Assembly (NCBI RefSeq): GCF_018309085.1
Contig: NZ_CP070502.1
Span: forward strand, 3,467,001-3,531,000
Length of the DNA stretch: 64,000 bases
Source: Sporosarcina sp. Marseille-Q4063
GTDB taxonomy: Bacteria; Bacillota; Bacilli; Bacillales_A; Planococcaceae
Direction: 5' to 3'
Below the pieces are notes generated by a model. That model was not told where the DNA came from, searched no databases, and was given only the letters and a program-made list of their open reading frames with translations. Of the stretch, positions 1 to 64,000 are shown piece after piece. A program made the translations under genes and the position numbers. Each line of letters begins with the position of its first letter. Within the stretch, counting starts at the first letter, position 1.

Positions 1-634
1 AATGGTTGACGTTCTTGGTTTATACAATGATGCTGTTGAACTGAATCCTGACTTAGTATTCGACGTTCATAATTATGTAGCAGGTCCAAGCGGCGAGTTC
101 ACAGTTTGGTCGAACCCAGGGTATAACAACGAAATTGTATTCCCTAAATCTGCAATTAAAACAGAAGAAGAACTTAAAGACGTATTAGCATTCTTTGATC
201 TAATGATGACACCAGAATTTTCCAACCTTGCACAATGGGGCGTAGAAGGCGAACACTATACAGTTGAAAACGGATTCGCTGTTGTTGGCGATGACCAAGA
301 TACGTTTGAAAGAGAAGTATTCTCTTATAACATGTTGGGAATCGGCGAACCGGCAAGTAACGGAAGATATGAATCAAAACACTCTTATGAGCCAAGACAA
401 AAAGTTGAAGAGTTAATCTTGGAAAATGATAATCACTTGATTCATGACCCTACGATAACGTTGGATTCAGATACGTATGTTAAAGACGGTGCTAGATTGC
501 AAGAAATCATCAATGACGCAACTTACAACTATATGTTAGGCGAAATCGATGAGGCTGGCTTTGATGGTGAAGTCGAGAAGTGGAAATCACAAGGCGGAAG
601 CAAAATTATTGAGGAGTTCAATGCATCTAGATAA
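1..634 (+). CDS. Extracellular solute-binding lipoprotein of a sugar ABC importer (C-terminal part)
   Basis: The reading frame is open from the window edge, so the lipoprotein signal and N-terminal lobe lie upstream and only about 210 residues are visible. The visible part resembles the C-terminal lobe of LplA/YtcQ-type binding proteins, which capture oligosaccharides outside the membrane. It ends in an aromatic-rich helical region followed by a lysine-rich tail near a KWKSQGG segment. Two LplB/YtcP-type permease genes follow on the same strand after a hairpin, the usual binding protein-permease-permease order. The pectin genes downstream suggest galacturonan or rhamnogalacturonan oligosaccharides as ligand, which is inference. 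The methionine at position 2 is internal and is not the start. Confidence 0.8.
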   Translation, partial: MVDVLGLYNDAVELNPDLVFDVHNYVAGPSGEFTVWSNPGYNNEIVFPKSAIKTEEELKDVLAFFDLMMTPEFSNLAQWGVEGEHYTVENGFAVVGDDQDTFEREVFSYNMLGIGEPASNGRYESKHSYEPRQKVEELILENDNHLIHDPTITLDSDTYVKDGARLQEIINDATYNYMLGEIDEAGFDGEVEKWKSQGGSKIIEEFNASR

Positions 635-644
635 TTAAGAAGGT

Positions 645-681
645 AAAGGAAGACCCGATTCTCTCGGGCTTCCTTTATTCT
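645..681 (+). terminator. Hairpin between binding protein and permease genes (attenuator)
   Basis: AAAGGAAG-A-CCCGA pairs with TCGGG-CTTCCTTT with one bulged A, and T-rich sequence follows. It lies between co-directional genes of one transporter. It probably lets the binding protein be made in excess over the permeases. Confidence 0.65.
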
Positions 682-733
682 TTATATTACTCTAGCAACG
701 TAATAAACATTTCTTACAGAGAGAGTGATAAGT

Positions 734-1690
734 ATGAGTAGCGAGGTTGCCACGCGAGAGGCAGTTAAAAGCAAGCCGAAAAGGGAAAGTAAATTATTAA
801 AACAAATTGCGAAAAACAAATTGCTTTATTTGATGATTGCCCCAGGGCTTATTTATTTGTTCATCTATAAGTACGTGCCGATGTACGGCTTGATTATCTC
901 CTTCCAAAACTACAAACCTTATTTGGGAATTTCGGGTAGTGAATGGGTAGGATTTGAACATTTTATCCGATTATTTACGTCCCCGGATTTCTGGATGATA
1001 TTGAAAAACACACTTGTATTGTTTGGTTTGCAATTATTCATCTTCTTCCCGATCCCGATTGTGCTTGCGTTAATGTTAAACGAGATTAGAAGAGAATATT
1101 ACAAACGTACAATACAAACGTTAATATATTTACCTCACTTCATGTCATGGGTCGTTATCGTATCTATCAGTTATGTACTTTTAACGCTTGATGGTGGAAT
1201 TATTAATGGGGTGTTGGAGTATTTTGGATTCAAACCAGTTAACTTCCTATTGGATTCTACTTGGTTCCGTCCGATGTACATCTTGCAAATCATATGGCGC
1301 GAAGCAGGTTGGGGAACAATCATTTTCCTTGCTGCAATCGCTTCGGTTGACCCTCAATTATACGAAGCTGCCAAAATGGACGGCGCGAATCGCTTTAGAC
1401 AAATTTGGCATATTACGTTGCCTGCGATTAAAAGTGTCATTGTCATCCTCTTAATCTTGAAAATTGGTGATGTTCTTGAATTAGGATTTGAGCATGTTTA
1501 CTTATTGATGAATTCAACAAACAGACATGTGGCAGAAATATTTGATACATATGTTTATGTTGCCGGACTCAGACAGGGTCAATTCAGTTACGCAACAGCA
1601 GTTGGATTTTTCAAAGGATTCATCGGTCTTGCATTAGTAGTATTTGCTAACTGGTTAGCGAAAAAGAACGGTGAAGAAGGCGTTTATTAA
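734..1690 (+). CDS. ABC sugar importer permease, LplB/YteP type
   Basis: This is an integral membrane permease of a carbohydrate ABC importer of the CUT1 class, 318 residues. A basic N-terminus is followed by hydrophobic segments starting near LLYLMIAPGLIYLFIYKYVP. The cytoplasmic EAA loop is visible as YEAAKMDGANRFRQIW, the contact site for the ATPase. ATG at 734 is preferred to the upstream in-frame GTG because the purine-rich AGAGAG stretch is correctly spaced from it. The gene lies 20 nt before a second permease. No ATPase gene is nearby, so the system probably borrows MsmX, encoded at 35860. Oligogalacturonide or rhamnogalacturonan import is inferred from context. Confidence 0.9.
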   Translation: MSSEVATREAVKSKPKRESKLLKQIAKNKLLYLMIAPGLIYLFIYKYVPMYGLIISFQNYKPYLGISGSEWVGFEHFIRLFTSPDFWMILKNTLVLFGLQLFIFFPIPIVLALMLNEIRREYYKRTIQTLIYLPHFMSWVVIVSISYVLLTLDGGIINGVLEYFGFKPVNFLLDSTWFRPMYILQIIWREAGWGTIIFLAAIASVDPQLYEAAKMDGANRFRQIWHITLPAIKSVIVILLILKIGDVLELGFEHVYLLMNSTNRHVAEIFDTYVYVAGLRQGQFSYATAVGFFKGFIGLALVVFANWLAKKNGEEGVY

Positions 1691-1710
1691 TAATTTTTAG
1701 GAGGATTAAA

Positions 1711-2586
1711 ATGATTGGGGACAAGCAAATAGGCACACGCATATTTAATATCATTAACGCCACATTACTGACAATCTTAGCCTTAATAATGATACTGCCG
1801 TTTATTCACGTTCTCGGTAGTTCATTTGCAACTGGAGCAGAAATAGCAGAGAAGAGGTTCCTCTTATTTCCTACTAAGTTCACGTTAAGTGCCTATAAAT
1901 ATATCTTTTCAACAGACACGGTTATGAAGTCGGTTATGGTTTCTATTTTCGTTACAGTTGCGGGGACGCTTTGGAGTATGTTCTTATCCACTTTAACGGC
2001 TTATGGGCTATCGCGTAGAGATCTCGTAGGTAGAAGATATATTATGTTTTTCATTATCTTTACGATGCTCTTTAATGGTGGAATTATTCCAACGTTTATC
2101 GTTGTTCAACAAACAGGATTACTAGATTCATTGGCTGCATTAATTATCCCTGTTTCGATTAACGTGTTTAACATGATTATTTTAAAAACATTCTTCCAGA
2201 ACTTGCCTTATGGTTTAGAAGAATCTGCTAAGATTGATGGCGCAAATGACTTTGGAATCTTGTTTAGAATTATCATTCCATGCTCCTTGCCAGCAATTGC
2301 GACGATTTCACTGTTTTACGCGGTTACATATTGGAATACGTATATGCATGCGATTCTGTATTTAAGTGACGCGGGGAAGTGGCCTGTACAAGTGTTACTG
2401 CGTCAAATTGTTGTTTTAGCAACTGGAATGAACTACGACAGTGCGGAATTTACAGACGTGCCGCCGCCATCACAATCAGTTAAAATGGCAGTCATCGTTG
2501 TCGCAACAGTACCGGTATTACTAGTTTATCCGTTCCTGCAGAAGCACTTTGCGAAGGGTGCTCTATTAGGATCTATTAAAGAATAA
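1711..2586 (+). CDS. ABC sugar importer permease, YtcP/LplC type
   Basis: This is the second membrane permease of the same CUT1-type importer, 291 residues, with a good AGGAGG site just upstream of the ATG. Hydrophobic segments run from about residue 12 (NATLLTILALIMILPFIHVL) to the C-terminus. The ATPase-binding EAA loop reads EESAKIDGANDFGILF. The ending LLGSIKE is typical of YtcP/LplC proteins. It forms a heterodimer with the preceding permease. In Bacillus subtilis, YtcQ-YteP-YtcP is a pectin-oligosaccharide importer energised by MsmX, and the same role fits here. Substrate specificity cannot be read from the sequence. Confidence 0.9.
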   Translation: MIGDKQIGTRIFNIINATLLTILALIMILPFIHVLGSSFATGAEIAEKRFLLFPTKFTLSAYKYIFSTDTVMKSVMVSIFVTVAGTLWSMFLSTLTAYGLSRRDLVGRRYIMFFIIFTMLFNGGIIPTFIVVQQTGLLDSLAALIIPVSINVFNMIILKTFFQNLPYGLEESAKIDGANDFGILFRIIIPCSLPAIATISLFYAVTYWNTYMHAILYLSDAGKWPVQVLLRQIVVLATGMNYDSAEFTDVPPPSQSVKMAVIVVATVPVLLVYPFLQKHFAKGALLGSIKE

Positions 2587-2656
2587 TATCGATAATTAAC
2601 TCACGATAATGAAGCTGTCCAATTGGCGTATGGGGGAAGTGGAGAAAACTTTGACG

Positions 2657-2845
2657 CCGTTGATTTCCGTTCCGGGGGGACGCTTTCCGGCGGGCGAGGC
2701 CGAAGAGCGGAAAGATACAGTTCAATCTTTCCCTGCCGCTTCCCTCGCTACGCTCAGTCCGGGGTCTCGGCTAAGGAAAGAGCGAAATTCTCTTTCGCAC
2801 TTCGCTGATTCCGCTGGAGTCGCCGCCCTGCACTCCAATCAACTA
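2657..2845 (+). repeat. GC-rich intergenic repeat, copy A (long subtype)
   Basis: It runs from a CCGTTGATTTCCGTTCC-like end, through GCGGGCGAG and CCGCTTCCCTCGCTACGCTC blocks, to CCGCTGGAGTCGCC and CTCCAATCAACT. The same order of blocks recurs at 29485-29674, and in reverse at 18961-19090 and in the IS-split copy at 9603-11186. It carries the extra inverted-repeat segments around GAAAGA..TCTTTC seen only in the 29.5 kb copy. It fills most of the 320-base gap between the permease and esterase genes. I reject the short ORFs inside it as genes. Confidence 0.8.
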
Positions 2846-2909
2846 TAGATTTCCCTATATTAGGAGATATTCTACTAGTGGGCCGCTCAATAAATTTGGA
2901 GGAAAGAAA

Positions 2910-3926
2910 ATGTGGTCTGCTGATTTGTATTTAGAGAACTTATATAAGGAATGTGTAAACCAACACTCATCTACATATAATGCTGACTGGCAAATTAGTT
3001 TGAAAGAACAGGTTCGGAAGTCTTTAGGAAACTTTGATGATAATCAAGAACCTTTAAACCCAGTTTTGCTGGAGAAATCTGATATGGGTATTTATTGGAG
3101 GTTGCGTGTTGAAATCACGACAATTGATCCATTGAGAATGCCTGTTTATGTATTAATTCCGAAGTTGAATAACATCGGGAAATTTTCGGCTGTTGTCGCG
3201 ATTCATGGTCATGGGTACGGGAGTAAGGAAGCGGTTGGTTTAAATCCTGACTATTCACTTAGAACAGAAGAAGGTTATCATAAAGATTTCGCTGTCGAGC
3301 TTGTCAAAAAAGGACTTGTTGTCGTTGTTCCAGAGTTGGTCGGATTTGGAGATCGTAAACTACAGTCCGATCAAGGAAAAGGATTACCAACAGATAATTC
3401 TTGTTATATGATAGCAAGTCAATTGCTATTAGTGGGAAAAACATTGCCAGGACTTCGAGTTCAGGAATGCAGACGCGTAATAGATTACGTGCAAACACTG
3501 GATTATGTGGATGAAAATCGGATTGGATGCATGGGTATTTCAGGCGGTGGGCTGGTTGCAGCATTTACTTCCATGCTTGATGAACGATTGAAAGCAACAG
3601 TGATAAGCGGCTACACGAACACATTTAAAGGAAGTATTATGGACAGGCGACATTGTCTAGATAATTACATACCTGGAATTTTAAACTATGCAGAGATGCC
3701 TGATTTGATTGGATTAATTGTCCCAAGAGCGCTTTTCATTGAAGCGGCTACTGAGGATCATTTATTTCCACTGGATCATGTTACTCATGCAATTGAAAAA
3801 CTGACATCAATTTATAAAGAATTTGGCGTAGATGGCGCATTGGCATCTCATATATTTGAGGGCGGCCATGAAATTAGCGGGGAACAATCCTATGATTGGT
3901 TGGTGCGTCAACTAGTATCGGAATAA
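2910..3926 (+). CDS. Alpha/beta-hydrolase, acetyl esterase-like (probable pectin/xylan side-chain deacetylase)
   Basis: This is a 338-residue cytoplasmic serine hydrolase of the acetyl-xylan-esterase/dienelactone-hydrolase fold, with no signal peptide. The oxyanion region is AVVAIHGHGYGS (residues 94-105). The nucleophile is Ser211 in GISGGG, and likely triad partners are Asp283 (ATEDHLFP) and His320 (EGGHEIS). The start follows a GGAGGA site. It sits after the oligosaccharide importer genes and converges on the AraC regulator gene. Removal of acetyl groups from imported pectic oligosaccharides is a reasonable inference, but xylan or other acylated sugars are equally possible from the sequence alone. 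Confidence 0.8.
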   Translation: MWSADLYLENLYKECVNQHSSTYNADWQISLKEQVRKSLGNFDDNQEPLNPVLLEKSDMGIYWRLRVEITTIDPLRMPVYVLIPKLNNIGKFSAVVAIHGHGYGSKEAVGLNPDYSLRTEEGYHKDFAVELVKKGLVVVVPELVGFGDRKLQSDQGKGLPTDNSCYMIASQLLLVGKTLPGLRVQECRRVIDYVQTLDYVDENRIGCMGISGGGLVAAFTSMLDERLKATVISGYTNTFKGSIMDRRHCLDNYIPGILNYAEMPDLIGLIVPRALFIEAATEDHLFPLDHVTHAIEKLTSIYKEFGVDGALASHIFEGGHEISGEQSYDWLVRQLVSE

Positions 3927-3932
3927 AGACGG

Positions 3933-3979
3933 AAAAAATACCATCATAGGGAAGAGTACCCCTATTGATGGCATTTTTA
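3933..3979. terminator. Bidirectional terminator between convergent genes
   Basis: The stem is AAAAATACCATCA/TGATGGCATTTTT with an inner GGG/CCC pair. A and T runs flank it on opposite sides, so it can end the esterase gene and the AraC-type regulator gene that meet here. Confidence 0.75.
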
Positions 3980-6280
3980 TCAGTGATTTCTTTTCGTATC
4001 CCTGTACTTTCCTGGTGTCGTGCCTTCCACTTTTCTGAATGAACGAATAAAGTTTTGAGAGTTATTGTAATTAAGCTTTTCGGCAATATCTTTCACTGTG
4101 ATATCCGTTTCTTCAAGCCACTTTTTCGCTTTATTAATACGGAAGTGGGTTAAGTAATCACTGAAAGACATATTCGTTTCTTTACGGAAAATGCTGCTTA
4201 AGTAATTCGCGTTATAATGCAGCTTATCCGCAATGTAATTCAACGTTAAGTCAGAATCGAACTCTTGTTGAACAATGTGGATGATTTCATCCGATATGTT
4301 TTTGTATTGTGACTGTGTGCGTTCTTCAGCTTTATTCATCATCGGGTAAATAATCATCTTTTTAAACCAGTTAACGACTTCTGGTAATGTCCTGAATTCG
4401 TATAATTGGTCGAATAAAGATTTATGTTTCTCGAATTCTAGCGCGTTTACACCAAGTGTTTCGGTCAATTGAATTAGATTTGTTAATAAGCGAACAATCG
4501 CGATTTCAAATTGACGATTATTCAATTGCTCATCAAATAGCGATTCTAATAGCTTATCCAAGTTTTCATCGACTTCAGCCTTATCGCCGTTCTTAATTGA
4601 ATCAAATAAGTCATTTTCAATTTGTCTAGGGTAGAAGGTGAAGAAGCTCGATTCTCTTTGTAATTTATCGAAAAAGATAATCGATCCTGGACCAAACTTG
4701 AGCGTATACCGTAAAGCTTCTCGACTTTCTTTTAGAGCTAAATGCGCATCGACTAAATCAGTGTAGGTCTTACTTATCCCAACACTTACGGAAATATTTA
4801 ATTCTTTGTCGATTCGTTCTCGTATTTCTTTGATGGTCGATGTAATTCTTTCGGTAAATTCTTTTTCAGATTCATGTTCATTAAAGAGTATTGTCACTTG
4901 GCCTCTGTTTATGACAATCGGAGTCATTCGGTTCATTTTGGGAATCATTTCTGCGACCATTGTATTAATCGCAAATAGCAATAAGTCTTCATTTTCTAGT
5001 AAGTTTTTGGGATCTTCCGAGGCATCAATTTGAATCCCTAACACGGAAAATCCTTTCCAAGCCTGTGGATAATTGAACGATTCCAATTTGGAATTCAGCT
5101 CAGATGTCGTTAAATTACCTTGTAGAAGACGGCTCATGAAAAATTGTTTCAGTTGACCAATTTGCCCTTGCAACTTGGATTCCAACTGGTCATTTTGTTC
5201 GAGCATATGGTGAATTTGACTTTCAATAATCCCAAACTCATCTGTATTTTTTCCGCTCTCGATTTGATTGGAAAAAGAATCGGCCAAGGTTTCTGTGAGT
5301 CTATTAATCGGTGCATATAGTTTACGTGATGCGATGAGGGCAAAAATCAGAATGCCGATAAACATAATCGAACCTATGATAAACGTAAACCAACCGATGG
5401 AACGAGATTGCTTATTTAACTCACTAATCTTAATAATTGAAAGGTAAGTCCAATTATTATAAGCGGATTTACGGTAAATCACTTTGTAATCGCTTCCATC
5501 ATTGCTGGCATTGTATTGGCCTGCATTCCCTTTTTGAGAACTTAGTTCAGCGGTAAAAGGGCGATTAGAAAAGTCTTCCCCGATATTTGAAAAGTCGCTA
5601 TGTCCGACCACTTGATAATTTTCATCCAACACCATAATCGTTTCCGAATCGAGATTATTCTTTAACAAGTTCTCGAAGTAACAAATCGGTATGTAGGCAA
5701 TTGCAATTCCACTTTTATTATTGCTGGTGAGCGGTAACTGTTTAACTAGATTAATATACGTATCGCATGAAGAGTTAGCTGTTGAATCAAAAAAAATGTC
5801 TTTTTTATCTTCAATGATCCAAGAGGATGTATAAGATAAATGGCCATACCGATCGATGAGTTCGCCGGCTTGACCAGGTTTTAGTCTCCTAAGACCATTA
5901 TTATTGATGCGCCAACCTTCTTTCGTACTCACTAATAAGAAGTCGTCCATTCCGCCGTCAAATCGTAGAAGTAGATTTATTTCTTTCTTCGTTTGGTTGT
6001 AAAGTTGAAATTGGTTAGCTGACATTGGTTCTTCGAGCGTTTTTGTCAGTTGGTACGATGTAACAAAGTTGGTAACTGAAAGGTCAACAGTTTGGAGGAC
6101 TTGTTCAAAGTTTGCCTGAATTTGATAAACACTTTGCTCTTTTTCATTTGTTATATTCGATTGAATAATATCCGATGATTTTAAGTATGAAAACAATCCA
6201 ACAATCAAGACAGGGAACGTCGCAATTATTGTAATAAATGATAGAAGTTTAATAAAAAACTTCTTTTTACTTTTCGTCAA
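3980..6280 (-). CDS. Membrane-anchored AraC-family regulator with extracellular sensor domain
   Basis: This is a 766-residue one-component regulator. A transmembrane helix lies near residues 4-33, then an extracytoplasmic Cache-like region to about 290. A second helix (FTFIIGSIMFIGILIFALIA, about 296-316) is followed by a HAMP-like linker and a central cytoplasmic domain. A C-terminal AraC DNA-binding domain (last 100 residues) carries two helix-turn-helix motifs around ADKLHYNANYLSSIF and IAEKLNYNNSQNFIRSF. I chose the TTG at 6280 because GAAGGGGGG lies just upstream; a longer TTG-started frame lacks such a site. This class often controls adjacent oligosaccharide ABC genes in Bacillales. It probably senses a pectin-derived ligand outside the cell, which is inference. 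Confidence 0.88.
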   Translation of the reverse strand: MTKSKKKFFIKLLSFITIIATFPVLIVGLFSYLKSSDIIQSNITNEKEQSVYQIQANFEQVLQTVDLSVTNFVTSYQLTKTLEEPMSANQFQLYNQTKKEINLLLRFDGGMDDFLLVSTKEGWRINNNGLRRLKPGQAGELIDRYGHLSYTSSWIIEDKKDIFFDSTANSSCDTYINLVKQLPLTSNNKSGIAIAYIPICYFENLLKNNLDSETIMVLDENYQVVGHSDFSNIGEDFSNRPFTAELSSQKGNAGQYNASNDGSDYKVIYRKSAYNNWTYLSIIKISELNKQSRSIGWFTFIIGSIMFIGILIFALIASRKLYAPINRLTETLADSFSNQIESGKNTDEFGIIESQIHHMLEQNDQLESKLQGQIGQLKQFFMSRLLQGNLTTSELNSKLESFNYPQAWKGFSVLGIQIDASEDPKNLLENEDLLLFAINTMVAEMIPKMNRMTPIVINRGQVTILFNEHESEKEFTERITSTIKEIRERIDKELNISVSVGISKTYTDLVDAHLALKESREALRYTLKFGPGSIIFFDKLQRESSFFTFYPRQIENDLFDSIKNGDKAEVDENLDKLLESLFDEQLNNRQFEIAIVRLLTNLIQLTETLGVNALEFEKHKSLFDQLYEFRTLPEVVNWFKKMIIYPMMNKAEERTQSQYKNISDEIIHIVQQEFDSDLTLNYIADKLHYNANYLSSIFRKETNMSFSDYLTHFRINKAKKWLEETDITVKDIAEKLNYNNSQNFIRSFRKVEGTTPGKYRDTKRNH

Positions 6281-6438
6281 AATTGTCCCCCCTTCATATT
6301 CGGGATACGATAAAGCGAATTTGTCAGTCAATCTAAATTATAGCATACATAACTTTTAAAATATATAATTTATTTGAGGTCCCAACAAATTAATTGAAAA
6401 AGTACTTCGTTACGTCATAATCATTTTCTAACATTGTC

Positions 6439-6452
6439 TGAAAACGTTGATA
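6439..6452. promoter_or_regulatory. Candidate cre (CcpA) site
   Basis: TGAAAACGTTGATA matches 13 of 14 positions of the cre consensus TGWAANCGNTNWCA. It lies about 100 bp before the lipoprotein gene and 160 bp before the divergent AraC regulator gene. It could give glucose repression to either one. Confidence 0.5.
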
Positions 6453-6553
6453 AATTAACCTTTATAGAGTAATCACATTATATGATTATAGACGTGATAC
6501 AGTTGTTACGATAAGCTGATTTATACTAGATAGATATTTTAGGAGTGTTTTAA

Positions 6554-7099
6554 ATGTGTAACAAGTCAAAACCAATTTATATCTTATTGGCAATTTTTTT
6601 ATTGCTATTGTTAACAGGATGCCAGAAAGAAGAAAATAGTTTTGATATACTCATTTTTTCAACTTTGCCTGACGAAGCGTTGGAAGAAATGAAAGGGCTC
6701 GCAAAAAGTGAAATACCAACTAAATTAGAATTCAAAGTTTCACAGTATCCACCTGTTAACGAAAGGTTGATTGTCGAAATCGTGAGTCATGCTGGAGATA
6801 TTTTGATCATGGATCGTGAATTTCTAGCGTCTGTTTATGATGCGAAGGAATTATATGATTTGACTGAATTCCGAAATGAAGAAAACACGATTGAGTTAAC
6901 TAGCTTTGAATTAGAAGCCTTGTTGGCGGATGGGGAAGTAACGGAGGAAGCTGACGTTTACGATAACGCCTTAAAAGTGAGTAACTTGAATACTTATTAT
7001 AATGAATCGGAGCCGATTGAACTGGTCGCAATTATTCCGAAATACATTGACGATAAAGATGTTGCCTTTTCTGTAATAAAAAAGCTTGTAGAAGAATGA
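6554..7099 (+). CDS. Small lipoprotein of unknown function
   Basis: This is a 181-residue protein with a clear lipobox: a hydrophobic N-terminus ends in LLLLLTGC, with Cys22 or nearby as the lipidation site. The mature part is acidic, begins with FDILIFSTLPDEALEEM and has no family motif I can recognise. It is far too short to be a complete solute-binding protein, though an alpha/beta pattern and a C-terminal AIIPKYIDDKDVAFSVIKK segment would fit a truncated or single-lobe relative. The start has an AGGAG site. It is the first gene of a likely three-gene run with the YesL-like and Gfo/Idh/MocA genes, diverging from the AraC sensor gene. Confidence 0.75.
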   Translation: MCNKSKPIYILLAIFLLLLLTGCQKEENSFDILIFSTLPDEALEEMKGLAKSEIPTKLEFKVSQYPPVNERLIVEIVSHAGDILIMDREFLASVYDAKELYDLTEFRNEENTIELTSFELEALLADGEVTEEADVYDNALKVSNLNTYYNESEPIELVAIIPKYIDDKDVAFSVIKKLVEE

Positions 7100-7132
7100 T
7101 TTTTTATTGGAATGAAAAAGGGGTTAATATAA

Positions 7133-7792
7133 ATGCAATTAATGGGAATGACGGGTAAATTTTTCAGAGTGTGCGAGGTTATCTCTAAATTGGCCTATGT
7201 AAATTTATTATGGATCTTTTTCACGGTACTCGGATTAGGTGTATTTGGTTTCATGCCTGCTACGATTGCTCTTTTTGCAGTTACACGGAAATGGGTAATG
7301 GGCGATAAATACGTTCCGGTATTTAAAACGTTTTGGACGACTTACCGCAGCGAATTTTTCAAATCAACATTATTTGGGGTTGTTTTGTTTGTAATCGGTT
7401 ACATAATCTATTTCGATCTTGTCATATTGCCGACAGGCGGTTTATTTAATCTGCTACGTCTTGGTGTGTTTATCTTTGGACTTCTGTACGCGATCGTATT
7501 GCTCTATATTTTCCCGCTTTATGTGCATTATGATTGGAAGAAAAGATTGTACTTGAAATATGCACTCATTCTCGGTGCATCCCACCCTCATTTTACCTTA
7601 TTGATATTAGCAGGAATTGCCGCTTTGTATTACACGGTGATCACAATTCCGGGGCTGATTCCATTTTTCAGCGTAAGTATTCTTGCGTATATTATTATGT
7701 GGACTGCGTATCAAGTCATGAGGAAAATGGAAATTTCGCAAGGAATTGATCATGAAGCTGTAGTGACAAATCAAGTTGTCGAAGCAAAGTAA
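7133..7792 (+). CDS. YesL-like DUF624 integral membrane protein
   Basis: This is a 219-residue protein with four to five hydrophobic segments (for example VNLLWIFFTVLGLGVFGFMP and LFGVVLFVIGYIIYF). The N-terminal aromatic/PAT region is typical of DUF624 (YesL), a family found beside pectin and other polysaccharide importers in Bacillales. The molecular function of YesL proteins is not established; a role as accessory to oligosaccharide import is only guilt by association. It lies 33 nt after the lipoprotein gene and is probably cotranscribed with it. Confidence 0.85.
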   Translation: MQLMGMTGKFFRVCEVISKLAYVNLLWIFFTVLGLGVFGFMPATIALFAVTRKWVMGDKYVPVFKTFWTTYRSEFFKSTLFGVVLFVIGYIIYFDLVILPTGGLFNLLRLGVFIFGLLYAIVLLYIFPLYVHYDWKKRLYLKYALILGASHPHFTLLILAGIAALYYTVITIPGLIPFFSVSILAYIIMWTAYQVMRKMEISQGIDHEAVVTNQVVEAK

Positions 7793-7803
7793 ATTTCGTA
7801 TAT

Positions 7804-7826
7804 AAATCTGAACCACAGATTTTTAT
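7804..7826 (+). terminator. Weak hairpin before the oxidoreductase gene
   Basis: AAATCTG-AACCA-CAGATTT is followed by a short T run. The stem is only 7 bp and AT-rich, so partial attenuation is more likely than full termination. Confidence 0.35.
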
Positions 7827-7856
7827 ATATATTACATTATTTTAGGAGATGACAGA

Positions 7857-9140
7857 ATGAGTAAGAAATACGTATTAATCGGTACTGGCGGTCGAGCTGA
7901 ATTTTTCTACGGCGCAATGGTCGAAGATTACAGAGAGACTTGTCAGTTAGTTGCTTTTTGTGATGTTAACCAAACGAGAATGGATTATTCAAATAGCTTA
8001 TTAGAAGACAAATATGATCACCCGAAAATCAATACTTATTTAGCAAGTGAATTTGAAAAAATGATTGAAATCGAAAAACCGGATATTGTGATTGTGACAA
8101 CTGTTGACCGAACACATCATACATATATTGTTCGTGCACTTGAACTTGGTTGCGATGTAATTACTGAAAAACCGATGACAGTCGATGCTGAGAAAACACA
8201 AGAAATTATCGATGCGATTAACCGTACAGGTCGCGAAGTTCGTGTAACTTTCAACTATCGTTATGCGCCGCATAATACGAAAATCAGGGAATTGATACGC
8301 GATGGTGTGATTGGCGATGTGTATTCCGTGAATTTCGAATGGGCATTGGATACGCAGCATGGTGCGGATTATTTCCGTAGATGGCATCGTAACAAAAATA
8401 ATAGTGGTGGACTACTTGTTCATAAATCGACGCACCATTTTGATTTGGTTAATTTCTGGTTGGATTCGACTCCAGAGACTGTATATGCGACGGGTGGACT
8501 TCGTTTTTACGGCAAAGAAAATGCCGAAGCAAGAGGGGAAACTAAGTTCTATCAACGTGCACATGGCAGCGAAAATGCGAAGGACGATCCATTTGCGATT
8601 CAATTGGAAGAGAATGATCATTTGAAGGCGTTGTATTTGGATGCTGAAAAAGATGATGGCTACCAACGTGATCAAAGTGTCTTCGGGGATGGTATTGATA
8701 TTGAAGATACATTAGGCGTGATGGTTACTTATAAGAATAAAGCCATTTTAACTTATTCTTTAAATGCTTATTTGCCTTGGGAAGGGTTTATCGTTTCCTT
8801 TAATGGCAGCAAAGGAAGAATCGAAGTGCAAGTTCGAGAACAATCCTATATAAATTCCGGTGGTTCAAAGAGTGATGAAGGTAAGCTGAAAGAGAAGTCG
8901 GTCAGAGTTTTACCGATGTTCGACGAGCCATACGAGGTTGAAGTTGTAGAAGGAAAAGGCGGCCACGGCGGTGGAGATCCAATTCTATTACAAGACCTTT
9001 TCGGTGAACCGGCAGAAGATGAGTTCAACCGAGCAGCATCACATATCGACGGCGCAACATCCATCCTAACCGGAATCGCTGGCAACATCTCACTGAAAAC
9101 AGGTCAAGCTGTTAAAGTGGAGGGCTTGGTTAAGTTTTAA
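7857..9140 (+). CDS. Gfo/Idh/MocA-family NAD(P)-dependent oxidoreductase
   Basis: This is a 427-residue oxidoreductase. An N-terminal Rossmann domain begins KYVLIGTGGRAEFF and carries the EKPMT signature (VITEKPMTVDAEKT) that holds the catalytic Lys in this family. The C-terminal substrate domain includes a GGLLVHKSTHHFDLVNFW segment with family-typical histidines. An AGGAGATGAC site precedes the ATG. Known family members oxidise or reduce sugars, sugar acids or inositol. The substrate here is unknown, but linkage to the pectin genes suggests a uronic acid or rhamnose derivative. It probably forms an operon with the YesL-like and lipoprotein genes. Confidence 0.85.
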   Translation: MSKKYVLIGTGGRAEFFYGAMVEDYRETCQLVAFCDVNQTRMDYSNSLLEDKYDHPKINTYLASEFEKMIEIEKPDIVIVTTVDRTHHTYIVRALELGCDVITEKPMTVDAEKTQEIIDAINRTGREVRVTFNYRYAPHNTKIRELIRDGVIGDVYSVNFEWALDTQHGADYFRRWHRNKNNSGGLLVHKSTHHFDLVNFWLDSTPETVYATGGLRFYGKENAEARGETKFYQRAHGSENAKDDPFAIQLEENDHLKALYLDAEKDDGYQRDQSVFGDGIDIEDTLGVMVTYKNKAILTYSLNAYLPWEGFIVSFNGSKGRIEVQVREQSYINSGGSKSDEGKLKEKSVRVLPMFDEPYEVEVVEGKGGHGGGDPILLQDLFGEPAEDEFNRAASHIDGATSILTGIAGNISLKTGQAVKVEGLVKF

Positions 9141-9238
9141 TAAGAGAAAGGGGGATTTGTGGGTAAATTTTTTTCAAAAGGTTATTGAAATGAAGAGCAG
9201 ATAAAGTGTGGTTAATATAGTTTTTATCCTTGAACATT

Positions 9239-9359
9239 ATTTAGTGCTCCGTCGTTCGCTTTCCTGCGGGCGAGCACCAAGCCGCTTCCCTCGCTACGCT
9301 CAGTCCAGGGTCTTGGCTTTCTCGCTTTCCCGCGGGAGTCTCACGACTACGCACTAAAT
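9239..9359. repeat. GC-rich intergenic repeat, copy B (with terminal inverted repeats)
   Basis: The element has the same internal blocks as the other copies (CTTTCCTGCGGGCGAGC and CCGCTTCCCTCGCTACGCTC). Unlike them, it is bounded by ATTTAGTGC and its inverse GCACTAAAT. It lies in the non-coding 9141-9672 interval downstream of the oxidoreductase. Confidence 0.7.
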
Positions 9360-9602
9360 CTGAGAGTAGTGATATAAAAGATACTTCTTTATAGTAGTTT
9401 ACACTGATTTATTCTTAGAAGATCTAGAAGTTTCTATTGTTTAAGCGTGCTAGTAGTAAATCATTTTAACTTGCACGTTATATTATTAAAGTGCTATTAA
9501 GATTTGCAGGACAAAGATTTTTCTATTAAATGCCTTAGTGCAGATAGATTTTTATGTTGGGCAGATAGTAATAAATAGCTCCCTTTATTTAATAGAATCT
9601 GC
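9360..9602. other. AT-rich non-coding interval
   Basis: I see no supportable ORF, RNA or strong promoter between repeat copies B and C. The sequence is AT-rich with scattered short inverted repeats only. Confidence 0.5.
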
Positions 9603-9705
9603 AGTTGATTGTAGTGGAGGGTGTCGACTCCAACGGGATTAGCGGGACAGGTGAGACCCCGCAGTGGAGCATTGCACTGGACCCTTAAAATTGGACACTA
9701 TTTTT

Positions 9706-10518
9706 CTAAGCAGCGAGTTCGTATTTTTTCCGATAGCCCATTGGGCTTTTCCGCTCTAATCTGGACTTGATTCTTAAATGATTATAATAATAGATATACT
9801 GTTCTAGTTCCTCTTTAAAGTGTTCAAGATCATCGAACTCCTGCAGGAACAGGAATTCATATTTAAGGATTCCGAAAAAGTTCTCGATGACGGCATTGTC
9901 GTAACAGTTTCCTTTTCGCGACATGCTCTGTGTGATGTTGTATTCCTTTAGTATCTGACAATATTGTGGCATTCGATAATGCCAGCCTTGATCTGAGTGG
10001 ATCAAGAGCTCATCGTCTTCTTTTACGTATTCAAGTGACTGCTTTAACATTGTTTCCACTAAATCAAACGTAGGCCTCGATTGAAGCGTATAGGTAATGA
10101 TTTCGCCGTTGAACAGGTCTAAAATAGGAGAGAGATATAATTTCTGTCCAAATAATTTAAATTCTGTAACGTCTGTAACCCATTTTTCGTTGGGTTTTTC
10201 CGCTTTGAAATTGCGGTTCAAGATATTTGGGACTGCTTTCCCGAATGCACCTTTATAGGATTTGTACTTCTTCATTCGGACAATACATTGAAGCCCCAGG
10301 TCTCGCATAATCCGAAGAACTTTCTTCTTGTTTATCGTGTGTCCTTTTTCGTTCAGGACGTCGGTGATGCGTCGATACCCAAGGCGCCCTTTGTGTCGGT
10401 GGTAGATGAAGTTGATTCTTCTCTTCCACTTCCGGTCGGGGTCTGGCTGCTTGAAACTATTTACGATGTTGTAGTAGGTGCTTCTTGCAATACCGGCTAT
10501 CTTTACCATCTTGTTCAC
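9706..10518 (-). CDS. IS3-family transposase OrfB (DDE integrase domain)
   Basis: This is the catalytic part of the transposase, 270 residues from the GTG at 10518, with an rve-type RNase H fold. The DDE residues are visible: Asp in WVTDVTEFKLFG, Asp in LIHSDQGWHY, and Glu in NAVIENFFG, 35 residues further. An N-terminal HTH_21-like region precedes them (IYHRHKGRLGYRRITDVL). It lies in the -1 frame relative to OrfA. The open -1 frame reads upstream through KVIFLLRHEFPVNKM, which is the usual start of the OrfB part in OrfAB fusions. The GTG is therefore probably not the real start, and the protein is likely made by -1 frameshifting. Confidence 0.92.
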   Translation of the reverse strand: MNKMVKIAGIARSTYYNIVNSFKQPDPDRKWKRRINFIYHRHKGRLGYRRITDVLNEKGHTINKKKVLRIMRDLGLQCIVRMKKYKSYKGAFGKAVPNILNRNFKAEKPNEKWVTDVTEFKLFGQKLYLSPILDLFNGEIITYTLQSRPTFDLVETMLKQSLEYVKEDDELLIHSDQGWHYRMPQYCQILKEYNITQSMSRKGNCYDNAVIENFFGILKYEFLFLQEFDDLEHFKEELEQYIYYYNHLRIKSRLERKSPMGYRKKYELAA

Positions 10519-10544
10519 TGGGAATTCATGCCTTAGTAGAAATA

Positions 10545-11063
10545 TTACTTTCGTTTTAATCTTTTTGGTGATCTTTCTTCCTGAACTAAGGCTTCCAGCT
10601 TTTTTAGATAGGCATTCTCCATACGAAGATATTCGAGTTCTTTTTCCATGGCTTCTCTTGATTGGTCGACAAGATCTTTGGAAGTGCTTTTCTTTTGATT
10701 GCGAGATTTCATTGTAGAAGGCCCCTTTTCTTTTATTTCAAGGGCACCTTCACCAGCTGTCTCCCACCTTTTCTTCCACCTACGAACCATACTAGGATCC
10801 GGGATATGGAAAATAGCCGATGCCTCTCGAATAGAGTAATCCGTTTCATTGATAAATTGAATTACCCTTAGTTTAAAGGCTCCTGGATAGTTTGTATAGG
10901 GAAAATCGAATGCATTATCACCATGATGTCGAAACAGTAGCACCCAGTAACGAATTACAGAGTTGTCGACTCCGACCTTTTCTGCCAGGTCTCGGTAACT
11001 AATATTTTCATGTTCATAACGTTTGGCTACTAGAAGTTTAAATTCTTTTGTATACTTGGACAT
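10545..11063 (-). CDS. IS3-family transposase OrfA (helix-turn-helix and leucine zipper)
   Basis: This is a 172-residue DNA-binding protein with two helix-turn-helix repeats (ISYRDLAEKVGVDNSVIRYW near 22-41, and a second around IREASAIFHIPDPSMVRRW). A C-terminal coiled coil (EKELEYLRMENAYLKKLEAL) is used for multimerisation. A GGAGG site lies upstream of the ATG. In the IS3 family OrfA binds the terminal repeats and regulates transposition, and the OrfAB fusion is the active transposase. The stop lies 26 nt before the annotated OrfB start, with A-rich slippage-prone sequence just before it (about 10550-10585). Confidence 0.9.
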   Translation of the reverse strand: MSKYTKEFKLLVAKRYEHENISYRDLAEKVGVDNSVIRYWVLLFRHHGDNAFDFPYTNYPGAFKLRVIQFINETDYSIREASAIFHIPDPSMVRRWKKRWETAGEGALEIKEKGPSTMKSRNQKKSTSKDLVDQSREAMEKELEYLRMENAYLKKLEALVQEERSPKRLKRK

Positions 11064-11199
11064 TCTTTTTGGGCCTCCTAATATTAGATGGCGTGTCCAA
11101 TATTAGGGGGGCAGCGCACATCAGCGACCGAGGAGGCTCACCGCCCGCCCCGTGGAACGCGTCCGCCCGGAACGGAAATCAACGGTCTAGCAGCAAAAT

Positions 11200-11238
11200 C
11201 GAGTACTAGAATAATAAATCATTCAAGTACTCGGTTTT
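11200..11238 (+). terminator. Terminator-like hairpin downstream of repeat copy C
   Basis: CGAGTACT pairs with AGTACTCG and is followed by GTTTT. The same hairpin, slightly diverged, follows repeat copy D at 19103. It therefore seems to travel with the repeat. Confidence 0.6.
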
Positions 11239-11297
11239 AATTTTGAATTTTCACCAGCCAAGTTAGAAAGTATTAAACAAACTTTTTTCATTCATCT

Positions 11298-11312
11298 ATG
11301 AAAGCGCTATCA
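11298..11312. promoter_or_regulatory. cre (CcpA-binding) site upstream of the pectate lyase gene
   Basis: ATGAAAGCGCTATCA matches all 15 positions of the cre consensus WTGNAARCGNWWWCA. It lies 85 bp before the pectate lyase ATG, just ahead of a hairpin. It predicts carbon catabolite repression through HPr-Ser46-P/CcpA; ptsH is encoded in this window. Confidence 0.8.
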
Positions 11313-11314
11313 CC

Positions 11315-11349
11315 AACGAGAATCATATTAAGGTTCTCGTTCCTTTTTA
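11315..11349 (+). terminator. Intrinsic-terminator-like hairpin in the pectate lyase leader
   Basis: AACGAGAA pairs perfectly with TTCTCGTT over an 11-nt loop, followed by CCTTTTTAT. It lies between the cre site and the ribosome binding site, so it may attenuate leader transcription. It could instead end incoming transcripts. Confidence 0.6.
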
Positions 11350-11397
11350 TGAACAGTGTTCGCAATATTAAGAAATGACAACCATAGGAGGTTACAA

Positions 11398-14300
11398 ATG
11401 AAGAAGCATAGACGGTTACTTGCTGTATTTTTGATTTTTATTTTACTACTCCCTAATTTAAATGTTGCTAATGTAGCGGCGGAAGTGGAAAATTCTGCTG
11501 ATGGGATGATAGATATTTCGAGTGATTGGAATGGGAGTGTTTTTGGGAATGCAGGTGGTCAATCGAGCATCAACAGTGACAATTTTAGCATTGCAGAAAA
11601 TGCTGATGGCACAGTTACAGTTCATAGTTCTAATAATAAAGGAAAAATAGATAGTGGTACTGAAGGAATAGCTTATTACTTCAAAGATGTTCCTGTCGAT
11701 GGTGATTATGAATTAACAGCGACGGCGAAAGTCGATTCATGGAATTCGGATAATCAAGTTGCATTCGGGATTATGCTTAGAAGCAATGTATTGGAAAATA
11801 TAAATGATAGTGCCTTTACAGGTGACTATGTGGCAATCGGGAATATTCGTAATGAAATGAGAGGTTTCTATAAATACAAAAATCAAAACTTTGAGCGACC
11901 AAGTGACTTAGCGTTTGGCGGAGCACCGGCGGTAGATAATGTCTATGAACTTGGAATTAAAAAGACTGGTACTAATTATAAGATTAGTATTGATGGAGAC
12001 AAGAAGGAAATTAATGATTATACAGGTGAAATTAATTATGCTGGCCTGTTTACTTCAAGAAATACAACAGTCACTTTTAGTGACGTACAACTTGAAGTTG
12101 AGGAGCAAGAATTAATTACGAAACTTGGAAATTTAATTAGTCGTGCTAAAGCGATTTCGAATGAAGACGCGACGTACACTGAAAGTTCATTTGCAATATT
12201 GCAAGAAGCAATTATTGATGCTGAAACTACTTATGAAACCGTAGACCCGGAGGATGTGAATACCTTAACAACTGCCATCGCAGCACTTCAGAAAGCAATC
12301 GATGGATTAGAAAAAAATGCTACTGAGCCGGAACCGGAACCGGATCCAGAACCGGATCCAGAACCTGAAGATCCTGAAATCGATCCAGGCGATACAAGTG
12401 GCTTAGATGGAACAGACGGAATGGTCGGATTTGCGACTATGAATGGTGGAACTACTGGCGGTGAAGGAGCGAACGCCGTAACCTTCACGGTTAACACAGG
12501 TGCACAACTTCAAGATTTATTGAACAAAAAGAAGAAAGAATATAAAGATGTGCCGATGAAGATTTATGTGAAAGGGAAGATTACACCGGAAAACTCTCCG
12601 GGAATCAGCAAAATCGATGTGAAAGAAATTAAAGATGTATCGATTCTCGGGATTGGCAATGAAGGAGAGTTTGACGGCATCGGGATAAAAGTTTGGAAAT
12701 CTAACAATATTATTATCCGAAACTTAATCATTCACCATGTTCGAATCGGTGACAAAGATGCGATTTCAATCGAAGGACCTTCGAATAATATTTGGGTCGA
12801 TCATAACGAACTTTATAATAGTTTAGAGGTCCATAAAGATTATTATGATGGTTTGTTTGATGTGAAAGATAACTCGGAATATATCACTTTCTCCTATAAC
12901 TATGTTCATGATTCATGGAAAACGGGACTTGTCGGATATTCAGATAGTGACCGATTCGACCGAACACTTACGTATCATGGGAACTATTTTGAGAATGTTA
13001 ATTCGCGGGTGCCAAGTTATCGAGATGGCCATGCGCATATTTTTAACAACTATTATAAGAATGTATTAGAGTCTGGTATTAATACTAGAATGGGTGCCAT
13101 TGTAAAAGTTGAGAAAAATGTGTTTGAAAATGCGGTTGATCCGATTGTAAGTCAGTATAGTTCAGAAGATGGTTATTGGGATGTAGATGATAATTTATTC
13201 ATTAATAGTACGGGTAGCATGCCTACCACTTCCACTGGGGAATTTACACCGGCCTATGAATATGATCTTCTTCCTGTGAATGAAGTAAAGGAACATGTAT
13301 TAGCGAATGCGGGTGCCGGTGTATTGAACGGTGACGGCAGCAATGTTGGTGATGGTGATGATGAGGATGAAGAAACACCAGGAGAGCCAACAGATCCAAT
13401 CATTCCGCCAAATGAAATCACTACAGTTTATAGTGATTGGTCCGGAACGGTTTTCGGCGATGTCGGCGGGCAGGACAAAATAACGAAGGATAACTTTGAA
13501 ATCATGGAAAGCGAAGACAATACCGATACGGTGTTACTAAGGAGTTCGGGGAACCGTGGTAAAATTTCTTCAAGTTCAGATGGAATTGCTTATTATTTTA
13601 AACAAGTTCCCACGGATGCGAACTTTGAAATTACAGCAACGGCAACAGTCGAAACGTTTGATGCGAATAACCAAGTATCATTCGGCGTTATGTTGCGCGA
13701 TGACATACATGCTTATTTGCATGGAATTGAATACGGGGTCGGCGATTATGTTGCTGTAGGTGCGCTTGATCAGAACATGAAATCATTTACTAGATTAGAA
13801 GGGGCACTTTCTAAAGTTGATTTTGACAATGCGATTACCCCTCCGTCAAGTGGTGAAGTTTATGAGTTAAGTGTAAAGAAGAGCGGCAATCTAGTCACTG
13901 TTAAAATTGGCTACGAAGTAAAGGTAATCGAGAATTTTACAGGTAATATCAATTATGCAGGGCTCTTCACTGCACGAAACGCAAGAGTTAACTATACGAA
14001 TGTTAATTTGGCAATTGAAGGTGAAGTTGAGCTAGGGGATTGGGAATTTAGTGTGTTCGGTGATAATACGAATGATGAAAGAAACCCGGATCCTATATTA
14101 AATGAAGATGGTTTAGTTACTTTATATGCGGCGGGTGGTAAAATTTCTAGTTCTGTCGATGGAATCTCTTTCTATCATAAAGAGTTGCCAGCTAACGCGA
14201 ACTTTGAAATTACTACGAAAGCGACCGTTCATAAATTCGGAGCGAATAATCAAGTGTCATTTGGATTAATGGTTCGTGATGAAATCGGTGAGCATAGAAA

Positions 14301-17300
14301 TTCGAGCGGTCATGAATCGAATTATATTGCCGTCGGTGGTTTGGATCAATCTGTAAAAGGATTTTATAAGCATGGAACACAAACAAAATTGAATCCATTC
14401 GATAGCAATATCCCGACGCCGGGAAGCGAATATGATTTAACGATAAAGAAGTCTGGCGATACGTATGTTGTATCCGTGAACGGGGAAGACAGTGAGCCGC
14501 TAGTACTGGAAAACCTGTTTTCTGATGAAATATTTGCTGGCATCTATGTTGCAAGAGATGCGGAAGTTACGTTTAGCGACACAGAAATTAAGGTAGATAA
14601 TCGAAAAGTCGAAAGTCTATTTATTGATTCGGATAAAATGAAAACTGATTACTTAGTTGGAGAGGCGCTCGATGTAACAGGACTTGTCGTTACTGCGGAG
14701 TTTTCAGATGGAAGTTCAGAAGTGGTTTCGGATAAGGATTATATCGTTACAGGATTCGATAATCGTGTAATCGGCACAAATACGATTGCGATTAACTATA
14801 ACGGCGTTTCTGCGGCGCTTGATTTAGAAATACATGCGTTAACGGTTACCGATTTAACAATTAAATATTACCCGGTAAAAATGACGTATTACAAAGGTGA
14901 TTCATTTGATCCCCAAGGTTTAGTTGTTGTTGCCACTTATAATGATGGTTATAAAACAGCTAACCTATCAGAAGAACAATATAGTTTTTCTCTAGATGAA
15001 GGATATGTATTTGAAGAACCCGGTGATTTTCCAATAACGATTACCTCAACGGAAACGCCAGAGCAATCAATCGATTTTGATGTTTATGTTAAAGATGCAG
15101 ACTTAACGGCATTAGAAATTAGAGATGTACCTGCGAAAACGCTTTATTTCATCGGCGATGATCTGAACTTAGCAGGCTTGTCGGTGTATGCCAAGTATAG
15201 CGATGGCAAAGAAGTTCGGTTAACGCGGGATGAATTAAGTGTGTCTGGCTTTGATTCGGAAACTGTGGGAACTAAAACGATTTCGATTTTGCATAAAGGA
15301 CAGGAAGTATCTTTCCCGGTTACTGTTAAGGTAAAAGAAGTGGAAGGAATCGAAGTGACGAATTATCCGAAAACTACTTATACGATCGGTGATGACTTTG
15401 AAAGTAGCGGATTAGTCGTTTCGAAAGTCTATCATAATTCGGATCGGGATATCTTGCCGGAAGCCGAATATACAATTGATACAGCTAATTTTGATAATCA
15501 AACAGCCGGAACTTATAGTATTCGGATAGTTCCCGCTGATTCCAATCTAGCTTTGATTGATTACAAGGTTACTGTCAGAGAAAAAATAGAACCTGAATGG
15601 AAACAAATACGATTCGGCCAATCATCTTCTACAACTAGTAACTATATTGAAGTGCTAGAAGACGGCGCGATTAAACTTGTCGCACTTGAAGGCGGCGGAA
15701 AAATCACAGGGGACCACGATGGAATCACATTCTACTATACGGAAATTGATGCTGAAGAAGATAACTTTGTATTGTCTGCGGATATTAAAGTAGAATCTTT
15801 CGCGAAAACGCCATATGATGGTCAGGAATCTTTCGGAATTATGGCGAGAGATGTGAATGGACCAGCAAATGATTCAAGCGTATTTGCTTCCAACATTGCA
15901 GCAATTGGCGGGTTTAGCGGTGGAACACGCGAGCCGATTGGGACTCAGGTTTTTGCGAGAATGGGTGTCGTCGATCCTGACGGGGAAGGCAGTCAAGGCA
16001 TCCAGAAAATCATGTTGGATCCGACAAGGCCAGATGCGAATAATACTGCAGAGAATTATCGACTCACACTTGCAAAAACGAATAGTGGTTTCATCGGTAA
16101 AATAAATGATGGGCAAGAGGAAATCATTTATGAGCCTGAAATTTTAAAAGCGCAAGACGGAAAAATGTATGTCGGTTTTTATACGGCACGTTTAGCTACG
16201 ATTGAAGTTCGTAATATCGATTTGACAGTTACAGCTGCTGCGACGGACGCACCGAAAGTATCGCCTCCAGCCGTAGCAGTAACACCTGAATTGGAAGTAA
16301 TGTCTTTGGGCAAGGTTTCCAAAACGGATTATTCATTACTCGTTAAATCGAATGTTAATGGAACGGTAACGGTTAAAAAAGGACAAGAAATCATCGCGGA
16401 AGATGCGGATGTAGAAGCAGGGAAAGTTGTTGAGATACCGACGATGATTACTGATAATGCGGATACTAATTTTAGCATCGCTTTTATACCTGACGATACA
16501 CAGTATTTAACAAATTATAATAAAATCGTTCGGAACTTTACAGTAACGATGAAGACTTATGCGGAAGATGGCAATATTTATGTTTCGCCAGTTGGAACAA
16601 GTGCGAGCGAAGGAACTAAGGAATCTCCACTTGATCTAGATACCGCGATTGAATTTGTAATGGAAGGGCAAAAAATTATTGTCCTTGAAGGTCATTATGT
16701 TCGTACGTCTTCACTTGAAATCAAAAAATTTAATGACGGAACAAAAGATGCCATGAAATACCTTATTTCTGATCCTGATGCAACTGAACGCCCGCTTATT
16801 GATTTTGATAAAAAATCTGAAGGCGTCGTGCATAGCGGTAACTACTGGCATGTTGAAGGGATTGACTTTGCACGTTCTGCCGGTAATACGAAAGGATATA
16901 CGATAGGCGGAAGCCATAACACGATTGAAAATATCCGAACATTTGAAAACGGCGATACAGGTCTTCAAATTAGCCGTACGGATGTTTATGAAGAAGATAA
17001 ATCGAAATGGCCATCGTATAACTTAATTCTTAACAGTATTTCGTTCGATAATAGTGATCCGGCTGAAAATAACGCCGATGGTTTTGCGGCAAAACTAACT
17101 TCTGGTGACGGAAACATCTTCAGAGGAACAGTTGCTTACAATAATATCGACGATGGTTGGGATTTGTATACGAAAGTTGGAACGGGTGCGATTGGTGCCG
17201 TTCTAATCGAAGACAGTATTGCATTTAACAACGGAACATTGTCGAACGGTCATGTGGGCAGTGGCGACAAAAATGGATTTAAACTCGGCGGGGAAGGCGT

Positions 17301-18132
17301 CCATGTTCCGCATGTCATTAAAAACAGCCTTGCTTTTGGTAATGGGACGACTGGCTTCGCGAGTAATAGTAACCCGGGCGTTATTGCTGAAAATAATATT
17401 AGTGCGGATAATGGCACGAACTTGGGCTTTACAACTTATGGCGGAATCCCAACCGATTTCACAATCAATGGTTTCATTTCCATCAAGACGTCTGGTACGT
17501 CTAAGGATAGTTACCAAGCAGCATTGGAATCAAACCGAAACTATCTATTTAATGGATCGAAAACGGTAAACAAATCAGGAGAAGAACTTTCGGCTGAACA
17601 CTCGGCCGACATTCTCGGTGGTTTCGAGGATCTCTTTAATTTTGATGAACAAGGCCGAATTCTTTCAGTTAAGGAAAATCAGTGGGCCACTATTTGGGAC
17701 ATATATGATGAAGTTGTCGGATCTGAAGAAACACCAGTTATTGATGTAACTGAGTTAGAAGAATTAATTGCACAAGCAAAAGCGATTTCAAATGACAAAA
17801 AGAAATATACAGAAACGTCATTTGCAGCATTACAAGATGCCATTGAAGTAGCGGAAGCAGCACTTGAAACGATTGCTACTGAAGATGAATTGAATGTAGC
17901 GATTGCAGCGTTGATAGTTGCGATAGATGGATTGAAGAAAGCAACTGGTAACGGAAATGGAAACGGCAATGGCAATGGTAATGGAAAAGGAAATGGAAAT
18001 GGAAATGGAAACGGCAATGGCAATGGCAATGGCAATGGAAACAGCAATGGCAATGGCAATGGAAACAGCAATGGCAATGGCAATGGAAACAGTAATAGCA
18101 ATGGAAACGGAAAAGGCCACGGAAATCGCTAA
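11398..18132 (+). CDS. Secreted multidomain pectate lyase with PL1 and PL9 catalytic domains
   Basis: This 2244-residue exported enzyme starts at the ATG after AGGAGG; a GTG 42 nt upstream is in frame but lacks a site. Order: signal peptide (1-28); sandwich-like domain 1 (about 36-237); FIVAR (238-306); Glu-Pro linker; PL1 domain (about 342-635, with WVDHNEL at 466 and the [11 protein letters not shown] arginine motif near 537); sandwich copies 2 (677-878) and 3 (880-1068); four Ig-like Big_3-type repeats (1069-1400); a fourth sandwich copy (1399-1613); PL9 domain (about 1721-2103, with [10 protein letters not shown] carrying the probable base Lys, and DDGWDLY); FIVAR 2 (2115-2182); a Gly-Asn tail. 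PL1 and PL9 enzymes cleave polygalacturonate by beta-elimination, so it should release unsaturated oligogalacturonides for the adjacent importer. No LPXTG or SLH anchor is present. Confidence 0.93.
17947..18129 (+). repeat. Low-complexity GGNAAY repeat encoding a Gly-Asn tail
   Basis: About 180 bp of near-tandem GGAAATGGCAAT-type hexamers encode alternating Gly-Asn with a few Lys, Ser and His. It forms the last 60 residues of the pectate lyase. Open frames on the opposite strand here are an artefact of the repeat. Confidence 0.9.
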
Positions 18133-18174
18133 TAGCGGAATGAAGGATGCACTGACAAAGTAAGTAATAAATAA

Positions 18175-18208
18175 ACCAGGAACCTACGAAGGTTCCTGGT
18201 CTATCTTT
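18175..18208 (+). terminator. Terminator after the pectate lyase gene
   Basis: ACCAGGAACCT pairs perfectly with AGGTTCCTGGT over a 4-nt ACGA loop, followed by a T-rich stretch. It lies only about 20 nt before the acetylesterase start, so read-through probably feeds that gene. Confidence 0.8.
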
Positions 18209-18228
18209 ACTAAAAGGAAGGTTTATCT

Positions 18229-18882
18229 ATGATGAAAAATAAAGTTACAATCTATTTAGCTGCAGACTCCACGGTCCGTGACTATGATTCAACTCGATTC
18301 CCGCAAGCAGGATGGGGCCAATTCATCGCGGACTATTTAACCGACGAGGTAATTATCAAAAACCACGCAGTTGGTGGTCGAAGCTCCAAAACATTCATCA
18401 CAGAAGGGCGTTTAGCCAAAATAGAAGATGAAATAAGCGCGAACGATTATCTTTTCATCCAAATGGGACATAACGACTCAACAAAAGATCGACCAGAACG
18501 CTATACAGAACCATACGGAAGCTATAAATCCTATTTACAGCAGTATATCGACGTAGCCAGAGCTAAAAATGCAATACCGGTTTTAATTACGCCTGTAGGC
18601 AGACTTCACTATGTAAATAATGAATTCTTAACGGACTTTGGTGACTACTGCAATGCAATGAAGGAATTAGCCGAAGCAAATGATGTATTCCTCATTGATT
18701 TGATGAAAAGAAGCATTTCCTATTTAACTTCAATCGGCTACGTAAATGCAAATGGGCTATATATGATTTCAGTAAACGGAACCGACTGCACACACTTCAC
18801 CGTAAAAGGCGCAAACGAAATGGCGAGACTCGTTAGTGAAGGCATGAAAGAATCGGCAAGTCTAGCAATGTATGTGAAATGA
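18229..18882 (+). CDS. rhgT: Rhamnogalacturonan acetylesterase, SGNH hydrolase
   Basis: This is a 217-residue SGNH/GDSL hydrolase without a signal peptide. The four conserved blocks are visible: ADSTV with the nucleophile Ser (block I), AVGGRS with Gly (II), GHND with Asn (III) and DCTHFT with Asp and His (V). The closest recognisable class is RhgT/YesT-type rhamnogalacturonan acetylesterase, which removes acetyl groups from galacturonic acid in RG-I. An AAAGGAAGG site precedes ATGATG. Lack of a signal peptide implies action on imported acetylated oligosaccharides. It follows the pectate lyase directly and complements the other esterase at 2910. Confidence 0.85.
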   Translation: MMKNKVTIYLAADSTVRDYDSTRFPQAGWGQFIADYLTDEVIIKNHAVGGRSSKTFITEGRLAKIEDEISANDYLFIQMGHNDSTKDRPERYTEPYGSYKSYLQQYIDVARAKNAIPVLITPVGRLHYVNNEFLTDFGDYCNAMKELAEANDVFLIDLMKRSISYLTSIGYVNANGLYMISVNGTDCTHFTVKGANEMARLVSEGMKESASLAMYVK

Positions 18883-18960
18883 ATAGTAATGAAATAGTAC
18901 AAGTGAGTCAACACAATAAGAAAATTTCACTAAATGACTTTCTATATTAATGGAATCTGC

Positions 18961-19090
18961 AGTTGATTGAAGTGTAGGGGGGCGACTCCCGCGGAATCAG
19001 CGAGACGGGCGAGACCCTGCAGGAGCGTAGCGACGAAGCGGCTCGGCGCTCGCCCGCAGGAAAGCGCCCCCCGAAACGGAAATCAACGGT
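18961..19090 (-). repeat. GC-rich intergenic repeat, copy D (short subtype)
   Basis: Read in reverse it runs ACCGTTGATTTCCGTTTCG, GCGGGCGAGC, CGCTACGCTC, GATTCCGCGGGAGTCGCC, CAATCAACT, the same order as copies A and E. It is the best template for reconstructing the IS-split copy C. Confidence 0.8.
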
Positions 19091-19102
19091 CTAATAAAAA
19101 AT

Positions 19103-19138
19103 CCGAGTACAGGAATTAATCCAGTACTCGGTTTTTTA
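19103..19138. terminator. Bidirectional terminator
   Basis: CCGAGTAC pairs with GTACTCGG. A run of A precedes it and TTTTTT follows, so it can serve the acetylesterase side and the minus-strand membrane protein gene. It is homologous to the hairpin at 11200. Confidence 0.8.
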
Positions 19139-19154
19139 TTAGACAACCCTTAAA

Positions 19155-20528
19155 CTATCTACGTTTCTCTTTCAACATCTGTTTATCCCTAAACCGATCA
19201 CTCATCCTATAAATAATAACACTAACAATAATAAATCCAGCCAACTCGCCTAATGAAGCAGCAATCGAGCCGTTTATGCCGTTTAAATGCGGCGAAATTC
19301 GAACGAAGAATAGCAAACTTACAATCACGACAATAATATTCCCAACCTGTGCAAGAAGCATTTTATTTGTCTGTCTATTCAGCATTAAAAACCCATTCAG
19401 AAAATCGACCCAAGGAAATACCAGTGTTTTAATGATAAAAAACTTTAACACCGCAATCGTTGCCACTGACAACGCCTCATCAGCACCCATAATCACACGC
19501 ATATACACCATTCCTACCGGCGTATAGCATAAAATACATAATAATAGCGTCGGTAAAATGCTTACGACAATCAGAAATCTGACCACTTTTTGTTTATTAT
19601 GTTCGTAAAATTGCAATACGAGTTGATGTGTATACATGAAAAATCCTAGAATCATATTCGTAATACTAAAAGCCAACGCAAATGACGCAATTCCCATTTC
19701 AAGATCATGTGACTTCGCCAATAAAATATAAATGACGGGTATCAAAATTGTTTGAAGCAGAAAATAATACATCATCGGAAAATAAAACTTAGAAACATCC
19801 GCCTGCGTTAATTGGTAAGGATCCTCAACATTCAATTCTTTTCTTAAAAACAAATTCCCTTTGTACACACTCACCAAACATTCCACAAGCATCCCCACGA
19901 GAAAAATAATCGCGCCGCTAACACTCGTAATATAATCAAAATGAACAAACAGATAAGCCGCGATAAACATCGCGATAAGACGAGCGACGACCCCAATCGT
20001 TAACCAGTTGGTCGCTAACTGCGTAATAATAATTCCTTGATACAGCCCGCGAATTCCAGAAAAAATAATGACTAAAAGAACGACTTGAAATGTAATGGAA
20101 ATCGCTTTTACCATATCGGGCGTAGCACCGAAAATATTCGTATACATCCAACCGCCTATGGGGCTAAACGCCACTCCGGCACTCAATAGCATCGTCACGA
20201 CTAAAACATATATGAAGAATTTGCCGAGTAATTTAAATGACTTCCGATCAGTCACCAATGCCGATGAAGTTTGTCTGAAAACAATCATTGGTCGTTCAAT
20301 TATGCCGAATAAAGACAATGCCACCGCATAACACGCAATGATAAAAACAGCATTTTCGCCTCTACTCAAAGTACCGTTAATAATTACATGTGTCACTGAC
20401 GTCAAACTTGCCGAGACCCCTAGCGGAATAAAAAAAGCGCTTAGCTGCCTGTACGATATGCCCTTTATTGATTGCAAAAATAAAAACCCCGTTTCTATTT
20501 GATGAATGAATGATGAAATCGTTTTCAA
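19155..20528 (-). CDS. MATE-like polytopic membrane protein (MOP superfamily)
   Basis: This is a 457-residue protein with about 12 hydrophobic segments, for example FIYVLVVTMLLSAGVAFSPI and IIVVIVSLLFFVRISPHL. It resembles MATE-like or ANKH-like exporters of the MOP flippase superfamily rather than any sugar permease. The start is a TTG with an AGGATAATAGAG upstream sequence, a weak site; an internal start is possible. It diverges from uxaE across about 130 bp that holds a 20-bp palindrome, suggesting shared control with uronate catabolism. The substrate is unknown; export of sugar acid or a toxic intermediate is only a guess. Confidence 0.7.
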   Translation of the reverse strand: MKTISSFIHQIETGFLFLQSIKGISYRQLSAFFIPLGVSASLTSVTHVIINGTLSRGENAVFIIACYAVALSLFGIIERPMIVFRQTSSALVTDRKSFKLLGKFFIYVLVVTMLLSAGVAFSPIGGWMYTNIFGATPDMVKAISITFQVVLLVIIFSGIRGLYQGIIITQLATNWLTIGVVARLIAMFIAAYLFVHFDYITSVSGAIIFLVGMLVECLVSVYKGNLFLRKELNVEDPYQLTQADVSKFYFPMMYYFLLQTILIPVIYILLAKSHDLEMGIASFALAFSITNMILGFFMYTHQLVLQFYEHNKQKVVRFLIVVSILPTLLLCILCYTPVGMVYMRVIMGADEALSVATIAVLKFFIIKTLVFPWVDFLNGFLMLNRQTNKMLLAQVGNIIVVIVSLLFFVRISPHLNGINGSIAASLGELAGFIIVSVIIYRMSDRFRDKQMLKEKRR

Positions 20529-20555
20529 TTACTCTATTATCCTGTATGAATGTTC

Positions 20556-20606
20556 TTGCACTTTCATTATAAATCAGATACTATATAAATAACAACGTTG
20601 TTATTT
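20556..20606 (+). promoter_or_regulatory. Candidate uxaE promoter with 20-bp palindromic operator
   Basis: TTGCAC (20556-20561), 17 nt, TACTAT (20579-20584) form a plausible sigma-A promoter. Directly downstream, 20587-20606 is a perfect palindrome, AAATAACAAC/GTTGTTATTT, covering the likely start point. A repressor lifted by a uronate signal is the simplest reading. The regulator is not encoded next to it. Confidence 0.55.
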
Positions 20607-20655
20607 TCCGTTGTCTAATAGAATAACTATAAATATACTATAAAGGATTGATCTC

Positions 20656-22149
20656 ATGGAGCACTTATTACCAACGATTGATTTATTAGCAGAAGGAAAA
20701 ATAGCTTCTGATTCAACTGGACTTAAAGTATACAAAGCATCATACACAAATAGCGATGATGTGCATTTATTGATGGTTAAAGATCAAGCGGAAAAATATA
20801 TTTTAGCAACTGGTACCGGCCAATTATACGATGACTTAGAAGGCACGAGCATTGGTGGAAAAGGGAAGGCATGTCCTTTAACTTATGAAAACCGTCTCGT
20901 TCTAAATCGTTATTTCGATTATACAGCACCCCGTGCATTTGGCACTGAAATTGCAACAATCGGTTTAGGCGACCGTTTGGGATTAGCTTCACCAGGACAT
21001 ATCGAAACGGTTCAAGGTAAAGCAATTAAACCTGTTCTTGCACAACAAAGTATTCGCGAGTTGACACTGACAAATCGCTCAATGACAGATATGTTAGACG
21101 CTGCTGCCTTCGCAGTTTTCCAAGAAGGCTATAAAGGCGGATACGGTGCTGACGGAGACCATATTAAAGAAGAATCCGATATCAAATATGCTTTGTCATT
21201 AGGCGTATCAATGATTACACTTGACTGTTCAGATCAAATTGACAAAACAATCGAAGAAGCGTCAGATGAAGTCATCGCGTCGGAATTTAATAACGTACCT
21301 GAAGACGTTAAACAACGCTACTTTGATAAGTATTTAAACAAAGCATTTGAAGTGAACGGCTTGTCACTGACATTTGATGAAGCCTCATTGATGAGAAACA
21401 TCTTGCTTTACGATGAAGCAATTTCGTACACAACACATGTCTACAATGAATACATTAGCAAAGAAGACCGCGCCATCGACTTTGAAATTTCGATTGATGA
21501 AACTGAAACGGTTACTGCACCGATTTCACACTTCTTCGTTGCAAATGAACTCATCGAAAGAGGCGTAACAGTAGTTAGTCTAGCGCCAAGGTTCTGTGGG
21601 GAATTCCAAAAAGGAATCGACTACATCGGGGACGTTGAACAATTTGAAGTTGAACTTCGTGAACACGCGCTGATTGCAGAACACTTTGGTTACAAACTAA
21701 GTATCCACTCGGGCAGTGATAAGTTCATGGTATTCCCGATTATCGCGGAATATACAAAAGGCGTTTTCCATGTGAAAACTGCTGGAACGAACTGGCTTGA
21801 AGCAATTCGAGTGATTGCGAATGTGAATCCAGGTCTATATAGACGCATGCATACATTCGCACTTGAAAACTTTGAAGAAGCGCTGAAGTATTACCATGTA
21901 ACGCCAGATTTGGACAGCGTCGCTTCACTTGATAGCGTTTCAGACGATCAACTTGCAGAATATATGAACAACGATGCAGCCCGTCAATTATTCCACGTCA
22001 CTTACGGTTTAATTTTAACGGCTAAAGACGAAAATGATGAATTTGTATTTAGAGACGAGTTCTTCAAAACACTCGACGAACACGAAGATGACTACCGCGC
22101 GGCACTTGTTAAACATATCGGTAGACATATTGAATTATTGGGATTGTAA
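20656..22149 (+). CDS. uxaE: Tagaturonate epimerase (tagaturonate to fructuronate)
   Basis: This is a 497-residue protein of the UxaE family, the metal-dependent C4 epimerase that converts D-tagaturonate to D-fructuronate, first characterised in Thermotoga. Family-like segments are GYGADGDHIKEESDI, PRFCGEFQKGIDYIGD and LSIHSGSDKFMVFPII, rich in Asp, His and Glu suitable for metal binding. No signal peptide is present. An AAAGGA site precedes the ATG and a strong terminator follows the stop, so the gene is probably monocistronic. It links galacturonate to the fructuronate reductase encoded at 24878. Uronate isomerase (UxaC), needed upstream, is not in this window. Confidence 0.87.
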   Translation: MEHLLPTIDLLAEGKIASDSTGLKVYKASYTNSDDVHLLMVKDQAEKYILATGTGQLYDDLEGTSIGGKGKACPLTYENRLVLNRYFDYTAPRAFGTEIATIGLGDRLGLASPGHIETVQGKAIKPVLAQQSIRELTLTNRSMTDMLDAAAFAVFQEGYKGGYGADGDHIKEESDIKYALSLGVSMITLDCSDQIDKTIEEASDEVIASEFNNVPEDVKQRYFDKYLNKAFEVNGLSLTFDEASLMRNILLYDEAISYTTHVYNEYISKEDRAIDFEISIDETETVTAPISHFFVANELIERGVTVVSLAPRFCGEFQKGIDYIGDVEQFEVELREHALIAEHFGYKLSIHSGSDKFMVFPIIAEYTKGVFHVKTAGTNWLEAIRVIANVNPGLYRRMHTFALENFEEALKYYHVTPDLDSVASLDSVSDDQLAEYMNNDAARQLFHVTYGLILTAKDENDEFVFRDEFFKTLDEHEDDYRAALVKHIGRHIELLGL

Positions 22150-22165
22150 GATAGCTCGAGAATAG

Positions 22166-22198
22166 AAAGATGAGAGAACAATTTCTCATCTTTTTTTT
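22166..22198 (+). terminator. Terminator after uxaE
   Basis: AAAGATGAGA pairs perfectly with TCTCATCTTT over an 8-nt loop and runs into eight Ts. It separates uxaE from larE. Confidence 0.9.
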
Positions 22199-22214
22199 CA
22201 TACAAATAAAAAAC

Positions 22215-22275
22215 TTGAAATGTAAAACGCTTACATCTATAATGAAGGTGTCAGTTAGTTTGTCGGTCAAATTAA
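22215..22275 (+). promoter_or_regulatory. larE promoter with overlapping palindromes
   Basis: TTGAAA (22215-22220), 17 nt, TATAAT (22238-22243) is a near-consensus sigma-A promoter. TGTAA-AACGC-TTACA (22221-22235) fills the spacer. It resembles cre but its half-sites are one base too far apart. TTTG-TCGGT-CAAA (about 22259-22271) lies just downstream of the start. The leader to larE would be about 170 nt. Confidence 0.65.
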
Positions 22276-22426
22276 AGCGAAGTAAAATAGATGAAGTAAG
22301 CTCAGTTGACAATTGTTTGATGTAAACCTAAGCTGAAGATATAGAGTATTCAAACTAAGTTGAACCGTTGTCTTTAACGTATTATGGTGCATATACAATA
22401 ATAACAAGAAAAGTGGGGCGAAAGAA

Positions 22427-23254
22427 ATGAACGAAACAACTATTCAAAAGAATCTTGAATTAGGAGAAATCCTTTCTGGCATGGGACGCGTCATGGTAGC
22501 ATTTTCTGGTGGAGTCGACAGCGCTTTAGTTTTAAAGAGAGCGCAAGAAGAACTAGGAGACCAAGTGTTGGCGGTTGTTGTTGCATCAGAACTATTCCGT
22601 AAGCAAGAGTTTGAAGATGCGGTTAAACTTGCAGAAGATATGGGTGTCGCTGTTTATAAAACAGAAATCAAAGAATTAGACAATCCGGATATCGTTGCTA
22701 ACACTCCGGACAGTTGGTATTACAGTAAGAAAATGCTTTATACGCATTTGAATGAGCTAGCGGAACGCATGGATTATCCTTATGTTTTAGATGGCATGAT
22801 CATGGACGATTTAGATGATTTCCGTCCGGGCATGCGCGCAAGAAAAGAAGCTGGCGCACGCAGCGTATTGCAAGAAGCAAAGATTTATAAGAAGGAAGTT
22901 CGCGAACTTGCAAATGAATTAGGACTCCCAGTATGGGATAAGCCTGCATCATGCAGTCTCGCATCAAGAATTCCATACGGCATCGAAATTGATAAACAAA
23001 AAATCGAACAAGTTGATCAAGCTGAAATCTTTTTAGCGAAAATCGGTTTCCCACAAGTCCGTGTTCGTCACCATGATAACGTAGCGCGAATTGAGGTAAC
23101 TCCTGAAGAAATTACTAAATTAGTCGAGCAACGCGATAGCATCCATTTAAAGCTTAAATCACTTGGCTTTACTTATGTTTCACTAGATTTACGCGGATAC
23201 CGCACAGGTAGCATGAATGAAGAACTGCCTGAGAGCGTACTGAAAAGCGTCTAA
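22427..23254 (+). CDS. larE: LarE, ATP-dependent sacrificial sulfur transferase for the nickel-pincer cofactor
   Basis: This is a 275-residue PP-loop enzyme that adenylates the cofactor precursor and inserts sulfur to form its thiocarboxylates. The ATP loop is AFSGGVDSALVLKRA (25-39). Cys176 in DKPASCSLASRIPYG is the only cysteine in the protein. It falls at the same residue number as the sacrificial Cys176 of Lactobacillus plantarum LarE, so this is the single-cysteine, single-turnover type rather than the iron-sulfur type. It has its own promoter and terminator, one gene ahead of the operon carrying the cofactor-dependent isomerase, larB and larC. Confidence 0.93.
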   Translation: MNETTIQKNLELGEILSGMGRVMVAFSGGVDSALVLKRAQEELGDQVLAVVVASELFRKQEFEDAVKLAEDMGVAVYKTEIKELDNPDIVANTPDSWYYSKKMLYTHLNELAERMDYPYVLDGMIMDDLDDFRPGMRARKEAGARSVLQEAKIYKKEVRELANELGLPVWDKPASCSLASRIPYGIEIDKQKIEQVDQAEIFLAKIGFPQVRVRHHDNVARIEVTPEEITKLVEQRDSIHLKLKSLGFTYVSLDLRGYRTGSMNEELPESVLKSV

Positions 23255-23261
23255 CGATTAT

Positions 23262-23300
23262 AAGCACTTCACTATATATTATGGTGAAGTGCTTTTCATT
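23262..23300 (+). terminator. Terminator after larE
   Basis: AAGCACTTCAC pairs perfectly with GTGAAGTGCTT over an 11-nt loop, followed by a T-rich tract. The rest of the 320-base gap to 23575 holds the promoter region of the next operon. Confidence 0.88.
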
Positions 23301-23398
23301 TCGAATAAAAATTAGCGGCATTCAGAACGGGAAAGATGATTATCAATATTTTTTGGTTGCTCGAATAGCCTGTTAAGGCGTATATGTGCAAATGATTG

Positions 23399-23460
23399 TT
23401 GACGAAGAATTGGTTAAATGATATTCTATAATTAGGTGTTTGTTTAGTCGGCAAACAAAT
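23399..23460 (+). promoter_or_regulatory. Promoter/operator region of the epimerase-larBC operon
   Basis: TATAAT (23427-23432) is followed by TTTGTTT-AGTCGGC-AAACAAA, a 7-bp inverted repeat (about 23440-23460). There is no good -35 box 17 nt before TATAAT. TTGACG (23399-23404) with TATTCT (23422-23427) at 17 nt is an alternative. The layout TATAAT, AGGTGT, GTCGG, AAATTAA resembles that of the larE promoter and suggests shared regulation. Confidence 0.5.
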
Positions 23461-23575
23461 TAAGTGGGTTATAAATACGGCTTTCAGTTATTTTAAAACA
23501 GACTTTGTAAGGGCTTTCACTTTATTATACGATAATTAGTTTTTTTACTATAGAGAATTAGGAGTGGATCATGTT

Positions 23576-24844
23576 ATGAGTATCATTGACGAACTTTTAA
23601 AAGACATTCCAGTACCGAAAATGGCGAAGGTTAAGCAGACATTCGACAACGAACAGTTGGATGATGTTGATCAAGCATTGCAAGATGCATTGAAGCAAGA
23701 GGAAATTCGAAAAACGGTAAAGCCTGGAATGGAAATAGCTGTCGCTGTAGGAAGCCGTGGTGTTGACAAAATTGTCGAAGTGACTGCACGCACGATAAAG
23801 TTTTTACAAGATCTAGGTGCTAAACCGTTTATCGTTCCAAGCATGGGAAGTCACGGAGGCGCATCAGCAGAAGGACAAATCGCTGTTTTAGCCCATTTGG
23901 GTGTTACAGAAGAATCGGCTAACTGTGAAATTCGCTCGTCTATGGAAGTTGTAGAGATTGGAAAATTAGAAAATGGATTGCCTGTTTATGTTGATAAATA
24001 TGCATCTGAAGCAGATGGAATTGTTGTTATCAACCGGGTAAAACCACATACTGCATTCAGAGGAACTGTTGAAAGCGGCATTATGAAGATGATCGCGATC
24101 GGTTTGGGTAAGCAAAAAGGTGCAGAAGCATGTCATCAGCTCGGATTTGAACATATGGGCAAACATATTATTCTAATGTCGAACATGATTCTCGAAAAAT
24201 TGCCTGTACTTTTCGGTGTTGCAACGGTTGAAAATGCTTTTGACAAGGTTGCGCATGTTGAAGTATTGCTTCCGGATGTCATTGAATCGAGGGAAACTGA
24301 ACTTCAAAAAATGGCGAAAAAGCTATTGCCGAAGATTGATTTCAAAAATATCGACGTTCTGGTCATTGATGAAATCGGTAAAAACATCAGTGGGGACGGC
24401 ATGGATCCGAATATTACGGGACGTTATCCAACGCCTTATGCGCACGGCGGACCTGAAGTGAATAAAATGGTTGTTCTAGACTTGACGCCTGAAACTGAAG
24501 GAAACGCGAATGGTGTCGGAACTGCAGATTTCACGACACAACGTCTAATCGATAAAACAGATTGGGATGCGACGTATGCGAATGGTCTCACATCAACAGT
24601 CGTCGCACCAACGAAAGCTGCAACGACGTTGAAGAATGACCGCCTAGCTTTAAAAGCAGCGATTAAGACTTGTAATATTTTCGATTTCACTAAGGTTAAA
24701 ATGGTACGCATCAAAAACACATTGGAACTTAGCGAGATTGAAGTGTCGGAAGCTTTATTGAACGAAGTTGAAAGTAATGAAAACCTAACGAAGGTATCAG
24801 AGCTATATGAATTGACGTTTGATGATGAAGGTAACTTAGCGTAA
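23576..24844 (+). CDS. LarA-family nickel-pincer-dependent hydroxyacid epimerase (probable D-mannonate/D-gluconate 2-epimerase)
   Basis: This is a 422-residue LarA/DUF2088 protein. I start at ATG 23576, 11 nt after AGGAG; the GTG at 23564 overlaps that site. Likely active-site residues are His93 (SHGG), His158 (VKPHTAF), Lys171 (GIMKM, cofactor tether) and His187 (ACHQLGF, nickel ligand). The Lys-to-His spacing of 16 equals that of Lys184/His200 in L. plantarum LarA, but the sequences around them differ from true lactate racemases. LarA homologues are known to include a D-gluconate 2-epimerase. The genes around it (uxaE, fructuronate-reductase-like SDR, gluconokinase, larE/B/C) make mannonate/gluconate the best substrate guess. 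Family membership is firm; substrate is inferred. Confidence 0.85.
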   Translation: MSIIDELLKDIPVPKMAKVKQTFDNEQLDDVDQALQDALKQEEIRKTVKPGMEIAVAVGSRGVDKIVEVTARTIKFLQDLGAKPFIVPSMGSHGGASAEGQIAVLAHLGVTEESANCEIRSSMEVVEIGKLENGLPVYVDKYASEADGIVVINRVKPHTAFRGTVESGIMKMIAIGLGKQKGAEACHQLGFEHMGKHIILMSNMILEKLPVLFGVATVENAFDKVAHVEVLLPDVIESRETELQKMAKKLLPKIDFKNIDVLVIDEIGKNISGDGMDPNITGRYPTPYAHGGPEVNKMVVLDLTPETEGNANGVGTADFTTQRLIDKTDWDATYANGLTSTVVAPTKAATTLKNDRLALKAAIKTCNIFDFTKVKMVRIKNTLELSEIEVSEALLNEVESNENLTKVSELYELTFDDEGNLA

Positions 24845-24877
24845 ACGCTGAACTATACAGATAGAGGAGATTTTACA

Positions 24878-25648
24878 ATGGGAAAATTATTTGATTTGAC
24901 TGGGAAAACAGCTGTTGCAATTGGTGGAAACAGCGTATTGGGGTCATCCATGGTTAAAGGATTGGCGGACCAAGGCGCGCAAATTGCTGTAGTTGGCCGT
25001 AATTTAGAAACAGCGGAGAAAGTTGTACAAGAAATTATCGGAAAAGGTGGAAAAGCGAAAGCGTTCCGCGCAGATGTTGTTTCAAAGGAATCACTTGAAA
25101 ACGTAGCAACTGAAATTGAAGCGTGGTCAGGCGGTTGGGATATTTTATTGAATGCGCCGGGAACGAATAGTCCGACACCGTTCTTTGAAATTGAAGAAGA
25201 TGAGTGGGATCATATTTTAGATGTTAACTTAAAAGGCATCATGTTAACAACGCAAGTATTTGCGAAGAAAATGATTGATCAAGAAAGAAAAGGCAGCATC
25301 ATTAATATTTCATCTGTATCTTCAACGACACCGCTTTCTAGAGTATTTACGTACTCTGTTTCAAAAGCAGGCGTTAATAATATGACACAATTTTTGGCAC
25401 GCGAATTTGCGCCTTACGGCATTCGTGTCAATGCAATTATTCCTGGATTCTTCCCAGCGGAGCAAAACCGTAAAATCTTGAGTGAAGAAAGAATCGAATC
25501 CATCATGGGCCATACACCGATGAATCGTTTCGGTGATCCTGAAGAGTTAGTCGGTACGGCAGTTTGGTTAGCATCCGACAAAGCATCTAGCTTTGTTACG
25601 GGAACGCTGATTCGCGTTGACGGTGGATTTGGAAGTATGACAATTTAA
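24878..25648 (+). CDS. SDR-family oxidoreductase, probable fructuronate reductase (mannonate dehydrogenase)
   Basis: This is a 256-residue classical short-chain dehydrogenase. The cofactor loop is slightly unusual (GGNSVLG, residues 16-22). The catalytic residues are visible: Asn/Ser in NISSVSS, Tyr159 and Lys163 in FTYSVSKAGV. It resembles the SDR-type mannonate oxidoreductases (UxuB/YjmF) that reduce D-fructuronate to D-mannonate with NAD(P)H. It lies 33 nt after the LarA-like epimerase gene with an AGAGGAGAT site, so the two are cotranscribed. Together with uxaE it would supply mannonate to that epimerase. KDG or gluconate dehydrogenase activities are the main alternatives. Confidence 0.82.
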   Translation: MGKLFDLTGKTAVAIGGNSVLGSSMVKGLADQGAQIAVVGRNLETAEKVVQEIIGKGGKAKAFRADVVSKESLENVATEIEAWSGGWDILLNAPGTNSPTPFFEIEEDEWDHILDVNLKGIMLTTQVFAKKMIDQERKGSIINISSVSSTTPLSRVFTYSVSKAGVNNMTQFLAREFAPYGIRVNAIIPGFFPAEQNRKILSEERIESIMGHTPMNRFGDPEELVGTAVWLASDKASSFVTGTLIRVDGGFGSMTI

Positions 25649-25658
25649 GTTTGAACCT

Positions 25659-25694
25659 AAGCTTTGGAGTAAAATCCAAAGCTTCTTCTTTATT
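25659..25694 (+). terminator. Attenuator hairpin between the SDR and gluconokinase genes
   Basis: AAGCTTTGG pairs with CCAAAGCTT over an 8-nt loop, followed by CTTCTTTATT. The weak T tract suggests partial termination inside the operon. Confidence 0.65.
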
Positions 25695-25732
25695 AATATT
25701 GAATTTTTATATGTGGAAGGGAAGAAATCACA

Positions 25733-27205
25733 ATGAAAAAAGATTTAGTGCTCGCATTAGATATTGGAACGACAAGTGCAAAAGCGGTACTTTTTGAATT
25801 AGATGGGAAGTTAGTTGCGTCGGCTGAAAGAATGGTCACTTCTAATTATCCCCAAACAGATTGGGTCGAACAAGATCCTATTGAAATTGAAAGGGCTTCT
25901 GTCGGTGCTATTAATGATTGCATGAAGAAGTCGAATCGTAAAAAAGAAGATGTGTTAACGTTAGGGATTTCTTGTGCCATGCATTCATTGATTTGTGTGA
26001 ACGAAAACTATGAACCGCTTTCTCAAGCTATAATTTGGGCAGACGGCCGAAGTAACGAGCAAGCCAAAAACCTTAGAGAAACCGTTGGCGATAGCATTTA
26101 TGCCAATACGGGACTTCCAAATCATCCAATGTCACCGCTAAGTAAATTGCTTTGGATGAAAGAAACGAATTTCGAACCGTATAAACAAGCCGGCTATTTT
26201 ATTTCCGTAAAAGAATACGTTCTTCAAAAGTGGTTTGGTCGCAGCATCATTGATTATTCAATGGCATCCGCTACAGGGTTATTTAATATGAAGACATTCG
26301 ATTGGGATGAAGAAGCACTCGAACTCGCGGGTGTTAACAGAAACCAACTTTCGCGGATTGTGCCGCCGACAGAAATGCTTACTAGAATTAAAGAGGATAT
26401 TGCTGAAGAGATGGGTATTTCAAGTGAGATGCCATTTGTCATCGGTTCTGCAGATGGTCAATTGGCGAATCTCGGAAGCGGGGCCATTAATCCGGGCGAA
26501 GTGGCGATATCCGCTGGGACGAGCGGAGCAATTCGACAAATGATTAAAGGTTTTGAAGTCAGTGATAGCCAAGAAACATTTTGTTATGCTTTCACTGATG
26601 AATTGTCAATCCTCGGGGGACCCACAAATAACGGTGGAATCGCCTTGCAGTGGTTGAAAGAACTTATCGATTATCAGGGCAGCTTTGACGAATTAACTGC
26701 AGAAGCAGAGAAAGTTGCTCCAGGTGCAGAAGGCGTGTTGTTTTTACCGTATATTAACGGGGAAAGAGCTCCGATATGGAAGCAAGAAGCTAAAGGTAAC
26801 TTCTTTGGACTTTCCATTACACATAAAAAAGAACACTTAGTTCGTGCTGTTTTGGAAGGGATTACGTATAATCTATACCATATCGGGAAAGCGCTTGAAG
26901 ATAAGGTCGGCGAACCCGAGAAAATATTCGTCAACGGCGGTTTAGCTCAATCTCCACTATGGGTGCAAATGCTTGCTGATGTATTTGGGAAAGATGTCTA
27001 TGTATCCGAAAGTCACCATAGTGCGGCTTGGGGAGCGGCATGGACAGCGTTGGTCGCGATGGGTAAGGTGGATTCATTTGAAGAAATCAAACAGAATATC
27101 CCGATTGAAGCGATCATCAAACCAAATCTAGATAATCATAAAATCTATGCAAAAGCATTTGAAAAGTATAGTGGAATTGCGAGCGACTTATCGAAGTACT
27201 TTTAA
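25733..27205 (+). CDS. gntK: Gluconokinase (FGGY family)
   Basis: This is a 490-residue two-domain FGGY carbohydrate kinase. The N-terminal phosphate loop is LDIGTTSAKAVLFE (9-22), the substrate-domain signature region includes WADGRSNEQA, and the C-terminal ATP-site motif is VNGGLAQSPLW. Overall it matches Bacillus GntK, which phosphorylates D-gluconate to 6-phosphogluconate. It sits between the reductase and larB genes. In this context it would take gluconate made by the nickel-dependent epimerase into the pentose phosphate pathway. No gluconate permease (GntP) or GntR gene is adjacent, which argues that gluconate is made internally. Xylulokinase-like specificity is the alternative. Confidence 0.87.
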   Translation: MKKDLVLALDIGTTSAKAVLFELDGKLVASAERMVTSNYPQTDWVEQDPIEIERASVGAINDCMKKSNRKKEDVLTLGISCAMHSLICVNENYEPLSQAIIWADGRSNEQAKNLRETVGDSIYANTGLPNHPMSPLSKLLWMKETNFEPYKQAGYFISVKEYVLQKWFGRSIIDYSMASATGLFNMKTFDWDEEALELAGVNRNQLSRIVPPTEMLTRIKEDIAEEMGISSEMPFVIGSADGQLANLGSGAINPGEVAISAGTSGAIRQMIKGFEVSDSQETFCYAFTDELSILGGPTNNGGIALQWLKELIDYQGSFDELTAEAEKVAPGAEGVLFLPYINGERAPIWKQEAKGNFFGLSITHKKEHLVRAVLEGITYNLYHIGKALEDKVGEPEKIFVNGGLAQSPLWVQMLADVFGKDVYVSESHHSAAWGAAWTALVAMGKVDSFEEIKQNIPIEAIIKPNLDNHKIYAKAFEKYSGIASDLSKYF

Positions 27206-27226
27206 CGTAATAGAGGGTGAAAATAG

Positions 27227-27976
27227 ATGGAAGACATTTTGAAGCAAGTTCAACAAGGCACGTTAACCGTTGAAGAAGCCAAAATAAAGTTGGCTACATA
27301 TGAAAACCTGGGATTTGCGAAAGTAGATCATCATCGTAAAAAACGTCAAGGATTTCCTGAAACGATTTACGGGGAAGGGAAATCTGCTGAGCAAATTTCA
27401 GCCATCATTTCCGCAATCCGCGCGAATAATGATTATGTATTAGTGACGCGGATTACTGAAGAAAAATCGGTTGAAGTGCAAAAAAATCATCCCGATTTAC
27501 TTTATAATAATCAAGCTCAAATTTTGCATTCTCTACGACGGAGCGAAGATATATTCGGCACGGGATATATTGCGGTTGTCTGCGCGGGCACATCAGATTT
27601 ACGAGTTGCTGAAGAAGCTGCTGTTACTGCAGAAGTATTCGGCTGTGAAGTTCGTCGTTTTTATGATGTTGGGGTAGCTGGAATTCATCGTCTTTTTGAT
27701 AATATCGATGAAATTCAAAATGCGACCGTTTCAATCGTAGTTGCGGGAATGGACGGTGCTCTGCCAAGTGTTGTCGGCGGACTTGTTTCACACCCTGTCA
27801 TTGCGGTACCGACAAGTGTCGGTTACGGAGCAAGTTATAATGGTTTAGCCGCATTGTTGACGATGCTGAATTCTTGTGCATCCGGCATCAGTGTTGTAAA
27901 TATCGATAATGGATTTGGCGGCGCTTATAATGCGGCATTGATCCATAAATTGGCGCAGCGAAAAGAGGAGGGGTGA
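27227..27976 (+). CDS. larB: LarB, pyridinium-3,5-biscarboxylic acid mononucleotide synthase
   Basis: This is a 249-residue protein that carboxylates and hydrolyses nicotinic acid adenine dinucleotide in the first step of nickel-pincer cofactor synthesis. The C-terminal half has the PurE-like fold, with the signature CAGTSDLRVAEEAA (119-132). Cys217 in LNSCASG corresponds in position and context to the catalytic cysteine of known LarB. It lies 21 nt after gntK and 4 nt before larC, with larC's ribosome binding site inside its end. Co-transcription with a LarA-like isomerase is the normal arrangement. Confidence 0.92.
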   Translation: MEDILKQVQQGTLTVEEAKIKLATYENLGFAKVDHHRKKRQGFPETIYGEGKSAEQISAIISAIRANNDYVLVTRITEEKSVEVQKNHPDLLYNNQAQILHSLRRSEDIFGTGYIAVVCAGTSDLRVAEEAAVTAEVFGCEVRRFYDVGVAGIHRLFDNIDEIQNATVSIVVAGMDGALPSVVGGLVSHPVIAVPTSVGYGASYNGLAALLTMLNSCASGISVVNIDNGFGGAYNAALIHKLAQRKEEG

Positions 27977-27980
27977 CAGC

Positions 27981-28451
27981 ATGAGTGCTAAACACCCTCC
28001 AAATCATGCTCATATAGATCAAGAAATGTTTAAAATGGAAGTCAATCTGGATGATATTTCAGGGGAAATCCTAGGCTATTTAATGGATTTATTGATCGAG
28101 TCTGGTGCTAATGATGTTTATTACACTTCGATTTATATGAAGAAAAACAGACCGGGTATTTTGCTTCAATTATTATGCTCCGGGGAAAATCTCGATAAGA
28201 TGAAGCGAATCTTATTCACGGAAACGACAACTCTTGGGGTACGTTATTATCCTTTAACGGTGCATCGTACGGAGAGAAGGTTTCGAAAAGTGTCAACGAA
28301 GTGGGGAGAAGTGACCGTTAAAGAAGGCATTTATGAAGGAAAAGTCATTCAGTGCTCGCCGGAATATGAAGAATGTAAGAAAATCGCCGAACATCATAAG
28401 GTTCCGCTAAAAAAGGTATATGAACAGGTGTGGAAGCAGTTGATCGAGTAA
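27981..28451 (+). CDS. larC: Short LarC (LarC2-like nickel insertion protein, no LarC1 part)
   Basis: This 156-residue protein corresponds only to the C-terminal part of LarC, which binds CTP and installs nickel in the pincer cofactor. The recognisable segment is EVNLDDISGEILGYLMDLL followed by IYMKKNRPGILLQLLC. Full LarC is about 400 residues. In L. plantarum the LarC1 and LarC2 parts are joined by a frameshift. Here the preceding DNA is occupied by larB in full and no LarC1 sequence exists in the window. AGGAGGGG precedes the ATG, so it is a free-standing gene, not a broken one. LarC1 may be dispensable or encoded elsewhere. Confidence 0.87.
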   Translation: MSAKHPPNHAHIDQEMFKMEVNLDDISGEILGYLMDLLIESGANDVYYTSIYMKKNRPGILLQLLCSGENLDKMKRILFTETTTLGVRYYPLTVHRTERRFRKVSTKWGEVTVKEGIYEGKVIQCSPEYEECKKIAEHHKVPLKKVYEQVWKQLIE

Positions 28452-28502
28452 TTCAGGTTATAGAATTACTCGAAAGGCATCAAGGGGGAAGGGGAACACT
28501 TG

Positions 28503-29423
28503 ATGGAACTATTTATCATTCTTAAAGACATTATATTGCCGATATTCGTGATCATGGCATTAGGTTTTGTGATGCAGACGAAATTCGATTTGAACATTCA
28601 AACGTTAGCCAGATTGAGTATTTACTTTCTCGTTCCGGGTTTCATTTTCGTAAAGTTATATAGCACGAATATCTCACTCAACTTGTTTGGAAAGATATTG
28701 CTCTTTTTCATTCTATATGTTGTAATTCTTTTTGTGATTTCTCATTTTATCGGGAATGCTCTCGGTTTGGAAAAAGGGGAGAAAACTACTTTTTCCAACA
28801 GTACCATGTTTTTCAATTCGGGTAATTACGGGGTTCCTGTAAATGATTTAGTGTTCAAAAGTGATCCGTTGGCGATGTCGATTCAAGTTATTATGCTGAC
28901 ATTGCAAAACATCTTTCTTTTTTCGTATGGTATTTTTTCTTTGCAATCTATTAAAGTAGGGAAATTGAAGGCTGCACTTGGCTATTTTCGAATGCCTGTT
29001 TTGTATGCGATGTTGGCAGGGGTATTATTAAATGTTTACAACGTTCCGATCCCGTCGTTCATTTGGGTTCCGGCAAATTATATCGCAGATGCGATGATTG
29101 CCATGGCATTATTTACATTAGGCGCGCAGGTTGCCAAGATTAAGTTTTCGACTGGTTTGACGACGGTTTATTATAGTTTGGCTCTTAGACTAGCGATTGG
29201 CCCGTTAATTGCGTTATCGATTATATACATATTTAAAGTGGACGGAATCGTGGCTCAAGCATTATTAATCGGGTCGGCAATGCCTACGTCAGTCAATAGT
29301 GCGGTTATTGCTGAGGAATACAATAATCATCCAGATTTGGCGGCACAGATCGTGTTGTTCTCGACGTTGTTTAGTGCGATTACGGTTACGCTTGTTATTT
29401 ATTTGGCTAGGTTTTTATTTTGA
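28503..29423 (+). CDS. AEC-family (auxin-efflux-carrier-like) permease
   Basis: This is a 306-residue membrane protein with about ten hydrophobic segments and the AEC fold, including NSTMFFNSGNYGVPV and the C-terminal IGSAMPTSVNSAVIAEEY motif typical of the family. ATG at 28503 is used; GGGGAAGGGG lies upstream. Bacterial AEC proteins move small organic anions such as malate. It is the last gene of the epimerase operon, so a sugar acid (gluconate, mannonate or a uronate) or an end product is a possible cargo. This is context inference only. Confidence 0.8.
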   Translation: MELFIILKDIILPIFVIMALGFVMQTKFDLNIQTLARLSIYFLVPGFIFVKLYSTNISLNLFGKILLFFILYVVILFVISHFIGNALGLEKGEKTTFSNSTMFFNSGNYGVPVNDLVFKSDPLAMSIQVIMLTLQNIFLFSYGIFSLQSIKVGKLKAALGYFRMPVLYAMLAGVLLNVYNVPIPSFIWVPANYIADAMIAMALFTLGAQVAKIKFSTGLTTVYYSLALRLAIGPLIALSIIYIFKVDGIVAQALLIGSAMPTSVNSAVIAEEYNNHPDLAAQIVLFSTLFSAITVTLVIYLARFLF

Positions 29424-29484
29424 TAAATTGATATTAAAACCAAGTACTTGAGAGAATAACCAGTACTATGCTTTTCTAGCTAAA

Positions 29485-29674
29485 CCGTCGATATCCGTTC
29501 CGGGCGGACGCTTTCCTGCGGGCGAGCGTCGAAAAGCCGAAAGATGCAGTTCAATCTTTCCCTGCCGCTTCCTTCGCTACGCTCTGTCCAGGGTCTCGAC
29601 TAAGGAAAGAGTGAACTTCTCTTTCGCACTTCGCTTTATTCCGCGGGAGTCGCCACCCTGTACTCCAATCAACT
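29485..29674 (+). repeat. GC-rich intergenic repeat, copy E (long subtype)
   Basis: Its block order is the same as copy A at 2657, including the extra GAAAGA..TCTTTC and CTAAGGAAAGAG..CTCTTTCGCACTTCGC segments. A decayed form of the AGTACT hairpin lies just before it (about 29439-29470). It fills the gap between the AEC permease gene and the convergent phosphatase gene. Confidence 0.8.
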
Positions 29675-29736
29675 GAAAATTCCATTTTACATAGAAAGTA
29701 ATTTAGTTCGCTTTCCACAATTTACAAGAGTGTAGA

Positions 29737-29780
29737 AAAAGAAGGTAACTCCCATATGTTTCATGGAGTTACCTTCTTTT
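29737..29780. terminator. Strong bidirectional terminator
   Basis: A 16-bp perfect stem, AAAAGAAGGTAACTCC / GGAGTTACCTTCTTTT, has a 12-nt loop. The A/T ends make it work on both strands. It ends the minus-strand Cof-type phosphatase gene. Confidence 0.9.
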
Positions 29781-29788
29781 GTCTGTTA

Positions 29789-30655
29789 TTATATTTTCAA
29801 TCGCAGTGCTGATTCGATTGCTGTTCCGACGCCGTCGAATTCGTTTGTTGTTGTTACAGATTTGCATGCGTCTTTGATTTCCTGAGGAGCATTGCCCATT
29901 GCAACTGAATGTCCAGCGACTTTCAACATGGATAAGTCGTTATAGTTATCACCAATGGCCATAACGTTTTCCATAGCAATTCCTTTAGACTTGGCAAGCC
30001 GCTCCAATGCGATTCCTTTTTGTGCATTGATATTGGTAATCTCGAGGTTGCCCGCTCCTGAGGAACTGACAGCAAGTCCAGTTATTGATTTAAGTGCTTG
30101 TCTTGCATTATCTAAATGAATCTTATTAAATGACGTACCAAAGATTTTATTGATTTCTTGTTTATGTTTTTCAATGATAGGCGCTAAAGAAGGAACTTCC
30201 TTCACTAAACCAATTTCTACTCTATTCATGACTTCTGCACGTATGTCATCAATCGGAGGAACTTGATTTGCGGCTAGCGCTAGTTGAACAAAAGTATCAA
30301 TTTGGTCTTCAATACTTTTCGTGTATACTGTTTTACCGATAAATAATTGATAATCGATTGTCTGTTCTTCTAAAATCGATACGATTTTATCTATTTCACT
30401 TTCGGCTAAATAAGTAGCGGAAAGCAATTCTCCATCATTTTTTCGAACTTCTGCACCGTTCAAGCAAATGAACGGGACCGTCAAACCTTCATCAGTTACG
30501 GGATAATAAGCTTCTGAAAAACTTCTCCCCGTTGCAATCACTACTTCGATTCCACGTGACTGTGCTTCAAGTATCGCTTCTTTATTTTTCTTGCTTATCG
30601 TATGATCGGGACCTAGTAAAGTACCGTCCATATCGATGGCTATTAAACGTACCAC
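29789..30655 (-). CDS. Cof-type HAD-superfamily phosphatase
   Basis: This is a 288-residue HAD hydrolase of the Cof/YwpJ class. Motif I is IAIDMDGTLLG with the nucleophile Asp, motif II is VIATGRS, and motif IV is AIGDNYNDLSML. The large type-IIB cap lies between them. It starts with GTG after AAAGGTGAT. Family members dephosphorylate sugar phosphates or flavin precursors, and the substrate cannot be deduced. It diverges from pgcA across about 215 bp. Confidence 0.87.
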   Translation of the reverse strand: MVRLIAIDMDGTLLGPDHTISKKNKEAILEAQSRGIEVVIATGRSFSEAYYPVTDEGLTVPFICLNGAEVRKNDGELLSATYLAESEIDKIVSILEEQTIDYQLFIGKTVYTKSIEDQIDTFVQLALAANQVPPIDDIRAEVMNRVEIGLVKEVPSLAPIIEKHKQEINKIFGTSFNKIHLDNARQALKSITGLAVSSSGAGNLEITNINAQKGIALERLAKSKGIAMENVMAIGDNYNDLSMLKVAGHSVAMGNAPQEIKDACKSVTTTNEFDGVGTAIESALRLKI

Positions 30656-30875
30656 AGTTAATCACCTTTTCTATTTACAGTAGGGATTGATGATATCAAT
30701 GAAATTCCCCGAAATCAAACAAATTGCTTATCTGAAGCTGGTTACGCTGTTAACTAAATACCGTCTTTAGCAAGAGAAAGCGAAGAGTATATGATATAAT
30801 TAAGATGATTGCCCTAGCCAACTAGGCCTGGGGTGTTAAAGTTCCTTTGCATATTAACCTGAGGGGGTTGTTCGT

Positions 30876-32606
30876 GTGAGCTGGAAAATTGAAGCAGAAA
30901 AATGGCTTAATCAAGAAGCGTTAGAGGAAACATTAAAGCAACAACTGGAATTAGAAAAAAATAATGAGAAATTAATGGAAGATAGCTTTTATAGAAACTT
31001 GTCGTTTGGAACGGCCGGTCTCCGGGGCGAACTCGGATTCGGGACAAACCGGATGAATATCTATACGGTCAGAAAAGCCGCACAAGGGCTTGCTGCATAT
31101 ATAAGGAGTTGCGGTGAAGAAGCAGCAGAAAGAGGCGTCGCCATTGCTTACGACTCAAGGCATCAATCACCTGAATTCGGTCTTGAAGTCGCAAAAGTAC
31201 TAGGGAATAACGGCATCAGATCTTATTTGTTTTCAAAATTACAATCGACTCCATTGTTATCTTTTACAGTCCGAGAATTAAATACATTTTCAGGCGTTGT
31301 GATTACTGCAAGTCATAATCCCGCTGAATATAATGGCTTTAAAGTTTACGGGGAAGACGGCGGTCAAGTCGCGTTAGAAGCTGCAAATGCAATTACAGAA
31401 CATGTAGAAAGTATTGAAGATATATTTTCAGTTGAAGTAATGGATGAATCAACCCTATTAGATGAGGGCTTACTAACTTATTTAGGCGCTGACATGAGCG
31501 AGCGTTATACGGATCAGCTACGCGGTATCCTTATTGAGGGCGATTATGATAAGAGCCTGTCGATTGTTTATTCGCCATTACATGGAGCCGGTGGGGAATT
31601 GGTATGTAAGGGACTAGAAGCGGCTGGATTCGAGAATGTTACAGTCGTTGCTGAGCAAGCAATTCCGGACCCTGATTTTTCAACTGTAAAATATCCAAAC
31701 CCGGAAGAATCAAAAGCATTTGATTTAGCGCTTCCATATGGCCATAAAGTAAATGCGGACATACTAATTGCGACAGATCCTGATGCTGATCGAATGGGCT
31801 TGGCTGTTTTAAATAAAACCGGCGAATACGTGTTTCTGACAGGTAACCAAATTGGCGCACTGTTATTAAGCACTTTATTGGAAGATAAGAAAAACCAAAA
31901 CTCGCTACCCAACAATGGCGTCGTTATTAAATCAATCGTGACGTCGGAACTTGGACAGGCGATTGCAGACAGTTATGCTGTGAAAATGATGAATGTGTTG
32001 ACTGGATTTAAGTTCATTAGTGAAGAAATCGAGAAGTTCCACGAGACAAAAGAGTCCATTTTCCTATTTGGCTATGAGGAAAGTTTCGGTTATTTAATCG
32101 GCGACTTTGTGCGGGATAAGGACGCGGTTCAGGCATCTGTATTGATTGCCGAAGCGGCGGCGCGGTACAAAGAAAAAGGTTTGACTTTACTGGATGGACT
32201 CGACGCGTTGTATGAAGAACATGGGTATTATCAGGAAGCATTGGAATCGTTAACGTTAAAAGGTAAATCCGGCATGGCTGAAATTGAAAAGATCATGAAT
32301 TACTTTGGATCAGATGACTTTTTGAATGAATTTCCGCAAACTATCGCAGTTGTCGAGGATTATTCCACTGGAGAGGTTGTTCATCATGAAACCGGAACAA
32401 CTCATCAACTTGACTTGCCGAAATCGAATGTCCTAAAATTTATAACACCCGATAATTCATGGTTTTGTATCCGTCCGTCTGGGACTGAACCAAAAATCAA
32501 GTTCTACTTTGGTGTAAAAGGTGAAACAAAAGCCGAAAGTGATACACTATTAATTGACATAAAAAATGCTGTCATGCGAGTCGTTGAAACGCTGACGACT
32601 ACGTGA
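30876..32606 (+). CDS. pgcA: Alpha-phosphoglucomutase
   Basis: This is a 576-residue alpha-D-phosphohexomutase, close in length to Bacillus PgcA. The phosphoserine loop is TASHNPAEYNGFK with Ser146, the magnesium loop is DPDADRMG, the sugar-binding loop includes GYEESFGYLIGDFVRDKD, and the phosphate-binding loop is RPSGTEPK. It interconverts glucose 1- and 6-phosphate for UDP-glucose, teichoic acid glycolipid and glycogen metabolism. GTG at 30876 follows a GAGGGGG site. The pgi gene follows 27 nt after the stop, so the two are cotranscribed around glucose 6-phosphate. Confidence 0.95.
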   Translation: MSWKIEAEKWLNQEALEETLKQQLELEKNNEKLMEDSFYRNLSFGTAGLRGELGFGTNRMNIYTVRKAAQGLAAYIRSCGEEAAERGVAIAYDSRHQSPEFGLEVAKVLGNNGIRSYLFSKLQSTPLLSFTVRELNTFSGVVITASHNPAEYNGFKVYGEDGGQVALEAANAITEHVESIEDIFSVEVMDESTLLDEGLLTYLGADMSERYTDQLRGILIEGDYDKSLSIVYSPLHGAGGELVCKGLEAAGFENVTVVAEQAIPDPDFSTVKYPNPEESKAFDLALPYGHKVNADILIATDPDADRMGLAVLNKTGEYVFLTGNQIGALLLSTLLEDKKNQNSLPNNGVVIKSIVTSELGQAIADSYAVKMMNVLTGFKFISEEIEKFHETKESIFLFGYEESFGYLIGDFVRDKDAVQASVLIAEAAARYKEKGLTLLDGLDALYEEHGYYQEALESLTLKGKSGMAEIEKIMNYFGSDDFLNEFPQTIAVVEDYSTGEVVHHETGTTHQLDLPKSNVLKFITPDNSWFCIRPSGTEPKIKFYFGVKGETKAESDTLLIDIKNAVMRVVETLTTT

Positions 32607-32633
32607 AAAAATATAGAAGTGAGGAATGCTAAA

Positions 32634-33929
32634 ATGGCACAACCATTAACATTGACACAATCATATAAAACTACAGAAGAACTTGTGGCTCTTTACGGAG
32701 AACAAGTGAAGAAAATCCATGAGGACATGAAAGCTGGCACTTCTATAGGTGCTGAATTTTTAGGATGGCAAAGCCTCCCACACGAAGCGCCAGAGTTGGA
32801 AAACGTGTTGGAAGTAGCAGCGAAGATCCGTAAACAGGCTGAGGTCGTTGTCGTTATCGGGGTTGGAGGTTCTTATTTAGGCTCAAAAGCTGTTAAAGAT
32901 GCACTAGCGCCTTATTTCGAAAAGAAATCAGATGATCCTGAAATTCTTTTTGCAGGACAAAACTTAAGCGGAACTTACATGAAACAGTTATTGAATCATC
33001 TTGAAGGAAAAGAAGCGGCGGTAATTGTCATTTCGAAATCTGGTACAACGACAGAACCAGCCATCGCATTCCGAATCCTCCTTGAGTATATGGAAAATCG
33101 CTACGGAGAATCTGTCAATGAAAGAATCGTTGCCATTACAGACAAATCACAAGGTGCGCTTAGAGAGTTAGCAGATCGCTCAGGTTTTTCATCCTTCATC
33201 GTTCCAGATGATGTCGGCGGACGTTTTTCAGTATTTACACCTGTGGGCCTTCTTCCACTGGCAGTAGCGGGAGTCGATATTGAACAATTACTTTCAGGTG
33301 CAAAAGCCGCTGTAGAAGATTTTGCAAGTGCAGATATTGCTTCGAATAAAGCCTATGAATATGCAGCAGTTCGTAACCAACTGTTGTCAGAAGGGTATAA
33401 TATTGAGATTTTGGCTAGCTTTACACCGCGTTTCGCGACATTCCACGAGTGGTGGAAACAACTTTTCGGTGAAAGTGAAGGAAAAGACGGCAAGGGAATT
33501 TACCCGGCATCTGTCGCATACCCGACCGATTTACATTCACTTGGTCAATATGTTCAAGATGGTCGACGTGAACTCTTCGAAACGTTTATCCAATTTGCGG
33601 AATCAGCAGAGGACTGCGGAATCCCGACATCTGATGAAAACTTGGATGGTTTAAATTATTTATCGGATAAATCCATGAATGAAATAAACGAAGTCACAAT
33701 GCATGCAACAATGCAAGCTCATAGAGATGGCGGCGTTCCAATCATCCATTTAAATGTCGGTAAACACGACGCATACCATATCGGATACCTAATTTACTTC
33801 TTTGAAGCAGCTTGTGCGATGAGCGCCTACTTATTAGGCGTCAATCCTTTCGACCAGCCAGGCGTTGAAGAGTATAAGAAGAACATCTTTAGAATGCTTG
33901 AAAAACCGGGATTTGTTGAGGAGAAGTAA
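32634..33929 (+). CDS. pgi: Glucose-6-phosphate isomerase
   Basis: This 431-residue enzyme interconverts glucose 6-phosphate and fructose 6-phosphate. The phosphate-binding region is GVGGSYLGSKAV and VISKSGTTTEPAIAFR. Signature segments include DVGGRFSVFTPVGLLPLAVAG, FGESEGKDGKG and HSLGQYVQDGRR. ATG at 32634 is chosen over the GTG at 32619 because GTGAGG serves as the ribosome site. It is shorter than Bacillus Pgi at both ends but has all core motifs. It is paired with pgcA. Confidence 0.95.
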   Translation: MAQPLTLTQSYKTTEELVALYGEQVKKIHEDMKAGTSIGAEFLGWQSLPHEAPELENVLEVAAKIRKQAEVVVVIGVGGSYLGSKAVKDALAPYFEKKSDDPEILFAGQNLSGTYMKQLLNHLEGKEAAVIVISKSGTTTEPAIAFRILLEYMENRYGESVNERIVAITDKSQGALRELADRSGFSSFIVPDDVGGRFSVFTPVGLLPLAVAGVDIEQLLSGAKAAVEDFASADIASNKAYEYAAVRNQLLSEGYNIEILASFTPRFATFHEWWKQLFGESEGKDGKGIYPASVAYPTDLHSLGQYVQDGRRELFETFIQFAESAEDCGIPTSDENLDGLNYLSDKSMNEINEVTMHATMQAHRDGGVPIIHLNVGKHDAYHIGYLIYFFEAACAMSAYLLGVNPFDQPGVEEYKKNIFRMLEKPGFVEEK

Positions 33930-33970
33930 GGGATATTCTAGATGAAGTCCTAAATTAAAAGTGAAAAGTG

Positions 33971-34005
33971 ACAACCAAGGGGGATTTACCTTTGGTTGTT
34001 ATTTT
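33971..34005 (+). terminator. Terminator after pgi
   Basis: ACAACCAAGG pairs with CCTTTGGTTGT with one bulge, then TATTTT follows. Confidence 0.75.
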
Positions 34006-34115
34006 GATACTGAACACACAAACCTTCGCATTAAACTTAAGCAGACAATTAAATTCTCAATCTTAGTGCAGAGTATTTGGGGCTCTATGGTGATAAACAA
34101 AAGGAGTGGCTGTTA

Positions 34116-34508
34116 TTGATAGATTTCAAAAGTATTCATCATGTGAGTTTGTCTGTAACTGATTTAGAAAAGGCCAAGCAATTTTATGGCGAAATACTTG
34201 GTTTAAAGGAAATTAATCGCCCAAACTTTGATTTCCCTGGTGCTTGGTACAAAATCGGCAATCAACAGCTTCATTTGATTGTTTTTCAGGATTCTGAAAC
34301 ACTTCGAAATAATCGACAGGTGGAAACAAAGGATGGCCATTTCGCAATAAGGGTCCATGATTACTATCAAACTTTGGCGTACCTGAAAGATAAAGGTGTT
34401 CAAGTTACTGAGAATCCAAATAGTACGAGCGGTTTCGCGCAGATTTTTTGCACGGATCCAGATAATAATTTAATAGAATTTAACGTTGACCAAGCATCAT
34501 TAAACTAA
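34116..34508 (+). CDS. VOC/glyoxalase-family protein
   Basis: This is a 130-residue single vicinal-oxygen-chelate protein made of two beta-alpha-beta-beta-beta units. It begins with the IHHVSLSVTDLEKAKQFYGE motif (His metal ligand) and ends with FCTDPDNNLIEFN (Glu metal ligand). The TTG at 34116 is used because AAGGAG lies 9 nt before it. Such proteins include glyoxalases, fosfomycin-resistance enzymes and dioxygenases, and the substrate cannot be told. It stands alone between two terminators. Confidence 0.82.
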   Translation: MIDFKSIHHVSLSVTDLEKAKQFYGEILGLKEINRPNFDFPGAWYKIGNQQLHLIVFQDSETLRNNRQVETKDGHFAIRVHDYYQTLAYLKDKGVQVTENPNSTSGFAQIFCTDPDNNLIEFNVDQASLN

Positions 34509-34514
34509 AATAGC

Positions 34515-34562
34515 AAAATAACGCATGCGGTTTCCCTTTGGAAATCACATGCGTTATTTTTA
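34515..34562 (+). terminator. Terminator after the VOC gene
   Basis: AAAATAACGCATG pairs with CATGCGTTATTTT, with an inner GGTTTCC/GGAAATC stem, and a T tract. Confidence 0.85.
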
Positions 34563-34746
34563 AAGAACTAATTAACTAATTATTAACTACCCCAGTTCTA
34601 CGTCAGGCAAAAAAGTAACAAAGTTACATTGTTTTGCAAATTATGGTGATTCACCGTTAAATATACATGCTTTATATAAAGAGTAATAAGGAGTAAGTAT
34701 GTTATTATTAGTGTGATAATAGAAAACTTAATAAAGAGGCGTTCCC

Positions 34747-35634
34747 ATGATTAATCAATTAAGAAAAGTTTACTCATCCCTAATCATATATAATGAAGGG
34801 AAAAATAAAATAGAGCAAAATCATAAATGGTTTGTTACCGAAAACCATGAAGTTATTGGCATTCATGAAGATGAATTAACCTCAAAAGATATTTCTTTAT
34901 TGGAGGCCTTTTTGGTTCCTTATAATATAGAGCTTCCTGTTTTGACTGCTGAGGAAGAAAAGTGGAGACAAGTTATCGAATCAAAGGAATCAAATGAAAG
35001 TGAAACCGATTTGGATTCCCCATTTCGATTTGTTTATTTTTTTATCTCCGAAAACCAAATTAGTCCCAACTTATTTAATGATGCCATCCATGAGTTATTT
35101 GTTAAAAAAGTGCCTATCTTGTGGCAAAATGGAAGTGAAGGAATCATTATTGAAAAGCAGCAAGATAGTGATGAGAATCTATCCTATGATCAAATCATTG
35201 ATGTTCTTATGAGTGACCTTTATGTTAATATCAATTTTTTCGTAGGTCCTTTTAGAAAAGATTTGAAGGAAATCAATCATCATTTTGATACGTTGTCGCA
35301 AGACGCTAAAATAGTGTTTGGCTATACGAATAAGCCTGTTGTTACCTATGTCGATGCAATCCCGTACTTACTTATCCATCAAACAGAACCGGAGTTGCGC
35401 GTGGAAATAAGTAAAACGATTTTACAAGAATATCTTGATGATGAAGATACGCTGAAAATGCTTGAAACTTTTGTTCAATGTAATTTAAATATTTCAGAAA
35501 CCGCGAAGGAACTTTATATGCATAGAAACAGTTTGCAATATAGACTGGATCGTTTCTTGGAGAAGACGGGCATCGACGTTCGTCAATTTCAACATGCCAT
35601 GTCGGTTTATCTTGCGATGTTAGCAAGGAAATGA
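34747..35634 (+). CDS. PucR/CdaR-type helix-turn-helix regulator
   Basis: This is a 295-residue predicted cytoplasmic regulator. The C-terminal HTH_30-type DNA-binding region is FVQCNLNISETAKELYMHRN followed by SLQYRLDRFLEKTG. This is typical of PucR/CdaR proteins, which respond to purines, sugar diacids or similar metabolites. The N-terminal part lacks a recognisable ligand domain. It lies just upstream of a four-unit 25-bp repeat and the msmX gene, all in the same direction. A role in controlling msmX or sugar import is possible but unproven. Confidence 0.75.
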   Translation: MINQLRKVYSSLIIYNEGKNKIEQNHKWFVTENHEVIGIHEDELTSKDISLLEAFLVPYNIELPVLTAEEEKWRQVIESKESNESETDLDSPFRFVYFFISENQISPNLFNDAIHELFVKKVPILWQNGSEGIIIEKQQDSDENLSYDQIIDVLMSDLYVNINFFVGPFRKDLKEINHHFDTLSQDAKIVFGYTNKPVVTYVDAIPYLLIHQTEPELRVEISKTILQEYLDDEDTLKMLETFVQCNLNISETAKELYMHRNSLQYRLDRFLEKTGIDVRQFQHAMSVYLAMLARK

Positions 35635-35650
35635 GATTAATTTAAACATG

Positions 35651-35752
35651 GACAAATTTCCTACAGGTAAACTTGCACACATTTCCTACAGGAAAATGTG
35701 CACACATTTCCTACAGGAAAATGTGCACACATTTCCTACGGGAAAATGTGCA
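35651..35752 (+). repeat. Tandem 25-bp palindromic repeat, four units
   Basis: The core ATTTCCTACAGG begins at 35656, 35681, 35706 and 35731, an exact 25-bp period; the first unit is diverged. Each unit is itself an imperfect hairpin (CACATTTCC..GGAAAATGTG), and the junctions read TGTGCACA. There are no unique spacers. It sits between the PucR-type regulator gene and the msmX promoter. Confidence 0.9.
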
Positions 35753-35790
35753 CAGTAACTATCTGAAACTTTGTGCATATCTACCATTAC

Positions 35791-35841
35791 TATAATCCAA
35801 CCAATCTTGTATGCTTAAGACAGTTAATGAAAGCACTTACA
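35791..35841 (+). promoter_or_regulatory. msmX -10 box and cre-like site
   Basis: TATAAT occurs at 35791-35796 without an obvious -35 box. ATGAAAGCACTTACA (35827-35841) matches cre at 14 of 15 positions but lacks the central CG, so CcpA binding would be weak. Confidence 0.4.
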
Positions 35842-35859
35842 TACTTGGAGGGAATACAA

Positions 35860-36957
35860 ATGGCAGAGCTTAGATTAGTAGGAATCAAGAAAGTTTATGA
35901 CAAAGATGTTGTATCCGTTAAAGATTTTAATCTAGAAATTCGCGATAAAGAGTTTTTAGTATTAGTAGGTCCATCAGGTTGCGGTAAATCTACGACACTT
36001 CGTATGATTGCTGGTTTAGAAGAAATCACTGAAGGTGATCTCTACATTGGTGATAAACGTGTAAACGATGTTGCGCCAAAAGACCGAGATATCGCGATGG
36101 TATTCCAAAACTACGCACTTTATCCGCATATGGATGTTTACAACAATATGGCGTTTGGTTTAAAACTTCGTAAGTTTAAAAAAGATGAAATTAAAAAGCG
36201 CGTAGATAATGCAGCTAAAATCTTGGGACTTGAAGAACTTCTTGACCGCAAACCGAAAGCGCTTTCAGGTGGTCAGCGTCAGCGTGTTGCACTTGGACGA
36301 GCTATTGTTCGTGATGCTGAAGTATTCCTAATGGATGAGCCGCTCTCTAACTTGGATGCTAAATTACGTGTTCAAATGCGTGCGGAAATTCAAAAATTAC
36401 ACGCTCGTCTTCAAACGACAACTGTTTATGTTACGCATGACCAAACAGAAGCGATGACAATGGCTACACGCCTAGTTGTAATGAAAGACGGTATTATCCA
36501 GCAAGTAGGAGAACCAAAAGAAGTTTATGATTATCCGAATAATATTTTCGTTGGTGGATTCATCGGTTCACCTGCTATGAACTTCTTAAACGGTAAAATC
36601 GAAGGCAACCAATTTGTAATGGGTGACGTAAAAGTTGAAATTCCAGAAGGAAAACTTAAAACACTTCGCGATCAAGGTTATATTGGTAAAGATATCGTTC
36701 TAGGTATTCGTCCAGAAGATATCCATGACGAGCCACTTTACCTTAAATCATCACCGCAAACAGAATTCAAAGCTTATATTGAAGTTGCTGAGTTAATGGG
36801 ATCGGAAATTGTTCTTTACTCTAAAGTAGATGACCAAGACTTCGTTGCGCGTGTAGACGCACGTTTCAATGCAACAGCTGGTCAAACAATCGACTTCGCA
36901 TTTAACCTAAGCAAAGCGCATTTCTTCGACAAAGAAACGGAAGAGCGCATTAAATAA
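35860..36957 (+). CDS. msmX: MsmX, shared ATPase of carbohydrate ABC importers
   Basis: This 365-residue ABC ATPase has Walker A GPSGCGKST, Q-loop VFQNYALYPHM, signature LSGGQRQRVALGRA, Walker B VFLMDEPLSNLDAKLR and a C-terminal OB-type regulatory domain typical of MsmX/UgpC/MalK. ATG at 35860 follows TTGGAGGG; the upstream open frame is non-coding. It stands alone, with no permease or binding protein genes next to it. This matches Bacillus MsmX, a multipurpose ATPase that energises several oligosaccharide importers including pectin ones. It is the likely partner of the permeases at 734-2586. Confidence 0.94.
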   Translation: MAELRLVGIKKVYDKDVVSVKDFNLEIRDKEFLVLVGPSGCGKSTTLRMIAGLEEITEGDLYIGDKRVNDVAPKDRDIAMVFQNYALYPHMDVYNNMAFGLKLRKFKKDEIKKRVDNAAKILGLEELLDRKPKALSGGQRQRVALGRAIVRDAEVFLMDEPLSNLDAKLRVQMRAEIQKLHARLQTTTVYVTHDQTEAMTMATRLVVMKDGIIQQVGEPKEVYDYPNNIFVGGFIGSPAMNFLNGKIEGNQFVMGDVKVEIPEGKLKTLRDQGYIGKDIVLGIRPEDIHDEPLYLKSSPQTEFKAYIEVAELMGSEIVLYSKVDDQDFVARVDARFNATAGQTIDFAFNLSKAHFFDKETEERIK

Positions 36958-36970
36958 TCGTGTTAACCCG

Positions 36971-36998
36971 CCAACAGGAAGTTTCCTGTTGGTTTTTT
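36971..36998 (+). terminator. Terminator after msmX
   Basis: CCAACAGGAA pairs perfectly with TTCCTGTTGG over a 2-nt GT loop as drawn, followed by TTTTTT. Confidence 0.9.
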
Positions 36999-37128
36999 CG
37001 TTTGTCTTCAGTTTTCACGAGCGCTAAATGGATGCCTTTGCTAGGTACTTATGATAATATAGATTACTGGGAATGATATAAAACACCAGAATCACAAATA
37101 TAAATTATAATGAAGGAGTTTGGATAAA

Positions 37129-37395
37129 ATGGTAGAAAAACAATTTAAAGTAATCGACGCGACGGGGATTCATGCACGTCCAGCATCTATGTTGGTAAGC
37201 GTAGCTAATAAGTATCAGTCTGATATAAATTTGATTCACAATGATAAGAAAGTTAACCTAAAATCAATTTTAGGCGTTATGTCTCTTGGAATTGGTATGG
37301 GGGAAGAATTTAAAATCAGTACGGAAGGATCCGACGAACAGGACGCACTTGAAGCCCTGGAAAAAACGTTGAAAAGTGAAGGTCTAGCTGAATAA
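37129..37395 (+). CDS. ptsH: HPr, phosphocarrier protein of the sugar phosphotransferase system
   Basis: This 88-residue protein relays phosphate from enzyme I to PTS permeases. His15 (TGIHARPAS) is the phosphocarrier site. Ser46 (NLKSILGVM) is the regulatory site used by HPr kinase for CcpA-dependent repression. ATG at 37129 follows GAAGGAG by 10 nt. The stop overlaps the ptsI start by one base (TAATG), so translation is coupled. This is the co-repressor that would act on the cre site before the pectate lyase gene. Confidence 0.97.
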
Positions 37396-39110
37396 TGAGC
37401 GTATTACAAGGAATTGCTGCGTCAAGCGGGATTGCAATTGCAAAAGCATATTGTCTTGTAGAACCTGATTTGACTTTCAGCAAAAAAACTATTGATGATA
37501 TAGAAAAAGAAGTCGAACGTTTTCAGTCTGCCATAGCGATTACGAAAGGCGAACTGGAATCAATCCAGGAAATCGCTAAAAAAGAGCTTGGCGCCGACGA
37601 AGCGGCTATTTTTGATGCGCATTTATTAGTCTTAACGGACCCAGAACTAATCGGGCCAATTGAAGATAAAATTAAAACAGAACAAGTAAATGCTGAATAT
37701 GCATTGGAAGAAACGACGGATATGTTCATTATGATGTTCGAACAAATGGATAATGAATATATGCAGGAACGTGCTGCTGATATTCGCGACGTTAGAAAAC
37801 GAATTCTTTCTCATTTACTTGGCGTAAAAGTAGTGAATCCGAGCGAGATTTCCGAGGAAGTCGTCATTATCGCTGAGGATTTAACGCCATCTGATACGGC
37901 TCAATTGAACCGTAATTTCGTTAAAGGATTTGCGACTGATATCGGAGGAAGAACATCCCACTCCGCTATCATGGCTCGTTCATTAGAAATTCCGGCGGTT
38001 GTTGGAACTAGTGACGCTACAGAAACGATTAAAGACGGCGACATTATTATTGTCGATGGTCTGAACGGAAAAGTTCATATTAATCCGACCGAGGAAGTTA
38101 TTGCTGAGTACAAAGTAGAGCAAGAAAACTTTGAAAAGCAAAAATTGGAATGGGCGAAATTAGTTGACGAAAAAACTGTAACGGCTGATGGCCATTATGT
38201 TGAATTAGCTGCAAATATTGGTACGCCTGAAGATTTAGAAGGCGTTACGAATAACGGCGGAGAAGGAATAGGTCTGTATCGTACAGAATTTTTGTATATG
38301 GGTCGCGACCAACTTCCGACAGAAGACGAGCAATATGAAGCGTATAAAAAAGTGCTTGAAGGAATGGATGGAAAGCCGGTCGTTGTGCGCACACTTGACA
38401 TCGGCGGCGATAAAGAACTACCATACTTGAATCTTCCTACAGAAATGAATCCATTTTTAGGATTCCGTGCGATTCGTTTATGTTTGGAAGAACTCGACAT
38501 TTTCCGTACGCAATTACGAGCGTTACTACGAGCTAGTACGTATGGTAACTTGAAAATCATGTTCCCGATGATTGCAACACTGGAAGAATTCCGGGAAGCA
38601 AAAGCGATCCTTGAGGAAGAAAAAACTGCACTCAAAGCTAATGGAACTACTATTTCTGAGGACATTGAACTTGGAATTATGGTAGAAATCCCATCGACAG
38701 CTGTACTAGCAGATCAGTTTGCGAAAGAAGTAGATTTCTTTAGCATCGGAACAAATGATTTGATTCAATATACAATGGCAGCTGACCGTATGAATGAACG
38801 CGTTTCTTATTTATACCAACCTTATAACCCGGCTATTTTACGTTTGGTTAAAATGGTTATTGATGCTTCCCATCGTGAAGGGAAATGGACTGGTATGTGC
38901 GGCGAAATGGCCGGAGATGAAATTGCGATTCCACTCTTACTTGGTCTAGGACTCGATGAGTTCTCAATGAGTGCGACATCGATCTTAAAAGCGCGAACGC
39001 AAATTAAAGATTTGAAGAAGAGCGATATGGAAGAGCTTGTGAACGAAGCGCTACAAATGGGAACTGCTGACGAAGTCATGCAAGCCGTTAAAAATCGCTG
39101 TAATATCTAA
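37395..39110 (+). CDS. ptsI: PTS enzyme I (phosphoenolpyruvate-protein phosphotransferase)
   Basis: This is a 571-residue cytosolic enzyme that takes phosphate from PEP and passes it to HPr. The active histidine lies in [13 protein letters not shown], the PEP-binding signature includes [14 protein letters not shown], and the C-terminal barrel includes [17 protein letters not shown] and GMCGEMAGD. Length is normal. It is translationally coupled to ptsH. Confidence 0.97.
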
Positions 39111-39117
39111 GATTCAT

Positions 39118-39160
39118 AAGCATCGCCAAGAACAATAAGTTCTTGGGCGATGCTTTTTTG
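39118..39160 (+). terminator. Terminator after ptsHI
   Basis: AAGCATCGCC..AAGAAC pairs with GTTCTTG..GGCGATGCTT, followed by TTTTTT. Confidence 0.9.
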
Positions 39161-39269
39161 CATTTAAATGAAAAGAATTGTGTATTTGTGTATTAGTTTG
39201 TCGAATATTGTGATAACATAGAGGTAACTTGAAAAAAATTGTATAATACCCGTAAAAGGAGGGTTTCGA

Positions 39270-41795
39270 ATGCTTCCAGTGTTGAATAAAAGAAAGAAAC
39301 TAGAAAAGTACTTAGAGCAAGAGAAATATTCATACCCTGAAGTATTTGAAAACTCTCCGGACATCATTTTATTCATCATCGATATGGATGGTCTAATCGT
39401 CAAAATTCGGGGAAAGCATGATCAGTTATTCGGTATGGAATATGAGCGTATTGTCGGGAAAAAATATAGTAATTTTGTATTTGAACCAGATTTACACAAA
39501 GTGCAGAAATATCGTTTTAAAGGATTGAAGGAAGGGCCGCAGTCTTTCGATTTCAGGATTATGAATACCAATGGCAACCTCATCAATATCGATATAACCC
39601 TTGTCCCCATCAAAAAAAATAACGAGATTCTTGGTTTCTATGGATTAACCCATAATGTTTCGGAAAAGGTAACTTTACAGAATTTCATTCGAAAAAAGAG
39701 TGAGAAAATCAACTCTTTGATTCATCATGCGCATGAAATCATCGGCATCATCAATCGGGACGGAGTAATCGTCATTGAAAACCCGTCGATTGAAGAGAAA
39801 CTCGGGTATAAAGTTGAAGAGATTTCGGGAAGAAATATTTTGGAATTAATTCATCCAGATGATCGAGGTTTTTTTAGTGTCAAATTTGAAGAAGTTATTA
39901 AAAGGCCAAATACACCATTTACAATTGAACTCCGGATAAAACATAAAAAGGGCGAGTGGCGAAATTTTGAAGTAGTCTGCACTAACCTACTCAATAACTC
40001 CAATATTTCCGGCGTCATTTGCAATTTTCTCGATGTAACTGAAATTAAAAATCAGCAGCTTGAAATTCAAAAGATGGCTTACCGGGATGATCTAACTGGA
40101 TTGCCGAATCTACGCGCATTTGAAAAACGATTGGACGAGGTAATACATGCTGCAGAACACCAAAAATATGCAATTATTCATCTAAATTTAGATGGATTTA
40201 GATTTTTAATGGATTTGATCGGTCGTGAAATTGCCAATAAATTATTGGTTAAAATTGCAGCAAAAATCCAAAGTCAATTAGATTCCTCTATTAATTTACT
40301 TGCCAGAATAAACGAAGATGAATTCGCGATTTTAACAACTGGAATCCATGAGACAGTGATAATAGAACAAATTGCCAATGATATTCTCCAGATATTCAAA
40401 CGTTCATTTAATGTAAATAGTTATAATCTCGTTATAACAATTCGGATGGGCATTAGTATTTATCCGGAATCCGGTAAAACTTCCACTATATTAATGAAAA
40501 ATGCTAGTTTGGCATTATATTTAGCCAAAAAGGAAAGTGGAGGGAATTACCAGATTTTTTCTCCGAGTGCAAATGTCGGTACATATAAGATTTTTTCCTT
40601 AAGAAATGAACTTCAGCAAGCGCTCGAGAACAATCAATTTGTAATCTATTACCAACCAATCATAAATGTCTCAACGAAGGAAATAGATAGTGTTGAAGCG
40701 TTACTGCGTTGGAATCATCCCGATTGGGGAATAGTGCCGCCGAATGAATTCATCCCGTTTGCCGAGGAGTCGGGGGCAATCATTCAAATTGGCGAATGGG
40801 TGTTGAATAATGTTTGTAGAAGAGTCAGTTCGTGGCATAAGGCCGGCTATCCCATACGAGCATCCGTAAATTTATCTATTGTTCAGTTTCTGCAGCCTGA
40901 CTTGGTCAAAATGATTGATTGCATATTAGAGGAAAACGATCTTGATTCAAAGTGGTTGACGATTGAAATTACGGAAAGCACGACAATTGAACAAGAAGAG
41001 AAAATGTTTGATAAGCTAAACCAACTTCGGAAGCTCGGCGTTCAAATTGCGCTTGACGATTTTGGTACAGGCTATGCTTCTTTTAATAAATTAATTGAAA
41101 TCAAACCATCAATCTTGAAGTTGGATAGTGCACTCATACAAGGCATACCTACTGAGAAAGTTAGCACGGAAATTGTAACGTCAATCATCCAATTAGCGCA
41201 TAGACTCTCGATAAAAGTCGTAGCAGAAGGGGTGGAGACAGTCGAGCAAGAAAGATTCGTCGCTGATTTGGCTTGTGATTGGGTTCAAGGATATCTTTAT
41301 AGTAAGGCTGTTCCGCCAAGAAAGTTTTTTAAAATGCTTGAGGGGCAATTAGGCATCACAAGCGAAAATAATATGAACCAAGAAAAAAGTAAAAATTTCA
41401 TTATAGAATTTCAGTATCCACTAGAAGCAATGATGACGATTGCTGAATTAAACGGACGAAAAGTTCAGTTAGGAAATAAGAAAGTATTATTGGAAAATAT
41501 TGAACCTGATCGACTGTGTTTTCTATCCACTGTAAAACTTCCGGTGGGAACCGAAATGCTTTTGAAGTTTCAAATGAAAATCATGGGTGAACAACTGACA
41601 CTTTTCGGAAAGATTGTTTGCGGCTCGGAACAGGAATATATTCACCAATATGAAGTTAAGTTGATTATTGAAGAAAAGAATCGTGATTTCCTGATCAAAC
41701 AACTTGATAAACTCTATCTCGAATTAAATAATGAATCACTGATAACTGGGCACTCATTTATTACGGAGAGTCCGAGCGATTATTTTAAGAAATAA
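39270..41795 (+). CDS. PAS-PAS-GGDEF(degenerate)-EAL-PilZ-like cyclic-di-GMP protein
   Basis: This is an 841-residue cytoplasmic signalling protein: two PAS domains (about 20-135 and 145-265), a GGDEF domain (about 270-435), an EAL domain (about 445-690) and a C-terminal beta-rich PilZ-like region (about 715-825). The cyclase signature is degenerate (NEDEF near 348), so synthesis is unlikely. The EAL motif (EALLRW at 476), EITEST, DDFGTGYASF and EGVET are all present, so phosphodiesterase activity is likely. There is no transmembrane segment. It lies alone between terminators. Predicted role: degrade cyclic-di-GMP in response to a PAS-sensed signal, affecting motility or biofilm. Confidence 0.88.
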   Translation: MLPVLNKRKKLEKYLEQEKYSYPEVFENSPDIILFIIDMDGLIVKIRGKHDQLFGMEYERIVGKKYSNFVFEPDLHKVQKYRFKGLKEGPQSFDFRIMNTNGNLINIDITLVPIKKNNEILGFYGLTHNVSEKVTLQNFIRKKSEKINSLIHHAHEIIGIINRDGVIVIENPSIEEKLGYKVEEISGRNILELIHPDDRGFFSVKFEEVIKRPNTPFTIELRIKHKKGEWRNFEVVCTNLLNNSNISGVICNFLDVTEIKNQQLEIQKMAYRDDLTGLPNLRAFEKRLDEVIHAAEHQKYAIIHLNLDGFRFLMDLIGREIANKLLVKIAAKIQSQLDSSINLLARINEDEFAILTTGIHETVIIEQIANDILQIFKRSFNVNSYNLVITIRMGISIYPESGKTSTILMKNASLALYLAKKESGGNYQIFSPSANVGTYKIFSLRNELQQALENNQFVIYYQPIINVSTKEIDSVEALLRWNHPDWGIVPPNEFIPFAEESGAIIQIGEWVLNNVCRRVSSWHKAGYPIRASVNLSIVQFLQPDLVKMIDCILEENDLDSKWLTIEITESTTIEQEEKMFDKLNQLRKLGVQIALDDFGTGYASFNKLIEIKPSILKLDSALIQGIPTEKVSTEIVTSIIQLAHRLSIKVVAEGVETVEQERFVADLACDWVQGYLYSKAVPPRKFFKMLEGQLGITSENNMNQEKSKNFIIEFQYPLEAMMTIAELNGRKVQLGNKKVLLENIEPDRLCFLSTVKLPVGTEMLLKFQMKIMGEQLTLFGKIVCGSEQEYIHQYEVKLIIEEKNRDFLIKQLDKLYLELNNESLITGHSFITESPSDYFKK

Positions 41796-41796
41796 T

Positions 41797-41833
41797 AAAA
41801 AGAAGCCGATGATTTTTTTCGGCTTCTTTTTTG
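41797..41833. terminator. Bidirectional terminator
   Basis: AAAAAGAAGCCG pairs with CGGCTTCTTTTTT. It serves the EAL gene and the convergent small gene. Confidence 0.85.
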
Positions 41834-41839
41834 TTTAAC

Positions 41840-42013
41840 TTAATCTTTTTTCCAACTTTCAGGAGAAAAATCCATGCTATCAAATACTTCTCCTGCTTCA
41901 AATCGCATGGCTCCATCATTACTATCTTTATTTCTTTTTTCATCGTTAGTCTTCAATATTTTATTTTTGATGTCTTGGGCCTTATCATGCTTGGATTTAT
42001 TATTCTTTTTCAT
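41840..42013 (-). CDS. Small hydrophilic protein, 57 residues, function unknown
   Basis: ATG at 42013 follows AAAGGAGGG by 11 nt, a good ribosome site, and a terminator follows the stop. The product is rich in Lys, Asp and Asn and begins MKKNNKSKHDKAQDIKN. It ends in an acidic segment around RFEAGEVFDSMDFSPESW. It has no signal peptide or transmembrane segment. I do not recognise a family. It could be a small acidic spore or stress protein, but nothing here proves it. Confidence 0.6.
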   Translation of the reverse strand: MKKNNKSKHDKAQDIKNKILKTNDEKRNKDSNDGAMRFEAGEVFDSMDFSPESWKKD

Positions 42014-42141
42014 TAAGATTAATCCCTCCTTTATTAATATGTTTTCCAATTAATAAAGAAATATTCTTTTAAAAAATGGCATCACCGTGACGACAATTTT
42101 TGGTACGAAAGAATAGTAATGGAAAATATAGAGGTGGCTGT

Positions 42142-42455
42142 ATGATTTGGTTTATAGAAGTGCTGATAAGAGCTTCCGATTGCAGCAGACAATCTAGAAG
42201 AAAGGAATATTGGATGTACTGGTTTTTTGGCTGGTTGTTGATGAAATTGCTATTTTGACTGGCTTAATCGGGATTATTCTAATAACTCCTAGCCTGTCAG
42301 TTTTGTTTCGCAGGCTTCATGATACTAGTAGAATGCGTGGTGGATATTGATTGGTTTGATTTCATTTGTCGATGCCATCGTTCTATTCGAATTTACAGTG
42401 TTGCACAGCGGGCTAGGATCAAACAAGTATGGAAGAATCCGAAGAATACTTATTA
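42142..42455 (+). pseudogene. DUF805 membrane protein gene, broken by two frameshifts
   Basis: Frame 1 from ATG 42142 (site AGAGGTGG) gives the family start, with RRKEYWMYWFF, then stops near 42258. A second frame continues LTGLIGIILITPSLSVLFRR and LHDTSR. A third gives AWWILIGLISFVDAIVLFEF and GSNKYG. Together they follow the DUF805 pattern (RRKEYW, RRLHDT, WW, N.YGPNP). It has at least two frameshifts, so it is non-functional. Confidence 0.75.
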
Positions 42456-42496
42456 AAAGAAAAAGAAAAAGCCCCATTCAGGGCGTGTGGAAAGAG

Positions 42497-42637
42497 TTAT
42501 GAAGAAAGCTTTAATGTATTGATCGAAGTGCGACGACGGATTTCACTTTCCAACAGAAGAATGAAGTCGGAGCTTAAATTTAATTCAATGGCTTTAAAAT
42601 AGGATTCAATCAAAAAATGATCCGATAATTTACTCAC
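42497..42637 (-). CDS. sda: Sda, sporulation histidine kinase inhibitor
   Basis: This 46-residue protein has the same length as Bacillus subtilis Sda, with the matching core [18 protein letters not shown] and then EIRRR. Sda folds as a helical hairpin and blocks KinA-type sporulation kinases when replication is disturbed. The start is GTG at 42637 after AGGAGGTGAAATT, a very strong site. Two perfect DnaA boxes lie upstream at 42761 and 42851, as expected because sda transcription is DnaA-controlled in Bacillus. Presence of Sda implies an endospore former or a recent descendant. The gene is too short for routine ORF calling. Confidence 0.9.
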
Positions 42638-42706
42638 TTTAGAATTTCACCTCCTAATATTGAAATCGAGTACTATTTGATGTTCGCTTAGAATATATTG
42701 ATAAGT

Positions 42707-42735
42707 ATTCTATCTATATTTATAATCTATCAGAA
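42707..42735 (-). promoter_or_regulatory. Candidate sda promoter
   Basis: On the minus strand, TTCTGA, 17 nt, TAGAAT. The -35 box is weak, as expected for an activated promoter. The nearest DnaA box lies about 25 bp further upstream. Confidence 0.45.
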
Positions 42736-42760
42736 TTGATTAATTAGAACAACCGTTCCT

Positions 42761-42859
42761 TTATCCACAGGAAGTGGGGGATATCCTGTGGATTGTTTGT
42801 TTACAATGTGTGTAAAAGTAAGAAAGAGTAGCGGCAAAGTGTTACCAACCTTATCCACA
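42761..42859. promoter_or_regulatory. DnaA-box cluster upstream of sda
   Basis: TTATCCACA is exact at 42761-42769 and 42851-42859. Between them TGTGGATTG (42787-42795) is a diverged inverted box with two mismatches. There is no DnaA or DnaN gene nearby, so this is a regulatory cluster and not the origin. Confidence 0.8.
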
Positions 42860-42959
42860 GATGTTAAAAAACCAAGACTTTTGTCGAAAAATAAAGTTGA
42901 TTATTTAGTTTTATTGGTTCTAAATTGAAAGATTCTGTTTCCGGGGTAAAAAGCATATA

Positions 42960-42990
42960 AAAAAACGACTCATTTCTGAGTCGTTTTTTT
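42960..42990. terminator. Bidirectional terminator after the signalling peptide gene
   Basis: AAAAAAACGACTCA pairs with TGAGTCGTTTTTTT over a 4-nt TTTC loop. It ends the minus-strand regulator-peptide operon. Confidence 0.9.
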
Positions 42991-42999
42991 ATTTGGTAA

Positions 43000-43149
43000 T
43001 TACTTTAGGTGGTTAACATCGTAAACTGATACGTTGAACGATTTAGTCAGTTTAGGCATTTCATCGTAATATGCTGAAGTTTGATTCGCCACAGCAGCTC
43101 CACCTAAAATAGTTAAAATAAAAAGAATTGATAGTACTTTTTTCATCAT
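43000..43149 (-). CDS. Exported Phr/NprX-like signalling peptide precursor
   Basis: This is a 49-residue product beginning MMKKVLSILFILTILGGAAV: a short basic start, a hydrophobic core and a likely signal-peptidase site after QTSA (residue 26). The secreted remainder has 23 residues and ends in SVYDVNHLK. The ATG overlaps the regulator stop by 4 nt (ATGA), with GGGAGGA upstream inside the regulator gene. Size, export signal and position after an HTH-TPR regulator match peptide precursors of RNPP quorum-sensing cassettes. The active peptide is probably a 5-10 residue fragment from the C-terminal region, re-imported by an oligopeptide permease. I find no match to a known mature peptide. Confidence 0.8.
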   Translation of the reverse strand: MMKKVLSILFILTILGGAAVANQTSAYYDEMPKLTKSFNVSVYDVNHLK

Positions 43150-44441
43150 AAGTCCTCCCATTTCTGATTTTTTCTATAAATATAACCATATCTATTCGCT
43201 TCGTTATAAAGAATAGATGATAGTTTATATTTCCTATTAGTAAAATACCATTCAGCTAGCGCAATACTATATTTATTAATGTATTGATGATCCTGAATTT
43301 TTTTAAAATGTTCTATTGCTTCAATAGCAATTTCCTCTGACAAGCCAGACTTGCTGTGAAGGGATTTGAAAAAATTAAAATGATGATAATAAGAAATGAG
43401 ACTATCATCTTTTAATTGATTATATGAGAAGATACCTTTTTTACACCATTCATTCACGGATGACTTGTCATTTATTTTCGAATACTCTATTATTATGCCT
43501 AATATTGAGATTAGTTGAGTCTTCATTTCTTTTTTACTATTTATAGCTTTCATTAAAAACTCTATAGCTTCTTTACTTTTACCCATTGTGCCATATAAGG
43601 AACCAAGGTTATGATACACAAGGCCTTTTTCGCTATCTAAATTAAATTCATCGCAAAGCTGCTTTGCTTTATAATAGGATTCGAAAGCCTCTTCAAATTG
43701 ATCACTTCTTTTTTGAGTAACTCCGATTAACACATAACACTCTAAAACTCGGTTCATTAAAAAATTCTCTTGAAAGAATCCAAGTGCTTTTCTAATGTGT
43801 TCTATTGCAATGAAAATACGATTGTCAGCAGTATATATTAAACCAATCATATAATTTAATTCTGCTTTTTCCCAAACATCTAAAGAAATGTCATCCACTG
43901 TATGCAAAACTTCTTCTAGATATTCAATTGCTTGTCTTCTGTTTTTTACGGAGTAATAATAAATAGCTTTCGCAACATTAAACATATATATATGTCGAGG
44001 GTTAAAGTTTGAACTGAGTTTTGTTAAATTATCAATCTCTTTTTTTCTAGTTTCTAAATCAATACCAAGAATTAGACGTAAACGTAATAGAATTAGCTGA
44101 AAAGAGTAATGGTGAGAGTCATTTTCAAATAATAGATTCTTTAATTCTAATTCTTTTAATTTTTTTATTCTAAAATCTTCATTCCGTACTGTTAAAATTT
44201 TTTTATAAGTATCCTTTAAAAAAGTTTCGATTTCAGCTTCAGATTCATAATCCTTTTCTTGAATGGTATCAATATCCATCTCCAGTTTGTTAAATAACAG
44301 GATTGCGATTTCTTCGCTGGGTGCTATTTGGTTACGTTCAATCTTTGATAAATAAGAAGGGGTACAGATTCCCCGTGCCAAAACGACTTGTTTCATTTTT
44401 TGTCTAATTCTTTCAGCCCTGATTAAATGGCCAACTTTCAT
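43146..44441 (-). CDS. RNPP-type quorum-sensing regulator (HTH plus TPR repeats, NprR/PlcR-like)
   Basis: This is a 431-residue cytoplasmic protein close in length to NprR. The N-terminal HTH_3 domain (1-60) includes VLARGICTPSYLSKIERNQI. The rest is helical TPR repeats, for example EEAFESYYKAKQLCDEFN and VYHNLGSLYGTMGKSKEAIE. Such proteins bind re-imported peptides in the TPR concave face and switch DNA binding. GAGGGGAT precedes the ATG, and a good promoter lies at 44465-44493. It is cotranscribed and translationally coupled with the peptide gene at 43000-43149. It diverges from three small genes, which are possible targets. Confidence 0.87.
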   Translation of the reverse strand: MKVGHLIRAERIRQKMKQVVLARGICTPSYLSKIERNQIAPSEEIAILLFNKLEMDIDTIQEKDYESEAEIETFLKDTYKKILTVRNEDFRIKKLKELELKNLLFENDSHHYSFQLILLRLRLILGIDLETRKKEIDNLTKLSSNFNPRHIYMFNVAKAIYYYSVKNRRQAIEYLEEVLHTVDDISLDVWEKAELNYMIGLIYTADNRIFIAIEHIRKALGFFQENFLMNRVLECYVLIGVTQKRSDQFEEAFESYYKAKQLCDEFNLDSEKGLVYHNLGSLYGTMGKSKEAIEFLMKAINSKKEMKTQLISILGIIIEYSKINDKSSVNEWCKKGIFSYNQLKDDSLISYYHHFNFFKSLHSKSGLSEEIAIEAIEHFKKIQDHQYINKYSIALAEWYFTNRKYKLSSILYNEANRYGYIYRKNQKWEDL

Positions 44442-44464
44442 AGATGGATCCCCTCTTTCTTTAT

Positions 44465-44493
44465 AGTATAGTTCATAATCACTAAAATGTCAT
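44465..44493 (-). promoter_or_regulatory. Promoter of the regulator-peptide operon
   Basis: On the minus strand, ATGACA (44493-44488), 17 nt, TATACT (44470-44465). It is 24 bp before the regulator start codon. Confidence 0.6.
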
Positions 44494-44632
44494 GTGAAAT
44501 TTGATATAAGAAACTTTCTTTTGATATAGCTAAATAATACACTATTTTAGAAAAAATGTCCCAACTAGAACATGTTTAAAACCCTCTCCTCACGTGGTAT
44601 CTTAAGTATAGCAAGAGAAAAGGGGTTTTGAC

Positions 44633-44770
44633 ATGCGCAGAATAGAACAAGTTTCTATAGATGAATTAGTGAAACGTGATCCTGTTCGCCGTGATGCTAC
44701 TAAAGTCAGGGAAACACTAAAATTAAATTTATTAATTAATTACATTATATCATTAATTCGAGGGAGGTAA
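44633..44770 (+). CDS. Small basic protein, 45 residues, function unknown
   Basis: The product begins MRRIEQVSIDELVKRDPVRR and ends with an amphipathic or membrane-seeking helix, LNLLINYIISLIRGR. It is strongly basic. An AGAGAAAAGGGG stretch precedes the ATG. The stop is 4 nt before the next small gene, whose ribosome site (GGGAGG) overlaps its last codons, so the two are cotranscribed. The basic N-terminus and hydrophobic C-terminus could suit a membrane-associated regulator or toxin-like peptide. I do not recognise a family. Confidence 0.6.
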   Translation: MRRIEQVSIDELVKRDPVRRDATKVRETLKLNLLINYIISLIRGR

Positions 44771-44774
44771 GCTT

Positions 44775-44960
44775 ATGGCGATGAAACAGATGGAATATTC
44801 TTTTGTCAATGATACAAATAGCATGGAATTGAAAAAAATGAAACATGATTTATTGATGTTCGTTACAAAAATGAAGTCTGAAGGTTATTTGACCACGATC
44901 GACTATCAAGATCTACCTGACGTATTCGAAAATGATCAAAATAGTTATTCTGCTGTTTAA
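44775..44960 (+). CDS. Small protein, 61 residues, function unknown
   Basis: ATG follows GGGAGG by about 7 nt. The product is mostly helical, begins MAMKQMEYSFVND and contains ELKKMKHDLLMFVTKMK. It ends acidic and polar (DLPDVFENDQNSYSAV). It has no transmembrane segment. It is the second of three small genes divergent from the RNPP-type regulator. I do not recognise a family. Confidence 0.6.
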   Translation: MAMKQMEYSFVNDTNSMELKKMKHDLLMFVTKMKSEGYLTTIDYQDLPDVFENDQNSYSAV

Positions 44961-45030
44961 TAACAAAATTCATATGTACCCAGTTTTTTATTAAATAAAC
45001 TATTAGTAAGAAAGGGGTGGTAATAAACGT

Positions 45031-45198
45031 ATGTATAAAAAGCTTGCCCTCTATTGGCACACGTTTAAGTACAATATTAATACCACCTCGTTTAAAGATT
45101 GTTTGGATTGTAAAATGAAAGCAAAAATTAAAAACAACATTGACTATCATAAAAGAAAAATACAAGAGCTTGAGTTATTAAAAGATGAAAGCACTTAA
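45031..45198 (+). CDS. Small protein with paired cysteines, 55 residues, function unknown
   Basis: ATG at 45031 follows AAAGGGGTGG with a rather long spacing. The product begins MYKKLALYWHTFKYN, has a CLDC motif (metal- or disulfide-capable) and ends in a charged helix, HKRKIQELELLKDE. A clear terminator follows. It is the last of the three small genes divergent from the quorum regulator. I do not recognise a family, although short helical proteins of this style are common in Bacillales accessory regions. Confidence 0.6.
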   Translation: MYKKLALYWHTFKYNINTTSFKDCLDCKMKAKIKNNIDYHKRKIQELELLKDEST

Positions 45199-45204
45199 TA
45201 TATG

Positions 45205-45245
45205 AAAATCCATTGGGAACTAATCTCAATGGATTTTGTTTTTTG
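45205..45245 (+). terminator. Terminator of the small-gene operon
   Basis: AAAATCCATTG pairs perfectly with CAATGGATTTT over an 11-nt loop, followed by GTTTTTT. Confidence 0.88.
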
Positions 45246-45393
45246 AAAAGTAATTTGAATTTACTAATATCTCTAGTGGATCCGTGATATTATTATAAGA
45301 ACAGGTAGGAAAGGATTTGAATCATCTTGAATGCTTGTATAAACAGTACGATGGATATGTAGATTCAGAGTGAGACTATGACCGATTTAACAT
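45246..45393. other. Non-coding interval, probable decayed DNA
   Basis: No complete gene, RNA or strong signal is visible. It precedes a CoA-transferase remnant and may be unrecognisable decay of the same gene. Confidence 0.4.
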
Positions 45394-45549
45394 TTAGAAG
45401 AAGTTATGCAGGATAAACAGCTGCAAGCGCGGAATATGTTCATAACACAAAATCATCCCACAGCGGGTCTAATCAAAATGATTGGAAGTCCTTTGAAACT
45501 TTCACGGATACCAGTTGAATACAAGTATCACCCAGCGAATCATGAATAA
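45394..45549 (+). pseudogene. C-terminal remnant of a CaiB/BaiF-type CoA-transferase
   Basis: An open stretch of 51 codons reads LEEVMQDKQLQARNMFITQN, then HPTAGLIKMIGSPLKLSR and a VEYKYHP tail. This is the recognisable C-terminus of family III CoA-transferases. No start or N-terminal domain precedes it. The acyl-CoA dehydrogenase gene follows 21 nt after its stop, so the two were probably an operon before decay. Confidence 0.75.
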
Positions 45550-45570
45550 AAACAAAGGGGAGATTACACA

Positions 45571-46761
45571 ATGAACTTTTCATTCACGGTAGAACAAGAA
45601 ATGTTGCGTAACACGGTAAGAAGTTTTGTTGATAAGGAAATCATGCCGCATATCGGTCAATGGGACCGCGCGGGGAAAACTGATCCGGCAATTTACGGGA
45701 AACTGGCGAATTTGGGGTTAATGGGTGTATGTATTCCTGAAGAATACGGTGGTAGCGGGATGGATTACAACTCATTGGCGATTGTTTGCGAAGAGTTGGA
45801 GAGAGGGGATACCGCTTTCCGGACGGCGGTTTCCGTTCATATCGGATTAAATAGCTTGACGCTCTTGCAATGGGGGAATGAAAAACAGAAACAAAAATAT
45901 TTAATACCTCAAGCAAAAGGCGAGAAAATGGGGGCTTTCGGTTTAACAGAACCTGCAGCTGGCTCTGATGTGGCAGCGCTTCAAACAACGGCTGTTAAGG
46001 ACGGCGATCATTATATTTTAAATGGCCAGAAAACATGGATTTCGCTCTGTGATGTTGCGGATCATTTTCTGGTGTTTGCTTATACGGGAGACCGGTCAGC
46101 AAAACATAAAGGCATATCGGCGTTCATTATAGAGCGGACTTGGGAAGGATTCTCTTCAGTCGCAACGAAAGGAAAGCTAGGAATTCGTGCGGGGAATACG
46201 GGAGAGTTGTTTTTTGAAGATGTAAAAGTCCCGAAGGAAAACTTGCTAGGTGAAGAAGGGGAAGGATTTAAAATAGCGATGGCTGCATTGGATAATGGCC
46301 GATTCACGGTAGCAGCAGGGGCTGTCGGGCAAATCATGGCTTGTATGGAAGCAAGCATTAGCTATTGTCATGAACGTAAGACTTTTGGGAAAGAAATCGG
46401 AAGGCATCAGCTTGTGCAGCAAATGATCGCGAAAATGGAAGCTGGTTTTCAGATGAGCCGTTTTCTTGTGTACCGTGCTGGTGTGTTGAAAAATGAAGGT
46501 AAACGCAATACGAGAGAGACGTCGCTCGCGAAGTGGCAGGCATGTGATTTTGCTAACCAAGCTGCAGATGATGCAGTACAGATTCACGGGGCGTACGGCT
46601 ATTCTGATGAGTATCCAGTCGAACGCTATTTACGTAACTCCAAAGCGCCTGTTATCTATGAAGGTACGCGGGAAATCCATACAGTCATGCAAGCGGAGTA
46701 CGTACTAGGATATCGGGAAGATAAGAAATTAAATAAAATGCTTCCGGCATGGGATAAATAA
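45571..46761 (+). CDS. Acyl-CoA dehydrogenase
   Basis: This 396-residue flavoprotein of the acyl-CoA dehydrogenase family introduces an alpha-beta double bond into acyl-CoA and passes electrons to ETF. Signature segments are FGLTEPAAGSDVAAL (flavin/substrate), TWISLCDVADHFLVFA and VIYEGTREIH, which holds the probable catalytic Glu. An AAAGGGGAG site precedes the ATG. The neighbouring CoA-transferase remnant, IclR regulator and thiolase suggest a small catabolic set for an aromatic, dicarboxylic or branched acid. The substrate chain cannot be deduced. Confidence 0.9.
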   Translation: MNFSFTVEQEMLRNTVRSFVDKEIMPHIGQWDRAGKTDPAIYGKLANLGLMGVCIPEEYGGSGMDYNSLAIVCEELERGDTAFRTAVSVHIGLNSLTLLQWGNEKQKQKYLIPQAKGEKMGAFGLTEPAAGSDVAALQTTAVKDGDHYILNGQKTWISLCDVADHFLVFAYTGDRSAKHKGISAFIIERTWEGFSSVATKGKLGIRAGNTGELFFEDVKVPKENLLGEEGEGFKIAMAALDNGRFTVAAGAVGQIMACMEASISYCHERKTFGKEIGRHQLVQQMIAKMEAGFQMSRFLVYRAGVLKNEGKRNTRETSLAKWQACDFANQAADDAVQIHGAYGYSDEYPVERYLRNSKAPVIYEGTREIHTVMQAEYVLGYREDKKLNKMLPAWDK

Positions 46762-46775
46762 AAAATAATAATAGT

Positions 46776-46810
46776 AAGACCAGTCATAAGGAAATTGACT
46801 GGTCTTTTCC
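46776..46810. terminator. Bidirectional terminator between dehydrogenase and IclR genes
   Basis: AAGACCAGTC pairs with GACTGGTCTT, followed by TTCC on the plus side and ATTACT-rich sequence on the other. Confidence 0.75.
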
Positions 46811-46814
46811 GTTC

Positions 46815-47621
46815 TTACAACTGTGAGATCTGATAGGACTTCGAAATGTCTTCACTAATTTGATTGGCAGTTGCTAAAAGAAGTGGGACATAAAATACTT
46901 CAATATTTTCTTCATTGAATCTACCGGCATGTGCTGAAATATTAATGGCTGCGATTACTTTTCCGTCTTGATTTTTAATAGGCGCTGCAATGGAATGCAG
47001 ACCATCCTCAAGTTGTTGTTTGGAACTTGCCCAACCTTTTTCTCGAATCTTGGCAAGCCGGTTTTTTAACTCATCTTTATCTATAATTGTTTTGGCAGTG
47101 AATGCTTTCAGTTCAACTGAACTAAGGTATTCGTCGAGTTCTGAAGTTGAAAGATTTGCGAGTAATACTAGACCCATTGAAGTAGCATAAGCCGGAAGAC
47201 GTGAGCCGATATCCAATGCAATAGTCATAATTCTTTTTGTCGGAATACGAGCTACATAAACGATGTCCGTGTGATCCAAAACAGATACTGAAGTGGATTC
47301 CTCCGTTTGTTCTACAAGTTTTCTCATATGGGGATGCGTAAACTTCCAAATATTTCTCGAAGAAATATATGAATAACCAAGCGAAAGTACACGAGCGGTT
47401 AACATATAACGCCCATTTATTGAATGGATGAAGCCTAATTCTTCAAGGGTTAAAAAAATGCGTCGTACAGCCGGTCGACTCAAATTCGTAATTTGTGCGG
47501 CTTCACTAACAGTAAGGTCGGGGTATTCCGGCGAGAAAGCTTGAATAACTGATAAGCCCCGTTCAAGAGATTGTATGAAATCAGATGATTTAATAGAGTT
47601 TTTAGAAACTTCACTTGACAT
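46815..47621 (-). CDS. IclR-family transcriptional regulator
   Basis: This is a 268-residue regulator. An N-terminal winged HTH (SLERGLSVIQAFSPEYPDLT, then ITNLSRPAVRRIFLTLEELG) precedes an IclR ligand-binding domain ending with AAPIKNQDGKVIAAINIS. ATG at 47621 is chosen because GGAGGT lies just before it. It resembles PcaR/PobR-type members that control aromatic or acyl-CoA degradation. It diverges from the thiolase gene across a palindrome (47680-47689). It is the likely local regulator of the dehydrogenase and thiolase. Confidence 0.9.
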   Translation of the reverse strand: MSSEVSKNSIKSSDFIQSLERGLSVIQAFSPEYPDLTVSEAAQITNLSRPAVRRIFLTLEELGFIHSINGRYMLTARVLSLGYSYISSRNIWKFTHPHMRKLVEQTEESTSVSVLDHTDIVYVARIPTKRIMTIALDIGSRLPAYATSMGLVLLANLSTSELDEYLSSVELKAFTAKTIIDKDELKNRLAKIREKGWASSKQQLEDGLHSIAAPIKNQDGKVIAAINISAHAGRFNEENIEVFYVPLLLATANQISEDISKSYQISQL

Positions 47622-47651
47622 TGAACTGACCTCCAATGATATAATCATAAT

Positions 47652-47689
47652 GTACGATATAATAAATGTATGTACGTTAATCGTACGAT
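47652..47689. promoter_or_regulatory. Probable IclR operator between regulator and thiolase genes
   Basis: GTACGAT (47652-47658) is repeated in inverse as ATCGTAC (47680-47686). The latter is inside a perfect 10-bp palindrome, ATCGTACGAT (47680-47689). It lies in the divergent promoter region, the expected place for an IclR site. Confidence 0.6.
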
Positions 47690-47744
47690 AAGCGAGTGAT
47701 TAATACAACAAATTATATATATTTCTAATGAATGGGGGATTTAA

Positions 47745-48950
47745 ATGGCTAGAGAAGTAGTGATAGTAGATGCAGTACGCACACCGATTGGAAGGTATAA
47801 GGGGCAATTTAAAAATGTTCGTCCTGATGATTTAGGAGCGATTGTCATAAAAGCATTACTTGATCGTAACCCTGAACTAAATCCGAAGTTAATTGACGAT
47901 GTTATTTTAGGGAATGCGAATGGCGCGGGGGAAGACAATCGAAATGTTGGTAGAATGTCGTTGTTATTAGCCGGTTTACCGCAAGAAGTGAGTGGAACGA
48001 CAGTGAATCGTTTATGCGGTTCAAGTTTGGATGCTGTCAGTATGGGGGCGCGATCGATTCTTTCGGGGGAGTGCGATGTCATTATTGCAGGCGGTACTGA
48101 AAGCATGACGCGGGCTCCATTTGTGATGGGGAAACCTGAACATGAATTTCCACGTGGAGATATGGGTTTACATGACACGACAATGGGGTGGAGATTTATT
48201 AATCCCAAATTGCATGAAATGTACGGAACAGAATCCATGCCGCAAACAGCTGAAAACGTTGCTGAGAAATTCAATATATCTAGGGAAGAGCAAGATGCTT
48301 TCGCATACAGAAGCCAACAGTTGACGCATAAGGCAATTGAAACCAATCGTTTTGAAGATGAAATCATTCCGGTTACCTTGAAAGATCGAAAAGGGAATGA
48401 AATTATCATAGATAAAGATGAACATCCAAGACCAACAACGACTGTTGAAAAGTTAGGGAGTTTACGTCCGTTATTTGAAAACGGAACAATTACTGCGGGT
48501 AATGCTTCCGGCATAAACGACGGGGCTTCGGGCGTCATATTAATGAGCGCGGACCTTGCTGAAAAATTAAATCTAAAACCGCTTGTTAAGTTTGTCGGTT
48601 CTGCGACTGCGGGAACAGAACCCTCACTAATGGGACTCGGTCCAATCTATTCAACAAATAAAGTGATGAATCGATATGGCCTGACATCCGAGGATTTTGA
48701 TTTGGTTGAAATCAACGAAGCATTCGCTTCTCAATCAATAGAGTGTGTGAGGCAACTAGAACTTGATATTGATAAGGTAAACGTCAACGGCGGCGCTATC
48801 GCTTTAGGCCATCCGCTAGGCGCAAGCGGTACACGTATCCTCACGACTCTTATTTATGAAATGAAAAAGAGGGATGCGAAGTTAGGATTAGCTTCGATGT
48901 GTATCGGGGTCGGGCAAGGGATATCTGTTGTTGTGGAGAATGTAAATTAA
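47745..48950 (+). CDS. Thiolase (acetyl-CoA acyltransferase)
   Basis: This is a 401-residue thiolase II-type enzyme. The nucleophilic Cys is in [15 protein letters not shown], the active His in [17 protein letters not shown], and the second Cys in [10 protein letters not shown] near the C-terminus. GGGGGATTTAA precedes the ATG. It resembles PcaF-like beta-ketoadipyl-CoA thiolases and general FadA enzymes, and the sequence alone does not decide. It diverges from the IclR regulator gene and follows the acyl-CoA dehydrogenase, giving the final thiolytic step of the same route. Confidence 0.92.
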
Positions 48951-48958
48951 TACAAATG

Positions 48959-48989
48959 AAAAAACCGTTCTAACTAAGAACGGTTTTTT
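48959..48989. terminator. Bidirectional terminator
   Basis: AAAAAACCGTTCT pairs with AGAACGGTTTTTT. It serves the thiolase gene and the convergent DUF4956 gene. Confidence 0.88.
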
Positions 48990-48993
48990 GCGG

Positions 48994-49677
48994 TCAATCT
49001 CTCATTTCCAAATAGGACAGAGAAACTTTTAAATTTGCGTTTCTTTCACGAATAACATTCAGCAATTCTTGATCCTTCGTATTGACTTTACTGCGGATCG
49101 CGAATGTGTATAAAATCATAGTTCCTAGGTTTGTCGTTTCGACTTGACGAAGTTGATAGCTGTCTGTTTTTTCTTGTAAAATATCATCAAAAAGATTTTC
49201 ATCATTTAGGTTTTCAGGAACAGTTATTTTTAAAATTTGCGTATCTTTGCCTGCCCCGTAATCAACTTTAAAGAGTATGTAAAACACTAGGCTCGCAAAT
49301 AAAGTCAGAACAATGGCAAGTTCGAATTGGAATAGTCCAGCTGTCATACCGACACAGAGTCCGAAGAAAATATAAGCAATGTCTTTCGCATTTGTCACAG
49401 CACTTCTAAAACGAATCAAAGAAAATACTGCAAATAAACCGAATGCAACACCCGCATTTCCACTAACGACATTCATGACAACCGAAACAATAACACTCAT
49501 CATCACAATCGTATGAACGAATGCTTGAGAATATCGCTCACCTGTAAACGTGATTTGATACACCTTCGTAATTATTAAACTTAGCACTGCGGCAATGGCC
49601 ATAGCCCCAACGCTCATCCATATAGTAGGTTCGCCTTCTAATCCATTAAACTGAAACAAATTGTTTATGCTTTCCAT
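48994..49677 (-). CDS. DUF4956 membrane protein associated with a polyphosphate polymerase
   Basis: This is a 227-residue protein with about four N-terminal hydrophobic helices (VGAMAIAAVLSLIITKVYQI, IVMMSVIVSVVMNVVSG and others) and a cytoplasmic C-terminal domain. The NAKDIAYIFFGLCVGMTAGL segment is typical of DUF4956. ATG at 49677 follows GGAGGCGTTAAAG, so the gene overlaps the end of the polyphosphate polymerase gene by 32 nt. The two are translationally linked in one operon. The function of DUF4956 is unknown; a membrane partner for VTC-type polymerase is inferred. Confidence 0.87.
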   Translation of the reverse strand: MESINNLFQFNGLEGEPTIWMSVGAMAIAAVLSLIITKVYQITFTGERYSQAFVHTIVMMSVIVSVVMNVVSGNAGVAFGLFAVFSLIRFRSAVTNAKDIAYIFFGLCVGMTAGLFQFELAIVLTLFASLVFYILFKVDYGAGKDTQILKITVPENLNDENLFDDILQEKTDSYQLRQVETTNLGTMILYTFAIRSKVNTKDQELLNVIRERNANLKVSLSYLEMRD

Positions 49678-50440
49678 CTTTAACGCCTCCAATTGTTGTT
49701 GTTTCCATCCACTCATTTTGTGGAAGTTCTTCTCCGTATAATAATTCAGTGCTGGTGCAGAACTTTGAAGCACTTCGCTGCTCGCAATTTAACTCCTGTA
49801 AAAACCGCGTGAGCCATAATGGCACGCTATCATTCACTTTAACTTCAAGTACAACAAGATTATCATCGATAAAATTCACGCCGTGGGGACCATGTTCAAG
49901 TGCTAAATCTTCATTTCGACATTTGAGATCCAAGTCAAACGTAATTCGTAATTCTGGGTCGGTTGTTCCGTGAAATGCATGTCGATTGTAGCTGACAATC
50001 ATCTCTGGTTGTAAGTTGTAGAATCTACGAAAATGATCAATCTCTCTTAATACTTGCGTGTTAGATGTTTCAAAGTTAGATAAATTATCGTTAGAATCAT
50101 TCTCCAAATACCGATAGGCTTCATTTAACGGCAGAACAAGACGTCGTTTATTGACTACTTTATTATGCTTTTGTTTCACTTCGAAAAATGCTGTCCCGTT
50201 TCTATCCGTGTCATCATAGACGCGTAGTCTCAGTTTTTGTCGGTACTTTAATTTGTTTTTCGTTTCAAAATAAATTTCTTTCTCGGGATTTTCAAAGTAG
50301 AGGCTTGTTACGGTATATTTACCATCTATCCCGTACTTGTCATAACGCATATAAGGTGATACCTTTTCGACAAGCTGTTCATACTGCGATCGCGTTATTA
50401 AATACTTTTGTTCCCGGCGGCTAAAAATTTCAATAGCCAT
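49646..50440 (-). CDS. VTC-domain polyphosphate polymerase
   Basis: This is a 264-residue tunnel-fold (CYTH/TTM-like) VTC domain. It has the N-terminal basic motif SRREQKYLI, a central KYRQKLRLRVY, FFEVKQKHNKVVNKRR and a late acidic VVLEVKVND (Glu metal ligands). These give the ring of Lys/Arg and Glu that in yeast Vtc4 polymerises ATP-derived phosphate. The bacterial forms are usually paired with DUF4956 membrane proteins, as here. The start ATG is preceded by an AAAGGAG-like site. Polyphosphate or a related polymer is the likely product. Confidence 0.85.
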   Translation of the reverse strand: MAIEIFSRREQKYLITRSQYEQLVEKVSPYMRYDKYGIDGKYTVTSLYFENPEKEIYFETKNKLKYRQKLRLRVYDDTDRNGTAFFEVKQKHNKVVNKRRLVLPLNEAYRYLENDSNDNLSNFETSNTQVLREIDHFRRFYNLQPEMIVSYNRHAFHGTTDPELRITFDLDLKCRNEDLALEHGPHGVNFIDDNLVVLEVKVNDSVPLWLTRFLQELNCEQRSASKFCTSTELLYGEELPQNEWMETTTIGGVKDGKHKQFVSV

Positions 50441-50737
50441 TTGATCACTCCTTTATGTAATAACAAACATGCTTTATTGGATTACTCTTATCATAGTATT
50501 TTGGTATGTGATTTCGCTGTGAAGATTATTAGAATGTCATGAGAGTTGGATTTTAAGTGTATTCAGTAATGAAAATAGAATAAAACACAGTCCCTCAATC
50601 GCTTTCCGGTATTGTGTATATTTTCCCTATTCTGTAAAAAACAAACGATTTTAGTAAATAATAAATTTTCAATTATAAACTGATATTGTATAGTAAGTTA
50701 GATTGTTCATTTCTTTTTTTAAAAGGGGCTACTATTA

Positions 50738-51585
50738 ATGAAAAGTTTTTCACATATTGAAAGAAAGAACATATTGACGGGACTTGAAAACGAACATTAT
50801 GACGTTATTATTGTTGGTGGTGGAATAACAGGCACGGAATTGCACTCGATTGCACGACGAGGGGCTTGAAGACTTTATTGGTAGAGATGCAGGACTTTGC
50901 AGCGGGGACTTCAAGTAGGTCAACAAAACTTGTTCACGGAGGACTCCGCTATTTAAAACAATTTGAAGTGAAGATGGTTTCGGATGTCGGTAAAGAACGT
51001 GCGATTGTGTATAACAATGCACCCCATATTACACATCCCCAGTGGATGCTAGGACTTACAACAATTGCAGGCGGGAAATTAACGGGCTATCGAAAAATGG
51101 CGGAAACAGTGACTGATTTAATAAGTGCAGAATTGGGTGGGGAAGGCGGCCAATCAATCACAAAGAATATGAAGTTATCCGGCGGCGAGTTTTTTCATCC
51201 AAGTGATTATCCGACATTTATCGAAACAAAAGCTAGGAAACTTTCAACGTTGGGGATGTCAAGGGAAGATGGCGCCTCGATAGCGGCAATTTATGGTACG
51301 AATACAGATGCGATTATTGATTTGGAAAAGGAACTGTTAATTGAATTAGATTTGCCGCTGCCAATAAAATTGACATTGCATTATGCAATTCAATTCGAGA
51401 TGGCAATGACGCCAACGGACTTTTTCGCGAGAAGAACGGGTGCTATCTTTTTTGATATACCATGGGTGCAGACTTGGAAACAACCTGTGATTGATTATAT
51501 GGAACGTTTATTTAACTGGTCTTCAGAAAGAAAAGAACATATGACAGAAGAACTAGATCTGCGCATACAGGAAGCAACTAGCTAA
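50738..51585 (+). pseudogene. glpD: Glycerol-3-phosphate dehydrogenase gene with frameshift and internal deletion
   Basis: The gene starts normally (ATG 50738, AAAAGGGG site) with the FAD motif [12 protein letters not shown]. One base is then missing near 50834; the frame resumes as [38 protein letters not shown] and [15 protein letters not shown]. At about 51050 it jumps to [17 protein letters not shown]. About 250 residues of the normal GlpD middle part are absent. The C-terminal helical domain follows to a normal stop and terminator. It cannot make active enzyme. Confidence 0.9.
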
Positions 51586-51591
51586 CTCGCC

Positions 51592-51621
51592 AAAAAGAGC
51601 CTTGAAAGGGCTCTTTTTTTG
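51592..51621 (+). terminator. Terminator after the glpD remnant
   Basis: AAAAAGAGCC pairs with GGGCTCTTTTT, with a T run. Confidence 0.85.
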
Positions 51622-51833
51622 TTCTCTATTGAGTTGCGTCAAGACCGTTGCAAGTGGGTTTGTATTCGCATCTAAGCTTCAAATAATCAACAAAATAATA
51701 CTTGTTAATATTTAGAAAAAGAACTAGAATTATGAATATTATAATGGTATAATTATACTGAATTTAACCCACAATTTGGATAACTAAATTCGCTAGATTT
51801 ATGAAAACAGATACTGCGGAAAGGAGATCTTAT

Positions 51834-52091
51834 ATGGAAAGAAAGTCTCATATTATTTGTGGCGTGACTTCACATACCCCTAGAACGATTAATATGTTAA
51901 AAATGGGTGGTGAGAAAGCAATCTTTGTACTGGATTATAATCAGTCATGTCAAGTAAGAGAAGAAAACGGGATTGTTTATATCTCAAAAGAATGGGCTTC
52001 CCAATTGGTTATGAATAAACCAAACACGGTTTACCATCACTTTATCTATAAACGTCCAGGTCGACCATCAAAAGTGAAAGTCCGCCAATAA
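51834..52091 (+). CDS. Conserved small protein, 85 residues, function unknown
   Basis: ATG at 51834 follows AAAGGAGAT by 5-6 nt; an in-frame ATG at 51801 has no such site. The product begins MERKSHIICGVTSHTPRTIN, is basic, and ends KRPGRPSKVKV, an AT-hook-like Arg-Gly-Arg-Pro segment. No transmembrane segment or signal is present. I do not recognise a family. The RPGRPSK tail suggests DNA contact, which is speculation. Confidence 0.65.
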   Translation: MERKSHIICGVTSHTPRTINMLKMGGEKAIFVLDYNQSCQVREENGIVYISKEWASQLVMNKPNTVYHHFIYKRPGRPSKVKVRQ

Positions 52092-52163
52092 AGTTCAAAC
52101 TATCCCGAATTGAATGTTATACTTAGAGATAGGTTAACTACTAACTAGGGTGGAGTGATTAGT

Positions 52164-53306
52164 TTGAAGATATTTTTAAATGAAAAAGAAGATGAAATGT
52201 TGACGTTATTGGAGAAACTAGTAAATATCGATAGCGGTTCAACAGATAAGGAAGGCATAGACAAAGTAAGTAACATCTTACAAAAAGAGTATGAAAAACT
52301 AGGATTTTTAGTTGAAACGGATTATCAGGAAGTCCAAGGAAACCATCTCGTAATCCGACACAAAAACGCGAAAAATCCAGAAATAATGTCGGTTGCGCAT
52401 ATGGATACTGTTTTTGCAAAAGGGACCGCCTTAAAACGCCCATTTACCATACGAGAAGGTCACGCGTATGGTCCAGGTGTGATTGATATGCAAGCAAGTC
52501 ATGTAGTTCTCTTATATGCATTAAAATCACTTCAAAAAACAGAGAGAGCCGGCCTTGAAAATATATTAATCATATTAACGAGTGATGAAGAAATTGGTTC
52601 GCCGACTTCAAAAGATCTTATTGAAGAACATACGGCGGGTAAAAAGTATGCATTGATTATGGAACCTGCTCGACAAGATGGGTCACTCGTTACAGCTCGT
52701 CGCGGTGCAGGAGAGGTTATGCTTCAGGTTACGGGGAAAGCGGCGCACTCTGGCATTGAACCACAAGCCGGGCGCAGTGCCATTGAAGAACTAGCGCAAA
52801 AAATTATTAAACTACATAAGTTAACCGACCATGAAAACGGGATTAGCGTTAACGTTGGGGTTATAAAAGGTGGAAATACCGTTAACACAATTGCTCCATC
52901 CGCAGTTGCTTATGTAGATCTTCGTATTAGTAAAATGGAGCAGGCGGAATGGCTTGAAAATAAAATCAAAGAAATTTGTGCGGTTCCAGATGTTAAGGGC
53001 ACGACAATTAAGGTGACAGGTGGAATCGAAAGACCACCAATGGTGAAAAATGAGCAAACAATAGCATTACTAAATGTTATTAAATCAATCGGGGACGAAC
53101 TTGGAATTGAGATAAAAGATATGGCGACAGGCGGAGGCTCCGATGCTTCGTTCACATCTGCGATGGGTGTTGCCACGATTGATGGATTAGGTCCGATTGG
53201 CGGGAATGCGCATAGTGAGGATGAATACTTAGAAGTTGAAAGTCTAGTAGAGCGAACGAATTTGTTAGCGCATATTATCCACCGATTGACAATCGAAAAA
53301 GAGTAA
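52164..53306 (+). CDS. M20-family metallopeptidase (glutamate carboxypeptidase-like)
   Basis: This is a 380-residue zinc peptidase of the M20A group. The metal ligands are visible in order: His in SVAHMDTVF, bridging Asp in GPGVIDMQAS, the Glu pair in ILTSDEEIGS, and His in AHSEDEYLEVE. The dimerisation lid domain lies in the middle. TTG at 52164 has the AGGGTGGAG site 8 nt before it, better than the GTG at 52155. Members remove C-terminal glutamate or cleave small peptides. It is cytoplasmic, monocistronic, and followed by a strong terminator. Confidence 0.9.
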   Translation: MKIFLNEKEDEMLTLLEKLVNIDSGSTDKEGIDKVSNILQKEYEKLGFLVETDYQEVQGNHLVIRHKNAKNPEIMSVAHMDTVFAKGTALKRPFTIREGHAYGPGVIDMQASHVVLLYALKSLQKTERAGLENILIILTSDEEIGSPTSKDLIEEHTAGKKYALIMEPARQDGSLVTARRGAGEVMLQVTGKAAHSGIEPQAGRSAIEELAQKIIKLHKLTDHENGISVNVGVIKGGNTVNTIAPSAVAYVDLRISKMEQAEWLENKIKEICAVPDVKGTTIKVTGGIERPPMVKNEQTIALLNVIKSIGDELGIEIKDMATGGGSDASFTSAMGVATIDGLGPIGGNAHSEDEYLEVESLVERTNLLAHIIHRLTIEKE

Positions 53307-53308
53307 TG

Positions 53309-53343
53309 AAAAACCGCGGTCCAATTTGGACCGCGGTTTTTTA
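53309..53343. terminator. Bidirectional terminator
   Basis: AAAAACCGCGGTCC pairs perfectly with GGACCGCGGTTTTT. It ends the M20 peptidase gene and the convergent NlpC/P60 gene. Confidence 0.93.
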
Positions 53344-53345
53344 TG

Positions 53346-54188
53346 TTAAAGAATTTTTTCTAGCAATAACAGATCTCGATCTTCCACCCAAACCAATTGA
53401 GTAAATTGTAAACTAAGGGCAGTAGGGTGCAAGTGCGTATATTCAATCTGTGCTGTTAACTCTTCGCTTTCAACTTCTGCTATTTCTGCTGCTTTTTCAG
53501 CTTGAACTTCCTCTGTTTTAGTTTCTTGGAGGGGAGGAGTTGCAACTTGTTGTGCAACCGCTGGCTTTTCGGCTTTCGGTTTTGCAACAGCCGGCTTTTC
53601 TACCTTTGGTTTAGCAACCGCTTTTTGTGTTACTGCTGGTTTGCTAGTTTGTTTAACTTCTTTTTTAACTTCTGCTTTTGGTTTTTCTTGTTTTTTCTCG
53701 ACTTTTACTTCAGTAGTTTCTTCTGCTTTTGGTTTTGCGGCCGGTAGTGCGTTCGGACGACGCGCTCCGATATAACGGCTTCCCCAATAATGAGGGTCGT
53801 AAATTGATGAAATCATAACACCTTTACTTGTCGAAGCGTGAATGAAGTTATTGGATCCGATGTAAATTCCCACATGCGAGACGCTTTTGCCGTTCGTGTT
53901 GAAAAATACGAGATCGCCTGGTTGTAAACTACCTTTGTCTACAGACGCACCAACGCCGAATTGCGCGCCTGTCGTTCTAGGAAGCGAACTGCCGCCGTCG
54001 CTAAACACGCGTTGTGTAAATCCGGAACAATCAAATCCAGCACCTGTTGTGCCGCCGTAAGAATACGGGGAGCCGATGTAACCATGTGCAATATTAATCA
54101 TTGTAGATGAAGAGCTTGCTGAGGCCATGGCTGGAGTAGCCATCGTTAAAAGTAGACACGCTAAAATTCCAAGAAAGAATCGCTTCAT
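53346..54188 (-). CDS. Secreted NlpC/P60 cell-wall endopeptidase with Lys/Ala/Pro-rich tail
   Basis: This 280-residue exported protein has a signal peptide (about 1-23, ending AMASA). The NlpC/P60 domain has Cys54 (FDCSGF), His105 (VSHVGIYIG) and a third polar residue at His117 (FIHAST), typical of D,L-endopeptidases that cut the peptidoglycan stem. It is followed by a long low-complexity region of KPAVAKPKAEKP repeats and a short folded end. Unlike most relatives it has no LysM or SH3 domain, so the basic tail may bind the wall or teichoic acids. AAAGGGG precedes the ATG. Confidence 0.9.
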   Translation of the reverse strand: MKRFFLGILACLLLTMATPAMASASSSSTMINIAHGYIGSPYSYGGTTGAGFDCSGFTQRVFSDGGSSLPRTTGAQFGVGASVDKGSLQPGDLVFFNTNGKSVSHVGIYIGSNNFIHASTSKGVMISSIYDPHYWGSRYIGARRPNALPAAKPKAEETTEVKVEKKQEKPKAEVKKEVKQTSKPAVTQKAVAKPKVEKPAVAKPKAEKPAVAQQVATPPLQETKTEEVQAEKAAEIAEVESEELTAQIEYTHLHPTALSLQFTQLVWVEDRDLLLLEKIL

Positions 54189-54370
54189 GTTATTCCCTTT
54201 TCCCCTTTCAGTGCTCTGTGTATATTTTTCGTCTTTTCTGTCTATTTATCTATAACTAATCGTATCAAATAATGGGGAAGAGGGCGGTTACAGTTATATT
54301 ACAACTTGGTAACATATAAATCATAAAGAATTCAAGACAAGTTTATATTGTAATATTCTTATTCAAAATA

Positions 54371-54410
54371 AAAAGAAAGACTGCCGGTTGTAACGGACAA
54401 GTCTTTCTCT
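54371..54410 (-). terminator. Terminator after the SulP gene
   Basis: On the minus strand AGAAAGACT..GTC pairs with AGTCTTTCT and is followed by TTTTATTT. Confidence 0.75.
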
Positions 54411-54417
54411 TAATGCA

Positions 54418-56019
54418 TTACATAAAGAAATTCTCTTCTCCAATCTTTTCGTACAAGCCGCCTTTCTTGAATAAAGACAATTTCTCTTTCGGTAGCTTTT
54501 TGATAATAATTTGAATGTCTGCATTACGAGATTCGTCAATAAATGTCGATAAAGCAGCTTCTCCAGTCGCGTCGATAACCGAAGTCTGTTCCATGTCGAG
54601 GATAATGGTTTTCACATCGCCCGTTAGAATGACTGGGTATGCATCTTCAAATATTTTCGCGGTACCAAAAAATAACGGGCCATCCAGAATGTATTTTTTC
54701 AATGTAGCAGGGTTATCTTTGCCAAACTTGATGATTTCTACATCGGACGTCTTTGCCACTTTTAAATGAAGTTTGTGCACCATTTTTCGTAGAAATGAAA
54801 TCACAGCGATTAAAATACCAACTTGAACTGCGACCGTTAAGTTTATGAATATTGTTAGTAGAAAAGTAGTTAATAAGACGATCGTATCGCCTGAGCGAAT
54901 CGACAAAATATGGATAAATGCTTTTCGTGCACTCATATTCCAAGCTACAAACATTAGAATCGGGGCCATGGCCGCGAGTGGAATATGTGATGCATAGGGT
55001 GCGAATAAAAGCAGGAATCCGAGCACGAAAAAACTTTGCACGAATCCGGAAACCGGGCTAACTGCACCGGCACGTATATTTGTCGCGGTCCGCGCAATTG
55101 CACCTGTTGCGGGAATTCCGCCAAATAAAGGTGTAATAATATTCGCGATTCCTTGACCGAATAACTCGCGTTTGGAATTATGATTTTCCGCTTTTTCCGG
55201 TTTCATTCCATCCGCAACGACTGCGGATAAAAGGGATTCTATAGAGCCGAGTGCCGCAATAACGAGAGCGGGCTGCCAAAGGGCGACCAACTTTGATAAC
55301 GTAATTTCAGGAAAGCGAAACGATGGAAGGGAATTTGGAATGCCACCGAAAGCGGTGCCGATCGTTTCAATCTTTCCTTGAAAAAAGAAGAAAGAAATAA
55401 GTGTTGGGATGAGGAGCGCGACAAGAAGAACAGGAACGCGCGGTGCAACTTTCGGCAAAATGAAAATTACGGCAAGACCGATAACTGCGATAAGAATGCT
55501 AAATATATTTACTGTATGAAACTGTTTGATAAGACCAAGCATATTTTCATGAAAAAACTCTTTTTGTTCCACTCCGGTTAATCCGAAAAAATTACCCAGT
55601 TGTCCCGTGAAGATTATGATGGCAATTCCAGCAGTAAAACCGATTGTTACCGATTTGGGGACAAAATGAATTAAACTACTAACTCCCGCGTAACTCATGA
55701 TGACGAGGATGACACCAGCTAAAAATCCGGCGATTAACAGGTCTTCATAACCGTATTGAAGAACGATTGCAAGTAAAATAGGAATGAAAGCGCCAGTCGG
55801 TCCAGCAATTTGAAACCGTGATCCGCCAAGAAGCGCAACTAAAAAACCGGCGATAATCGTTGTATAGAGTCCGTATTCGGGTTTTACTCCGGATGCGATT
55901 GCAAACGCCATCCCGAGAGGTATTGCAACAATTCCCACAGTGATACCTGCAATTAGGTCCTTTCTGAACCCTTCCGCATTGTAATATAGAAATCGATTGT
56001 CTTTGAACAAATGGTTCAC
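54418..56019 (-). CDS. SulP-family anion transporter with STAS domain
   Basis: This is a 533-residue SLC26/SulP transporter. The N-terminal membrane region (about 1-410) begins FRKDLIAGITVGIVAIPLGM, the SulP signature, and includes ALLGGSRFQIAGPTGAFIPI. A C-terminal STAS domain (about 430-533) contains DMEQTSVIDATGEAALSTF. Family substrates are sulfate, bicarbonate or dicarboxylates, and context does not settle it. The gene is alone between terminators. Confidence 0.92.
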   Translation of the reverse strand: MNHLFKDNRFLYYNAEGFRKDLIAGITVGIVAIPLGMAFAIASGVKPEYGLYTTIIAGFLVALLGGSRFQIAGPTGAFIPILLAIVLQYGYEDLLIAGFLAGVILVIMSYAGVSSLIHFVPKSVTIGFTAGIAIIIFTGQLGNFFGLTGVEQKEFFHENMLGLIKQFHTVNIFSILIAVIGLAVIFILPKVAPRVPVLLVALLIPTLISFFFFQGKIETIGTAFGGIPNSLPSFRFPEITLSKLVALWQPALVIAALGSIESLLSAVVADGMKPEKAENHNSKRELFGQGIANIITPLFGGIPATGAIARTATNIRAGAVSPVSGFVQSFFVLGFLLLFAPYASHIPLAAMAPILMFVAWNMSARKAFIHILSIRSGDTIVLLTTFLLTIFINLTVAVQVGILIAVISFLRKMVHKLHLKVAKTSDVEIIKFGKDNPATLKKYILDGPLFFGTAKIFEDAYPVILTGDVKTIILDMEQTSVIDATGEAALSTFIDESRNADIQIIIKKLPKEKLSLFKKGGLYEKIGEENFFM

Positions 56020-56124
56020 TCCGTTTGAAATAATCTATTTTAATTAAAACTTCCTTCTCTATTATAACTTAAAAACACAGTAGCTCCAAGGGTTCGGCTT
56101 AATTTATACCGTGTATTAAATTAC

Positions 56125-56162
56125 AAAAACCGGCACACTCTTTGTCGAGGATGCCGGTTTAA
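56125..56162 (-). terminator. Terminator after the SCP2 gene
   Basis: On the minus strand AAACCGGCA pairs with TGCCGGTTT, followed by TTGTAATTT. Confidence 0.75.
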
Positions 56163-56167
56163 TAGTT

Positions 56168-56521
56168 TCAAAATGAATATTGTTTTAATAGATTTTCAAG
56201 TTTTAACGCAAGTCCCAGATTTCCTTTGATTTTGAGTTTACCCATCATGTAGGAAGCGGCAGAGTTTAAGTTTCCAGCGAGTAGTTTTTTGAAATCTTTT
56301 ACGCTCATGGACAGTGCGCAGTCGGATTCATCAGGAGTCCCAAAAATCGTTTCAGCATGACCATCCAAAAACTTAAGGCCGAATTGACCGCCATCTTCAC
56401 CTGTAAGATTAATAGAATAAGTTGTATTCATATCCTTATATGGTTCTCGTTTTTCTTTCAGCTTTGCATCAATTTCATTCCAAATCGATTCAAGCGTCAT
56501 CTCGTCAAAATTTGCTGTCAT
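56168..56521 (-). CDS. SCP2 sterol-carrier-like lipid-binding protein
   Basis: This is a 117-residue single SCP2 domain. ATG at 56521 follows TTGGAGGGAT; the longer frame from 56548 has no site. Recognisable features are the SINLTGEDGGQFGLKF strand pair and the helical C-terminus AGNLNSAASYMMGKLKIKGN. It probably binds fatty acids or acyl-CoA in the cytosol. No partner gene is adjacent, except that the brnQ gene lies 51 nt upstream in the same direction. Confidence 0.85.
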   Translation of the reverse strand: MTANFDEMTLESIWNEIDAKLKEKREPYKDMNTTYSINLTGEDGGQFGLKFLDGHAETIFGTPDESDCALSMSVKDFKKLLAGNLNSAASYMMGKLKIKGNLGLALKLENLLKQYSF

Positions 56522-56572
56522 CCAGTATCCCTCCAAATGAATCGTCATTCATTTGTAATTATACCATTAATT

Positions 56573-57883
56573 TCATTTCTTTTGGAAAAAACTAATAATT
56601 ATACCGACAAGTCCACCGATAATTGCTGGTACGAGCCATCCAATATTCTGTTCATACAATGGAAGGTGGGCAAGTAGGTTCGTCACCGGCTTCACATTAA
56701 TGTCCGCTACCAGAAGTCCATCAAAAATACTGACAACAGCAGTGGCAGAAAGGGCCAGTATATAAACAATTGGTTTCCGTCCAAATGCTTTGTCAATGAA
56801 GGACATTAGCATGAGTACAATCGCAATCGGATAGATCATCATCAGTACCGGGAGTGAAATGGCTATAAGTTGAGTCAACCCTACGTTAGCGATAACTGCG
56901 CTAAATCCTGCGAAAATCAATACATAAATTTTGTACGATAAACGCGGGAAAATTTCATTGAAAAATTGAGCACATGCCGAAACGAGTCCGATTGATGTCG
57001 TTAAACATGCAAAAATGATTGTGACGGCAAGAATTGTTGTTCCTGCAGACCCGTATAAAACCGTAGACGCTAGAGATAATATTGCGCCTCCATTTTCTTG
57101 CATTCCAACCACATCAACACTTGTTGCGCCGATATAGCTTAAGGAAACATAGACGAATGTTAATCCGGCTGCGGCGACAAGACCTGCAATCATCATTGCT
57201 TTTAATATCGGTCCTTTTGTTGTTACGCCTTCAACCTTAAGCGCATTAACAACGACTATTCCGAAAACGAGGGCGGCAATAACGTCCATCGTCAGGTATC
57301 CTTCTACGAAACTCCGGAAGAAGGGATGTGTAATGTAATCTCCTTGAGCTTGTCCAATCGTTCCAATCGGCGTTAATATGCTTTTAATCGCCAATGCACT
57401 AATGACGATGAACAACACAGGCGTTAGCACTTTACCAATTCTATCGACAAGTTTTGCCGGGTTTAATGCTAAAGCAATCGTAATTAGAAAAAAGAAAATC
57501 GTGAACAAAGCAAGCGGCCAATCTGATGAGGCGGCCCGATCAGAAAGAAATGGAACGACTCCGATTTCATACGACACTGTAGCTGTTCGTGGAATCCCGA
57601 AAAAGGGTCCAATTGCCATATATATAATCATCGTGAAAATGATTCCAAAAACTGGGTGAACTCTTCCTGCTATAGTTTGTAGACCTGAGTGTCCTCCCGC
57701 ATTTGCAATTGCAAGGACAGCGACAAGGGGAAGGCCGACACCTGTAATCAGAAAACCCGTCATCGCAATGATTAGATTTTCACCAGCCATTTGTCCGAGT
57801 GAAGGCGGGAAAATAATATTTCCTGCACCAAGAAATAATGCGAATAGCATTAGTCCGATGAGGAAATTTTTACGTAAAGTCAA
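56573..57883 (-). CDS. brnQ: Branched-chain amino acid:cation symporter
   Basis: This is a 436-residue LIVCS-family carrier with about 12 hydrophobic segments. Its start MTLRKNFLIGLMLFALFLGA and following GNIIFPPSLGQ are the family hallmark. The start is TTG at 57883, with GGAG 8 nt before it; a GTG at 57892 overlaps that site. It imports leucine, isoleucine and valine with Na+ or H+. The next gene on this strand is SCP2. The 255-bp gap to the malic enzyme gene holds no clear signal. Confidence 0.93.
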   Translation of the reverse strand: MTLRKNFLIGLMLFALFLGAGNIIFPPSLGQMAGENLIIAMTGFLITGVGLPLVAVLAIANAGGHSGLQTIAGRVHPVFGIIFTMIIYMAIGPFFGIPRTATVSYEIGVVPFLSDRAASSDWPLALFTIFFFLITIALALNPAKLVDRIGKVLTPVLFIVISALAIKSILTPIGTIGQAQGDYITHPFFRSFVEGYLTMDVIAALVFGIVVVNALKVEGVTTKGPILKAMMIAGLVAAAGLTFVYVSLSYIGATSVDVVGMQENGGAILSLASTVLYGSAGTTILAVTIIFACLTTSIGLVSACAQFFNEIFPRLSYKIYVLIFAGFSAVIANVGLTQLIAISLPVLMMIYPIAIVLMLMSFIDKAFGRKPIVYILALSATAVVSIFDGLLVADINVKPVTNLLAHLPLYEQNIGWLVPAIIGGLVGIIISFFQKK

Positions 57884-58148
57884 TGTAAACACTCCTTGAA
57901 ATAGTATGAATCTTTAATGTCACTTTCTATTATAACAATTTCAAAGTAAGTTTGGTGAAAAAACAAGGAGTACTATTATTCGGAATTGCGGAACACCGAT
58001 TATGTTTTAATTCGCGAATTAAAGATGTTCGGAGGGGTACAAAATATAGCAGTTGTATTACAATACAAGTACTTATACTAATTCAATTTACGGAAGCGGT
58101 TAATAGGTGTAAAATGAAATTAGTATTCAAAAATGTGGAGGTCTGAAA

Positions 58149-59462
58149 ATGGAAACAGGCGAATTTATGCGTAATTTAATTATTGAAACCCCTTCTTTAC
58201 CTGGTAATTTTGCAAAGGTTGCGTTGGCGATCGGAACGCTCGAAGGGGATATAGGAGATATCCAAACGATAAAGATCGGTACATTATCAACGATCCGCGA
58301 TGTTGCGATTCATTGTAGAAATGAAGAACATTTACATACTATCGTTAAAGCAGTAAATGACATTGGAAATGGAATTGTTGTGCATGCTGTAACAGATGAC
58401 GTGCTCCAAGCACATGAAGGCGGAAAAATCCATATGAAGAGCCGTATGGAAATTCGTTCGCTCGGCGATCTGCGTCGAGTTTATACGCCTGGCGTGGCCA
58501 ACGTCTGTGAAGTCATAAAGGAAGATCCCGAACAAGCGAATTATTTTACTGGGATTTCGAACACGGTTGCAATCGTCACAGACGGCACGGCTATTTTAGG
58601 ACTTGGCGACATTGGTCCGGTTGCAGGAATGCCGGTTATGGAAGGAAAAGCAGTCTTATTGGATCAGTTTGCAGGGATAAGCGGTGTTCCGATACTACTA
58701 GGTACGAGTGATCCCGATGAAGTTGTGAATACCGTTAAAAATATTTATCAAGGTTTCGGCGGAATTCTACTTGAAGACATTGGTTCGCCACATTGTTTTG
58801 AAATTGAAAGACGATTGAAAGAAGAACTTCCAATTCCGGTCATGCATGATGACCAACACGGAACAGCTGTCGTCACGCTAGCTTCTGTGATTTCAGCGTG
58901 CAGGGAAGCAGGGGTTAAACTCTCTGATTCCACTGTTGGGCAAATCGGATTGGGTGCCGCCGGGTTAGCAATTAGCCGCATGCTTATGGAATACGGCGTT
59001 AAAGAAGTGCGCGGCATTGATCGTAACGAGGATGCGTGTGAACGCCTTAAAGAACACGGTGGGACCGTTGCCGGGTCGTTAGAAGAGGTAATGTCGAGCA
59101 GTGATATTATCGTTGCGACAACAGGAGTTGCTGATTTAATTAAACCGGAAATGGTTCGAAAGGGACAAATCATTTTAGCGCTATCGAATCCGAACGCCGA
59201 GATTAAACCAGATGTTGCTTTGAAAGCAGGCGCGGCATTTGCGGCAGATGGTCGACTTGTCAATAATGTTCTCGGTTTTCCGGGAATATTCCGCGGTGCA
59301 TTGAATGCGAATGCAAAAGAAATTACGTATCCTATGCTTCTTGCGGCCGCAATTGCCATCGTTGAAAGCACTAAATCCGGAGATCTTGTTCCGCATCCGT
59401 TAGATCCAACTGTTCACGAAAATGTAGCGGCAGCTGTTGAACGCGTCGCTTCGAATAAATAA
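58149..59462 (+). CDS. Malic enzyme with N-terminal ACT domain (YtsJ-like)
   Basis: This is a 437-residue oxidative decarboxylase (malate to pyruvate with NAD(P)H). An N-terminal ACT-like regulatory domain (about 8-80, LIIETPSLPGNFAKVALAIG) precedes the malic N-domain with VYTPGVANVCE, MEGKAVLLDQFAG and the metal motif HDDQHGTAVV. The NAD-binding domain has GLGAAGLAISR. This is the architecture of Bacillus YtsJ. GTGGAGGTC precedes the ATG. It has its own terminator. Confidence 0.93.
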   Translation: METGEFMRNLIIETPSLPGNFAKVALAIGTLEGDIGDIQTIKIGTLSTIRDVAIHCRNEEHLHTIVKAVNDIGNGIVVHAVTDDVLQAHEGGKIHMKSRMEIRSLGDLRRVYTPGVANVCEVIKEDPEQANYFTGISNTVAIVTDGTAILGLGDIGPVAGMPVMEGKAVLLDQFAGISGVPILLGTSDPDEVVNTVKNIYQGFGGILLEDIGSPHCFEIERRLKEELPIPVMHDDQHGTAVVTLASVISACREAGVKLSDSTVGQIGLGAAGLAISRMLMEYGVKEVRGIDRNEDACERLKEHGGTVAGSLEEVMSSSDIIVATTGVADLIKPEMVRKGQIILALSNPNAEIKPDVALKAGAAFAADGRLVNNVLGFPGIFRGALNANAKEITYPMLLAAAIAIVESTKSGDLVPHPLDPTVHENVAAAVERVASNK

Positions 59463-59466
59463 TAAT

Positions 59467-59504
59467 AAAAAGTGCACTGGAATTAGATTCCGTGCACTTT
59501 TTTT
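59467..59504. terminator. Bidirectional terminator
   Basis: AAAAAGTGCAC..GGAAT pairs with ATTCC..GTGCACTTTTT. It lies between the malic enzyme gene and the convergent cytochrome oxidase operon. Confidence 0.9.
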
Positions 59505-59509
59505 GTTTA

Positions 59510-61159
59510 CTACTTTCCAATCGGCCAATCAAATGGCGGTGAACCTGGCGGTGAGTGTTTCAGTATTTCGAATACTGGAATTGTATAAGCGAAAAGAATC
59601 AAACCGATCGTAATCGCAATCCACAGAACCCAGTTTTCTAACAGTTTAGGTGTCGGTTCGGCATCTTCTTCTTCCTCAGCAATCGGATATTCCTCGACGC
59701 CGCGCGGTGCAAAGAATGTTAATTGGATGAAAATATAGACCATCAAGATGATGGCAATGAAGAGAATCGATCCACCAATTGCTTGTGCCATTTGGTAACT
59801 GATCCATGTATCTACTTGCGCTCCGCCTGCATATTCAGAGAAATTGGAACGACGCGGCCCGCCGAGTAAACCTTGGATATGCATTGATGTAGACATAATA
59901 AGCATACCGAAAGTCCAAATGAGAGACTGAATGATTCCTAATTTGTTTAATCTAGGTGTCAATCGGCGTCCCGTTAAATGAGGAACTAGCCAATAAGTAA
60001 TTCCAAAGAAAGTAAGGACGGATGTCATCGCTGCTGTTAAATGAAAGTGGCCCGTTACCCAAATGGTATTATGGATTAATGCATTCATTTGGTGGGATGC
60101 GTTAATAATTCCGCCAGCCCCTCCTGGAATGAAAGCAACCATTCCGATGAAAGGCGCCAAGAAACGAACATCTTTCCACGGGAGTTTTCTAAACCAACCG
60201 AATAGCGTCGTAAAACCATTCTTACGTCCCGTCGCTTCAAATGTAGCGAAAATCGAGAAAGCAGTCATTAAAGTTGGAATGACAACCATAAATGTCAGGA
60301 CCACTTGAATGAATTTCCATGTCGGATCAATTCCCGGCTCTGTAAGCTGATGGTGGAACCCGACAGGAATTGAAAACATAAGTAACAGTATGAATGAAAG
60401 TCTTGCTAGTGAATCACTGAATATTTTTCCGCCAATGATTTTTGGAACAATCGCATACCATGCCATATAAGCAGGCAGTAACCAGAAATAAACGAGCGGA
60501 TGACCGAAATACCAGAATAGGGTACGACTTAACAACACGTTAATGGTTGCAGTATAGCCGAGAGACCATGGAATGAATAGAACGAGAACAGATACCGCGA
60601 CGCCAAGGGATGCAATCACCCACATGATCATATTAATTGTAACCATATATGCGAGAAGCGGGGATTTTTGTCCTTTATTCGCCTTTTTCCAAAGGTAAAG
60701 CTGACGGAAGTTTATGAATGCGGCAACCCAGCTTCCGATAATGACCAATGCAAGTCCGAAATAAAAGATGGGATGCGCACGCAGTGGTGCATAAAAAGTA
60801 TATAGTACGGAAGCTTGCCCTGTTAAAACCATGACCGAAGCCATTATTGTTCCCGTAAGCATAATCCAGAATGACCACCATGCTGCTTTTCGTTGCTTAT
60901 TAGACATTCCAACTGTTTTTCCCATGAGAGAAAATTGGAATCCAATAATGAAAAATGTTGTCATGACTAGACCAAGAATTACACCGTGAACAGTAAGTAT
61001 TGTGTAATAATCAATGCCGAATGGCAGTTGATACTTACCCGAACGAACGAAGGTTTGTAATAACCCCATTAATCCACCGATTAAAAGTGATGTGAAGGTA
61101 ACGTACATAAACGCCATGTACAATCTTGATTCTTTTTTAGAAAATTGTCGTTGTTTCAT
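59510..61159 (-). CDS. cbaA: ba3-type cytochrome c oxidase subunit I
   Basis: This is a 549-residue heme-copper oxidase subunit with about 13 hydrophobic helices. The helix with the copper and cross-link site reads FGHPLVYFWLLPAYMAWY, and a later haem ligand region is VTGHFHLTAAMTSVLTFFG. The overall form is family B (ba3 or b(o/a)3), distinct from CtaD-type aa3. It reduces oxygen and pumps protons with lower stoichiometry, typically at low oxygen. It begins 2 nt after the subunit II stop. It is the last gene of a three-gene operon. Confidence 0.93.
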   Translation of the reverse strand: MKQRQFSKKESRLYMAFMYVTFTSLLIGGLMGLLQTFVRSGKYQLPFGIDYYTILTVHGVILGLVMTTFFIIGFQFSLMGKTVGMSNKQRKAAWWSFWIMLTGTIMASVMVLTGQASVLYTFYAPLRAHPIFYFGLALVIIGSWVAAFINFRQLYLWKKANKGQKSPLLAYMVTINMIMWVIASLGVAVSVLVLFIPWSLGYTATINVLLSRTLFWYFGHPLVYFWLLPAYMAWYAIVPKIIGGKIFSDSLARLSFILLLMFSIPVGFHHQLTEPGIDPTWKFIQVVLTFMVVIPTLMTAFSIFATFEATGRKNGFTTLFGWFRKLPWKDVRFLAPFIGMVAFIPGGAGGIINASHQMNALIHNTIWVTGHFHLTAAMTSVLTFFGITYWLVPHLTGRRLTPRLNKLGIIQSLIWTFGMLIMSTSMHIQGLLGGPRRSNFSEYAGGAQVDTWISYQMAQAIGGSILFIAIILMVYIFIQLTFFAPRGVEEYPIAEEEEDAEPTPKLLENWVLWIAITIGLILFAYTIPVFEILKHSPPGSPPFDWPIGK

Positions 61160-61161
61160 GA

Positions 61162-61665
61162 TTATTCATACACCTCCACTTTCCCGAACATTAAGTGGTG
61201 ACCGATACCACAATATTCATTACACACAATCGTAAATTCCCCATTGTTTTTCATCACTGTTTCGTAACGGCTAATATGTCCGGGTTCAACCATCATATTG
61301 ACGTTCGTTCCAGCGATTTGGAATCCATGGACGACATCCGTTGTCGTTACTTGAAAAAGAACAGTGGAACCTTTTGGTACGCGAAGTGTGTCAACACGGT
61401 CCCCGTTTTCATCTTTCCCCAAGTCATAATTGAATGCGGAAGCAACGATGTTTACGGTGTATTTTCCCTCTGCCACTTCATGCAGCCCGAGATTTTCTGG
61501 CTTAAAAGCTTCGTGCGCTTCAACATTTTGCGGATCAATCGTTTCGATATGACTTTGTGGGTGCGTTCCTTTCCAAAAAGCAGCGAAACCAATAATGGCT
61601 AAAAATAAGGCGAGTGATCCGATTCCAAAAATAAGCCATATTCTTTCGTATTTATGCAAAATCAT
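61162..61665 (-). CDS. cbaB: ba3-type cytochrome c oxidase subunit II (CuA)
   Basis: This is a 167-residue subunit with one N-terminal transmembrane helix (IWLIFGIGSLALFLAIIGFA) and an extracellular cupredoxin domain. The CuA ligands are visible in VCNEYCGIGHHLMFG (two Cys, His, Met), with an upstream His in VVHGFQI. ATG at 61665 is used; GGGGGAAA precedes it. It receives electrons from cytochrome c. It is in an operon with subunits I and IIa. Confidence 0.93.
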   Translation of the reverse strand: MILHKYERIWLIFGIGSLALFLAIIGFAAFWKGTHPQSHIETIDPQNVEAHEAFKPENLGLHEVAEGKYTVNIVASAFNYDLGKDENGDRVDTLRVPKGSTVLFQVTTTDVVHGFQIAGTNVNMMVEPGHISRYETVMKNNGEFTIVCNEYCGIGHHLMFGKVEVYE

Positions 61666-61686
61666 TTTATTTCCCCCAATCATTCA

Positions 61687-61833
61687 TTATCTAGATAAAA
61701 AGAGTGCATAGATTCCAAACCAGGATGCCACCATAAACACGCCTAGCAACATGACTGCAATAAATGTGCCTTTAAAATGAATCGTAGAATCGTTATTTTT
61801 GGCGTGTTGTTGTTTTGGGTTTTTGTCTTTCAT
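61687..61833 (-). CDS. cbaD: Cytochrome c oxidase subunit IIa (small membrane subunit)
   Basis: This is a 48-residue protein with a hydrophilic Lys/Gln-rich start (MKDKNPKQQHAK) and a single transmembrane helix, GTFIAVMLLGVFMVASWFGI, ending LFLSR. This matches the small IIa helix of ba3-type oxidases in Thermus and Bacillales. AAAGGAAG lies before the ATG. It is the first gene of the oxidase operon, ahead of subunit II. The gene is too short for routine ORF calling. Confidence 0.85.
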   Translation of the reverse strand: MKDKNPKQQHAKNNDSTIHFKGTFIAVMLLGVFMVASWFGIYALFLSR

Positions 61834-62040
61834 TACGTCACTTCCTTTCGTCATGCAGTGTTTAGTACCGCTTACCTCTATAATAGGCAGTAGAAGTTAA
61901 ATCGGAATTAGGGATTACCCTTGGCTTTAAGATAATTGCGAATTCTTCACATTTTGTTCACTATTCATTCATAAAGTTGCCATAAGCTGATTAGTTAGGT
62001 AGTCTTGGTAAACAATCAAATAGCTTATGTCATTTTTTAG

Positions 62041-62070
62041 TTGACACGGGACGCAAAAAAAAATTACAAT
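62041..62070 (+). promoter_or_regulatory. nagB promoter
   Basis: TTGACA (62041-62046), 18 nt, TACAAT (62065-62070): near-consensus sigma-A. The leader to nagB is about 25 nt. Confidence 0.75.
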
Positions 62071-62101
62071 TGGTACAACAAAAAATTTAAGCGAAGGTCG
62101 G

Positions 62102-62812
62102 ATGAAAAAAGTGGAAAATGTAAAATTTAGTAAAGTCGATAATGCAGAACAAGGTTCAGTAGCGCTTTTTCAGATAATCAAAGAGGAACTCGAAAAAGAC
62201 CGTCTTCATTCAATCGGTCTTGCGACTGGAAACACAATGATTCCGGTTTATGAAAAGTGGGTGAATTCAGATCTTGATTTTTCAAACGTGACTACGTTTA
62301 ATTTAGATGAGTATGTCGGAATTTCTGCGGATAGCCCGAACAGTTATGCTTATTTCATGCATGAACATCTTTTCGATAAAAAACAATTTAAAGAAACATT
62401 CTTGCTAAATGGTTTAGCCAAGGATTTAGAAGAAGAGTGTAGAAGATACGAAGATTTACTTGAAGAACATGGTCTTGACTTACAATTACTTGGCGTTGGT
62501 GAAAATGGCCATATCGCATTTAATGAACCGGGAACATCATTTGATTCAGTGACGCATGTCGCGAAATTGACTGATTCCACATTGAGTGTGAATAGCCAAT
62601 TATTTGCGAACGATGAAAAAATTCCTGACACTGCATTATCTTTGGGAATCGGCTCCATCTTGCGTGCGAAAAAAATTGTACTGCTAGCGTTCGGTGAAAG
62701 AAAACGTGCAGCACTTGAAAAGTTACTAGAAGGTCATGTGACTGCCGAATGGCCGATTACAAAACTTCTTCATCACGATGATGTTACGATCATTACGGAT
62801 CTTGAACTTTAA
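62102..62812 (+). CDS. nagB: Glucosamine-6-phosphate deaminase
   Basis: This 236-residue enzyme converts glucosamine 6-phosphate to fructose 6-phosphate and ammonia. The phosphate loop is LATGNTMIPVYE, the catalytic Asp is in NLDEYVG, and the active-site loop is GVGENGHIAFNEPG. It feeds amino sugars into the glycolytic pool with pgi. nagA and a NagR regulator are not adjacent. A good promoter and a strong terminator flank it. Confidence 0.95.
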   Translation: MKKVENVKFSKVDNAEQGSVALFQIIKEELEKDRLHSIGLATGNTMIPVYEKWVNSDLDFSNVTTFNLDEYVGISADSPNSYAYFMHEHLFDKKQFKETFLLNGLAKDLEEECRRYEDLLEEHGLDLQLLGVGENGHIAFNEPGTSFDSVTHVAKLTDSTLSVNSQLFANDEKIPDTALSLGIGSILRAKKIVLLAFGERKRAALEKLLEGHVTAEWPITKLLHHDDVTIITDLEL

Positions 62813-62825
62813 TTAATCGAATAGA

Positions 62826-62863
62826 AAAATGCCACACCGTCATTATGAGGTGTGGCATTTTTT
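62826..62863. terminator. Bidirectional terminator after nagB
   Basis: AAAATGCCACACC pairs with GGTGTGGCATTTT, with A and T runs on the two sides. It also serves the convergent hypothetical gene. Confidence 0.9.
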
Positions 62864-62879
62864 CTCGATTATATAATTA

Positions 62880-63272
62880 TCAACGTTTGTCACCGATATG
62901 TCCTCTATATTCAGACCGTATATCCTCGATGTCTTCCATACGTTCTTCATTTTCCAATAAAATACGATTTTCTTCATCGATTTGAGCATCTATGTCATTT
63001 TCATGTGCGGGTTCTGAATGACGGTCTTTTGAGTCATCTTGCTCTTTTAGCGTGCTGAAAGCGTGTGTATTTCTTTCTTGTAATGGTTCATATTCGCCTG
63101 CTGCATGATCTCGCTGTGAATTCGAATTCCACTCAACATCCGCTGGTTCTTCGCTATTGGCCATCTGAGCATCATTATTGTCCACCCATTTTTCAACGTT
63201 ATTTTTTACAGAACCCTTTGCATTATGAAAAATTCTTATCACGTCGTCCGACAAATGATCTTTTCGTTGCAT
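62880..63272 (-). CDS. Hydrophilic protein, 130 residues, function unknown
   Basis: AAGGAGGGG precedes the ATG. The product is very polar and acidic, without transmembrane segment or signal peptide. It begins MQRKDHLSDDVIRIFHNAKG and ends with a charged helix around DEENRILLENEERMEDIEDI, probably coiled coil. I do not recognise a family. Its composition suggests a disordered or stress-related protein. Confidence 0.65.
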   Translation of the reverse strand: MQRKDHLSDDVIRIFHNAKGSVKNNVEKWVDNNDAQMANSEEPADVEWNSNSQRDHAAGEYEPLQERNTHAFSTLKEQDDSKDRHSEPAHENDIDAQIDEENRILLENEERMEDIEDIRSEYRGHIGDKR

Positions 63273-63584
63273 AATAATAACCCCTCCTTATTTTGTTGTA
63301 TATATTCCATAGTACCGTGTCGTAAAAGTCCGATTGGTTCAACTAACAATCAATAAGAAAGAATTGAACTGTATTCTACCTTATTGTTTGAAGTTTCACT
63401 TTACATTGATATACCCAAATCAACAGTTTTTAAACGGAATAAACTTGTATATGGAAATGTGAAATATGAGTGAAGCTATTAGCTGGTTTACTTTTTTGAG
63501 TACAGTAGAGTGGAAGTGCATTTTCTCTTTATTTGTGTTATAATAGTAAAGATTTTAGACTAGATTTTTTTTAGGAGGAAGGAC
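63273..63584 (+). promoter_or_regulatory. Intergenic region with probable tagO promoter
   Basis: TATAAT at 63539-63544 is preceded by TGT, giving an extended -10 box (TGNTATAAT); no good -35 box is seen. The rest of the 312-base gap between divergent genes is AT-rich with no other supportable feature. Confidence 0.55.
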
Positions 63585-64000
63585 ATGTTATTTCTTGCAA
63601 TCGCTGTTGCGTTTGTAGCATCCATAATACTGACTCCGCTTGTGAGAAAATTAGCATTCCGTATCGGAGCGGTTGACCGCCCGAATTATCGGAAGGTACA
63701 TGTGTCTGTTATGCCTCGTATTGGCGGTCTTGCCATAATTGGCGGTTTTCTAGTTGGTTATCTATTACTAACGCCAGCAGATGAACATGCCACTGGAATT
63801 CTCATAGGAGCCCTCATTATTGTTATTACTGGGTTTCTCGATGATATGCTCGAAATTACCGCAAAGGCGAAAATTGTTGGTCAATTAGCAGCAGCTATCG
63901 TTGTAGTGACATGGGGCGGTTTACAAATTGAATTTATTAATTTACCGTTTGGTGGAATAATTGAATTTGGATTTTTAAGTATACCAGTAACAATACTTTG
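63585..64000 (+). CDS. tagO: Undecaprenyl-phosphate GlcNAc-1-phosphate transferase (N-terminal part)
   Basis: This is an open frame of 138 codons running off the window, after TTAGGAGGAAGG. It begins MLFLAIAVAFVASIILTPLV and has RIGAVDRPNYRKVH and MPRIGGLAII, typical of the MraY/WecA family. The catalytic Asp pair is in GFLDDMLEI. TagO makes the lipid-linked GlcNAc that primes wall teichoic acid. At least four membrane helices are visible; the rest lies beyond the window. Confidence 0.92.
   Translation, partial: MLFLAIAVAFVASIILTPLVRKLAFRIGAVDRPNYRKVHVSVMPRIGGLAIIGGFLVGYLLLTPADEHATGILIGALIIVITGFLDDMLEITAKAKIVGQLAAAIVVVTWGGLQIEFINLPFGGIIEFGFLSIPVTIL

Follow-up and report, generated by a model that had tools for sequence, protein, structure and literature searches.

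The genes around uxaE in Sporosarcina sp. Marseille-Q4063 raise the question of whether mannonate formed from galacturonate is passed to 6-phosphogluconate by a nickel-pincer epimerase and a sugar-acid kinase, instead of being dehydrated. We analysed a window of 64,000 nucleotides, which is the whole stretch of DNA considered here and corresponds to positions 3467001-3531000 of the source genome (3.98 Mb, single contig). An earlier note on this DNA had described uxaE, an SDR-type fructuronate reductase, a LarA-family isomerase, a gluconokinase, and larE, larB, and larC as lying together, and all members were indeed found at 20656-28451 on the + strand.

The tagaturonate-fructuronate epimerase gene uxaE (20656..22149, +) matched PF16257 over its full length (657 bits; profile 1-475 of 475) and is followed by larE (22427..23254, +; TIGR00268, 360 bits, cut-off 150), which encodes the sulfur transferase of nickel-pincer nucleotide synthesis. 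Next come a LarA homologue of group 22 (23564..24844, +; NF052515, 557 bits, cut-off 400), which we propose to be a D-mannonate/D-gluconate 2-epimerase, and an SDR (24878..25648, +), the proposed fructuronate reductase. The SDR passed the cut-off of the D-mannonate oxidoreductase model PRK08277 by a narrow margin (289 versus 281 bits), in agreement with the reading of the earlier note, and the SDRs of three relatives scored 282-293 bits on the same model. An FGGY kinase of a subfamily adjoining gluconokinase (25733..27205, +; TIGR01314, 486 bits) is a proposed gluconate, possibly mannonate, kinase. The cofactor-synthesis gene larB (27227..27976, +; NF033503, 303 bits, cut-off 175) precedes larC2 (27981..28451, +; NF052512, 149 bits; PF01969 profile positions 240-375), which encodes the C-terminal half of the nickel insertase. 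An AEC-type permease gene (28500..29423, +; PF03547, 99 bits), also present 3' of larC2 in two relatives (L044 and L046), encodes a candidate transporter of the cluster. The pectin-degradation genes said to lie alongside were recovered upstream as a 2258-aa pectate lyase-like protein starting at 11356 (by eye) and a GDSL esterase at 18229.

Other features of the window were noted. A 457-aa membrane-like protein at 19155-20528 (-), perhaps a transporter, had no Pfam or NCBIfam match and by eye apparently adjoins uxaE in L044 too. Two transposase-like ORFs of an IS element (9706-11063, -; by eye) have sugar-uptake genes on one side and the large pectate-lyase-like gene on the other, and a 239-aa ORF at 50866-51585 (+) resembles glycerol-3-phosphate dehydrogenase with parts missing (by eye).

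The remaining genes of a route from galacturonate lie upstream. The uxaC gene (NF002794, 647 bits) is ~44 kb upstream of uxaE and is directly followed by gnd (TIGR00873, 757 bits; ~43 kb from uxaE), and both are grouped with a ROK protein gene and larC1 in a stretch located 41-46 kb ahead of uxaE. The intervening region contains transporters, a Glyco_hydro_88 protein, kdgA, kdgK, kduI, kduD, a LacI-type regulator, and the pectin genes. The position of gnd, directly after uxaC and near larC1, makes 6-phosphogluconate a likely end point and is in line with the entry into the pentose phosphate pathway put forward earlier. In another genome of the same genus (G268), uxaC-gnd-ROK-larC1-larE-larA-SDR-FGGY-larB-larC2-permease are contiguous, with no uxaE in the 20-kb cluster stretch or elsewhere in that genome; the arrangement in the window therefore resembles that cluster broken up by a pectin island plus uxaE.

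From this gene content we infer the substrates and the order of steps as follows. UxaC would convert galacturonate to tagaturonate, UxaE would epimerise tagaturonate to fructuronate, and the SDR would reduce fructuronate to D-mannonate. Inversion of C2 to give D-gluconate would then fall to the group-22 LarA homologue, supplied with the nickel-pincer nucleotide by LarB, LarC1, LarC2, and LarE; the FGGY kinase would phosphorylate D-gluconate to 6-phosphogluconate, and Gnd would yield ribulose-5-phosphate and CO2. Lyase products would probably be handled separately, via KduI, KduD, KdgK, and KdgA. We regard conversion of mannonate to 6-phosphogluconate, whichever of the two steps comes first, as very probable, and we lean towards an order in which the epimerase acts before the kinase, with the locus forming the galacturonate arm of a hexuronate pathway that does not depend on UxuA.

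A LacI-type palindromic operator candidate of 16 bases (20589..20604) lies 52 bases before uxaE and is the sole perfect copy in the genome. The identical 16 bases stand upstream of uxaE in all five other loci compared (L044, L080, L081, L095, and L120), and a LacI-like gene adjoins uxaE in L080, L081, L095, and L120. A two-mismatch copy precedes the genome's own lacI-type gene (L004:18896); since copies at up to two mismatches were no more frequent in the genome than in a reversed control (5 versus 5), only the conserved perfect copy was used. Terminator-like hairpins at 23262-23294 and 25659-25684 were set aside, because such hairpins were no more frequent than in shuffled sequences (9 versus 9.8 expected).

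Recurrence of the cluster and distribution of UxuA

A scan of named genomes returned 396 relatives of the LarA homologue, and loci were counted for the best 80 of these 396, among which the nearest named relatives are from Sporosarcina (94% identity to S. jiandibaonis). Neighbours were counted within 10 kb of the LarA homologue, and the counts are lower bounds, because 18 of the 80 loci span less than 21 kb. An SDR was present in 77/80 loci and an FGGY kinase in 62/80, all 62 with both, and this gene grouping is therefore not due to chance. Cofactor genes were frequent (LarE 63/80, LarB 58/80, LarC2 51/80, LarC1 47/80), as was a ROK protein (52/80), and uxaC (42/80) or gnd (37/80) was found in 56/80 loci, with both in 23. 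By comparison, uxaE occurred in 8/80 and uxuA in none of the 80. Thus, uxaE is the exception among these loci, and glucuronate is the most likely substrate of the usual cluster, which lacks uxaE. In a phylogeny of 120 LarA homologues, all 88 SDR-linked members grouped in a single clade with 96 members (support 0.92). The other 24 homologues included no SDR-linked member, although 20 of their 24 loci are only ~4 kb long. One record titled Arthrobacter beigongshangensis (L071, NZ_JADHDX010000005.1) carries a Sporosarcina-like cluster with an 85% LarA homologue, which suggests a mislabelled or mixed record.

Strict complementarity with UxuA, which had been expected, was not observed. Among the first 50 of the best 80 genomes, the 50 taken into the UxuA search, PF03786 matched in 26 genomes with a clade LarA homologue (E <= 0.001), and 24 of the 50 encode a full-length UxuA elsewhere in the genome, implying that the two routes are not mutually exclusive. 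Relatives with no UxuA match include Neobacillus niacini F8 (L074) and Aquibacillus saliphilus (L075). In a sample of 398 Bacilli genomes, group 22 was over the cut-off in 57 (63 at E <= 0.001), UxuA occurred in 130, and UxaE in 6. Nine genomes of this sample in which the LarA homologue, SDR, and FGGY kinase mapped together lacked UxuA in six cases (G000, G176, G259, G268, G344, and G371) and contained it in three (G172, G273, and G335).

Order of the steps and alternative routes

The kinase did not bear out the earlier assignment as a gluconokinase, because its 486 bits missed the TIGR01314 cut-off of 648.55; mannonate may therefore be phosphorylated first. On this alternative, the FGGY enzyme would phosphorylate mannonate, the group-22 LarA protein would be a 6-phosphomannonate/6-phosphogluconate 2-epimerase, and the cluster genes would encode activities measured without genes in extracts of Lactobacillus suebicus. 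As far as the consulted part of PMC6978723 goes, both activities were demonstrated for L. suebicus, placed between fructuronate reduction and 6-phosphogluconate, and the extracts did not epimerise free mannonate. The kinase sequences are consistent with such a function. Five other cluster kinases scored 443-491 bits, all below the cut-off, the cluster kinase forms its own subfamily about 40-43% identical to canonical GntK, and both kinase types co-occur in several genomes (e.g., G404, G429, G444, and G448).

Other loci argue against phosphorylation first. In Bacillus sp. MUM 116 (L113), a canonical gluconokinase gene (818 bits) comes after larA-SDR-larE-larB-larC1-larC2 and a NicO-type transporter gene, in place of the cluster kinase; this is the only such locus among the 80, and its contig starts just before larA, so that any uxaC gene there would be out of view. 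Of 15 loci with the SDR and without the cluster kinase, seven are in genomes with a cluster-type kinase elsewhere, whereas in eight the canonical GntK is the only GntK-type FGGY kinase. UxuA was missing from three of the five searched among these eight (G422, G438, and G443), and all three have LarC. According to a citation in the part of PMC6978723 considered, E. coli GntK reportedly does not use mannonate. In two Paenibacillus-type clusters (L048:8341-11689 and L049:8204-11566), a clade LarA homologue has as neighbours a 6-phosphogluconate dehydrogenase of the short type (TIGR00872; 408 bits in L048, 393 bits in L049) and a galactonate dehydratase, a free-acid enzyme, which was assigned by family search in L048 and by resemblance in L049. 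FGGY kinases near these clusters scored 621 and 629 bits, just under the gluconokinase cut-off, and the two clusters suggest another aldonate substrate. Moreover, residues specific to the clade included no phosphate-binding signature, although this is a weak test. We therefore consider phosphorylation before epimerisation possible but unlikely. In Paenibacillus solani, the cluster kinase appears only as a 292-aa ORF (L147:12926-13804), and a canonical gluconokinase is encoded elsewhere in the genome.

The earlier note had also supposed that both UxuA and the KDG kinase and aldolase are bypassed. The first part was supported: the genome gave 0 matches to UxuA (PF03786) and 0 to altronate dehydratase (PF04295), in dehydratase searches confined to these two families, each of which matched in 5 of 14 control genomes. 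The second part needs correction, as kdgA and kdgK are present. An ordinary KDG route would require an enolase-type mannonate dehydratase (ManD) outside PF03786, and a ManD-like family exists in NCBIfam (NF043051), to feed KdgK and KdgA, leaving the LarA and kinase branch to gluconate or another aldonate. However, kduI and kduD alongside account for kdgA and kdgK, a grouping that fits lyase-derived unsaturated uronates, so that KdgK and KdgA are at most bypassed for saturated galacturonate. The association of the LarA homologue with a mannonate-type SDR and with uxaC or gnd (77 and 56 of 80 loci) likewise argues against the KDG route, which we consider improbable.

The LarA homologue and its cofactor genes

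Epimerisation of free mannonate, as favoured here, would depend on a LarA-type enzyme. The two-domain LarA fold spans most of the chain of the LarA homologue, and this fold comparison is the link to solved LarA structures, as searches of PDB chain sequences with the single sequence and with a profile of 28 homologues matched no LarA, GntE2 included. The earlier identification as a gluconate 2-epimerase stood for membership in the LarA family and not for the GntE groups (19 and 20), since the protein falls in group 22 and no GntE model was among the five families listed for it. On sequence grounds, this placement would make it less likely to be a GntE, and not less likely to work like one. GntE1 of C. 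glutamicum (group 19) and GntE2 of T. maritima (group 20) convert mannonate to gluconate in vitro (PMC7583248, in part), as do LarAH10 and LarAH15 (PMC11770544, in part). The loop after the second histidine is three residues longer in the Sporosarcina protein than in GntE1 and GntE2. Group 22 is not named in the main texts of PMC7583248 and PMC11770544 or in the part of PMC12611868 consulted, and in the open-licence literature, supplements excluded, we found no measured activity for this group and no paper treating a function of it in hexuronate use.

Residue equivalences were assigned by register and spacing, as aligning profiles with the genome's own LarA gave a weak match (probability 49). 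On this basis, the cofactor positions R75, K184, and H200 of LarA correspond to R65, K175, and H191, and the catalytic histidines H108 and H174 to H97 and H162, all invariant in 28 homologues. The Lys-to-His spacing is 16, the same as in the genome's own LarA. The position of D72 is V62, and the invariant K273 is a candidate, uncertain equivalent of K298. That the protein does not invert C2, or has another sugar acid as its substrate and is only co-regulated with hexuronate genes, is improbable: the V62 and K298 positions, the warning in the part of PMC7583248 considered that groups without H174 or K298 equivalents may not invert, and the multiple copies of group 22 in many genomes, together with its occurrence in other contexts, speak for it, whereas the invariant histidines and cofactor positions, the Lys-to-His spacing, and the presence of larB, larC1, or larE within 10 kb in 67/80 loci speak against it. 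A scan of viral contigs returned no relative of the LarA homologue; among 114 plasmid matches, two Bacillales records reached ~72% identity and 112 fell below 60%, with record origins taken from 15 of the 114 rows, so that Lactobacillus could be among the remainder.

The cofactor genes were said to be built into the same locus, which was upheld for larE, larB, and larC2. The larC gene is represented there by its C-terminal half, and larC1 is a separate gene outside the window (genome 3446151-3446903; L003:19142-19909), ~48 kb upstream of larC2, so that PF01969 is split in two places. LarC in L. plantarum is made by a frameshift; in Sporosarcina, it would have to work as two chains, because the halves are encoded by separate, distant genes. 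Among 45 relatives with both halves in the locus, larC1 and larC2 are adjacent in 38 and apart in seven (L075, L078, L079, L083, L085, L087, and L116).

A second LarA (lactate racemase model NF033504, 548 bits, cut-off 460) lies at 3.157 Mb, in a segment (L151:6185-10633) that covers about 3.155-3.160 Mb of the genome. It is accompanied by a larE-like gene of its own (72% to the larE of the window) and, by eye, by glycerate-kinase-like and permease-like genes. As the split larC is the only larC found in the genome, the cofactor genes of the window may serve this second LarA too. NicO-type nickel transporter genes lie 3' of larC2 in two relatives (L113:5694-6347, PF03824, 27.8 bits versus a cut-off of 27.7; L119:15257-15952, by resemblance), as expected for a nickel enzyme.

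Comparison with known systems

The proposed function would provide a LarA group that we saw linked to no reaction with a likely role in physiology; the protein itself has 396 relatives in one collection of species genomes. The hexuronate-to-pentose-phosphate route would recur in Bacillales, including some genomes that lack UxuA. It would be redox-neutral to ribulose-5-phosphate and relevant to the conversion of pectin waste, as argued for the L. suebicus route in the part of PMC6978723 consulted. If phosphorylation comes first, a nickel-pincer epimerase acting on a phosphorylated sugar acid and a mannonate kinase would be spread through Bacillales.

The canonical isomerase pathway (UxaC, UxaB/UxaA or UxuB/UxuA, KdgK, and KdgA) shares the UxaC entry and a fructuronate reductase with the Sporosarcina route and differs in the dehydratases, which lack a match in this genome. 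The isomerase/phosphoketolase hybrid route of L. suebicus (PMC6978723, in part) likewise connects the reduction of fructuronate with 6-phosphogluconate and needs no mannonate dehydratase. In that route, phosphorylation of mannonate precedes epimerisation and genes are unassigned in the part of the source considered, whereas the Sporosarcina route is proposed from genes and admits either order.

The closest likeness is to Thermotoga maritima, for which gnd-uxaR-uxaE-uxaD-gntE-gntK are described in the UxaR pectin regulon, with kdgA-kdgK-uxuB-uxuA besides (PMC3750489, in part), and for which the conversion of mannonate to gluconate was proposed by Rodionova 2012 (via PMC7583248, PMC6978723, and PMC3750489, each in part). 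The two systems follow the same logic with nearly identical parts: near pectin genes, both genomes combine uxaE and gnd with a fructuronate reductase, an epimerase of the LarA type, and an FGGY kinase resembling gluconokinase, a set that forms one regulon in T. maritima. In T. maritima, the epimerase is GntE2, and UxuA is present. In Sporosarcina, by contrast, the epimerase candidate belongs to group 22, and an SDR is the proposed reductase; the locus itself contains larB, larC2, and larE, and uxaC-gnd are found at a distance of about 41-46 kb. Thus, the route is not new in outline, having been proposed for T. maritima (PMC3750489, in part); the Sporosarcina locus adds another LarA group, cofactor genes within the cluster, a genome without a UxuA match, a kinase subfamily of its own, and a wide occurrence among Bacillales.
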